Shown here piece after piece: positions 1-47,947 of a stretch of 47,947 bases of DNA. This stretch comes from Nitrospirota bacterium (GTDB lineage Bacteria; Nitrospirota; 9FT-COMBO-42-15; HDB-SIOI813). The stretch's first letter is position 1. Every line of letters starts with the position of its first letter. Position numbers and translations under genes: made by a program. The notes beneath the pieces are model-generated. The model ran no database searches and was not told where the DNA came from. It saw nothing but the letters and a program-made list of their open reading frames with translations. Where the stretch lies: the NCBI GenBank assembly GCA_020846775.1, contig JADLDG010000039.1, positions 1 through 47,947 of the forward strand, written 5' to 3'.

Positions 1-107
1 CTGTTCGTAACTGGTTATCATTGCATCATTTTTATCGGAATCGTCAAAGAGTACTTTAATCAGCTACTGCTGTGATTATTCCCTTATAAATTCCCTTATT
101 GACCCCC

Positions 108-1397
108 TTAAACTTTTATGGATATCCTGGCAATAACAGGGTCTATCCTGTGAAATTGCTTGATTTTATCCAGATGGATAGGTTTAACAACTTCGCCACT
201 TGCCATCAGGAGGAGACCTCTCTTAGTCCTGACATCTGAAGCAAGGAGCATCCCTTCTTTCAACTCTGCCATATCAATCTCCCGGACATCAATTTCAATC
301 TCCTGATGTCTGAATTCATGCACTACCTCACTAAATTTTCCCACCAGGCCGGGGTCAAACATCTTTCCCGTTTCTTTTTCAAGTGCATAAATAGCCCTGT
401 CCACAGAAAAGCGGTCTCCTCCGTCAGGGGGATTAATCAGGTCATCAAAATAGTCCGCTATGGCAATTATCCTTGAGCCTGCAGGAATTACATCACCCTT
501 GAGATGATCCGGATAACCGTGGCCATCATATTGCTCGTGATGATGTCTTATAAGAAGAGAAACCGGCTGAAGCTTTTGTATATGCTGAAGAGATGTCTGT
601 CCAAGTACAGGATGCTGCTCAAGAAGCGCCTTCTCAGTAGGGTCAAGCTCAGAAATCTTTTTTTTAAGCATCTTTTCAGGATATCCGAGGGTTCCTATAT
701 CCTCCAGCATTGCGGCCAGCTCAATGTCAAGTATCTCATCCGGAGACTGTCCGACCCTCTCTGATAGCCTGCGAGAAAGTGCTGCTACGCGTTTACAGTG
801 GCTTCCAAGATGCGGACTTTTTAATTCAAGAATGTTTATGAAGACCCGTACGAAGTCAATAAAGTTCTGTTCAAGATTTTTATAAAGGACCTCAACCTCT
901 TTAGTCCTTTCTGCAACTTTAGCCTCAAGATTGTTGTTAAGGTCTTTTAACTCAACATTCTGTCTCATTGTAACCGCCTGTAATTCCCTGTTCTCGTTAA
1001 CAAGGTCATAATGACGTATTGCATCCTTTACAATGAACCTTATTTCTTCATCATCCCACGGTTTTGTTATAAACCTGTAGACCTCTCCCTGATTTATGGC
1101 ATTCATTACCGCCTGCATATCAGCATAGCCGGTAAGCATCATCCTGATTGTATCAGGAGATTTCTTTTTGACTTCATTGAGGAATTCTGCACCTTCCATG
1201 CCCGGCATTCTGTGGTCTGAAAGCACAACACTAACCGTTTCCCTGTCTATGACTGACAATCCTTCCATACCGTTCCTGGCCGTAAATATCCGGTATGGTT
1301 CCTTTCTGAAAGTCCTGTTAAGGGAATTCAGGATGTTTTCCTCATCATCAACAAGGAGCACTGAGTGTATACACACCAAATCTGTCTCAGGATTCAT
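108..1397 (-). CDS. Response regulator with degenerate HD-GYP domain
   Basis: A receiver domain (about residues 12-130, phospho-acceptor D61 in LSDHRMP) is followed by a coiled-coil linker (about 130-180) and an HD-GYP-type domain (about 180-370). HD-GYP proteins hydrolyse cyclic di-GMP. Most ligands are present: H200, D233, H262, H286/H287, the GYP motif DGHGYP (291-296) and D315. The histidine of the HD pair is Glu (E232-D233), and the lysine of HDxGK is Thr. Catalysis may therefore be lost or altered. The start overlaps the stop of the preceding regulator gene by 11 bp, so it is the last gene of the fliL-fliA operon. A tail of about 60 residues follows the catalytic domain. Family assignment is firm; enzymatic activity is doubtful. 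Confidence 0.9.
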   Translation of the reverse strand: MNPETDLVCIHSVLLVDDEENILNSLNRTFRKEPYRIFTARNGMEGLSVIDRETVSVVLSDHRMPGMEGAEFLNEVKKKSPDTIRMMLTGYADMQAVMNAINQGEVYRFITKPWDDEEIRFIVKDAIRHYDLVNENRELQAVTMRQNVELKDLNNNLEAKVAERTKEVEVLYKNLEQNFIDFVRVFINILELKSPHLGSHCKRVAALSRRLSERVGQSPDEILDIELAAMLEDIGTLGYPEKMLKKKISELDPTEKALLEQHPVLGQTSLQHIQKLQPVSLLIRHHHEQYDGHGYPDHLKGDVIPAGSRIIAIADYFDDLINPPDGGDRFSVDRAIYALEKETGKMFDPGLVGKFSEVVHEFRHQEIEIDVREIDMAELKEGMLLASDVRTKRGLLLMASGEVVKPIHLDKIKQFHRIDPVIARISIKV

Positions 1398-2436
1398 GAT
1401 ACCTTTCTATGACCCATAAAAATATATCCAATAAATAAGGATCAAATTTAGTACCTCTTCCCTTTTCCAGGACCTCATTTACCTCTTCACCTGTCATAGC
1501 CGGCCTGTATGGTCTGCTGCAGGTAAGTGAATCATATACATCTACCAGTTGAACTATCCTTGACCCGATTGGAATTTCATTTGCTTTCAATCCATCAGGA
1601 TAACCAGTCCCGTCAAAATGCTCGTGGTGATACATCACTATCGTGGATACTGCATCAAATCCATTAAGGAAAGATATTATGGATGCCCCTATAACGGGGT
1701 GTTTCTGTATCTGAATCCATTCATCGGGAGTAAGTGGTCCATTCTTCTTTAATATATTACTATCAATACCTATATTTCCTACATCATGCAGTCTGGTTGC
1801 TATATATAAGTCCTTCAAATCGGTATCACCAAGCCCCAGCTTTTTGCCTACCTCCTGACTGATAGTATTCAACCCATCAACATTAGTCGGTATGCCGGTA
1901 CATTTTTCCCTTGATAAATAACTAAGCATTTCAACAGTACGTACGACATTTACCTTAATTTCCTCTATTTTTTCAGTCAAAAGAAGATTTGATCTTTTCA
2001 ACTCTTCATTTTGTCTATTCAAGTCAATTAACAGTTTCTTGTTGATATTTTGAAGCTCGTACCGTTCAAGTGCATAGCGTACCTCAGACTTTAAAATGTC
2101 ATCTTCCCACGGTTTGGCAATATATTTATATATGCCGCCGTCATTTATGGCTGAAATAATAGTGGAGCTGTCAGCATAGCCGCTAAGAATCATCCTGATG
2201 GCATCAGGCATTATAGCGGTTGCCTCACGTAAAAACGTAACGCCATCCATATCCGGCATTCGGTAATCTGATATTATAAGGTGGCAAAATTGTTCTTTAA
2301 GCAGTTTTAATGCATCGAGAGGGTGGTCACATCCCAGAATATTGTACTTCTCTTTCCTGAAAATCCTGTAAATAGCATTCAGGACACTTATCTCGTCATC
2401 AACAACTAATATCGTATAGTCACCCATAGTATTCAA
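1387..2436 (-). CDS. Response regulator with HD-GYP domain (RpfG-like)
   Basis: Receiver domain with acidic pocket at residues 13-14 and phospho-acceptor D57 (ISDYRMP), then a coiled-coil linker and an HD-GYP domain predicted to act on cyclic di-GMP. The HD pair is intact (H217-D218), as are HP, HHEHFDGTGYP and the late Asp. The lysine after HDxG is Asn (N221). The His normally found in the first helix of the domain is not recognisable in residues 178-195. The gene overlaps the upstream histidine kinase by 4 bp (ATGA), so it is probably its partner. It also overlaps the next HD-GYP regulator. Two tandem HD-GYP regulators under one kinase suggest paired output to c-di-GMP signalling linked to motility; that link is inference. 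Confidence 0.92.
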   Translation of the reverse strand: MNTMGDYTILVVDDEISVLNAIYRIFRKEKYNILGCDHPLDALKLLKEQFCHLIISDYRMPDMDGVTFLREATAIMPDAIRMILSGYADSSTIISAINDGGIYKYIAKPWEDDILKSEVRYALERYELQNINKKLLIDLNRQNEELKRSNLLLTEKIEEIKVNVVRTVEMLSYLSREKCTGIPTNVDGLNTISQEVGKKLGLGDTDLKDLYIATRLHDVGNIGIDSNILKKNGPLTPDEWIQIQKHPVIGASIISFLNGFDAVSTIVMYHHEHFDGTGYPDGLKANEIPIGSRIVQLVDVYDSLTCSRPYRPAMTGEEVNEVLEKGRGTKFDPYLLDIFLWVIERYHES

Positions 2437-3758
2437 CCTGTAATTTTGCGATTTAATTGCATGCTTTCAATTGGTATACATATGTTGAAAGTAGTCCCGC
2501 TTCCAATTAAACTGCTTACTGTAATATCACCATAATGTTTACGAATGATCGCATACGCCACGGACAACCCAAGCCCGGTCCCCATGCCAACCGGTTTTGT
2601 CGTAAAGAAAGGTTCAAATATCCGGGACACATGCTCCGGTGAGATTCCACAGCCAGTATCACTTATCTCAACAAATACATTATCACCCTCACAGAAAGTC
2701 CTGATAGTTATAACACCTTTACTTTCTATCGCATGTGCGGCATTTACAAAGATATTCATAAAGACCTGATTCAATTGCTGCGGATAGCACAAAACATGTG
2801 GAATATCCCCATAGAGTGTTTTAACCTCGGCCTTATATTTAATCTCATTCCAAACGATATTAAGTGTGCCTTCCAATCCTTTATTAATATCTGCATATTC
2901 TGGACTATCTGATCCTGTGTGTGAAAATTCTTTCAGATCCTTGACAATCTTCATGATCCGTCTCATACCGTCCTGAGTTTCTGTGAATATCTGTTCAATG
3001 TCATCGAGTAAAAAGACCACATCTATTTTCTTTTTAAACTCCTCAACCTGCTTCATATGGGATAATACATCTTCATCAGATATAGCTCCGCAACTCTGAA
3101 GGAGCGTATCATACTCTTCCAAAAGACCTTTTATATCACTAATATATTCATTCAATGTCTTTAAATTGCTTAATACGAATCCTGTCGGGTTGTTGATCTC
3201 GTGGGCAATTCCAGCAGACAGCTGGCCAATTGATGCCATCTTATCGCTCTGTATCAACTGAGCCTGGGTCTGTTGTAATTTTTTTAATGCCACATCACTT
3301 GCTTCCTTCGCAATCCTCAACTCATCTGTCCGACGGTTAACACTTTTTTCCAATTCCTCATTTAATTGCGTTAGCTCAGTAACAAGCGGATATATCTCCC
3401 TCATATCTCTTGAAAACAGCAAAATGGCCTTAACACTGCCATCTTCACTTCTAAGCATTGAGCCATTCATAATAACAGGTATCCTTTCACCAGTACTGCT
3501 CAACATGTTAATCACCTTATAGTGCAAATCTCCATTCGTCTGAAGCCTGTTTACATGGTCAGATAAATGCAATTCCAGGTCATCAAAGAGACTCACTGCC
3601 GGGATACCATTAATTTCTTCATTACTAAATCCCAGGACATTAAGGGCTGACTGATTCACATACCTTACAGTTTCATCCGGATTGGTCACAACCAGTATAT
3701 CCGCCATGCTTTCCAAGACGCTATCAATTAAATCAGAGATATCACTTATATTATTCAT
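2433..3758 (-). CDS. PAS-domain sensor histidine kinase
   Basis: A soluble histidine kinase with no membrane segment. An N-terminal PAS domain (about residues 12-125) is followed by a coiled coil (130-172). The HisKA segment carries H186 in the HEINNP motif, with an acidic/coiled insertion before the ATPase domain. The HATPase domain has an N box (NIFVNAAHAI), G1 (DTGCGI), F box (PFFTTKPVG) and G2 (GTGLGLS). It overlaps fliA upstream and the HD-GYP regulator downstream by 4 bp each, so the three are translationally coupled. The likely role is cytoplasmic sensing that feeds the two HD-GYP receivers. The signal is unknown. Confidence 0.93.
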   Translation of the reverse strand: MNNISDISDLIDSVLESMADILVVTNPDETVRYVNQSALNVLGFSNEEINGIPAVSLFDDLELHLSDHVNRLQTNGDLHYKVINMLSSTGERIPVIMNGSMLRSEDGSVKAILLFSRDMREIYPLVTELTQLNEELEKSVNRRTDELRIAKEASDVALKKLQQTQAQLIQSDKMASIGQLSAGIAHEINNPTGFVLSNLKTLNEYISDIKGLLEEYDTLLQSCGAISDEDVLSHMKQVEEFKKKIDVVFLLDDIEQIFTETQDGMRRIMKIVKDLKEFSHTGSDSPEYADINKGLEGTLNIVWNEIKYKAEVKTLYGDIPHVLCYPQQLNQVFMNIFVNAAHAIESKGVITIRTFCEGDNVFVEISDTGCGISPEHVSRIFEPFFTTKPVGMGTGLGLSVAYAIIRKHYGDITVSSLIGSGTTFNICIPIESMQLNRKITG

Positions 3759-4534
3759 CCATTCCTCTCCCTTAACTTGCCTTTCAACCTTATCATTGCC
3801 TGGGTATGCAGCTGTGAAACCCTGGATTCTGTTACCTCAAGTATCCTGCCTATCTCCTTCATGGTAAGTTCGTTATAGTAATAGAGAGAGACCACCTTTC
3901 GTTCCTTATCCGGGAGCTTATCAATCGCAGTAGTCAATGTCTTCTGTCTGTCTTTGGTCATTAACAGGGAAAGTGGGTCACGCTTTTCAGGATCACCTAT
4001 TGTCTCAAGCATATCTCTGTCGTTATCATCACGATTCATTCCAAGGTCTTCAATACTTATCATTGAAGAACTTCGAGCCTGCGTAAGGAAATCCTGATAC
4101 TCATTAATATTCATCTTCAATGCAGCAGCAATCTCCTCTTCTGACGGCGGTCTCCCCAATTCCTTCTCCAGCGATGAAACTGTTTTGTATAACAATCCGG
4201 ATTTTTCCTTAACTGACCTTGGAACCCAGTCCATGGCACGTATTTCATCCAGCATTGCACCCCTTATACGAAATTCAGCATATGTTTTAAAGAGAGTTTC
4301 CTTTGCCGGGTCGTATTTATCCATTGCGTCCATCAGCCCGATTATCCCTGCACTGATCAGATCATCAATGTCAATATCGGGTTGCAGCCTGTAAGACAGC
4401 CTGTATGCCATATACTTTATTTTCTGTGCATATTCCTGAATCAGTTTGTCCCTCGCATCAGGGTCCATGATTCCCTTTTTTGCTGCTTTACCCTTGGAAC
4501 TATACTTATTGACCTTATTGATAATCTTTTCCAT
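3755..4534 (-). CDS. fliA: Flagellar sigma factor sigma-28 (FliA)
   Basis: RNA polymerase sigma factor of the FliA/WhiG class, 259 residues, which directs late flagellar genes. Region 2 is at about residues 30-110 (DIDDLISAGIIGLMDAMDKYDP and the RIRGAMLDEIRAMDWVPRS segment typical of sigma-28). Region 3 includes RPPSEEEIAAAL. Region 4 is at about 205-255 (PDKERKVVSLYYYNELTMKEIGRILEVTESRVSQLH). The ATG has a strong AAGGAG seven bases upstream. It follows flhG by 14 bp and overlaps the downstream kinase by 4 bp. No late flagellar target such as flagellin is present in the window. Confidence 0.97.
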   Translation of the reverse strand: MEKIINKVNKYSSKGKAAKKGIMDPDARDKLIQEYAQKIKYMAYRLSYRLQPDIDIDDLISAGIIGLMDAMDKYDPAKETLFKTYAEFRIRGAMLDEIRAMDWVPRSVKEKSGLLYKTVSSLEKELGRPPSEEEIAAALKMNINEYQDFLTQARSSSMISIEDLGMNRDDNDRDMLETIGDPEKRDPLSLLMTKDRQKTLTTAIDKLPDKERKVVSLYYYNELTMKEIGRILEVTESRVSQLHTQAMIRLKGKLRERNG

Positions 4535-4548
4535 ATATCACTCCTTTT

Positions 4549-5439
4549 CTATATTTTGTCCCACCCTGACTGGCCCATGAGCCTGCGCCATAAAAACTGG
4601 ATATTACCCTTGATGTCTTTATTGACAGGCCATCCACAGACTGTTCTGGCAAGCGAAGTATAACATTTACCAGCATCTGAACCCGGATACAAGTCAACGA
4701 CCGGCCGCTGATTTAGTACAGACATACGAACAGATTTATCCTGCATGATATGACCCAGATAATCTATGGACACATTAAGGAATTTGTCAGCAGCTGTGCT
4801 GAGTTTCCTGTAAACATCTCTTCCCTCTCCGCTTTCCCTGACCATGTTTACCAGAAGCCTGAAGCGGCTCTCCCCATATTTCATGTGCATAATTTTCATA
4901 AGCGCATATGCATCAGTGATCGAGGTTGGTTCCGGCGATGCCACAACGATGATGTCCTGAGCTGCAGTATTAAAATACATGACATTGCCTGAAATACCGG
5001 CAGCTGTATCAATCAAAACAATGTCAATTGAACTGTCTATCCTGTCCAGTTCAGAGAGAAGATTTAATTTCTGATTTGCAGTCAGTTCTGATAACTCCTG
5101 AATGCCTGAACCTGCTGGGAGTATTTTCATTCCTCCAGGTCCGTATGTCATCACCTCACTGATTTTCTTTTCGCCATTAATCAAATGATACAAATTATAT
5201 TCCGGAGCCAGGCCTAACATCACATCTATATTGCCAAGTCCCATATCTGCATCAAGTATAAGGACATTTTTACCAGACTCTGTCAGCGCATAGGCGAGGT
5301 TAACTACAACATTTGTCTTCCCCACCCCCCCCTTGCCGCTTGTGACCGAAATTACCTTAACAGCATTATCACCCGGTTTGTTAAATACTTCACCGGTCGG
5401 TCTGCTCATCATCTCTTGAAGTGTGAACGCCTGTCCCAT
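4549..5439 (-). CDS. flhG: Flagellar number regulator FlhG (FleN, MinD-like ATPase)
   Basis: P-loop ATPase of the MinD/ParA superfamily, 296 residues. The N-terminal QAFTLQEMM segment resembles the FlhF-activating helix of FlhG. The deviant Walker A motif is GKGGVGKTN, followed by a switch with DADMGLGNIDVMLG and DTAAG. FlhG controls flagellar number with FlhF. A strong AGGAG precedes the ATG. It sits between flhF and fliA, the usual polar-flagellum arrangement. The C-terminus ends in a basic/aromatic stretch that could be a membrane-targeting helix, as in MinD. Confidence 0.96.
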   Translation of the reverse strand: MGQAFTLQEMMSRPTGEVFNKPGDNAVKVISVTSGKGGVGKTNVVVNLAYALTESGKNVLILDADMGLGNIDVMLGLAPEYNLYHLINGEKKISEVMTYGPGGMKILPAGSGIQELSELTANQKLNLLSELDRIDSSIDIVLIDTAAGISGNVMYFNTAAQDIIVVASPEPTSITDAYALMKIMHMKYGESRFRLLVNMVRESGEGRDVYRKLSTAADKFLNVSIDYLGHIMQDKSVRMSVLNQRPVVDLYPGSDAGKCYTSLARTVCGWPVNKDIKGNIQFLWRRLMGQSGWDKI

Positions 5440-5527
5440 TTAGTCTCCTTTTTCCGATTTCTTACTTTTGACTGCTTATTTCCTGTTTCACTCATCGCGC
5501 TATGCTTTCCGCTCATTGCTTTATCTT

Positions 5528-6712
5528 TTAATGACCGCTCACGGCATCCATCCTGAGTATTAACCTGCTTAGCCGCCCAGCTGCGGCAAGTTCTATATCC
5601 TCAGGGACGCGCTGCCCTGTAGTAAAATATGATAATGGTTTCTGCGCATTTATCATGGAGCTGAAAACAGCGCCATAATTGTCAGCCTCATCCAGTTTAG
5701 TAAACAGCAGACTGTTTATCTTTATATCCCTGAAATTTCCAATGATATCTGCTAATACCGCATTGCTGCTTGTAGCTGAAAGCACCAGATGACAATCTAT
5801 CTCATCTCTCTGACTGACTAATTTGCTTAGTTCATTAATGTAAGAGCGGTCCTTGTGACTTCTGCCTGCTGTATCAATAAGGATCAGGTCAGCATCTTTC
5901 TTCTTGCTAATTACCCCGTCAAGGTCTGAAGGAGCAAGCACTACATCTACCGGTAAACCGATAATCTTTGCATATATCTTAAGCTGCTCAACTGCCCCAA
6001 CCCTGTAGGTATCAAATGTAACAAGAGAAACTTTCTTCTTGTCAATCAATGTATATTTAGCAGCAATTTTGGCAATGCTCGTAGTCTTCCCAACACCTGT
6101 AGGACCAACAAATACCGCTATTTTCCTATCCTTAACCTCACTACATATGGGTCCTGTGACCTTGACCTGTTTCTCGATTATTTCATATCCATATCTGTCA
6201 ATCTCTCCTGCATCTTCTTTCTGCTCTTCAGATAATTTGCAATTTAATATCTGGACAAGCCTGTACGCAATATTTCTTTCCATTCCCTCTGACATCAGTC
6301 TTCTGAAATAAATCACAAGTTTATCGTGCAGGGTCTTTAAATGCTCCTGCTCTCCATCTCTAAGTAGTTCCTGAATATAACCCTTAAGCAATCCAAGTTC
6401 GGATTTTACATCGCGTAATTCGCCGGGGGTTTCCCTTATCTCACTTCTTATCTTCCTGAGTTCTTCCTTCATAAAATCGTCTGTTTCAATGAATCCCTTA
6501 TGCGGACTTACAGAAGTGCCGTTTTGCTGAGGCTTGTCAACGTAGTCTCTGGCAGCAACAACTTCTATAACCTGACGGCTGAATATCCCGAATACACCAT
6601 TATCCTTTTTTATCTGTCTAGTAGAAAGAATTACTGCATCCGGACCAAGCTCACCCTTAACCAGCTTAAGCGCCTCCTGCATGTCAACCGCTTCATATCT
6701 CTTAATTTGCAT
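5528..6712 (-). CDS. flhF: Flagellar placement SRP-type GTPase FlhF
   Basis: SRP-family GTPase, 394 residues, that recruits early flagellar components to the pole. The basic N-terminal domain starts MQIKRYEA and contains the typical DAVILSTRQIKK segment. The NG domain follows from about residue 115, with G1 (GPTGVGKTTSIAKIAA), the FDTYRVGAVEQL segment, DTAGRS and TKLDE. The gene overlaps flhA by 11 bp and precedes flhG by 88 bp. That gap is AT-rich and shows no clear promoter. Confidence 0.97.
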   Translation of the reverse strand: MQIKRYEAVDMQEALKLVKGELGPDAVILSTRQIKKDNGVFGIFSRQVIEVVAARDYVDKPQQNGTSVSPHKGFIETDDFMKEELRKIRSEIRETPGELRDVKSELGLLKGYIQELLRDGEQEHLKTLHDKLVIYFRRLMSEGMERNIAYRLVQILNCKLSEEQKEDAGEIDRYGYEIIEKQVKVTGPICSEVKDRKIAVFVGPTGVGKTTSIAKIAAKYTLIDKKKVSLVTFDTYRVGAVEQLKIYAKIIGLPVDVVLAPSDLDGVISKKKDADLILIDTAGRSHKDRSYINELSKLVSQRDEIDCHLVLSATSSNAVLADIIGNFRDIKINSLLFTKLDEADNYGAVFSSMINAQKPLSYFTTGQRVPEDIELAAAGRLSRLILRMDAVSGH

Positions 6713-8840
6713 CGTTATACCTCACTGTACTTATAGATTGTAAACTCACCGATGATGAGAGCTCATTGGAAGATAATATATTTATGCCTGGGATAAATCT
6801 CTCTAAATACTTCCTTAATGGAGCCCGTATTGACGGAGATGTCAGCACCACAGGGTAGATACCCTTTCTAGTAGATGCTTCAATCAGCCCCTTTAACTGA
6901 TTGATAAATACCTGTGCCATTCTCGGCTCCAGAGACAACTGCATCCCCTGCGAAGTCTGTCTGATTGCCGCGTTAATCTTTTCCTCAAGAACAGGTTCAA
7001 TTGTAATAACCGGAAGACTGTTGCCGTTTTGATACTGTTTTGTAATGGTCCTTGCGAGACTGGCCCGTACATACTCTGTAAGCACGTCTGTGTCCTTGGT
7101 GACTACTGCATAATCAGCAAGAGTTTCAAGTATTGTCAAAAGATCCCTTACTGACACCCTCTCCTTGAGGAGATTCTGCAAGATCTTAACTACCCCTCCA
7201 AGCGTAAGCAGGTTTGGTATAAGCTCTTCAACGACCCTTGGATATTTCCTTGCAAAACTGTCAAGCAGTGTCTGAACCTCCTGTCTCCCGATTATTTCAT
7301 GAGCATGCATCCTTATGACTTCTGTGAGATGGGTAACAATCACTGTCGAAGGTTCAACAACGGTAAAACCGGTCAATTCAGCCTTATCTTTCTCCTGCTC
7401 CGAAATCCAGAGGGCAGGGAGTCCGAATGATGGCTCCCTGGTTGGAATGCCCTGTATTCCTTTATTCATACCTTCCGGATTCATGGCAAGTAATCTGTCC
7501 GGCATCAATTCTCCTTCTGCGATCTCTGTCCCCTTGATTAGAATCATGTATTTGTTCGGCCCAATCTGCATACTGTCTCTGATGTGTATGGGCGGAACAA
7601 TTATTCCCATATCTGACGCTAATTGATTCCTTATAGATTTTATACGATCAACGAGCTCTCCCTGCTGCTTGGGGTCTACAAGTTGTATCAGACCGTACCC
7701 TATATGAAGCTCCATTATATCCAGAGGTGTCACTCCATCAAATCCCTCATGAGGCACTTCTCCTTTTTCATCTTCTGCGGACTTGCTTCTGGGTGAACGT
7801 ACTGCTTTTTCAGGCTGAGTCCAGCCTATTTCACTACCTACTGATTGTTTAATGTTATACGCAACCCATGCTACTCCGCCTGTAATAATTGAAAGAGTTA
7901 TAAATGCAAAATGCGGGAGCCCTGGTATTAACCCGAATAAGAATATAATAACAGCGCTGATGGCAATAGCCTTATGGTGAGAAAGCAACTGTTTTGATAC
8001 TTCTGCACCAAGGTTTGACTCTGAAGCAGCCCTGGTGACTATTAAACCTGCGGCCGTTGATACAATAAGGGCTGGTACCTGAGCAACCAGTCCGTCACCA
8101 ATCGTTAGCAGTGTATAATTCTGCGCCGCAGCAGATATCGCCATGCCATGCTGCAATACCCCTATGACAAGACCGCCTATTATATTGATAATTGTTATAA
8201 TAATACCTGCAACCGCATCTCCTCGTACAAATTTACTCGCACCATCCATTGCACCGTAAAACTCTGCCTCCTGAGAAACCTGCATCCTTCGTCTTCTGGC
8301 CTCTGTTTCATCTATCATACCTGCATTCAGGTCAGCATCTATACTCATCTGTTTGCCAGGCATTGCGTCTAAAGTAAATCTGGCTGCCACTTCGGCAATG
8401 CGGCCGGCTCCCTTTGTTATTACGACAAAATTAATAACTACGAGGATCACAAAGACTACAAGTCCAACTGCATAATTACCGCCGACTACAAAGTTGCCAA
8501 ATGCCTTGATGACCTTACCTGCAGCATCAGAACCTTCATGCCCCTTAAGCAGTATTAGTCTTGTGGATGCAACATTAAGTGACAACCTTGCGAGCGTAGA
8601 GATCAGGAGGACAGAAGGAAATACGGAAAATTCAAGAGGTTTCAGTATATACATTGATACAAGCATAATGATTATAGATATAGTGATACTGAAAGACAGG
8701 AGCATATCCATAACAATGGCAGGAACAGGTATGATCATGACAACAATAATCCCAACCGCCATTATTGCAAGCAGTGCATCACTGTTTTTAGTCAACGTAA
8801 TAAATAGTCCCCTGTTAGGCTCTGCTATAGTTGCTGACAT
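6702..8840 (-). CDS. flhA: Flagellar export gate protein FlhA
   Basis: FHIPEP-family inner-membrane export gate protein, 712 residues, a normal length. The N-terminal half holds about eight membrane helices, with the family signature around TLARLSLNVASTRLIL and the cytoplasmic loop AMPGKQMSIDADLNAG. The C-terminal half (after about residue 345) is the cytoplasmic chaperone and substrate docking domain. An AAGGGG ribosome site is five bases before the ATG. It lies between flhB and flhF. Confidence 0.97.
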   Translation of the reverse strand: MSATIAEPNRGLFITLTKNSDALLAIMAVGIIVVMIIPVPAIVMDMLLSFSITISIIIMLVSMYILKPLEFSVFPSVLLISTLARLSLNVASTRLILLKGHEGSDAAGKVIKAFGNFVVGGNYAVGLVVFVILVVINFVVITKGAGRIAEVAARFTLDAMPGKQMSIDADLNAGMIDETEARRRRMQVSQEAEFYGAMDGASKFVRGDAVAGIIITIINIIGGLVIGVLQHGMAISAAAQNYTLLTIGDGLVAQVPALIVSTAAGLIVTRAASESNLGAEVSKQLLSHHKAIAISAVIIFLFGLIPGLPHFAFITLSIITGGVAWVAYNIKQSVGSEIGWTQPEKAVRSPRSKSAEDEKGEVPHEGFDGVTPLDIMELHIGYGLIQLVDPKQQGELVDRIKSIRNQLASDMGIIVPPIHIRDSMQIGPNKYMILIKGTEIAEGELMPDRLLAMNPEGMNKGIQGIPTREPSFGLPALWISEQEKDKAELTGFTVVEPSTVIVTHLTEVIRMHAHEIIGRQEVQTLLDSFARKYPRVVEELIPNLLTLGGVVKILQNLLKERVSVRDLLTILETLADYAVVTKDTDVLTEYVRASLARTITKQYQNGNSLPVITIEPVLEEKINAAIRQTSQGMQLSLEPRMAQVFINQLKGLIEASTRKGIYPVVLTSPSIRAPLRKYLERFIPGINILSSNELSSSVSLQSISTVRYNDAN

Positions 8841-8873
8841 AATCCCCTTAATCCTCCGCTGATCTTTTTATTA

Positions 8874-9935
8874 TTATCTGTTCTTTTTCAATTTATAGAC
8901 GTATGCGAGTATCTCTGCTACAGCCTTGTAAAGGTTAGAAGGAATTTCATCTCCAATCTTCACCATCTTGTAAAGTGTTCTTGCCAGCGGTTTGTTCTCC
9001 AGGATAGTAACGCCGTTACTCTTCGCAATCTCCTTGATCTTTTCTGCAATAATCCCTGCGCCCTTTGCAACTACTTTAGGGGCATTCATGTCACCATGCT
9101 GGTATGACAGCGCAACAGCCAGATGAGTAGGGTTGGTTATAACCACGTCCGCTTTTGGCACATCCGCCATCATTCTCTTTCTGGCCATCTCCTTCTGCAT
9201 GCTTCTAATCCTGGATCTGATCTGAGGGTCACCTTCCTGCTGTTTATACTCCTCCTTTACCTCCTGCCTGGTCATTCGAAGATCTTTTGCAAACTGCCAT
9301 TTCTGATAACCCAAATCTACCGCAGCAAGGATAAATATAACTATACCTGTCCAGATAACAAGTTTTAATGTCAGGTGCCCCATATATGAAAAGATATAAT
9401 TAACATCTGCATCTAATAACAACGGGAAATTATGGAACTCACTTTTGATCAGATTATAGGACGTATACCCTACAATCGCTATCTTGACCAATGACTTAAT
9501 AAGCTCCATTATTGAACGAAGGGATACCAGTTTTTTTATCCCTTCAACAGGATTGATCCTTTCAAACCTGACTCCCAGAGCCTTAGGACTGAACACAAAG
9601 CCAATTTGAAGAATGTTTGACACAATGCCTGCAAGGGCGACAAAAACAAGGAATGGTAATAACGTAAAAAAGACCTTTCTGAGGATACCTGACCAGAATG
9701 GATAGAAATTATCCGCAGTAAGCTGTATCGTACCGCTCGATCCAAGAACATTTGAGGTAATATCAAGCAGGTTAGTGTACACGCCGGGCAGCAGATAATA
9801 CATTGCGGCCGTACCAGCCATTAATACAGCCACAGAGGATACCTCAGGGCTTTTTGCTACCTGCCCCTTTTCCCTGATCTCCTCCCTGCGTTTGGGCGTG
9901 GCCTGCTCTGTTTTTTCCATGTCCTGATCAGCCAT
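8874..9935 (-). CDS. flhB: Flagellar export switch protein FlhB
   Basis: Export apparatus protein, 353 residues, that switches substrate specificity from rod/hook to filament. It starts with the family motif EKTEQATPKRREEIREKGQVAKS. Four membrane helices follow, then a cytoplasmic domain with the autocleavage motif N268-P269-T270-H271. All catalytic features are intact. It begins one base after the fliR stop codon, suggesting coupled translation. It presumably receives the hook-length signal from FliK encoded in the neighbouring operon. Confidence 0.97.
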   Translation of the reverse strand: MADQDMEKTEQATPKRREEIREKGQVAKSPEVSSVAVLMAGTAAMYYLLPGVYTNLLDITSNVLGSSGTIQLTADNFYPFWSGILRKVFFTLLPFLVFVALAGIVSNILQIGFVFSPKALGVRFERINPVEGIKKLVSLRSIMELIKSLVKIAIVGYTSYNLIKSEFHNFPLLLDADVNYIFSYMGHLTLKLVIWTGIVIFILAAVDLGYQKWQFAKDLRMTRQEVKEEYKQQEGDPQIRSRIRSMQKEMARKRMMADVPKADVVITNPTHLAVALSYQHGDMNAPKVVAKGAGIIAEKIKEIAKSNGVTILENKPLARTLYKMVKIGDEIPSNLYKAVAEILAYVYKLKKNR

Positions 9936-9936
9936 A

Positions 9937-10707
9937 TTACCTCACCATAACACTTAAAACATTAAAGAAGTCACCCTTCATACCCTCAAATGCCCTTTGA
10001 ACCAGATTAGAAAATAAGGGCATTGAAAGCACCATTATCAATAATCCGCCTGCTATAGTAATTGGAAAACCAACCATCATTACATTCATCTGCGGCATCG
10101 TCTTTGATACAATGGCCAGAGCAATGTTTGTAATAAACAATGCTACAATCACAGGGGCGCCTATCCTTATAGCAAGGACGAATATATCCCTTGAAAGTGT
10201 CATAATACCTGCAAACATCTGATCAGTTAATGCTAATCTCAACGGAGGCACCAGGGTAAAACTCTCAGCAATAGCAGCAATAAATAAATGATGCGCATTT
10301 ATAGTCAGGAATATCAGTGTCGCCATTATCGTATGGAATTGACCGATAATAGGCACATGCGTACTCGTTTGAGGATCAATTACATTTACTATAGAGAATC
10401 CCATCTGAAAACCTATAATCTCACCTGCCATTTCAAGGGCGCTGAAGAGCAACTTTGCTATTAGTCCTATCGTAAAACCTATGATTATCTCGCCGGCTAT
10501 CCCTGCTGTCATTGTTATCAAGTCTGCAGATATTATTGCCGCATCAATCTTTACAATGCCGATCAATATAAGCGACATCATTAATGAAAGACCTATTTTG
10601 AAGACCCTCGGAACATTGCGAGCCCCAAGAAATGGTATAAAAAAGATCATAGCCGCAGTACGTACAAATATCAGGGTAAAAGAGTTCAATTGCATTAAGA
10701 TATCCAT
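9937..10707 (-). CDS. fliR: Flagellar export gate protein FliR
   Basis: Hydrophobic protein of 256 residues with about six membrane helices. It matches the FliR/SctT family by position and by segments such as FVRTAAMIFFIPFLGARNVPRVFKIGLSL and the GEIIGFQMGFSIVNVIDPQT loop. It forms the export gate with FliP and FliQ. It sits between fliQ and flhB in the standard order. Confidence 0.95.
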   Translation of the reverse strand: MDILMQLNSFTLIFVRTAAMIFFIPFLGARNVPRVFKIGLSLMMSLILIGIVKIDAAIISADLITMTAGIAGEIIIGFTIGLIAKLLFSALEMAGEIIGFQMGFSIVNVIDPQTSTHVPIIGQFHTIMATLIFLTINAHHLFIAAIAESFTLVPPLRLALTDQMFAGIMTLSRDIFVLAIRIGAPVIVALFITNIALAIVSKTMPQMNVMMVGFPITIAGGLLIMVLSMPLFSNLVQRAFEGMKGDFFNVLSVMVR

Positions 10708-10726
10708 TAAGTTTACAGCCCTTTAT

Positions 10727-10996
10727 TTATTTAATATATGCCGGGATATTTATAAATAAGGATGATGTAAATCCCAGCATTACCCTCATCATCCATGGGA
10801 AAAATATCAGCAGCGCCAGAAATGTTACGATAATCTTTGGGACAAATGTCAGAGTTGCCTCGCTGATCTGAGTGACCGCTTGAAATATGCTTATTATCAG
10901 TCCTATCCCAAGGCTCACCAGCAGCATTGGAGCAGCTATCAACAGTGTTGTCTCCAGGGCACTCTTGCCAATTGTCATAACAAGTTCAGGTGTCAT
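10727..10996 (-). CDS. fliQ: Flagellar export gate protein FliQ
   Basis: A small protein of 89 residues with two membrane helices and the family-typical GLIISIFQAVTQISEATLTFVPKI centre. It is an export-gate component of the inner membrane. The ribosome site GGAGAG lies about seven bases upstream. It is flanked by fliP and fliR. Confidence 0.96.
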   Translation of the reverse strand: MTPELVMTIGKSALETTLLIAAPMLLVSLGIGLIISIFQAVTQISEATLTFVPKIIVTFLALLIFFPWMMRVMLGFTSSLFINIPAYIK

Positions 10997-11013
10997 TTTA
11001 CTCTCCGCTCTTT

Positions 11014-11832
11014 TTAACCAAAGCTTCTTACTATAGAGCCTACTATGAGATACCAGCCGTCAACCAGTACAAATAACATGAGTTTAAATGGCAGCGATAT
11101 CACAACCGGGGGGAGCATAAGCATGCCCATTGACATAAGAACGCTCGCTACTACCATATCCAGAACAAGAAATGGGATATAGATTAGAAAACCAATCTGG
11201 AATGCAGTCTTTAACTCACTTATCATAAACGCTGGAATTATCACATGTGTCGGAACCTCAGATATATTTTTTGGGTCAGGAATCCTTGCCATATCTATGA
11301 ACAGTGACAGATCCTTTTCCCTCACCTGCTTAAGCATAAATTCCCTGACAGGCAATATGGCCCTGTCAAAGGCAACTGACTGTGATATTTGATTTGTCAT
11401 CAGCGGCTGCAGAGCCTCACTGTTAACCCTGGCCCAGACCGGCGACATTATGAAAAAAGTCAAAAATATTGAGAGGCTTATCAAGACCTGATTCGGCGGG
11501 ATCTGCGGTGTACCGAGCGCCTGGCGGAGAAGAGACAGGACAACTGCTATCCTGGTAAAGGATGTAACCATCACAATAATGGCCGGTGCCAGAGACAGTA
11601 TCGTAAGCAGCATCAGTATCTGTACTGTAACTGCTGTCCCGCCGGCACCCTGAGACCCTCCTATACTGACATTAATTTCAGGCAGAGAGATGGTGTTTCC
11701 TGAGGCCGCCGCCCCCCACGCTAAGCTGTCAGCATAAACCGGGTAAATAAATGCTGCAGCCCCGATCACAAGGGTCTTGTAAAAAGATCTAAACTTTTTC
11801 CCACAATTCATCTTGTAACTCAACCCTCTCAT
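11014..11832 (-). CDS. fliP: Flagellar export gate protein FliP
   Basis: FliP family, 272 residues from this start. It has a cleavable signal peptide ending near VYADS, a second hydrophobic segment, a periplasmic stretch, and the C-terminal helices with LDMVVASVLMSMGMLMLPPVVISLPFKL. It forms the export-gate pore with FliQ and FliR. The frame opens inside fliO (44-bp overlap). An alternative ATG seven codons later (11811) would give a tidier signal peptide and a 23-bp overlap. Neither start has an ideal ribosome site. Confidence 0.95.
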   Translation of the reverse strand: MRGLSYKMNCGKKFRSFYKTLVIGAAAFIYPVYADSLAWGAAASGNTISLPEINVSIGGSQGAGGTAVTVQILMLLTILSLAPAIIVMVTSFTRIAVVLSLLRQALGTPQIPPNQVLISLSIFLTFFIMSPVWARVNSEALQPLMTNQISQSVAFDRAILPVREFMLKQVREKDLSLFIDMARIPDPKNISEVPTHVIIPAFMISELKTAFQIGFLIYIPFLVLDMVVASVLMSMGMLMLPPVVISLPFKLMLFVLVDGWYLIVGSIVRSFG

Positions 11833-12844
11833 TTGTTGGTTCAGAATTGATCTTCTCTTTCAAAACCTCAACGAAGTCTTCATCCTTTCCAAGTTTTGTA
11901 AGCATAGAAATATGCGTGGCAGTAACACCAACGACTATTTTTTCTCCTGCAATCTCCACTAATGCGATTGATTTCTTTGGCCCGAGATATGTGCTTGTCA
12001 CTACCCGGATCTTCTGATCTTGCCCGGACAGCCCGATCTTCTTTCCCAGATATTTCTTCACGAGATAAACAATAGCAAATAGGAGTGACAGAACTATCCC
12101 GAGTGCCGTCACCATCTTAATAAAAGAGCCGGTAAAACCCGGGGGATCTTTCAATAAATGAGGCTTATCTTCATCAATATGCTGATCAGGCTGCAGTCCG
12201 TCTGTTTTAAGCAGTCCTGTTACGGCTTCTGCATGCGATTGTCCGCTCAAAACCTCGCCCTGATTTTCGTTCGTGTTAGCTGCGGCAACATCACTACTTT
12301 CAATCGGCTCAATTTGTGCAGGCGGCACTTGTTCTATTGTTACCGGTAATTTGATTTTTTCAGGTGGAATCGCATTTTTATTCAAACGCTTTCCCGTATT
12401 AACTTTTACAGCAGCCGGAGTCTTTTTATTTACAGCCGGAGGTTGTTGATCATAACTTATTATCAGACCATTATTATCCCTGCTGATACTGACCCTGTCC
12501 TTCAAGTTGACCGCATTGCCATATGCAAATAATCTTATCCGAACTGTATTTTCATCAAACTGATAAATAAAGATATTTTTAACAATTTCATCTTCCACCT
12601 TCAGCCATTGTTTGGGCGGATCTGTATAAGCCTCAGGAATTTCAACCTGAATAAATTCATTCCGGTATAATATTTTTTCATGTTCCGGCTTTTCATCAAA
12701 CATGAGTTCTATTTTAGTGTTATCTACTGATGTAGCAATTTTCACATCATTGAGCATGACAAGATTAGCCGGCCTGGCCGCAGCAGATTGATGCAAGGCA
12801 GGCAATAATGTCAATAATGTCATAACTGATAATATTCTTTTCAT
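11789..12844 (-). CDS. fliO: FliO with N-terminal AMIN-like periplasmic domain
   Basis: At 351 residues this is far longer than a typical FliO of about 100-140. A signal peptide (about 1-23) is followed by a beta-rich AMIN-like domain (about 25-130), with alternating strands such as NTKIELMFDEKPEHEKILYR and NTVRIRLFAYGNAVNLKDRV. A proline-rich linker leads to a membrane helix (about 238-262). The cytoplasmic FliO domain follows, with IRVVTSTYLGPKKSIALVEIAGEKIVVGVT. FliO assists FliP assembly. The AMIN-like half may anchor to peptidoglycan or the envelope; that is inference from the domain family. Confidence 0.85.
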   Translation of the reverse strand: MKRILSVMTLLTLLPALHQSAAARPANLVMLNDVKIATSVDNTKIELMFDEKPEHEKILYRNEFIQVEIPEAYTDPPKQWLKVEDEIVKNIFIYQFDENTVRIRLFAYGNAVNLKDRVSISRDNNGLIISYDQQPPAVNKKTPAAVKVNTGKRLNKNAIPPEKIKLPVTIEQVPPAQIEPIESSDVAAANTNENQGEVLSGQSHAEAVTGLLKTDGLQPDQHIDEDKPHLLKDPPGFTGSFIKMVTALGIVLSLLFAIVYLVKKYLGKKIGLSGQDQKIRVVTSTYLGPKKSIALVEIAGEKIVVGVTATHISMLTKLGKDEDFVEVLKEKINSEPTNERVELQDELWEKV

Positions 12845-12897
12845 TCGAAAACCCCTCTTCCCTGTCGTGCCGGTCCCATTGACAATTCAATTATTGC

Positions 12898-13314
12898 TTA
12901 CTTCAACTGCTCAACCCTATCAGTAAGACTCAATACATCCGTCAGGCGAATCCCGAACTTATCATTAACAATGACCACTTCACCCCTGGCAATCAACTTG
13001 TCATTTACCAGTACGTCCATTGGTTCACCTGCCATTTTGTTTAATTCAATTATTGAACCCTGTCCCAGCTGAAGCAGATCCTTTATCAACATCTTGGTCC
13101 CGCCGACAAGTACTGATACATGCAATGATATATCCAGGATAAAATCAAGGTTGTTTACACCACCTCCTGTATTTGCAGCCGTAAGCGGTGTAAAGTTGGC
13201 TGGCCTGGCATCCGTAACATTTTCCCGCGATGCAGCCTGACTTTTATCCTCCGCATCCGCTGTTTCTTCATGCAGAGATTGTTCCCACTGGGCCGCTAAT
13301 TCATTATCATCCAT
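12898..13314 (-). CDS. fliN: Flagellar motor switch protein FliN
   Basis: 138 residues. The N-terminal half is acidic and poorly conserved. The C-terminal SpoA domain (about residues 60-135) reads FILDISLHVSVLVGGTKMLI and continues with the QLGQGSIIELNKMAGEPMDVLVN pattern of the C-ring. It partners FliM, encoded immediately upstream, and FliG from operon 1. The 13-bp gap to fliM fits one operon. Confidence 0.96.
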   Translation of the reverse strand: MDDNELAAQWEQSLHEETADAEDKSQAASRENVTDARPANFTPLTAANTGGGVNNLDFILDISLHVSVLVGGTKMLIKDLLQLGQGSIIELNKMAGEPMDVLVNDKLIARGEVVIVNDKFGIRLTDVLSLTDRVEQLK

Positions 13315-13327
13315 TGCCTTCTACCCC

Positions 13328-14299
13328 CTATTTTGTAGACGACGAATTTATCTGGAATGCAAGATTCCCTCTATATATCCCGGGCCTCCCCGTAAACTTG
13401 GGCCGACCCTCAACCTTGGCCACTAAATTCTCATCAACCTGTTTATCGAGTATCAGGATGTCACCTGTCCTTAAATTCATCATTTCTTTAATCTTTATCA
13501 CTGTACCTCCCAGCTCAACGGTGATATTGAGCGAACATTCTGACAGCTGGTTCCCGAATCTTTCCATCCACTTTTGATCAACCTCATAATTATCACTCTG
13601 ATACCCTGCCTGTAATTTATCCTTTATTGGTTCAATGCAAGGGTAGGGTATGCATACATGTATCTTGCCAGGTGCATTATCAACCTCCATATCAAATGTT
13701 ATTACTATTACTATCTCAGTCGGCGTTACTATGGAAGCAAACTGTGGATTAATCTCAGTCCTGGAATACTGCACATCAACCGCATAAACTGGCTTCCATG
13801 CTTTTCCTATATCCTGAAGACAGAGATTAACAACCTTGTTGATTAACCTGTGTTCAATAGGTGTATAATCTCTTCCCTCAATTTTTACATGCGTCTGCGC
13901 CTTGCCGCCAAAAAAATTATCCACGAGAAGGTAGATTACCCGAGGATCAACGACGAGAAGGCTGAAACCCTTTAACGGGTCCATTTTAAATACATTAATA
14001 CATGCAGGCAAAGGTACATTCTTCATGAATTCATTAAACTTCATAAGCTCAACAGATGCCATGTTCACAACCACTATTTTTTTTAACAATGCAGACATGC
14101 TCACCTGAAATATCCGTGCAAATCGTTCACTGATTATCTCAAGAGTTGGCATTCTGCCGCGGATAACACGTTCATTACTTGTCAGATCATAATTACGCCA
14201 TCCGTCTCCATCTGCTGATGATGCATCTGCTGACAAGTCACCGTTATCAATCCCTCTTAGCAGAGCATTTACTTCATCCTGTGATAGAATTTTTTCCAT
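13328..14299 (-). CDS. fliM: Flagellar motor switch protein FliM
   Basis: 323 residues, standard length. The N-terminal LSQDEVNALLRGI is the conserved CheY-P binding and start motif. The middle CheC-like domain carries LLVVDPRVIYLLVDNFFGG. The C-terminal SpoA domain (about 245-315) includes VELGGTVIKIKEMMNLRTGDIL. It links FliG to FliN in the C-ring and receives chemotaxis input. It begins 9 bp after fliL. Confidence 0.97.
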   Translation of the reverse strand: MEKILSQDEVNALLRGIDNGDLSADASSADGDGWRNYDLTSNERVIRGRMPTLEIISERFARIFQVSMSALLKKIVVVNMASVELMKFNEFMKNVPLPACINVFKMDPLKGFSLLVVDPRVIYLLVDNFFGGKAQTHVKIEGRDYTPIEHRLINKVVNLCLQDIGKAWKPVYAVDVQYSRTEINPQFASIVTPTEIVIVITFDMEVDNAPGKIHVCIPYPCIEPIKDKLQAGYQSDNYEVDQKWMERFGNQLSECSLNITVELGGTVIKIKEMMNLRTGDILILDKQVDENLVAKVEGRPKFTGRPGIYRGNLAFQINSSSTK

Positions 14300-14308
14300 A
14301 TACCCTCA

Positions 14309-14839
14309 TTACTGCATTACAAATTCAGTAAAATAGACTGCTTTTACTTTTCCTGTCTGAAGATAGTGATTAATTCTTACAACCATATCTTCCTGCAACT
14401 TCAGTTTACCACCTGTACTTCTTACATCTTCAGCCGTCTTGCTTGTAAGCAGCATTAGAATGGTATCTCTTATCTGAGGCATTCTTTTTTGAATCTCTTC
14501 AACCACTATTTCAGAATCAACTTCCAGATTTATGGCTACCTTAAGATATATAGACTCAGACGGATCTGCTAAATTAATTATAAAAGGGTCCAGGGTCACT
14601 ATTTGTCCAGTGAATTCTTTCTTGGCATGTCCATCAGTTGCAGCTGCCGAGCTACCATCCCCACCCTTATGAATAAATAATTTCCATCCGGCATATCCAC
14701 CTCCCAGTATTAACACTATCCCTGCCCCTATAATGGCCAGCTTCATGAATTTCTTTTTTGGCGTCCTTGCAGGATTTTTTTCAGTCACATCATCTTCTAT
14801 CTTATTTTCTTCGTTCCCGGTATTTTCTTCTCTTGCCAT
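14309..14839 (-). CDS. fliL: Flagellar basal body protein FliL
   Basis: 176 residues. A cytoplasmic charged N-terminus and one membrane helix (about 33-52) are followed by a periplasmic FliL domain with the typical FIINLADPSESIYLKVAINLEVD and RDTILMLLTSKTAEDV segments. FliL associates with stators and the stomatin-like ring. It is the first gene of operon 2. A seven-G ribosome site precedes the ATG, and a sigma-54 promoter ends 57 bp upstream. Confidence 0.95.
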   Translation of the reverse strand: MAREENTGNEENKIEDDVTEKNPARTPKKKFMKLAIIGAGIVLILGGGYAGWKLFIHKGGDGSSAAATDGHAKKEFTGQIVTLDPFIINLADPSESIYLKVAINLEVDSEIVVEEIQKRMPQIRDTILMLLTSKTAEDVRSTGGKLKLQEDMVVRINHYLQTGKVKAVYFTEFVMQ

Positions 14840-14895
14840 ATCCCCCCCTTAGTAAGCCTGCCAGGTCAAATTCACAAGAACTGTCAACCTATTTT

Positions 14896-14911
14896 TGCAA
14901 TGAACATGCCA
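14896..14911 (-). promoter_or_regulatory. Sigma-54 promoter of the fliL operon
   Basis: The minus strand reads TGGCATGTTCATTGCA, matching the -24/-12 consensus TGGCAYR-N4-TTGCW at every defined position, with GG and GC exactly spaced. Transcription would start near 14884, giving a leader of about 45 bases before fliL. It is the only strong promoter seen between the flgE terminator and fliL. Confidence 0.85.
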
Positions 14912-15015
14912 GCAAAATGCCGTATGCATAATTATTTATTTCTTGATATTTCAAGTAGTTATAGAACTCATCAGGATCATGGGGAGTAGGTCTGACGTCA
15001 AACTAAGCAATGCTG

Positions 15016-15031
15016 CGTCATGCAATTGACA
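15016..15031. promoter_or_regulatory. Candidate enhancer site (UAS) for the fliL promoter
   Basis: The minus strand reads TGTCAATTGCATGACG, a near-palindrome. It is 13/16 identical to the perfect palindrome at 29708-29723, which sits upstream of another sigma-54 promoter. It lies about 105 bp upstream of the -24 element, a normal distance for an NtrC-type activator site. A further half-site (TTGACG) is seen near 14995-15002. Confidence 0.5.
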
Positions 15032-15055
15032 AACAAATCTGTAATACAAATAAAA

Positions 15056-15082
15056 TAGCCCCCTCAGGTCCTGAGGGGGCTA
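15056..15082 (-). terminator. Rho-independent terminator of the flgB-flgE operon
   Basis: A perfect 13-bp stem (tagccccctcagg paired with its complement around a single central base) is followed on the minus strand by TTTTATTT. It lies 14 bp after the flgE stop codon and separates the two flagellar operons. Confidence 0.92.
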
Positions 15083-15095
15083 AATGTTAAAACTA

Positions 15096-16427
15096 TTATC
15101 TCTTCAGATTCACCAGCTCTTCAAGCATTGAGTCGGTGGTAGTGATAATCCTTGAGTTGGCCTGAAAGGCCCTCTGTGTAGTTATAAGTTTAACAAATTC
15201 TTCTGCAAGATCCACATTGGAAAGTTCAAGTGTATTTGCAAGAATCCTTCCGCGGCCTCCGTTATCCGGTGATCCCAATACTGGTTGGCCTGAATCAAAA
15301 GATTGTGCATACAGGTTTTTACCGATCTTGGTCATCCCCTCAGGATTTGTGAACATACCAATTACAATCTGACCTATGGTCCTCGTCTGACCATTTGTAA
15401 ACAGCCCGCTGATTATTCCGGATTGATTTACATTGATACTCTTTAATGAACCGGCGGCATAGCCATTCTGATTCATGAATACAGTAGTTGAGGCGGAACC
15501 AAATTGTGTCGTACCATCTAATCCTGATCCGCCTTCGGTAATACTTGTACCAAAGTCAAAATTGATAGCCTGATTCTGTACTCCCCCGCCTTTAAAATTA
15601 AAATCTGATATGACGCTTGCCAGACCCAGGCCAGACACAGGATCAATATCCATATCCGCTGTATTTTCAGCTACCAGGGCACCGCTGGAATCAAACTGAA
15701 GATAGCCTCGCCCCATAACCTCGGTACCTGTAGCCCCATCCGCCACTGCATTCCACTGCCAGTAATTTCCCGTTCCGCCCGCTGTATCTTCATGTATTTT
15801 CGTATAATAGGTTGTAACTTGGTGCTGATTTCCAAGGGAATCGTAAACCGTCAAAGAATTGGAAAAGTGATAGGAGTTACCAACGTCATTAATGTCAAAA
15901 CCTGATGCTATTGGAGCTTTGCTTGAATCGAGATTAGCAGTCACCTGCACATTTGATGTTGTGTTAGGTGGGGTTGTATTTGATGATACATCAATATTAC
16001 CAATGGTGCTGGTAGCGTTTCCTGTTGAATTTGCCTGGTATGCTTGAAGAAAATATCCTTCGGGATTTACGATGTAACCTTCTTTATTAATACTAAACTG
16101 GCCTGCCCTCGAGTAGTATGAAGTCCCTGCTGAATCATTAACAAGGAAGAACCCTTCTCCATCAATGCCAAAATCAAGTGCACTTGAGGTTGTCTCCATT
16201 GACCCCTGTGAAAATAGCGTAGAGACATCGCTAAGATATACACCCCGGCCTATCTGCGAACCTGATGAGCCTGTAAGGCTTTGGCTCAGAACATCCGAAA
16301 AAGCGGCACGGCTTGCCTTGAAACCTACGGTATTTACATTCGCAATATTGTTACCTATCACTGAAAGCGACGTGCCATTTGCGTTAAGACCGCTTATCCC
16401 TGTAAATAGTGATGTTAAAATTGCCAT
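15096..16427 (-). CDS. flgE: Flagellar hook protein FlgE
   Basis: 443 residues. The conserved rod/hook N-terminus (LFTGISGLNANGTSLSVIGNNIANVNTVGFKASRA) and C-terminus (VDLAEEFVKLITTQRAFQANSRIITTTDSML) are present, forming the coiled D0 domain. The middle holds the DGEGFFLV segment and a serine/glycine/threonine-rich exposed region. It is the last gene of operon 1, after flgD, and is followed by a strong terminator. Length, order and termini identify the hook protein rather than a rod protein (FlgF or FlgG). Confidence 0.95.
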   Translation of the reverse strand: MAILTSLFTGISGLNANGTSLSVIGNNIANVNTVGFKASRAAFSDVLSQSLTGSSGSQIGRGVYLSDVSTLFSQGSMETTSSALDFGIDGEGFFLVNDSAGTSYYSRAGQFSINKEGYIVNPEGYFLQAYQANSTGNATSTIGNIDVSSNTTPPNTTSNVQVTANLDSSKAPIASGFDINDVGNSYHFSNSLTVYDSLGNQHQVTTYYTKIHEDTAGGTGNYWQWNAVADGATGTEVMGRGYLQFDSSGALVAENTADMDIDPVSGLGLASVISDFNFKGGGVQNQAINFDFGTSITEGGSGLDGTTQFGSASTTVFMNQNGYAAGSLKSINVNQSGIISGLFTNGQTRTIGQIVIGMFTNPEGMTKIGKNLYAQSFDSGQPVLGSPDNGGRGRILANTLELSNVDLAEEFVKLITTQRAFQANSRIITTTDSMLEELVNLKR

Positions 16428-16539
16428 TTTAATTCCCTCCTTTATTATTCGTCTGAAAACAGCTCATACCTGTTATTCTGAAATATGTTCTGAACTAATT
16501 TAAAAAGCATTTCCATTACTCTTTTAGGGCCAGGTCCTT

Positions 16540-17211
16540 TTATTTATTCACCTCCTTAATCTCTTCAATATCAGATACCGGCACCTTCAAGCCATTTATT
16601 GTAAGAAAAGGAACATTTCCTTCAAACAATATGCCATCAACAATGCCAATTACGTTTGGAAGAATATTAATCTGATCTCCCTTCACATCTTTTGCACTTA
16701 ATGAAAAGTTATATTCACCTGAAGGCATGATATTTCCTGAAAAATCTCTGCCGTCCCATAAACCGGTATGGAACCCGGCGCTTTGCGGTCCGGCCTCTAT
16801 TTTCGAGACCGGTTTCCCATCTTTATCAAATATCCTGATAACAACATCAGTTGCATCTTTATTTAACTGATACCCAATGCCGGTTGCTCCACTTTTATCG
16901 TTTATATTAATCGTGTTTCCGGTGGCCTTTACATTTTTCCCGATTAAGTTAACTGCCTGTGCATTGTTCATATTTTTCTGTGTCTCTGTCAGTGTTTTTA
17001 TGCCATTGTTGATGCCCGATAGGTGATCGAGACTTGAAAACTGGGAAAGCTGTGTCACAAACTCTGTATGTTCCATAGGCTTTAACGGGTCCTGATATTG
17101 AAGTTGAGTAACAAGAAGACGTATGAAATCTTCCTGACCAAGGGTTTTCTTAACCTCGTTGTCAACTTTACTGGCAGAAGCAATTTCATTAGAAGTGACG
17201 GAATTAATCAT
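16540..17211 (-). CDS. flgD: Hook capping protein FlgD
   Basis: 223 residues. The N-terminal family motif LGQEDFIRLLVTQLQYQDPLKPMEHTEFVTQLSQFSSL is intact. A C-terminal Ig-like/TUDOR region contains GPQSAGFHTGLWDGRDFSGN and SGEYNFSLSAKD. It caps hook polymerisation. It lies 20 bp downstream of fliK and precedes flgE by a 112-bp gap in which I see no clear promoter. Confidence 0.96.
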   Translation of the reverse strand: MINSVTSNEIASASKVDNEVKKTLGQEDFIRLLVTQLQYQDPLKPMEHTEFVTQLSQFSSLDHLSGINNGIKTLTETQKNMNNAQAVNLIGKNVKATGNTININDKSGATGIGYQLNKDATDVVIRIFDKDGKPVSKIEAGPQSAGFHTGLWDGRDFSGNIMPSGEYNFSLSAKDVKGDQINILPNVIGIVDGILFEGNVPFLTINGLKVPVSDIEEIKEVNK

Positions 17212-17230
17212 ATAACCTCCCTTTGTTTAA

Positions 17231-18217
17231 TCACACAAATATGCTGAGTCCTACAGCCGAGCCTGCATATAACAGAGTCTCATCCATGTGAGACAAAACA
17301 TTTTCATCATTTACATGACTCACAACAAAAATATCATCATTAAACATATTTCTGCTGTTTCGGCCTGACCATCCACCCGATATATTTCCATCAAAATTTG
17401 ACGGCGCTATATTCACTGTAACTTGATCTACATTCAAACCTGACCTCCTTAATTGTTCGACAAGCGTATCAATATTTGCATCTATAATACCCTTGACACT
17501 TTTATCCTCAACAGTAATAATCGCATTGATACTGTCTTTTATAACTGATAAATCTATATGAAGATGTCCAAGTTCTTCCGGCTGAAGACTGATCTTTGCC
17601 GAATTCCCCCCTATGTGGTAAAGATCAATAATTTTGTCTGACAGATGTGATACTAAATCAGGACCATTTGTATGAATTGGTTGGAGCGTGACTTCATTAC
17701 TGTTTACGCTGGCAACGTCCGTAACTAAATTCGGAATAATCTCCGGCATTGTATCAACTGTCGTCTCAGGCATTTGTTCCAGATGCTTGTTGAAGTCGTC
17801 TTGAAATGAATTCAAATCTAATAAGCCTTTATATGCATCTGAATCGCCATTAAGTGACATAGAAGCCTTAGCGCCGGAAAAGGAAATATTATCGTCCTTT
17901 GATTCAGTTTCCGCACCCTGACCTAACCTGTCCTCATCACCAGCATTTATTTGCCTGAATAAGGGAACCGGCCCTGATGTTAATATATCCTTATTCAATT
18001 CAGCGGCTTGTTTCAGCTTTGAGGGAAAGGATGTCGGTCCTTCAACGCCGGGAACTGACACGTTATTACCGGTCAATGACAACATATACAACAGTTCTGA
18101 AAAGTTTTCACTATCTGCCGGCCCTGCTGGCTTTTTCTTAACATCATCAGTCTTTTCAGATGCATTTCGGGATTCAGCAGGTTTCTCTGCCGGAGGCAGG
18201 ACAGTCGGCATATTCAT
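17231..18217 (-). CDS. fliK: Hook-length control protein FliK
   Basis: 328 residues with a long, disordered, acidic N-terminal region. The C-terminal FliK domain (about 190-285) contains ISLQPEELGHLHIDLSVIKDS and DTLVEQLRRSGLNVDQVTVNI, the family hallmark (LxPExLGxLxV). It measures hook length and triggers the FlhB switch. The tail after residue 285 is unusual and low in conservation. Position next to flgD supports the call. Confidence 0.92.
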   Translation of the reverse strand: MNMPTVLPPAEKPAESRNASEKTDDVKKKPAGPADSENFSELLYMLSLTGNNVSVPGVEGPTSFPSKLKQAAELNKDILTSGPVPLFRQINAGDEDRLGQGAETESKDDNISFSGAKASMSLNGDSDAYKGLLDLNSFQDDFNKHLEQMPETTVDTMPEIIPNLVTDVASVNSNEVTLQPIHTNGPDLVSHLSDKIIDLYHIGGNSAKISLQPEELGHLHIDLSVIKDSINAIITVEDKSVKGIIDANIDTLVEQLRRSGLNVDQVTVNIAPSNFDGNISGGWSGRNSRNMFNDDIFVVSHVNDENVLSHMDETLLYAGSAVGLSIFV

Positions 18218-18218
18218 T

Positions 18219-18773
18219 CTACTTTTCCACCTTTTTAGAAACTATCCTTTCACTTATTAGTGCAGCCTTGTCAGCGCTGATTGCCCCCAGAATCTTACCT
18301 GCCTGTTTACTTTTTATGGCACTCAGAAGTTTTACACTAAGTTCAGTGTCCATTTTTTCAATCCTCTGAGCGGCCTCTTCAACTGACATTGCTTCATACA
18401 ACTTTGCGGTCATTGATACTCCGTCCCGGGTCTTGCTGTCTGAAGGACTCTTCTGCATCTTTTCACGGAGTGATGAATACTGCTTCAGTGATAGTTCTAT
18501 CGAATTCTTCAGCATATCCAATCGTGCTTCTTCCTTCTTTAATGCCTCTTCCCTCTTTGACAGTTCTCTCTCTCTTGCCTCAAGCTCCTTCATTATATCC
18601 TGTATATCCATTCCGACATCCACAGAAGATGCCTCATTACTGTTGCGGTCTCCTTCTACACCATGATCACTATCTTGTTTTTGCACAGCGACTGCCGGTA
18701 CAAATATGAAGATACCTGTTAGGACAGTGAATACTATGGTAAGAGATATTATGAATTCTTTACGTTTTAACAA
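18219..18773 (-). CDS. motE: MotE-like flagellar protein (MgtE N-terminal domain)
   Basis: 184 residues. One N-terminal membrane segment (about 8-28) leads into a periplasmic coiled coil (about 60-105, ELEARERELSKREEALKKEEARL). The C-terminal helical domain is of MgtE_N type, with YEAMSVEEAAQRIEKMDTELSVKLLSAI and KAALISERI. MotE-type proteins chaperone the stator partner MotC in rhizobia and are common between fliJ and fliK elsewhere. The symbol is by analogy; molecular function here is unproven. Confidence 0.75.
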   Translation of the reverse strand: MLKRKEFIISLTIVFTVLTGIFIFVPAVAVQKQDSDHGVEGDRNSNEASSVDVGMDIQDIMKELEARERELSKREEALKKEEARLDMLKNSIELSLKQYSSLREKMQKSPSDSKTRDGVSMTAKLYEAMSVEEAAQRIEKMDTELSVKLLSAIKSKQAGKILGAISADKAALISERIVSKKVEK

Positions 18774-18781
18774 TGAAGGCC

Positions 18782-19225
18782 TCAGTTGTTAGTGGTATAC
18801 CTGTTGTTCCCTATCTCATTCATCGTTTTTTTATCTTCTTTTTTGACATGTTCTTTTTTACTGTTGATCGCTTTGTTTCTGACCTTTTCAGCAATCTTTT
18901 TATCCTTTGATGCACTTATCAGCGCCGATTCTCTTTCATTATATGTCTTAACAACGTCAGCAACCCTCTTCCGCTGGACCTCCAAATCAAGCGTTATCTG
19001 ATGCAGAAAAGAATGATACATGAATATTTCATGTGACGGCACTTCACTCTCCTGTCGCTCTTTCAATTCATCATTTGCCTGTCGGCAAATTTCCTCAAGA
19101 GCAAATAGTTTTCTCTCCTCCAGCTCCAGTTTCTCAAGTACTTCAGCCAATTCGTACTTCATAGTCTCCTCCAGAAATTCCCTGTATCTAAGGAGCGGAT
19201 CAAATCTTTCGCTCTCACGCCTCAT
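18782..19225 (-). CDS. fliJ: Flagellar export chaperone FliJ
   Basis: 147 residues, almost entirely a charged antiparallel coiled coil, as expected for FliJ, the central stalk of the export ATPase. The start RFDPLLRYREFLEE and a basic tail fit the family. It overlaps fliI by 4 bp and precedes the motE-like gene. Confidence 0.85.
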   Translation of the reverse strand: MRRESERFDPLLRYREFLEETMKYELAEVLEKLELEERKLFALEEICRQANDELKERQESEVPSHEIFMYHSFLHQITLDLEVQRKRVADVVKTYNERESALISASKDKKIAEKVRNKAINSKKEHVKKEDKKTMNEIGNNRYTTNN

Positions 19226-20547
19226 GCTGCTGCCTTATCTGCAAATAACATATGCAGTCCCTTGATACAATCATCATAATTGACCTTTTCATCAATACCC
19301 TGACGCAGATAAGCATTAATTCTGTCCATCATGCTGATGGCAAAATCTATCTCTTTATTAGTGCCGGTCTTATAAGCCCCTATGTTTATCAAATCTTCCG
19401 CCTTCCTGTACCTTGATACAACCTCGCGCAGTTTTCTCGCATTAGCAAGGTGATCCGCCGACACGATGTCTATCATCGTCCTGCTTATACTGCGGAGTAC
19501 ATCAACTGCGGGATAATGGTTGTGGGTAGCGAGGTCCCTTGAAAGAACAATATGACCATCCAGTATGGACCTCACGGCATCCACTATGGGATCATTCATA
19601 TCATCTTCTTCAACAAGAACAGTATACAGTCCTGTAATATTACCAATACCCTCACATGTACCGGCCCTTTCCAGTAACTTCGGAAGTACAGAAAACACAG
19701 AAGGGGTATACCCCTTGGTGGTGGGGGGTTCTCCAATTGCAAGACCAACCTCCCTGAGTGCCGTTGCAAACCGCGTAACTGAATCCATCATTAGAAGGAC
19801 TTTCTTACCACAATCCCTGAAATACTCTGCAATTGCTGTTGCGATGTATGCACCGCGCATCCTTACCAGCGGTGGCTGGTCTGATGTAGCAACGACGACT
19901 ACAGAACGGGCCAGTCCATCCTGTTTAAGGTCCTTTTCCAGAAACTCCTTTACCTCTCTTCCCCTCTCTCCAATCAGCGCAATGACATTGACATCCGCAG
20001 TGGTGTTTCTGGCCATCATGCCAAGCAATACACTCTTGCCGACTCCGCTCCCTGCAAATATACCAAGCCTCTGCCCCTGTCCGCAGGTAAGTAAGCCATT
20101 CATAGCCTTGATGCCAAGATCAAGCGGTTTATCAATACGACGCCTGTCCAGCGGATTAAGGGGAGAATTGTAAATTGGGTATTCCACTTTTTCATTTATC
20201 GCTCCCTTGCCATCAATTGGATTGCCAAGCCCGTCAATGACCCTGCCAAGAAGGTTATCTCCAATTTTTACGGAAGCACCATGAGTTTTTGCCATTATTT
20301 TACTGCCCGGGCTCAACCCTCTCGTATCACCAAGCGGCATTAATTGAATTTTTTCCCCTTTGAATCCTACAACCTCAGCCTCAACAGCATTAGATGCCCC
20401 TGATGGGAAAATGTCGCATAATGCTCCTATGGAGGAACCAGGTCCATGTCCTTCAATAATAAGTCCTGTAATCTGTGTAACCTTACCATAGATTTTGATC
20501 GGGTCTGTATCATTAATTATATTGATATATTTGTTAACGTTTATCAT
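19222..20547 (-). CDS. fliI: Flagellum-specific export ATPase FliI
   Basis: 441 residues, an F1-beta-like ATPase. Walker A is GIFAGSGVGKSVLLG and Walker B is KVLLMMDSVTRFA. The GERGREVKEFLEKDL segment and the ATPase signature region (SRDLATHNHYPAVDVLRSISR) are intact. It energises export together with FliH (upstream, 1-bp gap) and FliJ (4-bp overlap). Confidence 0.97.
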   Translation of the reverse strand: MINVNKYINIINDTDPIKIYGKVTQITGLIIEGHGPGSSIGALCDIFPSGASNAVEAEVVGFKGEKIQLMPLGDTRGLSPGSKIMAKTHGASVKIGDNLLGRVIDGLGNPIDGKGAINEKVEYPIYNSPLNPLDRRRIDKPLDLGIKAMNGLLTCGQGQRLGIFAGSGVGKSVLLGMMARNTTADVNVIALIGERGREVKEFLEKDLKQDGLARSVVVVATSDQPPLVRMRGAYIATAIAEYFRDCGKKVLLMMDSVTRFATALREVGLAIGEPPTTKGYTPSVFSVLPKLLERAGTCEGIGNITGLYTVLVEEDDMNDPIVDAVRSILDGHIVLSRDLATHNHYPAVDVLRSISRTMIDIVSADHLANARKLREVVSRYRKAEDLINIGAYKTGTNKEIDFAISMMDRINAYLRQGIDEKVNYDDCIKGLHMLFADKAAA

Positions 20548-20548
20548 A

Positions 20549-21178
20549 TTATCTCGCTGATGTCAGTGATTCCTTCAAAACCTGAAACTGCGAATCAATC
20601 CTTGCATCTATATCACCCTGATTCGTTTCAATCAGACACCCGCCTGGCTGAACAGACTCATCCACTTCAATAAGCAGGCTCTTTATGCCATCAAAACATT
20701 GAAGCAGTTCTGAGCGTTTCTTATTTAAGGCATCATAATCAACAGGGGCAACCCTGATCCTCAATACCGCACGGTCTGATGCCCTCTTAATCGCCTCTTT
20801 GGCGCTATTCACAACTACTTCGCGGTCTTTCTCAGCGATCTCACAAATTATCTTTCTGGCTATCATGAGTGAGATCCCTATCACATCATTTTCAATCTTG
20901 CTGTACAATTCATCTTTAAGGTTAATTGCGCCTTCAATCAGCTGCTTCAATATCTTTAATTCGGCGCCTAAATTGTTTAATATCTGCATCCTGCCTTTAT
21001 TCATACCTTCATCTAATCCCTTGTTATATGCCGCTATCTTTTCACTATCAATCTCTGAAGCAGTCTCTTCTGAACTGCCGGAAGACGCCATTCCAATGCA
21101 ATTTTCGACTATCTTCAAATTAAATGGTTTTACTTCGGGCCTGTTTAATACCCCGGTCTTAAGAATACGTTTAGACAC
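20549..21178 (-). CDS. fliH: Export ATPase regulator FliH
   Basis: 209 residues. A helical N-terminal part (glycine-spaced YNKGLDEGMNKGRMQ) is followed by a V-ATPase-E-like C-terminal domain with SLMIARKIICEIAEKD and PGGCLIETNQGDIDARIDSQ, the FliH signature. It forms the stator of the export ATPase. It lies between fliG and fliI. Confidence 0.93.
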   Translation of the reverse strand: MSKRILKTGVLNRPEVKPFNLKIVENCIGMASSGSSEETASEIDSEKIAAYNKGLDEGMNKGRMQILNNLGAELKILKQLIEGAINLKDELYSKIENDVIGISLMIARKIICEIAEKDREVVVNSAKEAIKRASDRAVLRIRVAPVDYDALNKKRSELLQCFDGIKSLLIEVDESVQPGGCLIETNQGDIDARIDSQFQVLKESLTSAR

Positions 21179-21204
21179 TTAACTCACCTCTATAAACTTT
21201 CACT

Positions 21205-22212
21205 TCATCCAACCATCTCTTCACTTCCCTTACCGCCTATAACTATTTTCCCCTCTTCTTCCAGTCTTTTAGCCACTTTTAATATCACCTGCTGTGATTT
21301 TTCGATTTCACTGATCCTGACAGGTCCCTTTGCCTCCATGTCTTCTTTTAATCCCTGAGCAGCCCTCTCTGACATATTCTTGAAGAACTTCGCCTTCAAA
21401 TCATCTCCTGCTCCTTTTAGCGACATCATAAGGTCTTCTTTACCCACCTCTTTCATAATCTCCTGCATACCTCTGTCATCTACATTCATCAGGTCCTCGA
21501 ATACAAACATCATCTTACGTATTTTTTCCGCCATATCCGGGTGACTTTGTTCAATACTGCTCATAATCTCCGATTCATTGCTCCTGTCGAGACTGTTTAG
21601 TATCTGAGCAACTACATCAGGTCCGCCTATCTTTTTTTCAACGATACTTCCGCCCATCTGAAGTTCTTTATTGAGCACATCTTCAATCTCACGTATGACT
21701 CCGGGAGATACCCCTTCGATCGTCGCAATTCTCAACATAACATCGCTCCTTATTGCAGCCGGCAACAATGCCACAACATGGCTTGCGTGATCTGCGTCCA
21801 GGTGAGCAAGGATAAGGGCTATCGTCTGCGGATGCTCACATCTTATAAGATTTGCAATACCTCTGGGGTCTATCCATTTTAAAGAATCCAGCCCCTTGTC
21901 TTCCGATGATATTTCAAGATTCTCCATAACCTTACCGGCCTTTTCAGAACCCATGGCCTTTGTGAGGACTGAACGTACGTAGTCCTCACCTCCAAAGATG
22001 AAACTCTCCGCAGATGTGGCTATCTCATGAAATTCCTTTACCACAGTTTTGACTTTTTCAGGCTCTATTTTGTTTGCCTTGGAAAGATAGGTCCCAATAA
22101 CACGGATCTCTTTTGCGTCAAGATTCTTCATAACCTCTGAGGCTACATCCTCGCCGAGTGACAGAAGAAGTATCGCCGCCTTTTCATAACCATTATTCTG
22201 ATTTTCCGCCAT
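21205..22212 (-). CDS. fliG: Flagellar motor switch protein FliG
   Basis: 335 residues, normal length. The three helical domains are visible: the N domain (YEKAAILLLSLGEDVASEVMKNL), the middle domain with the conserved EHPQTIALILAHLD (here starting RCEHPQ), and the C-terminal torque domain (MMFVFEDLMNVDDRGMQEIMKEV, with charged helix residues). It binds FliF (encoded just upstream) and FliM. Confidence 0.97.
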   Translation of the reverse strand: MAENQNNGYEKAAILLLSLGEDVASEVMKNLDAKEIRVIGTYLSKANKIEPEKVKTVVKEFHEIATSAESFIFGGEDYVRSVLTKAMGSEKAGKVMENLEISSEDKGLDSLKWIDPRGIANLIRCEHPQTIALILAHLDADHASHVVALLPAAIRSDVMLRIATIEGVSPGVIREIEDVLNKELQMGGSIVEKKIGGPDVVAQILNSLDRSNESEIMSSIEQSHPDMAEKIRKMMFVFEDLMNVDDRGMQEIMKEVGKEDLMMSLKGAGDDLKAKFFKNMSERAAQGLKEDMEAKGPVRISEIEKSQQVILKVAKRLEEEGKIVIGGKGSEEMVG

Positions 22213-22269
22213 GCAGCTATTCTCTCCTGATAAGATGAATAATGTTGTTCCGTCAGTAATTACTTTATT

Positions 22270-23886
22270 TTACTTTTCACTAATCCATGACTTAATTAAT
22301 TTCGCTGTCTGCTGCGGATTTTCCTTAGCTATCTTTAAAACCTCACTTCTGGTTCTGGCATCAGAATCCATCTGAAGAGGCGACTGTCCGCCAACACCTT
22401 CAAACTCAACAACCCTCGGTAAGGCCCCTGCCATACCTCCAGGAATAGCTGCTGTCTGCGGGCTGGGAGAGAGTATATTCTTCATTAGTGGTCTTATAAC
22501 AAAAAGGAATGCAAGCGCTGCCACTATTAAGGATACTGCATACTTAATGAATGGCAGAATTGCAGCTAACTGAAACTTACTTTCCGTCTCAGCTGCTCCA
22601 TCATCTGCATATGCAGATGACTCAAACAGCATGCTAAGTACTTCAACCTGGTCTCCCCTTTCTTCATTATATCCAATAGCTTTTTTTACAATTTCCGTAT
22701 ATTTGCTGATCTCTTCTGCTGAACGAGGGACATAGTTTTTTGTTTCCTTACCATCCGCACCCTTTACAACCTCATAATTACCATCTATAAGTATAGCAGC
22801 AGACAATCTCTTTATTGTTCCTGCTGCCTCAACAGTATGGCTTACAGTCTTATTTATTTCATAATTAATTGTCTCCTGGGCCCTTTTGCTTTGTGAAGAA
22901 GCACCTCCCTTTTCACCGGACACCTGAGCATTTTCATTTTTAACTGTGGGTAGATTTGAGACGACACCGGGGACACCTGATGCACTGGCCGAGGAGCCTG
23001 AATTATTTTCCTGAACCCTTTGTTCACTCCTTACAGCAACAGTATCCGGATCATATTTCTCTTCCGTCTTCTCTACCTGATTGAAATCAAGAGTGCTTGA
23101 GATACGGACGGAGACCTTCCCCGGGCCAACTGTCTTTTCAAGCATACTCTGCACCCTATCCTCCATTGATTTCTCAAGGTTCCTTTGATACTCAATCTGA
23201 TACGTGGACATATTTGCCGAATACCCTTCATCCGAAGGTTTTGATAAAATATTCCCGTGTGTGTCAACAACTGAAATATTCTGGGCGCTCAGACCCTCCA
23301 CACTGCTCGCAACCAGATGCACAATGCCATTAACCTGATTCTGCGACAGCATCTTTCCACCCCTGATCTTCAATACAACCGAGGCCCGGGCTGATTCCTT
23401 TTTCTCAGAAAACAGTGTTTTTTCAGGAACCACTAAATGAACCCTTGCCTGCTCAACTTCAGTAAGTTGGCTGATAGTCCTGGCCAGCTCGCCCTGTAGT
23501 GCCCTCTTATAATTCAGCTTCTGAACAAAGTCTGTCATGCCGATGCTCGTCCGGTCAAATATCTCAAACCCGACACCACCACCTGAGGGCATTCCCTCGC
23601 CAGCCAGAAGCAGCCTCAGTTCATGCACCTTCTCCTGAGGTACCATAACAGCATTCCCATTTTGTATTTCATACGGAACCTTCATCTCCTTCAATTTCTC
23701 AGTTATTGCTCCTGCATCCTCAGGGGATAAATTTGCATAAAGCAGATGATAGACAGGCTGATTTGCCCACAACACAACAGCTATGACAACTGCAATCACA
23801 GCTGCAACCCCGGCCACCGCCATTATCTTCTGGCCAACCGGGATAGCAGCAAATTTACTCTGCAGCTCAGATGTATTCAGCGCCAT
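22270..23886 (-). CDS. fliF: MS-ring protein FliF
   Basis: 538 residues with two membrane helices (about 18-42 and 445-465). A YscJ-like domain contains YANLSPEDAGAITEKLKEMKVPYE and LAGEGMPSGGGVGFEIFD, and the second ring domain has VEQARVHLVVPEKTLF. The C-terminal tail (about 500-538) is the FliG-binding segment. It founds the basal body. A repeat element (23935-24043) separates it from fliE. Confidence 0.97.
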   Translation of the reverse strand: MALNTSELQSKFAAIPVGQKIMAVAGVAAVIAVVIAVVLWANQPVYHLLYANLSPEDAGAITEKLKEMKVPYEIQNGNAVMVPQEKVHELRLLLAGEGMPSGGGVGFEIFDRTSIGMTDFVQKLNYKRALQGELARTISQLTEVEQARVHLVVPEKTLFSEKKESARASVVLKIRGGKMLSQNQVNGIVHLVASSVEGLSAQNISVVDTHGNILSKPSDEGYSANMSTYQIEYQRNLEKSMEDRVQSMLEKTVGPGKVSVRISSTLDFNQVEKTEEKYDPDTVAVRSEQRVQENNSGSSASASGVPGVVSNLPTVKNENAQVSGEKGGASSQSKRAQETINYEINKTVSHTVEAAGTIKRLSAAILIDGNYEVVKGADGKETKNYVPRSAEEISKYTEIVKKAIGYNEERGDQVEVLSMLFESSAYADDGAAETESKFQLAAILPFIKYAVSLIVAALAFLFVIRPLMKNILSPSPQTAAIPGGMAGALPRVVEFEGVGGQSPLQMDSDARTRSEVLKIAKENPQQTAKLIKSWISEK

Positions 23887-23934
23887 AACTTCTTATTCCC
23901 TTTCTATTGATTATCTCTTTTACGAGCCAGCGAC

Positions 23935-24043
23935 AGTTGACGCTCAAAAACGTCCAGTGAAGCTCAAATCTTAATTCCGGGCGCCGCATGACTCATTGCA
24001 TTTATTTCGTTGCAATGAGTACCCCCATTTTTCATCGTCAACT
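23935..24043. repeat. MITE-like element, copy 1 (fliE-fliF junction)
   Basis: A 109-bp element bounded by inverted repeats (AGTTGACGCTCAAAAA on the left, the complement of AGTTGACGATGAAAAAT on the right). It contains an internal perfect 10-bp stem ACTCATTGCA/TGCAATGAGT (23991-24020). Its right end overlaps the fliE stop codon: TAG is completed by the first AG of the element read on the minus strand. It is homologous to 35387-35485. Confidence 0.8.
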
Positions 24044-24347
24044 ATACCTGGGTGCGCATTATTTCTTCATACGCGCTCATTATCTTATTCTTTACCTGCA
24101 TCATCATCTGAAGCGACAGGTTTGCCTTTTCCACTGCAATCATCACCTGATGAATATTCTGATCTTTACCGAGCAATAAATTCTGCACCGCCTGATCAGC
24201 CTCGTTCTGAATTGTATTAACCTTATCTACAGATCCCTTCAGCATCTCTGCAAAAGAATTCCCTTCACCATTTATTTTAGTTACGGAACTGCTGTCAGGT
24301 ACAGACAGGACGTTTGCTCCTGCACCTTTTATCACAATATCATTCAT
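24042..24347 (-). CDS. fliE: Hook-basal body protein FliE
   Basis: 101 residues. The family pattern is present in FAEMLKGSVDKVNTIQNEADQAVQNLLLGKDQNIHQVMIAVEKANLSLQMMMQVKNKIMSAYEEIMRTQV. FliE joins the MS ring to the rod. The stop codon is shared with the end of the repeat element. It is preceded by flgC with a 21-bp gap. Confidence 0.97.
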   Translation of the reverse strand: MNDIVIKGAGANVLSVPDSSSVTKINGEGNSFAEMLKGSVDKVNTIQNEADQAVQNLLLGKDQNIHQVMIAVEKANLSLQMMMQVKNKIMSAYEEIMRTQV

Positions 24348-24368
24348 GCCTCACCATACCTTTCCTTC

Positions 24369-24779
24369 TTACCTGCCAATCTCAAGCGCCTTCTGGGCCA
24401 TGGACTTAGCAGAGTTTACAGCAGTAACATTGGCCTCGTAGGACCTTGATGCCGACATCATGTTTACCATCTCTTCAAGCAGATTCACATTAGGAAGCTG
24501 CACATACCCTTCTTCATTTGCATCAGGATGCTGGGGATCAAAGACTACCTGGAACGGCCTGCTGTCTTCTACTATCTCCTTAACCTCTACTGCACTGGCA
24601 CCCTTCTCGATCTCATTTCCCAGAACCTCAGAAAAGACGACATCCTTCCTCCTGTATGGACCACCTTCCGGAGTGTGTGTAGATTGTGCATTCGCAAGAT
24701 TACTCGCGATAATATTCATCCTGATGCGCTGCGCTTCCAGACCCGAAGCGCTGATTGAAAGTATCTTACCTATATCCAT
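24369..24779 (-). CDS. flgC: Proximal rod protein FlgC
   Basis: 136 residues. The rod N-terminus (ISASGLEAQRIRMNIIASNLANAQSTHTPEGGPYRRKDVVF) and C-terminus (YVQLPNVNLLEEMVNMMSASRSYEANVTAVNSAKSMAQKALEI) are family-typical. It lies 19 bp after flgB. Confidence 0.97.
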   Translation of the reverse strand: MDIGKILSISASGLEAQRIRMNIIASNLANAQSTHTPEGGPYRRKDVVFSEVLGNEIEKGASAVEVKEIVEDSRPFQVVFDPQHPDANEEGYVQLPNVNLLEEMVNMMSASRSYEANVTAVNSAKSMAQKALEIGR

Positions 24780-24798
24780 GTGCCGCCCTCCATTTAAC

Positions 24799-25203
24799 TC
24801 ATCTTCCTTCTCTGATTGCGTTAGCTATCATCCTGAACTTAGTTGATATAACCTGCGCTGAGGCGTTGTATAATATTGAATTCTGTGCCATATTTGCCAT
24901 TTCGAGTTCAACATTCACACTATTGTTATCGTAGCCCGCATTGCTGTCAGGTCTATTGATTATACTTACCCCGCTGCCGCTTAAACCTGCGTTGCCGGTT
25001 ATATGCATTGGATTTGTCCTTGCAATATTCTGTACCCCTCCGGAATTCTGAACCGCTCGAAGTTCATCTATAAAGTTAATATCCTTTGCCTTGTAGTCAG
25101 GTGTTTCCTGGTTAGCAATGTTTGATGAGAGGAGTTTATGTCTCTCATTCATCATATCCAGAGCCCTTGACAGGAATGAAATTGTGTTATCGAAAATAGA
25201 CAT
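24799..25203 (-). CDS. flgB: Proximal rod protein FlgB
   Basis: 134 residues from the chosen ATG (MSIFDNTISFL, the usual FlgB start). The SSNIANQETPDYKAKDINF segment and the C-terminal EMANMAQNSILYNASAQVISTKFRMI are typical. The frame stays open to 25215, but the sigma-54 promoter predicts transcription from about 25216, so the internal ATG at 25203 is preferred. First gene of operon 1. Confidence 0.94.
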   Translation of the reverse strand: MSIFDNTISFLSRALDMMNERHKLLSSNIANQETPDYKAKDINFIDELRAVQNSGGVQNIARTNPMHITGNAGLSGSGVSIINRPDSNAGYDNNSVNVELEMANMAQNSILYNASAQVISTKFRMIANAIREGR

Positions 25204-25226
25204 AGTCATTACCATAAAACATAGAA

Positions 25227-25242
25227 TGCAAGCGATATACCA
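25227..25242 (-). promoter_or_regulatory. Sigma-54 promoter of the flgB operon
   Basis: The minus strand reads TGGTATATCGCTTGCA. This matches TGGCAYR-N4-TTGCW with one change (T for C at the fourth base) and exact GG/GC spacing. It predicts a start near 25216, immediately before flgB. No good copy of the 16-bp palindrome seen at the other two sigma-54 promoters is visible upstream. Confidence 0.8.
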
Positions 25243-25392
25243 TAAATGGTTTCATATTTTAGTTCTGATTAATCAATGAGTTAAAGTTCAATGTCAGTTT
25301 TTCTGCCTTATCTTGTTTTTTTCTGGCAAGCATTTCTTTCCGCTTCAGCAGGCAATTTCTGCCGTCTGGGCATTATTATTAATAAGTAACGT

Positions 25393-26745
25393 TTATAAAA
25401 TAATTCCTTCCTCCCGATATTCGCTCAACTTGTTTCTAAGAGTCCGGACACCTATGTTCAACAATTTTGCAGCCCTGGTCCTGTTCCAGTTAACCTCCTC
25501 GAGTGTCTTTAGAATAAGGGCCGTTTCCATTTCCCTTACTGACATTCCTGCAGATATTGATGATGGGGCATTCTGGTTTTCTCTGCTGTCATCAATCATC
25601 ATATGACCCGGCAGAAGTGTATCGCCTTCTGCAATGAGGATAGCCCTCTCAATTATATTTTCAAGTTCTCTAATGTTCCCCTTCCAATCATGATTTACCA
25701 ATAGATCGCGAGCCTCGCCGGCGACCTTTGTCACGAGATCTTTATTCCCGCGTAATCTCTTGTCCTGGTGTTTTTTTATAAAGTGATCTGTAAGTTCGGG
25801 TATATCAACCTTTCTATCTCTAAGTGGAGGAAGCAGCATAGGAAATACATTTAGTCTATAATAAAGATCCTCCCTGAACCTGCCCTCTTCGACCTCCTTT
25901 TTAAGAGATCTGTTTGTAGTGGCTATCACGCGGATGTCTACATATACAGGTTCCCTCCCGCCTATGGTATCAACCTGCCTCTCCTGCAGTACCCTCAACA
26001 ACTTGGCCTGAAGCGGCAGGCTCATCTCTCCAACCTCATCCAGAAGGATCGTACCGGTGTTAGCCTGGATGAATTTACCATTTCGTTTACTGACAGCTCC
26101 TGTAAATGCCCCCTTCTCATGACCAAATAATTCGCTCTCAAGGAGCCCGTCAGGTATTGCTGCGCAATTTATTGCCACAAAAGGGCACTCTGCCCTGTAA
26201 CTCCTCCTGTGAATAAACCTGGCAAGCATCTCTTTCCCGGTGCCGCTCTCACCCTCTATTAGAACTGTTACATCACTGAATGCTATCTCTTCAGCTGTCT
26301 TCAACAACCTGAGCATCCCCGGGTCTTTTGTTACAATCCCGGCGGTACGTCCTTCTTCATTTGAATTATTATTTATTACCCGGGCCGACTCAATACCCCG
26401 CCTGACTAAATCCTCAAGCGCATCAACAGAAAAAGGTTTCATTATATAGTCAAAAGCGCCCAGCTTCATGGCCTCTACGGCATTATCAATTGTTCCGTAT
26501 GCAGTAATAAGGACTATAGGGACATCCGGTGAGCGTCTCTTGACCTCCTTTAATACAGTGACTCCGTCACCATTCGCCATCCTAACATCAGTTATAACCA
26601 TATCAAATTTTCTTAATGAAATTTTCTGTATAGCCTCGTCTCCGCAGGCGGCTACTTCTACTGTATACCCGCATCTCCTGAGTGTTTCACTCATAGCATA
26701 TCGCATTTCATAGTCGTCATCCGCCAGAAGTATCGTCTGCCCCAT
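25393..26745 (-). CDS. NtrC-family sigma-54 activator (FlgR/FleR-like)
   Basis: 450 residues. A receiver domain (D53 in VITDVRMA) is followed by an AAA+ domain with Walker A GESGTGKE, the sigma-54 contact loop GAFTGA and Walker [11 protein letters not shown]-terminal Fis-type helix-turn-helix carries [20 protein letters not shown]. It activates sigma-54 promoters after phosphorylation. It is coupled by a 1-bp overlap to its likely kinase and sits directly upstream of the flgB sigma-54 promoter, which it probably drives. Confidence 0.94.
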
Positions 26746-27512
26746 TACTCTCCCCCTTTTGAAGGCAAATTCATCACGAAGATGCTGCCATCCCCCGGTT
26801 TGCTATATGCCTTTATAGTCCACTTATGGGCACTCATAATATTGTGTACGATAGTAAGACCTAATCCTGAACCTTTTTCCTTAGTCGTAAAAAATGGGTC
26901 GAATATTTTATCTATGTCTTTAGAATCCATACCGGAACCGGTATCCTGAACGGAGATTACAATCCCGTTATTATCCTCATCCTTAAACACTTCGACAGAT
27001 AGATTACCGCCATCTGTCATTGCCTGAAGTGAATTTAAGAACAGATTAAGGAATACCTGTCTTATCAATGTCTTGTCGCAATTTATCTGAAGGTTATCAG
27101 GAAAACATTTGTTTACACTGATGTACTTCTTGTTTATCAGATACGATACATCATCGAGACTGCCTTCAATTATTGCCCCTATATTCTCCGGTTCAAGCCT
27201 GGGTTTAGGTAATTTTGTGAAATGCAGCAGGTTTGATAAAACCGTATCAATATTCCTGACGCCATAAATGATATGACCCAGCAGCTCCTGCTTATCATGA
27301 TCTCCAGCCAGCTCCTTCTTTAATAAAGATGAAATCAGTTCTATACTCCCCAGCGGGTTTCGTACGTCATGTACGATTTTTGTCACCATCCATCCCATTG
27401 CCTGGAGGCGATCATCTCTCTCAAGCGTTTCCCTTTTATTTATACTTTGTAAACTCTCTGATGACTTTGACTCCAGCCCTTTATCTTTCTGTTCCATTTT
27501 GCGGTATTCCAT
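26745..27512 (-). CDS. Soluble sensor histidine kinase (FlgS/FleS-like)
   Basis: About 255 residues from the ATG preceded by AAGGA; the frame opens upstream at 27548. There is no membrane helix or PAS domain. A charged N-terminus leads to HisKA, with the phospho-acceptor His in KIVHDVRNPLGSIE. The ATPase domain has an N box (FLNLFLNSLQAM), G1 (DTGSGM), F box (PFFTTKEKG) and G2 (GSGLGLTI). It is encoded directly before the NtrC-type regulator and after the TPR gene, so it probably phosphorylates the regulator in response to flagellar assembly. Confidence 0.92.
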   Translation of the reverse strand: MEYRKMEQKDKGLESKSSESLQSINKRETLERDDRLQAMGWMVTKIVHDVRNPLGSIELISSLLKKELAGDHDKQELLGHIIYGVRNIDTVLSNLLHFTKLPKPRLEPENIGAIIEGSLDDVSYLINKKYISVNKCFPDNLQINCDKTLIRQVFLNLFLNSLQAMTDGGNLSVEVFKDEDNNGIVISVQDTGSGMDSKDIDKIFDPFFTTKEKGSGLGLTIVHNIMSAHKWTIKAYSKPGDGSIFVMNLPSKGGE

Positions 27513-27522
27513 TGTCCTTAAT

Positions 27523-29592
27523 TTATAATCCTTCTGCCCCAAATACAATGTCCTTTAATCGTTCTTCCGATGCCTGTTTAATAAGTTTATTCGTACCTTC
27601 TGTCAGCCCTGAAAATACCTTCTTAGCCTCACCTGACCTGCCCAGTCTGAGGAGGCAATCCCCTATCATAAACTCAACTGAGTCAGAGTCTTCCTTTAAA
27701 TTCGTGTCCACTATTCCTGCCCTGTATGCATCCATGGCCTCCTGATATCTCTGCATACCATAGTAGGCATTTCCAAGCAGGATATAACCCTGTGATATGG
27801 CATCACTGTTCGCCTGTTTTCTGACTCCTCCAAGCATATCTCTGAGGACAGCTATGCTGTCTTCATTTTGCGCACTGTTTAGCAGAATAGTCGCGAGCTT
27901 TAAATAGACATCAGGATAACGGTATGGGGCATCTCTCATTACTTTATAAAAGTGATTGCCTGCCTTATCATACTCTTTAAGGTTATATAACCCGTATCCT
28001 GACATGGCCCTTGCTTCATTAACCTTTCCACTTTTTGGATACTCAGAGATAAACCGTCCGAGTTGATCAACTGACTTCCTGTCCTCACCGGTCCTGCCAA
28101 AAAGGCTGCCGGAATTAAACAGCGCCTGTTCTTTCCTGCTTCCATTGATCTCAATGATGCGGTCATATATCATATGTGCGTATTTATTAAGGTGAAGGCC
28201 TTCATGCATCAATGCTATCTCCATAAGAAGTCCTTCATCCTTTATATGCGGCAGGTAATTTTTGTAGCAGGCATGGTATAACATAAGGACACCTTGCTTA
28301 TCTCCGCGGTCTAACCTGTCTCTTATTTGTGTCCCAATCCTCTCAATTGAGGTACTTAGAAATACAGATGCCTCATTACTCAGAGATTTATCAGGATGCC
28401 CGATCAATTCACTATAGACATCGAATGCCTCCTGACATTTCCCCTGCACTTCCATTACCCTGGCTCTCTTTAAGCGGGACATATTAATAAGGAGATCATT
28501 ACCCGACAGCGTTTCAACATCTTTATAATATTTCAGGGAGTCCTGATATGATGTAAACGCTGATTTAGACGGTGAGATTGCATTGTTATTGCCCGCTGAA
28601 TTGACTTGAAACTTAATGTCACCAAGGGCCAGCATGCTTTCAAATGCTTCATTACTATCATGAAAATAATTTATTACATCGAGGAATACTTTTTCGGCCA
28701 TAGCCTTTTTCCCTGAAAGTGCAAATGTCTCTCCTGCCCTTTTAAGCGCAAATCCAGCATACTCATCTGCCGGATATAAGTTGTACAAAGTAATAAACCC
28801 TTCCCTCGCCTTTACTACTTCTCCATTCTGAAACTGACACTCACTGTAATCATGCAGAATTTTTGGGTTGCCTTTTACATATCCCGGCCATTTCCTCACT
28901 CCCTCGTCAAAATATTTTTTTGCGTCGCCGAACTCATTAAGTGATAAAAGGGTCTTGCCTGTTAGAAACACCCTGTCTCTCTCCATCCCCTTTTTGTATT
29001 TAAACATGAGCAAATTAAGGTCTGATAATGCCTCGTTGTACGCCCCCTTGTTTATATTTGTTATTGCCAACAGATATTGTCCATTTTCCGCATAGTCCGT
29101 TGAGGGATACTCCTTTACTACCCGGTTGAAACTTCCTTCAGCCTCAGCAAACATATGGAGGTCAAGATATGTTTTACCTAACTCAAGAAGCATTTCCGGG
29201 ATCTTCCCTTTCTCTTTTAAAGGACATGTCCGGATACCGAGTTGAAATGATCTGATCCCGCTCATTAGCATCTTTTCGTCTTTATTCTTATCCTGTATCG
29301 CAAACCAGTGGTAAATACTGCCGGTATAAAGTGATGCGATTGAGGCCGCTTCACTTTCCGGATAATTAATCACCAACTGCTCAAATTGTTTTAACGAAGC
29401 TTTATAATTACTTTTTTTAAACTCCCTTAAAGCTTCAACGAATTCTTTCTCTCCTGCGCCAGATACACTCTCTGTCCATGTAACGATTAACTTATCAGGA
29501 GTTGAAAAAACTGCAGGGGTAGTGTAAAGCACAGAGGCATATGAAGAGCATTCGGATATAATGATAAACAGACTAATGAATAATATTCGCAT
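27523..29592 (-). CDS. Exported TPR-repeat protein upstream of the flagellar kinase
   Basis: 689 residues, starting with a hydrophobic signal-peptide-like segment (about 1-20). The rest is a long array of TPR-like helical pairs, for example FKKSNYKASLKQFEQLVINYPESEAASIASLYTGSIYHW, EMLLELGKTYLDLHMFAEAEGSFNRVV and GNAYYGMQRYQEAMDAYRAG. It is likely periplasmic or envelope-associated and a protein-binding scaffold. It overlaps the kinase frame or precedes it closely and has its own sigma-54 promoter. A role in sensing assembly is inference. The predicted transcript leaves almost no leader before this ATG. Confidence 0.8.
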   Translation of the reverse strand: MRILFISLFIIISECSSYASVLYTTPAVFSTPDKLIVTWTESVSGAGEKEFVEALREFKKSNYKASLKQFEQLVINYPESEAASIASLYTGSIYHWFAIQDKNKDEKMLMSGIRSFQLGIRTCPLKEKGKIPEMLLELGKTYLDLHMFAEAEGSFNRVVKEYPSTDYAENGQYLLAITNINKGAYNEALSDLNLLMFKYKKGMERDRVFLTGKTLLSLNEFGDAKKYFDEGVRKWPGYVKGNPKILHDYSECQFQNGEVVKAREGFITLYNLYPADEYAGFALKRAGETFALSGKKAMAEKVFLDVINYFHDSNEAFESMLALGDIKFQVNSAGNNNAISPSKSAFTSYQDSLKYYKDVETLSGNDLLINMSRLKRARVMEVQGKCQEAFDVYSELIGHPDKSLSNEASVFLSTSIERIGTQIRDRLDRGDKQGVLMLYHACYKNYLPHIKDEGLLMEIALMHEGLHLNKYAHMIYDRIIEINGSRKEQALFNSGSLFGRTGEDRKSVDQLGRFISEYPKSGKVNEARAMSGYGLYNLKEYDKAGNHFYKVMRDAPYRYPDVYLKLATILLNSAQNEDSIAVLRDMLGGVRKQANSDAISQGYILLGNAYYGMQRYQEAMDAYRAGIVDTNLKEDSDSVEFMIGDCLLRLGRSGEAKKVFSGLTEGTNKLIKQASEERLKDIVFGAEGL

Positions 29593-29606
29593 CAGGAATG
29601 GATATA

Positions 29607-29622
29607 AGCAATACGTATGCCA
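29607..29622 (-). promoter_or_regulatory. Sigma-54 promoter upstream of the TPR-kinase-regulator genes
   Basis: The minus strand reads TGGCATACGTATTGCT, a full match to TGGCAYR-N4-TTGCW. The predicted start is near 29596, only a few bases before the TPR gene's ATG at 29592, so translation may be nearly leaderless or begin at another codon. A 16-bp palindrome lies 85 bp upstream. Confidence 0.75.
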
Positions 29623-29707
29623 TCATAATACCGCTTAAAAGATTTTGTAACTATATGATTTTACGTGATATTTATAAAACAGGGGGGATAGCGGTACGAC
29701 GACGTCC

Positions 29708-29723
29708 TGTCAATTGTTTGACA
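29708..29723. promoter_or_regulatory. Candidate enhancer palindrome (UAS)
   Basis: TGTCAATTGTTTGACA has perfect 6-bp arms around four bases. It lies 85 bp upstream of the -24 element of the TPR-gene promoter and matches 13/16 bases of the site upstream of fliL. A second half-site TTGACG is at 29737-29742. Confidence 0.5.
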
Positions 29724-29768
29724 AAGACCTTTCAACTTGACGTGAACGAGAAAGGTGAAATGGTTATT

Positions 29769-31160
29769 TCATGCATTAATATGGTAATCCAGTTTCTTCT
29801 TCTTTAGCTTTTCAACAAGGGTAGTGCGGTTTAAGGAAAGGAGTTGTGCAGCCCTGTTTTTTACACCCTGTGCCTTTTGCAGGGCCTGCAGGATAAGGTT
29901 ATTCTCGAACTCTTCAACAACATCTTTCAGATTGACGCCTGTTTCAGGAAGTGTGATATACAAGGCTCCTTCACTATTGATGGTATGGGAAAGAAATTTT
30001 TTTGGCAGGTCATCAGGCGATATTGTCCCGTCACTGCTGAGTATAACAAGTCTCTCTACCAGGTTCTCAAGCTCCCTTATATTCCCGGGCCAGGGATAGG
30101 TCATTAAGATATCAATAACCTCAGGAGAAAAACCCTTTATCTCTCTTTTTTTGGACTTATTGAAGTGCTTTAAGAAGTGATCCATCAACAGTGGAATATC
30201 GTCTATTCGTTCTCTCAGAGGCGGTACTACCACAGGGATTACATTAAGACGGTAATAAAGGTCTTCCCTGAATTTTCCTTCATTGACAGCATTTTCAAGG
30301 TCAATATTGGTTGCTGCAATTATTCTGACATCCACCTTAATAGTCCTGACTCCTCCCACCCGCTCAAATTCACGCTGCTGCAAGACCCGAAGAAGTTTAA
30401 CCTGAAGAGTCGGACTCATGTCCCCGATCTCATCGAGGAATATAGTCCCTCCGTCGGCAAGCTCAAATCTCCCGATACGGGTAGTGCTTGCACCTGTAAA
30501 GGCTCCTTTTTCATGCCCAAACAGTTCGCTCTCAAGCAGAGTTTCAGGAATTGCTCCGCAATTTATCGGGATCAATGGTTTATTCTTACGCGGGCTGTTA
30601 TAGTGAATCGTCCTTGCAACAAGTTCTTTGCCTGTTCCACTCTCACCCAGTATGAGAATCGTACTGTCGGTTTCTGCAACCTTCTCAATGAGAGCGCAAA
30701 CCTTTTGAATACCTTCACTATTTCCTATCAGATTCTCATAACCGTACTTGTTGTGCAGATTCCTTTTGAGCTGACTATTCTCTGCCTTCAGCTCTTGTAA
30801 CTCCATGACACGTTTCAAAAGCATCAAAACCTCAGAACCGTTAAATGGCTTCATGAGATAATCATAGGCGCCTGCCTTCATCGCGTCTACTGCAGTAGAC
30901 ACAGTAGCATATCCCGTAATTACGATACACTGCAGATCAGAGTCTATCCCCTTTACATTCTTAATAACATCTATACCGCTCATCACAGGCATCATAAGGT
31001 CAGTAATTACTATATTATATTTTCCCTTGTTTACTTCGTCTATGGCTGAATGACCGTCAGCTACAGCCGTCACATTGTAGTCATTCATGGAGAGGAGGGT
31101 AACCATAGTCTCCCGGATATCCGCATCGTCATCTACCAAGAGTATACGTGGGGACTTCAT
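29769..31160 (-). CDS. NtrC-family sigma-54 activator (FleQ/FlrC-like)
   Basis: 463 residues. The receiver has D54 in VITDLMMP. The AAA+ domain has [14 protein letters not shown] and FLDEIGDM. The C-terminal Fis-type helix-turn-helix reads [21 protein letters not shown]. It is a second complete sigma-54 activator at the head of the flagellar block, with no adjacent dedicated kinase of its own. It may be a master regulator acting above the 25393-26745 protein. The ATG has no ribosome site, and the promoter's predicted start nearly coincides with it. Confidence 0.93.
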
Positions 31161-31166
31161 GAAATT

Positions 31167-31195
31167 ATCTTACAAATGATTGACACTAATGTCAA
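31167..31195 (-). promoter_or_regulatory. Sigma-70-type promoter for the FleQ/FlrC-like regulator
   Basis: On the minus strand, TTGACA (31190-31195), a 17-bp spacer and TAAGAT (31167-31172). The -35 box is one arm of the palindrome TTGACACTAATGTCAA (31180-31195). Transcription would begin close to the ATG at 31160. Confidence 0.5.
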
Positions 31196-31212
31196 CATTT
31201 ATATGGTTGACA
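31180..31212. promoter_or_regulatory. Candidate operator between divergent regulators
   Basis: A perfect palindrome TTGACA-CTAA-TGTCAA (31180-31195) is followed by a third copy of the half-site, TTGACA (31207-31212). The same half-site builds the candidate enhancer palindromes upstream of two flagellar sigma-54 promoters. It could bind either neighbouring regulator and couple their expression. Confidence 0.4.
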
Positions 31213-31235
31213 TTTTTTTATCTTTTATGTTAAAT
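31207..31235 (+). promoter_or_regulatory. Sigma-70-type promoter for the Fis-like gene
   Basis: TTGACA (31207-31212), 17 bp, then TTAAAT (31230-31235). The start would be within a few bases of the ATG at 31245. Confidence 0.4.
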
Positions 31236-31244
31236 GGGTAGCAC

Positions 31245-31688
31245 ATGGAAAATGATAGCATTGTAATTGTTGGGCGAAACACTGGTTTCGCTGAATTAAG
31301 AAAATCATGGGGAGAGAAAGGCATTGAAGTAACACTTATCAAAGATGCTCATGAGGCAAAAAAAAGAATTGGTAAAACCCCATGCAGTCTCGTTGGGCTT
31401 GCCCCGGATACATTCAACACATTTGTTTCTCAAAGCGCCCCAACCACCGTCTCTCTTAAGGATTACATAGAAAAAAGGCTTCATGACTTTATCAAACGAT
31501 TCAAGTCATCAGAAGGGTCAAATCTGTATTATACACTTCTGCGTGAGATCGAGAAACCGCTCATTACAATGGTGCTCAAAGAAACCAAGGGAAATCAATT
31601 AGAGGCAGCCCATATACTCGGATTAAACAGGAATACCCTCAGAAAAAAGATAAAAGAGTTAAATATATCCCTTGACAAAATCAAATAA
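31245..31688 (+). CDS. Small Fis-type DNA-binding protein
   Basis: 147 residues. The C-terminal 50 residues are a Fis/NtrC-type helix-turn-helix: VLKETKGNQLEAAHILGLNRNTLRKKIKEL. The N-terminal 65 residues begin IVIVGRNTGFAELRKSW and look like a fragment of a Rossmann-like receiver fold without the phospho-acceptor pattern. It resembles the C-terminal end of an NtrC protein without its AAA+ domain, or a lengthened Fis. Divergent to the sigma-54 activator and upstream of HU. Role unknown: nucleoid protein or local regulator. Confidence 0.75.
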   Translation: MENDSIVIVGRNTGFAELRKSWGEKGIEVTLIKDAHEAKKRIGKTPCSLVGLAPDTFNTFVSQSAPTTVSLKDYIEKRLHDFIKRFKSSEGSNLYYTLLREIEKPLITMVLKETKGNQLEAAHILGLNRNTLRKKIKELNISLDKIK

Positions 31689-31733
31689 AGTCTGTTAATC
31701 TGTCCCCTGTTTTTTTTCACCGGAGGCAACTCA

Positions 31734-32006
31734 ATGACAAAAGCTGAACTAACGGATAAGATAGCTATTTCCGCAGGCATAAGCAGGACAGCAGCATCAA
31801 ACGCGCTGAATTCCATGCTTGAAAATATAACAAAGACCCTGCAGAAGGGGCAGAAAGTAACACTGGTCGGGTTTGGTACATTCTCAGTTCAACAGAGGAA
31901 GGCTCGCTCAGGCCGGAACCCTAAGACTGGCGAAGAGATTAAGATACCTGCAAGTAAATTACCTAAATTCACAGCCGGCACAGTCCTCAAAAATTCCCTA
32001 AAGTAG
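31734..32006 (+). CDS. HU-family DNA-binding protein
   Basis: 90 residues, full-length HU/IHF fold. It starts MTKAELTDKIA, and the DNA-binding arm GFGTFSVQQRKARSGRNPKTGEEIKIPA and the end VPKF-like (LPKFTAGTVLKNSL) are present. A strong GGAGG precedes the ATG. Nucleoid-associated protein. It follows the Fis-like gene by 45 bp, so two nucleoid-type proteins may be co-transcribed. Confidence 0.95.
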   Translation: MTKAELTDKIAISAGISRTAASNALNSMLENITKTLQKGQKVTLVGFGTFSVQQRKARSGRNPKTGEEIKIPASKLPKFTAGTVLKNSLK

Positions 32007-32011
32007 TTTTT

Positions 32012-32200
32012 TTATTGTTCCAGTTCCAGGACTGTGTTGCAATTCATGCATAGATACCCCTCGCCGTCTGCCATGCGGCAAGTCTCAGAAAGATATCTCA
32101 TCTCATATACCATCCCGCACTTACTGCACGTAATCTGATGTCTTAACGAAGAATCAGGACTTTCAAACGCTGTACCATCTGTCTTATCATTGTCTGACAC
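32012..32200 (-). CDS. Small zinc-ribbon protein
   Basis: 62 residues from a GTG start with GGAGG five bases upstream. Two Cys pairs (CSKC near residue 25 and CMNC near 52) frame a compact zinc ribbon resembling small regulatory or FmdB-type ribbons. A lone Cys lies between. It follows ilvD on the same strand by 59 bp. Function unknown. Confidence 0.65.
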   Translation of the reverse strand: MSDNDKTDGTAFESPDSSLRHQITCSKCGMVYEMRYLSETCRMADGEGYLCMNCNTVLELEQ

Positions 32201-32259
32201 ATCAACCTCCGTATCATTCTTATGTTACTCATTGCTAAATACTCATTACTCATTGCTTC

Positions 32260-33924
32260 TTATACTAACACTGCCCCCTTACTCCCTGATGTGACCATCC
32301 TCGCATACCGTCCGAGCCACCCCTTCTCAATCTTTGGCGCAGGCTGTTTCCACTCTGCCCTTCGTCTTACAAGTTCATCCTCACTGATCTTTACATCGAG
32401 AACCCTCTTGTTGATGTCAATACTGATAATATCCCCGTCTTTGATCAGGGCTATCGGTCCACCCTCTGCTGCCTCGGGTGATACATGGCCAATACATGCA
32501 CCGCGCGTACCTCCTGAAAACCTCCCGTCAGTAATTAGCGCCACTTTATCCCCAAGCCCCATACCCATGATATTCGCTGTTGGAGCAAGCATCTCCTGCA
32601 TACCCGGCCCTCCCTTGGGACCTTCAAAACGGATGATAACTACATGTCCCTCTTTAACCTTTCCCTCAAGTATACCTGCACATGCCTCTTCCTGTGACTC
32701 AAAGACAATAGCAGGCCCCTCATGCCTCAGCATAACCGGGGCCACCCCGGCAGTTTTCACTACCGCCCCTTCAGGTGCAAGATTACCAAACAGAATGGCA
32801 AGACCACCGTCTTTACTATATGCATTTTCAACTGGTCTTATGACCTCTTTGTCTTTCAACACAACACCGTCAATGTTTTCGCCAATACTCTTTAGTGTCA
32901 CACTTTTCTGTCCAAGATCCAGCACCCCGTCTACCTTGCTAAGCTCTTTTAGAATAGCGCTTACCCCCCCGGCATAATGAACATCCTCTATATGCCATTG
33001 CGATGACGGACTTACCCTGCATATGTTTGGTACACGGGCCGAGAGTTCATTTATCCTGTTGAGATCATAATTAATACCTGCCTCCCAGGCTATTGCAAGT
33101 GTATGCAGGATTGTATTGGTAGAGCCTCCCATGGCCAGGTCTAACGCAAATGCATTATCAATGGCGCCCTTTGTAACAATATCCCGCGGTTTGAGATCAG
33201 CCTTAATCAGCGCTATAATCTGTTTTGCGGCCCTGCGTATCAGGTCCTCCCTTTCTCCTGATGTCGCAAGTGCAGTTCCATTGCCAGGGAGGGCAATCCC
33301 GAGGGCCTCCATAAGGCAGTTCATCGAGTTTGCAGTAAAGAGCCCGGAGCATGAGCCGCATGTGGGGCAGCCATGGTCTTCGATGTCTTTTAACTCTGTC
33401 TCAGATATCCGCCCAGCCCTGAACTCGCCAACACCTTCAAAGACAGAGATCAGGTCAACAACCTTTCCTTTGGAAGTCCTGCCTGCAGCCATAGGCCCGC
33501 CGCTCACAAATATTGTGGGGATGTTAACCCTCGTAGCCCCCATAATCATACCCGGGACTATCTTGTCGCAGTTCGGTATGCATACAAGGCCGTCGAGCAT
33601 ATGCGCCTGCGCCATCGTCTCTACTGAGTCAGCAATAAGCTCCCTGCTCGGAAGGGAATAAAGCATTCCCTTATGCCCCATCGCAATCCCGTCATCTACA
33701 CCTATGGTGTTAAATTCAAACGGTACTCCCCCTGCCTTTCGTATCTCTTCCTTTACAATTCTGCCAAACTCCTGCAAATGGACATGACCGGGAATAATAT
33801 CAATGTATGAATTAACCACGCCTATAAATGGCTTGTCAAAATCCTCATCCTTTAGACCACAAGCCTTAAGCAGGCTCCTGTGAGGAGCCCTTTCGAAACC
33901 CTTCTTTATTGTATCACTGCGCAT
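32260..33924 (-). CDS. ilvD: Dihydroxy-acid dehydratase IlvD
   Basis: 554 residues, the normal length. It dehydrates dihydroxy acids in valine, leucine and isoleucine synthesis using an Fe-S cluster. Cluster and Mg ligands are seen in [32 protein letters not shown] and the [19 protein letters not shown] motif near the C-terminus. AGAGGG lies five bases before the ATG, and a sigma-70 promoter is about 30 bp upstream. It has no other branched-chain genes nearby. Confidence 0.97.
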
Positions 33925-33956
33925 AATCCCTCTTTCTGTAAGTTATATTTTTTGAC

Positions 33957-33986
33957 ATTATAACACTGGATCAATCATCCGGTAAA
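33957..33986 (-). promoter_or_regulatory. Sigma-70-type promoter of ilvD
   Basis: On the minus strand, TTTACC (33981-33986), 18 bp, then a consensus TATAAT (33957-33962). It predicts a start about 25 bases before ilvD. Confidence 0.6.
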
Positions 33987-34015
33987 GACCAAATCCCGGA
34001 AAAATTGCCGAGCCT

Positions 34016-35317
34016 CTACACCTTCACATTCAGGACAGGTATCCCTATCTTCTGCCTCTTATTTTCCCCTTTGAACAATTCCACTTTTCTGACAGGCACA
34101 TCCCCCCTCTCCCCTTCATGCTGTGACTGCACTCTTGCAGGAAGACTCGATGCGTGCTGAACTGTATGTTTTCCAAACCGGCATGAGAGCTCATCAACAG
34201 CGCTGTATATCCTGGCCATCTTCTCTATCCCCGGCACATCATCAAAGAGGGTGTACTGAACAGTGCCGACAGGGATAAGGCCGGCAAGGATAACACCGGT
34301 TGACCTGTAGAGTGTACCTCTCCTGTATATCTCCCTGAAGCCCTTTCTGAGCAGGCCGGTAAGCTCTGCCGGAAAGGAGGTGGGGCGATTTAATTTCAGT
34401 TCAATCCCTCTGTCCCTGAAATCCTGCATCCTCAAAAATAGAATTAACCTCGACGCTGCAAGTTTATGACGCCTTGCCTTGATGCAGGCGTTCTCAAGGT
34501 TTTTGGACAACTGGGCAAAGATAAAGGTCTCATCCATTGACGGAGGGGTAAAGGTCTTCGTCTTGCTGATTGACTTATAACTGCTCTTTGACTCACGTAT
34601 AACCGGATAGACACTTCTCCCGTTTAACTCATGCCATATCTCCTGATAAGGCTTGGAGAGGTATGCCTTTATGAACTCTTCTTTGCATCCGGCAAATTCA
34701 AGGGCAGTTATTACATTAAACTTCCTAAGAAATGCAGAGGTATTAGCCCCTATCCCCCATACCTTGCCAACAGGCAGATTTGAAAGATACCTGTGTATAT
34801 CTCTCCCGGGAATTACCGTGAGGCCGCCTGGTTTTTTATACTTTGACGCCACCTTGGCAAGTACCTTGGTAAGGCTGACACCTATGGAAACACTTATCCC
34901 CAGCTCCCTTGCAACCGTATCCTGTATCCGTCCGGCAATATCTGAATAAGGGCCATGAAAACTCCTCCTCAGGCCGGTAAGATCAACAAATACTTCATCT
35001 ATGGAATACTCCTCAACATCAGGTGAAAAACGACGGAGTATCTCAAACATCCTTATGGAGAAGAGGCTGTAGGTCTCATAATCAGACGGAAGCAGCACAA
35101 CATCCGGACAGACCTTTTTTGCCTCAAACAATCGCATCCCGCGCTCCACCCCCATGGCCTTTGCCTCATAACTTGCCGCAGCAACTATACCCCGCTCCTT
35201 TCCTGTTATAACAGGCCTGCCTCTAAGTTCAGGATGTATTGCCTGCTCACAGGATGCAAAAAAAGCATCCGCATCCATATGCATTATGGCCCTGGGCCAT
35301 GAGTGTATTGTAATCAT
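34016..35317 (-). CDS. dinB: DNA polymerase IV (DinB, Y-family)
   Basis: About 433 residues from the chosen ATG; the frame opens at 35386, at the border of a repeat element. The palm begins with the metal-binding MHMDADAFFASCEQ and has YSIDEVFVDLTG with the second catalytic acidic pair. Finger, thumb (KVASKYKKPGGLTVI and the helix-hairpin-helix region GKVWGIGANT) and little-finger domains follow. A C-terminal extension of about 60 basic residues lacks a clear clamp-binding motif. Translesion polymerase in the SOS response. It lies downstream of lexA, probably in one SOS operon. Confidence 0.94.
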   Translation of the reverse strand: MITIHSWPRAIMHMDADAFFASCEQAIHPELRGRPVITGKERGIVAAASYEAKAMGVERGMRLFEAKKVCPDVVLLPSDYETYSLFSIRMFEILRRFSPDVEEYSIDEVFVDLTGLRRSFHGPYSDIAGRIQDTVARELGISVSIGVSLTKVLAKVASKYKKPGGLTVIPGRDIHRYLSNLPVGKVWGIGANTSAFLRKFNVITALEFAGCKEEFIKAYLSKPYQEIWHELNGRSVYPVIRESKSSYKSISKTKTFTPPSMDETFIFAQLSKNLENACIKARRHKLAASRLILFLRMQDFRDRGIELKLNRPTSFPAELTGLLRKGFREIYRRGTLYRSTGVILAGLIPVGTVQYTLFDDVPGIEKMARIYSAVDELSCRFGKHTVQHASSLPARVQSQHEGERGDVPVRKVELFKGENKRQKIGIPVLNVKV

Positions 35318-35386
35318 GTCATGCTCATATGTTGCTACATGTTGACGGTAGCACCAACCATGATAGCCATATAGTTTCGCACACAA

Positions 35387-35485
35387 AGTTGACGCTCAAA
35401 AATGCCCAGGTGCAAGGAAGGACGCCGCACGACCCATTGCATTTACTACGCAGCAATGGGTACCCCGTATTTTTCAGCGTCAACT
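35387..35485. repeat. MITE-like element, copy 2 (lexA-dinB junction)
   Basis: A 99-bp element bounded by AGTTGACGCTCAAAAAT and its near-complement AGTTGACGCTGAAAAAT. The internal stem ACCCATTGC/GCAATGGGT (35432-35461) differs from copy 1 by a paired T-A to C-G change. Its right end overlaps the lexA stop codon exactly as copy 1 does at fliE. Confidence 0.8.
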
Positions 35486-36080
35486 ACTTATACTTCCTCA
35501 CCACTGCCGTTACCACCCCTGCAATCTTCAACTCACTTTTAGGCCTTATCGTCTTATACTTTGGATTTGCAGGGACCAGCGTCGCCATATCCCCGCGCTT
35601 TCTCAGGTACTTCATGGTCCACTCCCCATCTACCTCGGCAATCACGATATTGCCGCTTTTGGGGGCCTGAGACCTGTCTACTATAACCATGTCACCTGGA
35701 AGTATACCGGCCTCAATCATGGAATCACCGGAGACCTTCAGCAAAAATGTAGCCTCACGGTTCTCTACAAGGAGGTCATCAAAAGACAATGTGTCCGCCA
35801 ACTCTTCCTCGGCCGCGCTTGGGAATCCGGCCTCCACAGTCCCAAGGACCCTGATACCTGATACTAATGAGCGTGGGATAAGCCTCCCTGTATGATCCCT
35901 TTCAACCACCCCCATTTCTTCAAGCCTGTTTACAAATTTGAATACAGAATTCTTTGACCTTAGCCCAAGCATCTCCCCTATCTCGGAAAAACTTGGCATA
36001 CGCCCCTGCTGCTTATAGAACCGGACTACGGCATTAAACCTCGATTTTAACTTAGCCTCTCTCCTATGTTCCTGCTTCAC
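35484..36080 (-). CDS. lexA: SOS repressor LexA
   Basis: 198 residues from the GTG at 36080, which has AAAGG nine bases upstream. The winged helix (about 12-60, MPSFSEIGEMLGLRSKNSVFKFVNRLEEMG) is followed by the peptidase S24 domain. From this start the cleavage site is A84-G85, the catalytic Ser is S120 (SGDSM) and the Lys is K157, almost exactly the E. coli numbering. The open frame continues 41 codons further to 36203. Those codons are mostly a nucleotide repeat, so ATGs at 36179 or 36203 are less likely. Autoregulated through the operator at 36242-36257 and probably co-transcribed with dinB. Confidence 0.9.
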   Translation of the reverse strand: MKQEHRREAKLKSRFNAVVRFYKQQGRMPSFSEIGEMLGLRSKNSVFKFVNRLEEMGVVERDHTGRLIPRSLVSGIRVLGTVEAGFPSAAEEELADTLSFDDLLVENREATFLLKVSGDSMIEAGILPGDMVIVDRSQAPKSGNIVIAEVDGEWTMKYLRKRGDMATLVPANPKYKTIRPKSELKIAGVVTAVVRKYK

Positions 36081-36095
36081 TCGAAATAGCCTTTC

Positions 36096-36172
36096 AAATC
36101 CCCCCCTGACCCCCTTTTCTAAAGTGGGGCAACTAATTTCCCCCTTTGAAAAAGGGGGATTAAGGGGGATTA
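36096..36172. repeat. Intergenic repeat in the lexA leader
   Basis: C/G-rich inverted segments, including the hairpin cccccttt-gaa-aaaggggg (36140-36158) and flanking ccccctgaccccc and taaggggga stretches. This is the type of dispersed repeat that translates as NPPFSKGE and often causes spurious N-terminal extensions. It separates the lexA promoter from the coding sequence. Confidence 0.6.
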
Positions 36173-36234
36173 TTTCCATGTACCTTGTGAGCCCGCGGCT
36201 CATGACTGTTCATCCGAGAATCACCTTGAGATCA

Positions 36235-36263
36235 AGTATAGGTGAACGTTCGTTCACTGTCAA
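36235..36263 (-). promoter_or_regulatory. lexA promoter
   Basis: On the minus strand, consensus TTGACA (36258-36263), a 17-bp spacer and TATACT (36235-36240). The start would be near 36228, giving a leader of about 150 bases to the GTG start. Confidence 0.85.
36242..36257. promoter_or_regulatory. LexA operator (SOS box)
   Basis: GTGAACGTTCGTTCAC is a palindrome with the GAAC-N4-GTTC core known from Gram-positive-type LexA operators. It fills the spacer between the -35 and -10 boxes of lexA, so bound LexA would block polymerase directly. Confidence 0.88.
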
Positions 36264-36281
36264 GGGGCATATCATCATTTA

Positions 36282-36311
36282 TTGCAATAAACCGCTTTAT
36301 TACAGTAATAT
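36282..36311 (+). promoter_or_regulatory. Possible chrA promoter
   Basis: TTGCAA (36282-36287), 18 bp, TAATAT (36306-36311), seven bases before the chrA ATG. It lies beyond the LexA operator, so direct SOS control of chrA is not indicated. Weak. Confidence 0.3.
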
Positions 36312-36317
36312 GTCAGC

Positions 36318-37460
36318 ATGATAGAAAACCATCGCCTGCGGGAGACTGCCCTCCTCTTTCTCAAACTCGGCCTCACCGCATTCGGCGGTCCTGCGGCTCA
36401 TATAGGCATGATGCGGGACGAGGTAGTAAAACGCCGTAAATGGGTGGATGATCAACACTTCCTTGACATGCTCGGGGCTACAAATCTTATACCCGGCCCC
36501 AACTCAACGGAAATGACTATCCACCTCGGATATATCCGGGCCGGGTGGAAAGGACTAATAGCCGGCGGTACATGCTTCGTTCTTCCTGCCATGATAATGG
36601 TCATGGCAATAGCGTGGGCATATGTAAGTTTTGGCACAACTCCCGAGGTGTCGTGGCTCCTCTACGGAGTCAAACCAGTAGTCATAGCGATAATAGTGCA
36701 GGCACTCTGGGGGTTAGGGCGAACGGCAGTTAAAGGGGTGTTAACTGCAATGATTGGTCTTACCGTGCTTATACTCTATTTTCTTGGTGTTAACGAGATA
36801 CTACTCCTTTTTTCCGGCGGGTTTGTTGCAATAATTGCGAAGAACCTCCCCGGACAATACAACAGGAGCCTCTCACAAGTTATTGCGCCGGCAGGAGGAT
36901 TCGCATTGCCTGCAGCATTGACTGTCATTACTCCCATCAAGTTATCACACCTGTTCCTGATATTCCTCAAGATCGGCTCAGTATTGTATGGAAGCGGATA
37001 TGTGCTTCTCGCCTTTCTGCGTGCTGATTTTGTAACCCGCCTCGGCTGGCTCACAGACCAGCAATTGATTGACGCCATAGCAATCGGCCAGCTAACGCCG
37101 GGGCCTGTGTTTACTACAGCGACCTTCATAGGTTATATCCTCGGGGGCCTTCCAGGGGCAATACTCGCAACCGTCGGCATCTTTCTGCCCTCGTTTATCT
37201 TTGTAGCCATCAGCAATCCATTCATCCCCCGCATCAGACAATCTCCCCGTATAAGTGCCTTTCTGGATGGCGTAAACATTTCATCCCTCGGTCTTATGGC
37301 CGCAGTAACGATTCAGTTAAGCAAAACATCCCTCATAGACCCCCTTACGGTTATTATTGCCATCCTATCCGTAATCCTGCTCGTCTACTTAAAAGTCAAT
37401 TCAACATGGCTCATATCAGGAGGCGCTGCTGCCGGCCTCATCAGAAGCTTCCTGGCATAA
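36318..37460 (+). CDS. chrA: Chromate transporter ChrA (two-domain)
   Basis: 380 residues, with the two homologous CHR halves of a long-chain ChrA. The first carries FGGPAAHIGMMRDEVVKRRKW and NLIPGPNSTEMTIHLGY. The second carries YGSGYVLLAFLRADFV and GQLTPGPVFTTATFIGYI. About ten membrane helices. Family members export chromate, often with sulfate-type specificity. It is divergent to lexA across about 240 bp. The ArsR-type gene follows by 100 bp with its own promoter. No recognisable chromate regulator accompanies it. Confidence 0.93.
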   Translation: MIENHRLRETALLFLKLGLTAFGGPAAHIGMMRDEVVKRRKWVDDQHFLDMLGATNLIPGPNSTEMTIHLGYIRAGWKGLIAGGTCFVLPAMIMVMAIAWAYVSFGTTPEVSWLLYGVKPVVIAIIVQALWGLGRTAVKGVLTAMIGLTVLILYFLGVNEILLLFSGGFVAIIAKNLPGQYNRSLSQVIAPAGGFALPAALTVITPIKLSHLFLIFLKIGSVLYGSGYVLLAFLRADFVTRLGWLTDQQLIDAIAIGQLTPGPVFTTATFIGYILGGLPGAILATVGIFLPSFIFVAISNPFIPRIRQSPRISAFLDGVNISSLGLMAAVTIQLSKTSLIDPLTVIIAILSVILLVYLKVNSTWLISGGAAAGLIRSFLA

Positions 37461-37478
37461 ATACCCACTTACAATGCA

Positions 37479-37507
37479 TTGACACCCGTCCGTCAATTTG
37501 ATATTAT
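37479..37507 (+). promoter_or_regulatory. Promoter of the ArsR-type gene
   Basis: TTGACA (37479-37484), 17 bp, TATTAT (37502-37507). Transcription would start near 37514, just before the palindrome at 37522. Confidence 0.75.
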
Positions 37508-37521
37508 TACATCATACTTTC

Positions 37522-37537
37522 GTAATTTCTAAATTAC
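37522..37537. promoter_or_regulatory. Candidate ArsR-type operator
   Basis: GTAATTTCTAAATTAC has perfect 7-bp arms around CT. It lies just after the predicted transcription start and before the ribosome site, where autorepression would be expected. Confidence 0.55.
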
Positions 37538-37560
37538 AGAAAGACTATAAAGGGTAAACT

Positions 37561-37878
37561 ATGGAAAAAGAGATATACGAGATGCATGCGAGCATTTGCC
37601 AGATTATGGCGAATGCAAAGAGGCTCGAGATTATCAGCATCCTTGGCAACCGGGAATTATCAGTCGGTGAGCTTGCTGAAAAGATGGATATCAGGATGGC
37701 CAATCTCTCCCAGCATCTGTCTATAATGAAGGCAAAGGGAATCCTCAAATCCCGCAGGGAAGGTGTGAGCATCTATTATCGCATTGCAAACCCGAAGGTG
37801 GTACAGGCCTGCAAATTGATGCGTGATGTTATGATGGAACAGATCAGGGAAAAGGGGCAGCTATCGGTGTCAGGTTAA
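37561..37878 (+). CDS. ArsR-family winged-helix regulator
   Basis: 105 residues. The winged helix is visible in MANAKRLEIISILGNRELSVGELAEKMDIRMANLSQHLSIMKAKGILKSRREGVSIYYRIANP. The usual metal-binding CxC motif in the recognition helix is missing. Only two Cys exist (residue 13 and one near 82), which could form a redox or thiol switch. AAAGGG precedes the ATG. Followed by a small membrane protein, which may be its target. Ligand unknown. Confidence 0.88.
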   Translation: MEKEIYEMHASICQIMANAKRLEIISILGNRELSVGELAEKMDIRMANLSQHLSIMKAKGILKSRREGVSIYYRIANPKVVQACKLMRDVMMEQIREKGQLSVSG

Positions 37879-37917
37879 TCTATTGACACAAACATACCAT
37901 ATTGGTATTTTATATCT

Positions 37918-38397
37918 GTGCTGTTCACCCTCATGCATATTATTCATCTCCTTACCGTCATAATCTGGATCGGCGGTCTAAGCTTCATTACTATTATTAT
38001 CATTCCTATGCTCATCAAATGGGATGACCCGTTACAGAAGGTGCTAACTTTTCAAAGGATAGAACACAGATTTGCCCCTGTCGCAAGGGTTTATAATGTC
38101 ATTACCGGTTTAACCGGTTTCGTGATGGTCTATCTCACAGGGTGGCACAAGCTCTATCTTACAGCAAAGGGTCTGCCATTACTCATCATGACCCTTATAT
38201 GGCTGATCTGGTTTATAATGCTATTCGGTCTCGAACCACTTATCGTAAAGAAGATGCTCGACAGGATGGTAAAAAGCGGTGTAAAGATCGAGATAGAGGC
38301 AGTATTTTCCAGGATGAACGCGATGCATTGGATCCTGCTGACACTATCACTCGCAGCATCCGTAGCAGGAATAGTCTTCGCACATAGCTATTATTAG
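37918..38397 (+). CDS. Four-helix membrane protein (CopD/DUF2269-like)
   Basis: About 159 residues from GTG; an ATG at 37933 is an alternative. Four membrane helices with His residues at helix ends (MHIIHLLTVIIWIGG, EHRFAPVARVYN, GWHKLYLT, MHWILLT), a pattern seen in small CopD- or DUF2269-like proteins that may bind haem or metal. A TTGACA box is 35 bp upstream, so it may also have its own promoter. Downstream of the ArsR-type gene. Function not known. Confidence 0.6.
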   Translation: MLFTLMHIIHLLTVIIWIGGLSFITIIIIPMLIKWDDPLQKVLTFQRIEHRFAPVARVYNVITGLTGFVMVYLTGWHKLYLTAKGLPLLIMTLIWLIWFIMLFGLEPLIVKKMLDRMVKSGVKIEIEAVFSRMNAMHWILLTLSLAASVAGIVFAHSYY

Positions 38398-38433
38398 AAA
38401 ACATCTCTTCACAGAATCAGGTAAATATATGCC

Positions 38434-39618
38434 ATGATTACCAGAACACTCAGGGCAGTACTCGTATCAGTAGTCCTCATGCTGACATTCACTGGATGCA
38501 ATGAAAATACCTCCCGCCGGTCGCACCAGGTTTCTAAGGGTCTTAAAACAATAGCAACAGGCCTTGATTTTCCTCTTTATCTCACAACGGCACCTGATGA
38601 TAATAACCGGCTTTTTATTGTTGAAAAAGGCGGACTCATCCGTATTATAAAATATGGTGTTTTATTAGAGACCCCCTTCCTGGATATCCGTAAACTTGTC
38701 TCAAACGGTAATGAACAGGGTCTCCTTGGACTTGCCTTTGATCCCGGATATGTAAGAAATCACCGATTTTATGTAAGCTACACTGACAATGCCGGTGATT
38801 CCAGAATCGTACGTTATCTTGTCACCGGCAATCCGGATATCGCTCAGGCTGCTCCAGACCTTGTCCTCCTGACAATTGACCAGCCATTTCCCAATCATAA
38901 CGGCGGGAATATAGTCTTCGGACCGGATGGTTATCTGTATATTGGAATGGGTGATGGTGGTTCTGGAAACGACCCACAGGGTAATGGCCAGGATATGACA
39001 GATTTACTTGGATCTCTGCTGAGGATTGATGTACGACCTCAGGGAAATTATACCATTCCGGTTGACAACCCCTTCATTAGTCAGCCGTCTGCCAGACCAG
39101 AGCTATGGGATATTGGACTGCGGAACCCATGGCGGTTTAGCTTCGACCGCAAGACAGGGGATCTCTATATTGCTGATGTTGGACAGAATGCACGTGAAGA
39201 GATTGACATAGCCCCTGCCTCGCAAGGCGGTGGTAAGGGCGCAAACTATGGCTGGAATATCATGGAGGGTACCATCTGCACACCCGGAATTAATCCCGGC
39301 TGTCAAAAAACAGGACTGACAATGCCGGTTCTGGATTATGACCACAGCGGCAACGCTTGTTCCATCACAGGAGGTTATGTCTACCGGGGATCCGACATCC
39401 CTGAGTTTCAAGGGACCTATTTCTATGCAGACTACTGTGCCGGATGGGTAAAGAGCTTTGTTTACAGCAATGGTACTATCACGGACAACAAGGATTGGAA
39501 ATCACTCAGGCCAGGCGGCTATATCACCTCCTTTGGAGAAGATGGACAGGGTGAACTCTATATACTCACTTCTCAGGGCGGTGTCTATCGTATTGATGCT
39601 GCCGTTCTTTCTCCGTAA
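38434..39618 (+). CDS. PQQ-type sugar dehydrogenase lipoprotein (GSDH family)
   Basis: 394 residues. Signal peptide with lipobox TFTGC (lipidated C22). The beta-propeller of the glucose/sorbosone dehydrogenase family has DFPLYLTTAPDD, EQGLLGLAFDPGY, HNGGNIVFGPDGYLYIGMGDGG, GLRNPWRFSFDRKTGDLYIADVGQN and ITGGYVYRG. Members oxidise aldoses with PQQ in the periplasm; many are annotated Asd or YliI-type. No PQQ biosynthesis genes are in the window. Confidence 0.9.
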   Translation: MITRTLRAVLVSVVLMLTFTGCNENTSRRSHQVSKGLKTIATGLDFPLYLTTAPDDNNRLFIVEKGGLIRIIKYGVLLETPFLDIRKLVSNGNEQGLLGLAFDPGYVRNHRFYVSYTDNAGDSRIVRYLVTGNPDIAQAAPDLVLLTIDQPFPNHNGGNIVFGPDGYLYIGMGDGGSGNDPQGNGQDMTDLLGSLLRIDVRPQGNYTIPVDNPFISQPSARPELWDIGLRNPWRFSFDRKTGDLYIADVGQNAREEIDIAPASQGGGKGANYGWNIMEGTICTPGINPGCQKTGLTMPVLDYDHSGNACSITGGYVYRGSDIPEFQGTYFYADYCAGWVKSFVYSNGTITDNKDWKSLRPGGYITSFGEDGQGELYILTSQGGVYRIDAAVLSP

Positions 39619-39772
39619 GGATATTCGCTTGTTTCACAATAGTAACCACATGCCTATAGTGTGCCGTTTACCAGGATTTTATCAGCTGCATATGATCCTT
39701 GTCATAGCAAACAGGATTTCCACCGTATTAAAATGATGTGATCAGAAATGAATTTGGGAGGAAGTATTTCCA

Positions 39773-40324
39773 ATGATTGCCACAGATGCATTGAAGAAAG
39801 ATCACAGGGTAATTGAAAAGATGCTCAGGTTGCTTGAATCAGCATCTAAGAAGTTGGAGAATGGTGAAAATGTGCCAGTTGATATACTCAATAAGGCATT
39901 GGATTTCATCAGGAATTTCGCTGACAATTATCATCATGGCAAAGAAGAGGATATCCTGTTCAAGATCATGGGGGAGAAAGGATTTGCCAAAGAAGGCGGT
40001 CCTATTGCCGTAATGCTCGATGAACATAATACAGGCAGGGGCTATACACGGGCATTGTCAGAAGGGATTGATAAATACGCATCCGGCGATATTAATGCAA
40101 TAAAGGAAATAGCTGAGAATGCCCGGAATTACACGCGTCTTTTAGCCACCCATATCATGAAGGAAGACAACATCCTCTATACGATGGCGGATAAAATACT
40201 ACCGGAAGATCAGCAGGAAGAACTGCTTAATAAATTTGCAGCTGCAGAAATGGACCAATTAGGCATCGAACTGTTACAATACTATTTGAATATGCCGGAT
40301 CAACTGATCAAATCAATCACCTGA
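39773..40324 (+). CDS. Hemerythrin-domain protein
   Basis: 183 residues forming a four-helix di-iron hemerythrin domain. Candidate ligands are H11 (DHR), H54/H55 and E58 (HHGKEED), H85 (EHNTGR), H127 and E131 (HIMKEDNILY). Such proteins bind O2, NO or repair iron centres. It has a strong GGGAGGAAG ribosome site. It stands alone between the sugar dehydrogenase and methyltransferase genes, so the substrate cannot be inferred from context. Confidence 0.92.
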   Translation: MIATDALKKDHRVIEKMLRLLESASKKLENGENVPVDILNKALDFIRNFADNYHHGKEEDILFKIMGEKGFAKEGGPIAVMLDEHNTGRGYTRALSEGIDKYASGDINAIKEIAENARNYTRLLATHIMKEDNILYTMADKILPEDQQEELLNKFAAAEMDQLGIELLQYYLNMPDQLIKSIT

Positions 40325-40400
40325 CAATTCCTGTTCATCTGCATCAAACCTTATATGTCTTTCCTCCATAGTTAAGCAGCTTACCGCTGATAAACACCGC

Positions 40401-40430
40401 TTGACACGTATTACGAGTTTGGATTATTTT
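40401..40430 (+). promoter_or_regulatory. Promoter of the methyltransferase gene
   Basis: TTGACA (40401-40406), then TTATTT/TATTTT after 17-18 bp. The gene's ATG at 40439 is very close to the predicted start. Confidence 0.5.
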
Positions 40431-40438
40431 TATACAAC

Positions 40439-41992
40439 ATGAATCCATATGACAAATTTCTTTATCCTAGTTATGCATATCCCCAGTCGCATCCCGATAA
40501 TCTTGCGACATTAGCCACTTTATTTGGAATGGAACATGCTCCTGCAGACCGCTGCCGTGTTCTTGAACTGGGCTGCGGAAGCGGAGGCAATATAATCCCT
40601 ATGGCCCTTGGATTACCGGAAAGCAGGTTTGTAGGTATAGACCTTGCAGAGGTCCCAATTACTGAAGGACAGGCTATGATTAATACCCTTTGTCTGAAAA
40701 ATATCATTCTCAGAAAAATGGATATTATGGATGTCTCTGCTGAACTGGGACAATTCGATTACATCATTGCCCACGGACTGTTTTCATGGGTTCCGCCTCT
40801 GGTACAGGATAAGATTTTTTCCATTTGTAAAGACCTGCTGCTTCCGAATGGGATAGCGTATATTAGTTATAATACTTACCCCGGTTACCACCTGCAAGGT
40901 ATGGTACGGGAGATAATGCGCTTTCACTCCACCCAAATTGATGAACCTAAGGAGAAGATCAGCCATGCGCTGAATTTCGTTAAATTTTTATCAGAGTCAA
41001 TTCCAGATAACACATACAGGTTAATCCTGAAAGAGGCAGTGGAACAAATGGGAAAAAGACGGGATGAGGGTATATACCACGATGAACTTGCTGAGTTTAA
41101 TCTGCCGGTCTATTTTTACAGTTTTATGGAACGTGCTGAGAATCACGGCTTGCAGTATTTATCCGAAGCTAACTTCTACGACATGCAGGAGTCATTCCCT
41201 TCGGAAGTCACAGATACCCTTAGCACCCTCGCAAAAGACAGCGTGGTACTGAAGGAGCAATACCTCGATTTCCTCAAATGCCGGAGGTTCAGACGCTCTC
41301 TCCTCTGCCGGCAGGGTCTCAATCTTAATCGGACACCTCAGCCGGAACAGATGTATAATTTCTATATAGCATCTTCAGCACAGACTATGTCACAATTATC
41401 TGACATAACATCAGAGACAGAGGAAGAATTCCGAAATGCTCAAGGGGCTTCAATGAAGACAGGACACCCGCTTGCAAAAGCCGCAATAGCAGAGTTAGCC
41501 AATGCCTGGCCAGCGTCACTTGATTTCCATGAATTATTGAACCGCGTAAGAAATCGTTTTCAAGGCAAAAATGTCGCTGCGCTTGAAGGAGATGAAACTT
41601 CTCTATCCAAAATAATATTATGGACATATGCTGCAGGGCTCGTAGAATTACATACTTATCAACCGGCCTTTACGCTGGATATTAGCGAACGTCCTGTTGC
41701 AAGTCCTCTGGCGCGGCTGCAATTGCTGAGCGGCAACCGTATCACTAACCTGCGTCATACGAGCGTGCAAATGGAAGGCCCTCTCGAACAACGGCTGTTG
41801 CTGCTATTGGATGGCACCAGGGATCGTACAGCCATATTGAATGAATTGGCCAATCTGGTTGAGTCCGGAGCAGCATCATTGCGCATGAATGATGTTGAGG
41901 TAAGGGACAGATCAGAAGCAATTGATATCCTCAGTAAAGGACTGGAGACTTCACTCAAACAGATATCACGTCTCGCGTTACTTGTAGAATAA
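40439..41992 (+). CDS. SAM-dependent methyltransferase with regulatory domain (PKMT-like)
   Basis: 517 residues. A class I methyltransferase domain (about 1-170) has motif I VLELGCGSGGN and acidic FVGIDLAE. A methyltransferase regulatory domain (MethyTransf_Reg type, about 210-300) follows, then a C-terminal winged-helix-like region with TRDRTAILNEL. This architecture occurs in protein-lysine methyltransferases of outer-membrane proteins. The start YDKFLYPSYAYPQSHPDNLATLATLFGM is typical of the family. The substrate here is unknown. Convergent with the J-domain gene, 3 bp apart. Confidence 0.85.
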   Translation: MNPYDKFLYPSYAYPQSHPDNLATLATLFGMEHAPADRCRVLELGCGSGGNIIPMALGLPESRFVGIDLAEVPITEGQAMINTLCLKNIILRKMDIMDVSAELGQFDYIIAHGLFSWVPPLVQDKIFSICKDLLLPNGIAYISYNTYPGYHLQGMVREIMRFHSTQIDEPKEKISHALNFVKFLSESIPDNTYRLILKEAVEQMGKRRDEGIYHDELAEFNLPVYFYSFMERAENHGLQYLSEANFYDMQESFPSEVTDTLSTLAKDSVVLKEQYLDFLKCRRFRRSLLCRQGLNLNRTPQPEQMYNFYIASSAQTMSQLSDITSETEEEFRNAQGASMKTGHPLAKAAIAELANAWPASLDFHELLNRVRNRFQGKNVAALEGDETSLSKIILWTYAAGLVELHTYQPAFTLDISERPVASPLARLQLLSGNRITNLRHTSVQMEGPLEQRLLLLLDGTRDRTAILNELANLVESGAASLRMNDVEVRDRSEAIDILSKGLETSLKQISRLALLVE

Positions 41993-41995
41993 TAT

Positions 41996-42685
41996 CTATG
42001 CAGTTGCTGAATAGAAAACTCCACGCGTTTCTTTGAATGTTACTGACACAAACTCAGCGCCAATAATGTACTCTGTCTCTCCATTGTAAAGCGACTTACT
42101 TGCATTGTTAATTTTCACAATGCCTTTTAACCAGGAACCGCTGATCTTAATAAACATGCCATGGCTGAGCTTACTGAAACACTTGAAGCGAATACCGTTC
42201 CTGGACAGATCAATCATCTCAGCAATATTACCCTTCTGAGGCCATGTTGTGTAATAATAAAACTTGTCTGATTTTTTAATTCTTGGCCCGGATCTCTTGC
42301 ATTCTCTTTCAAATTGATCAACTCCAAACTTCTTTAAAGGGCTTTTACATGTTGGACAACATCCCTTTGAGCTATCATCACGTGAGAGCGGCCTCTTACA
42401 GAAACTGCAGTAACTTGTAATTTTTAGCGCTCTGTTTATACCCGAATTGCTGAAAGTATTATTAGTGTATTTTTCTAACATCATTTTATCGTATTCCCGT
42501 CTTTTAGCTTCATCTTTGAGTGATTCATACGCCTCATTTATCACTTGCGCCTTCCATTTTTCTCCACCAAGATCCGGGTGCTGTTTTAATTCTAACATAA
42601 TCGCTTTATAACTTGCCCGAATAACCTCGAATGGAGCATCAGGCTGAACCTGCAGCACACGATAGTAATTGCGTCTGTTTTTCAT
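41996..42685 (-). CDS. J-domain / zinc-ribbon / PilZ fusion protein
   Basis: 229 residues in three parts. An N-terminal J domain (about 5-70) carries the Hsp70-stimulating HPD motif at 36-38. A zinc ribbon follows (C93, C96, C110, C113). The C-terminal PilZ-like domain (about 125-215) has RxxxR at R127/R131 and DxSxxG at 159-164, 27 residues apart, as in cyclic di-GMP-binding PilZ proteins. AGAGAGG lies just before the ATG. The combination suggests c-di-GMP control of DnaK activity, which is inference. Convergent with the methyltransferase gene. Confidence 0.8.
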   Translation of the reverse strand: MKNRRNYYRVLQVQPDAPFEVIRASYKAIMLELKQHPDLGGEKWKAQVINEAYESLKDEAKRREYDKMMLEKYTNNTFSNSGINRALKITSYCSFCKRPLSRDDSSKGCCPTCKSPLKKFGVDQFERECKRSGPRIKKSDKFYYYTTWPQKGNIAEMIDLSRNGIRFKCFSKLSHGMFIKISGSWLKGIVKINNASKSLYNGETEYIIGAEFVSVTFKETRGVFYSATA

Positions 42686-42699
42686 AACCTCTCTGAAAT

Positions 42700-42804
42700 T
42701 CAGCAGTTATTTGATGATTTTCTGTTTTTATGGCAGAAAGAAATTTGCTTATTTATAAAAAGCACTGGAATAATTTCTATTGTATAACAGTATCTTGTTG
42801 GCAT
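42700..42804 (-). CDS. Possible 34-residue leader peptide
   Basis: An ATG frame with a good AAGGAG site seven bases upstream ends 14 bp before the J-domain/PilZ gene. The product is small, cysteine-containing (4 Cys) and unlike anything recognised. It may be a leader peptide or a chance frame. Confidence 0.25.
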   Translation of the reverse strand: MPTRYCYTIEIIPVLFINKQISFCHKNRKSSNNC

Positions 42805-43206
42805 AACAGGTCTCCTTAAAAATTATTACCTCATATATACCACAATAACCATGTTTGCTACAAGGAGCATCTTGAGACAGCAATAGGCCAGCGCATTTAT
42901 GGTCAACGGTGACCGGAAGACTTTAAAGTTGAATATTTCAAAACGGAATGAGAATACGGAAGATAACCCTGTATCATTTTATTCTCAACTCATCTCCCGT
43001 CAGAAAAGTTAATAAACCTTGGGACCCGTATGATCCAGCAGATCGTGGCGCTGTGATTACTTCAATTACCCGCATTCGATTCGATTTTTCTCACTTTTTT
43101 TCCTTGATATTCCTTTAGCGCTGAAAGGAGCAGGAGTTCAAGAAATAGATATGATTTCAGGCCTTGAGTTGGTACAATAGAGCAAGAAAACTGACAGGAT
43201 AATGTA
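42805..43206. other. Intergenic region between the J-domain/PilZ gene and glgX
   Basis: About 400 bp with no supported gene. I see only short open frames (for example a 38-codon one from 42899) and a possible -10 box TACAAT near 43174 upstream of glgX without a convincing -35. Composition is AT-rich, unlike glgX. Confidence 0.5.
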
Positions 43207-45390
43207 ATGAATAAGAAAACCCCGACGCGGAAGGCAATTAAAACGAAAAAAATGCGCTCTCTGCATGATTACGTGTCAGAGGTATCGGAACAGACTGATG
43301 TGAGGGTTGGTATGCCATTGCCTATGGGAACCTATGCACGCGGTGATGGGGTGAACTTTGCTTTCTTCAGCCGGCACGCCAGCCGGGTTCGTCTCGAGCT
43401 GTTTGATCATCCCGAAGATGCCGTGGCAGCGAGGGTGATTGATCTTGACCCCGCGCGCTACCGCACGGGCGACGTCTGGCATGTCTGGATTAAGGGGATC
43501 CGGACTGGCCAGCTGTATGCCTGGCGCGTGGACGGTCCGTATCAACCCTGGAACGGGCATCGTTTCAATTTCAACAAGCTTCTCATAGATCCCTTGGCAA
43601 CGGCGATCTCGCCGCTGCCTGATTGGGATTTTGCCCCGGCACAGGGATATGACCAGTCTTCACCGGAACGAGACGTTGTCTGTTCGAAAACAGATGATGC
43701 GGGAGCCATGCCGAAATGCGTGTTCACCCATGAGCATTTCCACTGGCATGAGGACCATCCGCCCAGGCATCCATGGTCGAACACGGTCATTTATGAAACA
43801 CACGTGCGCGGCTTCACTATCCATCCCAGCTCCGGTGTGCAACATCCAGGCACTTACCGCGGCCTCATGGAAAAGATCCCATATTTAAAAGAACTTGGGG
43901 TTACGGCCGTGGAATTGATGCCAGTGCAGGAATTCAATGAACATCAGGTGACAGCAATCAATCCGCAAACAGGCCAGCCGCTTGTTAATTACTGGGGCTA
44001 CAATCCTGTGGCCTTCCTTGCTCCGAAAGCATCCTACAGCAGCTCCGGAGGCATGGGTCAGCAGAAACTGGAATTCAAGGAAATGGTCCAGGCCTTTCAT
44101 GGGGCAGGAATCGAGGTAATCCTGGACGTGGTCTTCAATCATACGGCCGAGGGCAACGAAGAGGGGCCTACACTCTGTTTCCGGGGGATTGATAACACTA
44201 TCTTCTACATGCTGGCAGACGATAAACGTTCATACAGGAACTACACTGGCACCGGCAACACCATCAATGCCAACCATCCCGTCGTGCGGGACCACATACT
44301 GAGAGCGCTGCGCTACTGGGTGGTGGAAATGCATGTAGATGGATTTCGTTTTGACCTGGCCGCAGTGCTTGGCCGGGGCCGTTCCGGAGACTTGCTGCCC
44401 AATCCCCCGCTTCTTGAGGGGATCGCCGAGGACCCCATCTTAAGGGATGTGAGAATCATCGCCGAGGCGTGGGATGCCGCAGGAGCGTATGAAGTCGGGA
44501 GCTTCTCCGAACGACGCTGGGCGGAGTGGAACGGCCGGTACCGTGATGACGTCCGGCGGTTCTGGCGAGGTGATGATGGTATGCTTGGTCTGTTTGCCAG
44601 CCGTATTTGCGGCAGCGCCGACATCTACACCAGGTCAGGCAAAGGCCCTGAAAGCAGCATCAATTTTATCACATGCCACGACGGCTTCACTTTGAATGAC
44701 CTGGTGAGCTATAACCACAAGCACAATGAAGCAAACGGGGATAACAACCGTGACGGGACAAGCGAGAACTTCAGCGAGAACAACGGCGCTGAAGGCGAGA
44801 CAGCGGATGCCGGGATAGAGGCCTTGCGGAAACGCCAGATAAAGAACTTCCTGCTGACCCTGTTAATCTCTCGAGGGGTTCCGATGCTGCTCGGCGGGGA
44901 CGAATTTCGCCGGACGCAAGGCGGCAATAACAACGCCTACTGTCAGGACAACGAAATGAGCTGGTATGACTGGAACTGCCTGGAGAGGCACAGGGAAGTC
45001 TACCGGTTTACCCGCGGCATGATCGCCTTTCGCCGTTACCACCCGATTCTGAGCACAGAGCAATTCTACATGGACACCGGGATCCAATGGTTTGGCCCGC
45101 AGGGAGGATTGCCACGCTGGACAGATCCGAAAGAAAAACAGGTTGCCTGCCTGATCCATGAAGATGAGCAGGCTGCACTTTGCCTGATGTTCAATGCCGG
45201 CACCACCGCAGTAGATTTTTGTTTGCCTTCTGTACCTCCGGGGGAGCGGTGGTTTCTGGCCGTTGACACATCCCACGAAGCGCCGCAGGATCTGTTTGCA
45301 GCGGGCGAGGAACCGCTCTGGGAAGATCATCAAACGTACCGTATGGGTCCACATTCGAGCGCCATACTTCTGGTTCGAAGAATGGACTGA
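43207..45390 (+). CDS. glgX: Glycogen debranching enzyme GlgX (isoamylase family)
   Basis: 727 residues, GH13 family. An N-terminal carbohydrate-binding domain (about 38-140) is followed by the catalytic barrel. Catalytic motifs are DVVFNHT, DGFRFDLA (nucleophile Asp), IIAEAWD (acid/base Glu) and ITCHDGF (third Asp). It cleaves alpha-1,6 branches of glycogen limit dextrins. A 20-residue basic N-terminal extension precedes the conserved start. GC-rich codons contrast with the upstream genes. No other glycogen genes adjoin it in this window. Confidence 0.95.
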   Translation: MNKKTPTRKAIKTKKMRSLHDYVSEVSEQTDVRVGMPLPMGTYARGDGVNFAFFSRHASRVRLELFDHPEDAVAARVIDLDPARYRTGDVWHVWIKGIRTGQLYAWRVDGPYQPWNGHRFNFNKLLIDPLATAISPLPDWDFAPAQGYDQSSPERDVVCSKTDDAGAMPKCVFTHEHFHWHEDHPPRHPWSNTVIYETHVRGFTIHPSSGVQHPGTYRGLMEKIPYLKELGVTAVELMPVQEFNEHQVTAINPQTGQPLVNYWGYNPVAFLAPKASYSSSGGMGQQKLEFKEMVQAFHGAGIEVILDVVFNHTAEGNEEGPTLCFRGIDNTIFYMLADDKRSYRNYTGTGNTINANHPVVRDHILRALRYWVVEMHVDGFRFDLAAVLGRGRSGDLLPNPPLLEGIAEDPILRDVRIIAEAWDAAGAYEVGSFSERRWAEWNGRYRDDVRRFWRGDDGMLGLFASRICGSADIYTRSGKGPESSINFITCHDGFTLNDLVSYNHKHNEANGDNNRDGTSENFSENNGAEGETADAGIEALRKRQIKNFLLTLLISRGVPMLLGGDEFRRTQGGNNNAYCQDNEMSWYDWNCLERHREVYRFTRGMIAFRRYHPILSTEQFYMDTGIQWFGPQGGLPRWTDPKEKQVACLIHEDEQAALCLMFNAGTTAVDFCLPSVPPGERWFLAVDTSHEAPQDLFAAGEEPLWEDHQTYRMGPHSSAILLVRRMD

Positions 45391-45410
45391 CAGAGCAAGT
45401 AGATATAGAC

Positions 45411-45500
45411 ATGAACACAAATACAAAGGCACTTGATCCGGAACTGCTGCGCAAGATGGATGCCTGCCGGCGAGCTGGGCTATTAGCAAGGAAAGGATAA
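45411..45500 (+). pseudogene. Remnant of a phosphoketolase gene (5' end only)
   Basis: A 29-codon frame starting ATG translates to MNTNTKALDPELLRKMDACRRAG and then stops. LDPELLRKMDAYWRAANYL is the usual N-terminus of xylulose-5-P/fructose-6-P phosphoketolase. Two transitions (tac to tgc, tgg to cgg) turn Y-W into C-R. The remaining 780 or so codons are absent, and trkH begins 18 bp later. I read it as a deleted gene left between glgX and trkH. Based on recalled family sequence, not a search. Confidence 0.5.
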
Positions 45501-45518
45501 TGGAGACCGGCTTTATTC

Positions 45519-46982
45519 ATGACTAAACAGGCAACTGAGCTAAGATATGCGGTACGCTTACGGGTGGTTTTGAAGTATTTCGGTCAACTGTGCCTTGTCC
45601 TTGCCGTACTGACGGTCCTGCCGCTGGTCATATCGGTGATCTATGGCGAGACGGACGCTGTCCTGCGTTATGGCATTGTGGTTGGCGGACTCGCGGCCCT
45701 GGGAGCAAGCCTGGCACGGCTGCGGGCGCCGGCCAGTGTGCAGGCTAATGAAGGCATGGTGCTGGTGGCGCTGATGTTTCTCTCTACGCCGCTCGTTATG
45801 GCCTATCCGATGATGGGCTTCGGGTTGAGTTTTCCGGATGCCTTTTTTGAAGCCGTCTCGGGAGTGACTACCACAGGTCTGAGCATGAAGGCAACGCTCA
45901 TCGGTGCATCGCCTGTTTTTCTCTTCAGCCGCGCCTGGATGCAATGGTATGGGGGACTGGGCTTTGTCGTGCTGGCTCTGGCTCTGGTGGTAAAGCCCGG
46001 GCTGCTGGCCAAAGGTCTTGCCGTAACCGAGGTTGGAGAAGACAATTTGGTCGGCAATACGAAAACCCACGCGCGGCACGTCCTCATCGTGTATGGGTCG
46101 CTGACCGTCATCGGCATTGCTGGTTCGTTGCTGGCTGGACTGGGACTGTTCGATGCGGTATTATACATATTTGCATCGGTCTCGACCGGAGGCTTTGCGA
46201 CTCATGACGGCAGCCTGGCAACATTAGGTTTGCCTGCGCAGGCGTGGATCACACTTATCTGTCTCGCGGGGGCAATCCCTCTGACGCTCTACTACCGGAT
46301 ATTCTGGCAAAAACGGCGTATTGCGATAGATGGGCTGCAACTTCTGTCTGTAGTAATTGCCGCAATTGTCGTCACTCTTCTGATGGGCGCAGGCATGCGG
46401 TTACGGGAGGGAATGCCATGGGCACAAGTTCTTCATCATGCGCCGCTTCTGGCCTTTTCCGCGCAGACTACAACCGGTTTTTCATCCATAACGGTTTCAC
46501 AACTCGATCCCTATTCCAAGCTGGTGGCGATCTTCTCGATGATCGCGGGCGGAGGGGTCGGGTCCACGGCCGGGGGATTCAAGCTGCTGCGGCTCCTGAT
46601 AGCAGCCAGTGTGCTCAGGTTTATCATCGTACGCTCGTGCCTGCCGCGGCACGCTGTATTGGAACCACGGCTGCCGGGACGTCGTTTGCAGGGAGAAGAG
46701 ATTCAGGAAGCGTTGATGCTGATTTTCATGTTCATAGTTGTCGTCGCTGTGTCATGGCTGCAGTTTGTCGCGCTGGGATACCCTGCTCTGGACTCGTTGT
46801 TTGAAGTTGTTTCGGCAACGGGAACCGTGGGACTTTCGGTGGGAATCACAAGTACCGATTTACCAGCCCTCCTCAAGGCGGTCCTGTGTACGGATATGCT
46901 GTTGGGACGACTGGAAATCATTGCCTGGCTCGTGATGATGTTCCCGGGAACGTGGGTTGGCAGAAGAATGGAGGCAAAATGA
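45519..46982 (+). CDS. trkH: Potassium uptake protein TrkH
   Basis: 487 residues, about ten or more membrane helices with four P-loop repeats of the SKT superfamily. Filter regions include SGVTTTGLS, ASVSTGGFAT, SAQTTTGFSS with GGGVGSTAGGFK, and SATGTVGLSVGI. It carries K+ (or Na+/K+) with TrkA. Overlaps trkA by 4 bp. GC-rich like glgX. The gap to glgX holds a truncated gene start. Confidence 0.94.
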   Translation: MTKQATELRYAVRLRVVLKYFGQLCLVLAVLTVLPLVISVIYGETDAVLRYGIVVGGLAALGASLARLRAPASVQANEGMVLVALMFLSTPLVMAYPMMGFGLSFPDAFFEAVSGVTTTGLSMKATLIGASPVFLFSRAWMQWYGGLGFVVLALALVVKPGLLAKGLAVTEVGEDNLVGNTKTHARHVLIVYGSLTVIGIAGSLLAGLGLFDAVLYIFASVSTGGFATHDGSLATLGLPAQAWITLICLAGAIPLTLYYRIFWQKRRIAIDGLQLLSVVIAAIVVTLLMGAGMRLREGMPWAQVLHHAPLLAFSAQTTTGFSSITVSQLDPYSKLVAIFSMIAGGGVGSTAGGFKLLRLLIAASVLRFIIVRSCLPRHAVLEPRLPGRRLQGEEIQEALMLIFMFIVVVAVSWLQFVALGYPALDSLFEVVSATGTVGLSVGITSTDLPALLKAVLCTDMLLGRLEIIAWLVMMFPGTWVGRRMEAK

Positions 46983-47650
46983 GAATAGTGTTTATTGGAG
47001 CCGATGAAGTCAGCATTGAAACTGCTAAGGCTCTTGTCAGGAAGAACCACGAAGTCATCATCATCGAGACCGACAGGGTAAAAATAGATGAATTGTCTGA
47101 AGAGATGGATTGCAGTTTTCTGCTGGGAGATGGCAGCCGTCCAAACATCCTGCGCGAGGTGAATCCCGAACAGACCGACATCCTCTTTTGCCTGACGGGC
47201 AGCGACCAGACCAACGTCATTGCCAGCCTCGTCGGCCGGTCCCTCGGCTTCAAGCGAGTAGTGACGAGCATTGCCGATGAGCAATTCGAGGGCATCTGCC
47301 GCGAGCTGGGGCTCGGGGACACGATCATCCCCTCTCGCACAATCAGCCGTTACCTGCAGGATATGGTCGGCGGAGGTAAAAACGTCGAGTTGTCCACGGT
47401 TCTTAAGGACGAGGCCCGTTTTTTTACATTCACCGCCAGGGAAGAAGACGCCGTTGCCGTCAAAGAGCTGAAGCTGCCTGCAGATGCCCGAGTCATTTGC
47501 TATTATCGGGAAAACAAGTTTGCCATCTCCGATGATGAGACGATGCTGCGGCCGGGCGATGAGATAGTGATCCTGACACACAGCAGGAACCTTGGCAACC
47601 TGGAAAAACGCTGGCACCCAAAGCAACTGCTGCATGAGTCAAGGGAGTGA
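46979..47650 (+). CDS. trkA: Trk system regulatory subunit TrkA
   Basis: 223 residues, one RCK unit: TrkA-N (about 1-125) and TrkA-C (about 135-215). It gates TrkH in response to NAD(H). The nucleotide loop reads GADEVS instead of GxGxxG, while the acidic end of the second strand (IIETD) is kept; this is a variant loop. Full-length E. coli TrkA has two such units, so this is a half-length form that would dimerise. Coupled to trkH by ATGA. Confidence 0.93.
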   Translation: MRIVFIGADEVSIETAKALVRKNHEVIIIETDRVKIDELSEEMDCSFLLGDGSRPNILREVNPEQTDILFCLTGSDQTNVIASLVGRSLGFKRVVTSIADEQFEGICRELGLGDTIIPSRTISRYLQDMVGGGKNVELSTVLKDEARFFTFTAREEDAVAVKELKLPADARVICYYRENKFAISDDETMLRPGDEIVILTHSRNLGNLEKRWHPKQLLHESRE

Positions 47651-47659
47651 CCTGTAAGT

Positions 47660-47734
47660 ATGGCAGACGAAACCATTTTTATTTTGCTGTTCGTTGTGGA
47701 GACAGCTGTGGAATTCTTTATAATAGCTCTATAA
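47660..47734 (+). pseudogene. Possible 5' remnant of a cation/proton antiporter gene
   Basis: A 24-codon frame just after trkA translates MADETIFILLFVVETAVEF and then stops. It resembles the first helix of CPA1 antiporters (LLFVVATAVA). If real, it is another amputated gene start at this locus. It could also be a chance hydrophobic frame. Confidence 0.25.
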
Positions 47735-47837
47735 CGTAATTATCCCGGTTAATAAAGTAAGAAGTATGCAAAAAAAGACTCGGATATTTACAGCCTCCTC
47801 CAAATTGCATTGTAATCACCTTGGTAAATTCTTATGA

Positions 47838-47854
47838 GGTGTGCTCATCACACC
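47838..47854 (-). terminator. Possible terminator downstream of tRNA-Thr
   Basis: Stem GGTGTG/CACACC around a 5-base loop, 18 bp beyond the tRNA 3' end. The trailing sequence on the minus strand is only weakly T-rich. Confidence 0.35.
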
Positions 47855-47871
47855 CCTGAATCTAAGATGCA

Positions 47872-47946
<75 letters not shown>

Positions 47947-47947
47947 A

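Follow-up and report, generated by a model that had tools for sequence, protein, structure and literature searches.

In Myxococcus xanthus, CsdK1 and CsdK2 are PilZ-DnaK chaperones that enable the PilZ protein CdbS to accumulate in heat stress, and mutation of the c-di-GMP motif of CsdK2 left its interaction with the client unaltered (PMC10313047). One sentence of another study states that a DnaK or DnaJ domain is present in 4 of the 24 PilZ proteins of M. xanthus (PMC8316039). Since CsdK1 and CsdK2 account for two PilZ-DnaK proteins, combinations of DnaJ with PilZ have probably been noticed before. Among the same 24 proteins, deletions produced phenotypes for only plpA, pixA, pixB, and pkn1, and PlpA, for which no c-di-GMP binding was seen in vitro, illustrates that intact motif residues are no guarantee of binding (PMC8316039). 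AtcJ of Shewanella oneidensis, a class C J-domain protein, has a dedicated role; its private C-terminal targeting region, a tail of 21 aa, binds AtcC, and its gene belongs to the atcJABC operon (PMC6715715).

The locus analysed here lies in a stretch of 47,947 nucleotides from a Nitrospirota genome (hereafter the window) and encodes a protein of 229 residues, P0001, composed of a J domain, a zinc ribbon, and a PilZ domain. P0001 resembles CsdK1 and CsdK2, which are linked to c-di-GMP and heat stress, in the physical fusion of PilZ to a member of the Hsp70 machine (PMC10313047). However, the PilZ domain of the CsdK proteins sits on DnaK itself (CsdK2 has about 1,100 aa), whereas in P0001 it would sit on a J co-chaperone that measures 229 aa and includes a zinc ribbon; Pfam detected no Hsp70 domain in P0001. 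The brief description of the M. xanthus proteins with DnaK or DnaJ and PilZ mentions no zinc ribbon (PMC8316039). P0001 shares with AtcJ the class C organisation but AtcJ has neither ribbon nor PilZ and is encoded in an operon (PMC6715715). The PilZ domains of Alg44, MrkH, YcgR, VCA0042, and BcsA have the same six-stranded barrel, RxxxR, and D/NxSxxG, but have polysaccharide synthesis, transcription or flagellar braking as output, and none is a chaperone. Finally, DnaJ (class A) and CbpA (class B) have a J domain with HPD as P0001 does, whereas P0001 lacks the G/F region, the four-repeat CxxCxGxG module, and the CTD, and its interval between helix II and HPD is two residues longer. P0001 also falls outside class A by its length of 229 aa, its two CxxC only, and its scores of at most 39.8 bits against full-length DnaJ-type models whose cut-offs are at least 291. 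We found no description of a J-ribbon-PilZ family in the open-access literature. The family consists of known parts and follows a loosely precedented idea, while being itself apparently undescribed, conserved, and widespread.

The first-pass annotation had read a J domain with HPD, a C4 zinc ribbon, and a PilZ domain into 229 residues, and all three were found, in the following positions:

41996..42685, minus strand: gene encoding P0001, the J-zinc-ribbon-PilZ protein of 229 aa, counted with its stop codon (orthologues L040-L119)
42488..42670, minus strand: J domain, residues 6-66 (Pfam PF00226, 1.4e-11; AlphaFold2 pLDDT about 97; Foldseek)
42572..42580, minus strand: HPD tripeptide, residues 36-38 (kept in 71/72 members)
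42347..42409, minus strand: predicted C4 zinc ribbon, C93-C96 and C110-C113 (two CxxC; cysteine conservation; weak Pfam matches)
42035..42295, minus strand: predicted PilZ domain, RxxxR and six-stranded barrel, residues 131-217 (AlphaFold2; Foldseek; Pfam in members)
42281..42295, minus strand: c-di-GMP motif 1, RSGPR, with R131 and R135 (arginine in 72/72 at both; aligned with RxxxR of Alg44)
42194..42211, minus strand: c-di-GMP motif 2, DLSRNG, residues 159-164 (conservation; aligned with DLSAGG of Alg44)
41999..42034, minus strand: family-specific C-terminal tail GxFxSxxA, residues 218-229 (column conservation; low pLDDT)

The ORF of 229 codons is a real gene, given its ATG start at 42685 preceded by a purine-rich AGAGAGG, its stop at 41996, and its full-length homologues. 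It is probably transcribed alone because a class I methyltransferase gene (40439-41992) is convergent to it and a glgX-like gene (43207-45390) is divergent, with a gap of 521 bp between the latter and the J-PilZ gene. The methyltransferase, which has PKMT C-terminal and MethyTransf_Reg domains, is without ortholog in the nearest relatives, and it may form part of one variable block with the J-PilZ gene. The glgX-like product contains LLGGDEF, a motif easily mistaken for a diguanylate cyclase signature; we rejected that assignment and consider it an isoamylase-type motif. No c-di-GMP riboswitch was found upstream of the J-PilZ gene, the sole Rfam match in the window being a tRNA.

When the whole protein was searched against 61 genomes, only J-domain matches of ordinary DnaJ type were obtained outside the window copy. 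With the C-terminal 142 residues as query, we recovered a single ortholog at 1e-29, plus two copies within the phylum that were more distant. The resulting three-member alignment was used to scan a species-representative genome collection, which gave 122 encoded relatives. The 80 relatives that were kept were nearly all full length with identical domain order, bearing in mind that loci were chosen by J-domain patterns and ranked by overall match, a procedure biased towards complete proteins. The arginines and DxSxxG were not among the selection criteria. The identity range of the 72 aligned members was 29-59%. The relatives came from Pseudomonadota, Acidobacteriota, Nitrospirota, Planctomycetota, Thermodesulfobacteriota, Gemmatimonadota, Myxococcota, Deferribacterota, and Calditrichota, as well as candidate division KSB1, the records being mostly metagenome bins in which single taxon labels are unreliable. 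A survey of the architecture across genomes had been proposed with the first-pass annotation; once run, it revealed that the J-ribbon-PilZ order is kept, both motif sets together, in at least nine phyla. Because of this recurrence, the combination is, as judged from the encoded proteins, far beyond chance.

In the phylogenetic tree, the window protein grouped with sequences from Caldithrix and KSB1 (99% SH-aLRT support; 59% and 54% identity). When 296 genomes of the same phylum were searched with a profile, the gene was recovered in four, its own genome included, while the nine further genomes belonging to its genus and family gave no match. Horizontal transfer or repeated loss would account for such a scattered occurrence. 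There is a residual chance that the contig was mis-binned, the contamination estimate of the genome being 4%. We detected no relatives in viral contigs at the sensitivity used, and plasmids gave J-domain matches only.

The Pfam DnaJ model matched all 72 aligned members. AlphaFold2, run on the 72-row alignment, predicted helices at residues 7-11, 19-32, 43-57, and 59-78, corresponding to helices I-IV of the J fold, with HPD placed between helices II and III as in J-domain proteins. With the whole model as Foldseek query, the N-terminus matched many J domains (e.g., 2och, TMt 0.82). The residues of DnaJ that contact DnaK are known from the DnaJ-DnaK complex. Position 27, which corresponds to DnaJ K26, is basic (R or K) in 64/72 members and Y26 is present in 68/72; the equivalent of DnaJ R27 is T or A in the family. 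In 75 of the 80 family members, 9 residues separate the helix II tyrosine position from HPD, vs 7 in the nine scorable DnaJ-type proteins of the phylum. The J domain of the family is thus probably active, yet belongs to a distinct subfamily. One could argue from the longer interval, from the one member devoid of HPD, and from the second, HPD-less J domain of some Nitrosomonadaceae members that this is a repurposed J-like fold and no DnaK co-chaperone, the protein being simply another c-di-GMP effector. Frequent loss of HPD would be expected in that case, but HPD is retained in 71/72 members along with the basic helix II position in 64/72, and we regard such repurposing as very improbable. J activity of P0001 on DnaK, as read from these residues, is by comparison highly probable.

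Several relatives displayed variations in their J region. The single HPD-less member of the 72 (L108:7986-8690) has SAT in place of HPD and its c-di-GMP motifs are intact. In three Nitrosomonadaceae proteins (L112:53-1084, L116:8001-9011, and L117:2172-3185), tandem J domains precede the ribbon and PilZ, the second J domain being the one without HPD. We also observed J-only proteins of 107-109 aa (L114:4651-4977, L115:39-368, and L118:4971-5294) in Chromatiaceae and another gammaproteobacterium. They belong to this J subfamily (VQPDAP; spacing of 9 residues), have a common tail WRPFxxxV(I), and lack both ribbon and PilZ downstream; they possibly form a sister family in which the targeting tail differs.

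The two CxxC knuckles are those of a C4 zinc ribbon, for which metal binding is predicted. C93, C96, C110, and C113 are cysteine in 65, 65, 66, and 63 of the 72 rows, respectively, and the Pfam double-zinc-ribbon models gave weak matches in 12-13 members. We considered the possibility that this element corresponds to the cysteine-rich domain of DnaJ and rejected it because there are only two CxxC. The zinc cysteines are absent from L056, L062, L072, L074, L102, L110, and L113, mainly from Nitrospirota. The J and PilZ motifs stay in ribbon-less members, and the ribbon is, on this comparative evidence, dispensable.

In the window copy, Pfam detected DnaJ at residues 6-66 and nothing significant C-terminal to it, although 69/72 aligned members matched Pfam PilZ (best 2.3e-9). 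The AlphaFold2 model has six strands in this region (136-145, 153-160, 164-169, 178-183, 186-200, and 203-217), and R131-R135 lie directly ahead of strand 1; its mean pLDDT was 86.9, about 97 for the J domain and about 96 for the barrel. In the whole-model Foldseek search the barrel matched MrkH and BcsA. A barrel-only model (residues 117-229) had MrkH, BcsA, Alg44, and VCA0042 as top matches, with YcgR also listed, all five being c-di-GMP PilZ proteins; the probability was 1.00 and the query-normalised TM about 0.5-0.6, with weak E-values (about 1e-3) for this small domain. The PilZ call, made originally from motifs and spacing only, was therefore upheld by AlphaFold2, Foldseek, and Pfam in the members, and the C-terminal fold is, according to the model, a PilZ barrel.

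The first-pass annotation had also claimed both c-di-GMP motifs, with R127 and R131 as the arginines. DLSRNG at 159-164 stood as described, and RxxxR was correct in kind but not in register. The motif occurs twice, overlapping (R127-R131 and R131-R135), and R131 and R135 are found in 72/72 members vs 7/72 for R127, so that RSGPR at 131-135 is the true RxxxR. The related concern that the arginines might fall outside the binding loop was settled in the same way: an invariant RxxxR does precede strand 1, formed by R131/R135 instead of R127/R131. In the second motif, D/N159 and S161 are each kept in 71/72 members and G164 in 72/72. A profile of the C-terminal region aligned with Alg44 through both motifs (RQFAR ... 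DLSAGG), with a weak E-value of 0.06. The tail following the barrel is conserved at G222 (69/72), F224 (65/72), S226 (53/72), and A229 (42/72) and is a candidate for contact with a client or with the ligand-bound barrel.

These data bear on whether the PilZ domain binds its canonical ligand. It could be a protein-interaction barrel that does not bind c-di-GMP and keeps the motif for structural reasons, as the precedent of PlpA (PMC8316039) and the missing Pfam match in the window copy would allow. However, in a domain whose identity otherwise falls below 30%, conservation peaks at R131, R135, S161, D/N159, and G164; the mean column identity of the 72-member alignment is only 37%, and the motif residues match those of Alg44, whose matched PDB entries are c-di-GMP complexes. 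A non-binding barrel is therefore quite improbable, and motif conservation makes it very likely that the P0001 PilZ binds c-di-GMP.

We did not recover any conserved gene neighbourhood around the family. After clustering of 623 neighbouring ORFs, no gene family was common to more than 6 loci (ABC ATPases), the clustering being strict (60% coverage) so that distant relationships may escape. The lack of a recurring neighbour argues against an operon-encoded client. A motif search of the neighbours gave GGDEF-like matches in only a few loci. In the window itself, the first-pass annotation had pointed to two HD-GYP regulators as a sign of active c-di-GMP signalling in the neighbourhood. Two side-by-side response-regulator proteins with Pfam HD_5 do exist (108-1397 and 1387-2436), beside flagellar genes. 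Both keep HHExxDGxGYP, with HDIGK replaced by EDIG in the first and HDVGN in the second, and are possibly inactive or altered HD-GYP enzymes by these motifs. As they lie about 40 kb from the J-PilZ gene and their HD motifs are altered, we rejected them as local evidence of c-di-GMP signalling. A better argument comes from the host genome as a whole, which has 19 matches to GGDEF, 12 to PilZ outside P0001, two full-length Hsp70 genes, and two DnaJ-like proteins, indicating that signal and chaperone are both present in the host.

With the same architecture kept across at least nine phyla, it is sound to infer that c-di-GMP and Hsp70 co-chaperone activity are linked. We consider it fairly likely that P0001 is a class C J-domain co-chaperone recruiting DnaK under c-di-GMP control and, to the same degree, that its targeting region consists of the C4 zinc ribbon and a c-di-GMP-binding PilZ, the DnaJ G/F region and CTD being absent. 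The J domain would dock DnaK-ATP via helix II and HPD and stimulate hydrolysis, and PilZ would bind c-di-GMP through R131/R135 and D159/S161. As known for other PilZ proteins, ligand binding would pull the arginines of the linker onto the barrel and change the orientation of ribbon and J domain with respect to a client or partner that PilZ or the C-terminal tail holds. DnaK would thereby be recruited to the client according to the c-di-GMP level. Points against this reading are the PilZ domain missed by Pfam in the window copy, the atypical J domain, the loss of HPD in L108, the absence of a conserved neighbour hinting at a client, the low pTM of the model, the unchanged client interaction of the CsdK2 motif mutant (PMC10313047), and the precedent of PlpA (PMC8316039).

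The coupling of ligand binding to J activity is the step for which the balance is even. The pTM of the model was 0.57, meaning that the mutual arrangement of the J domain and the PilZ barrel is not predicted, and the linker between them is variable in sequence and of low AlphaFold2 confidence. The latter observation would suit a protein in which both domains are active without being allosterically coupled, PilZ serving as a handle for targeting, either constitutive or dependent on c-di-GMP, that does no more than localise DnaK to a complex, and J activity being insensitive to the ligand. Class C J proteins can indeed target purely by a private region, as AtcJ does with AtcC through its tail (PMC6715715), and the interaction of CsdK2 with its client is independent of the PilZ motif (PMC10313047). 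Nevertheless, the invariance of RxxxR (72/72) implies that ligand binding matters, and a c-di-GMP-dependent change is thus expected; we consider the uncoupled alternative unlikely. Control of DnaK recruitment by c-di-GMP stays our preferred reading. Its extension to the whole family, i.e., a widespread and dedicated group of c-di-GMP-gated Hsp70 co-chaperones in which the messenger directly sets the place or the strength of DnaK recruitment, is more tentative, with chances slightly below even.

Myxococcus provides the known connection of PilZ with the Hsp70 machine, and the J-ribbon-PilZ family represents a different link, present in at least nine phyla. Motility, biofilm formation, transcription, and development are the known outputs of c-di-GMP. 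Through a co-chaperone that is conserved and whose c-di-GMP site is intact, control of DnaK targeting would join these as a general output. The conservation of the family suggests a direct link between c-di-GMP and protein quality control, and, if this is true, proteostasis would be an output of c-di-GMP signalling in many phyla.
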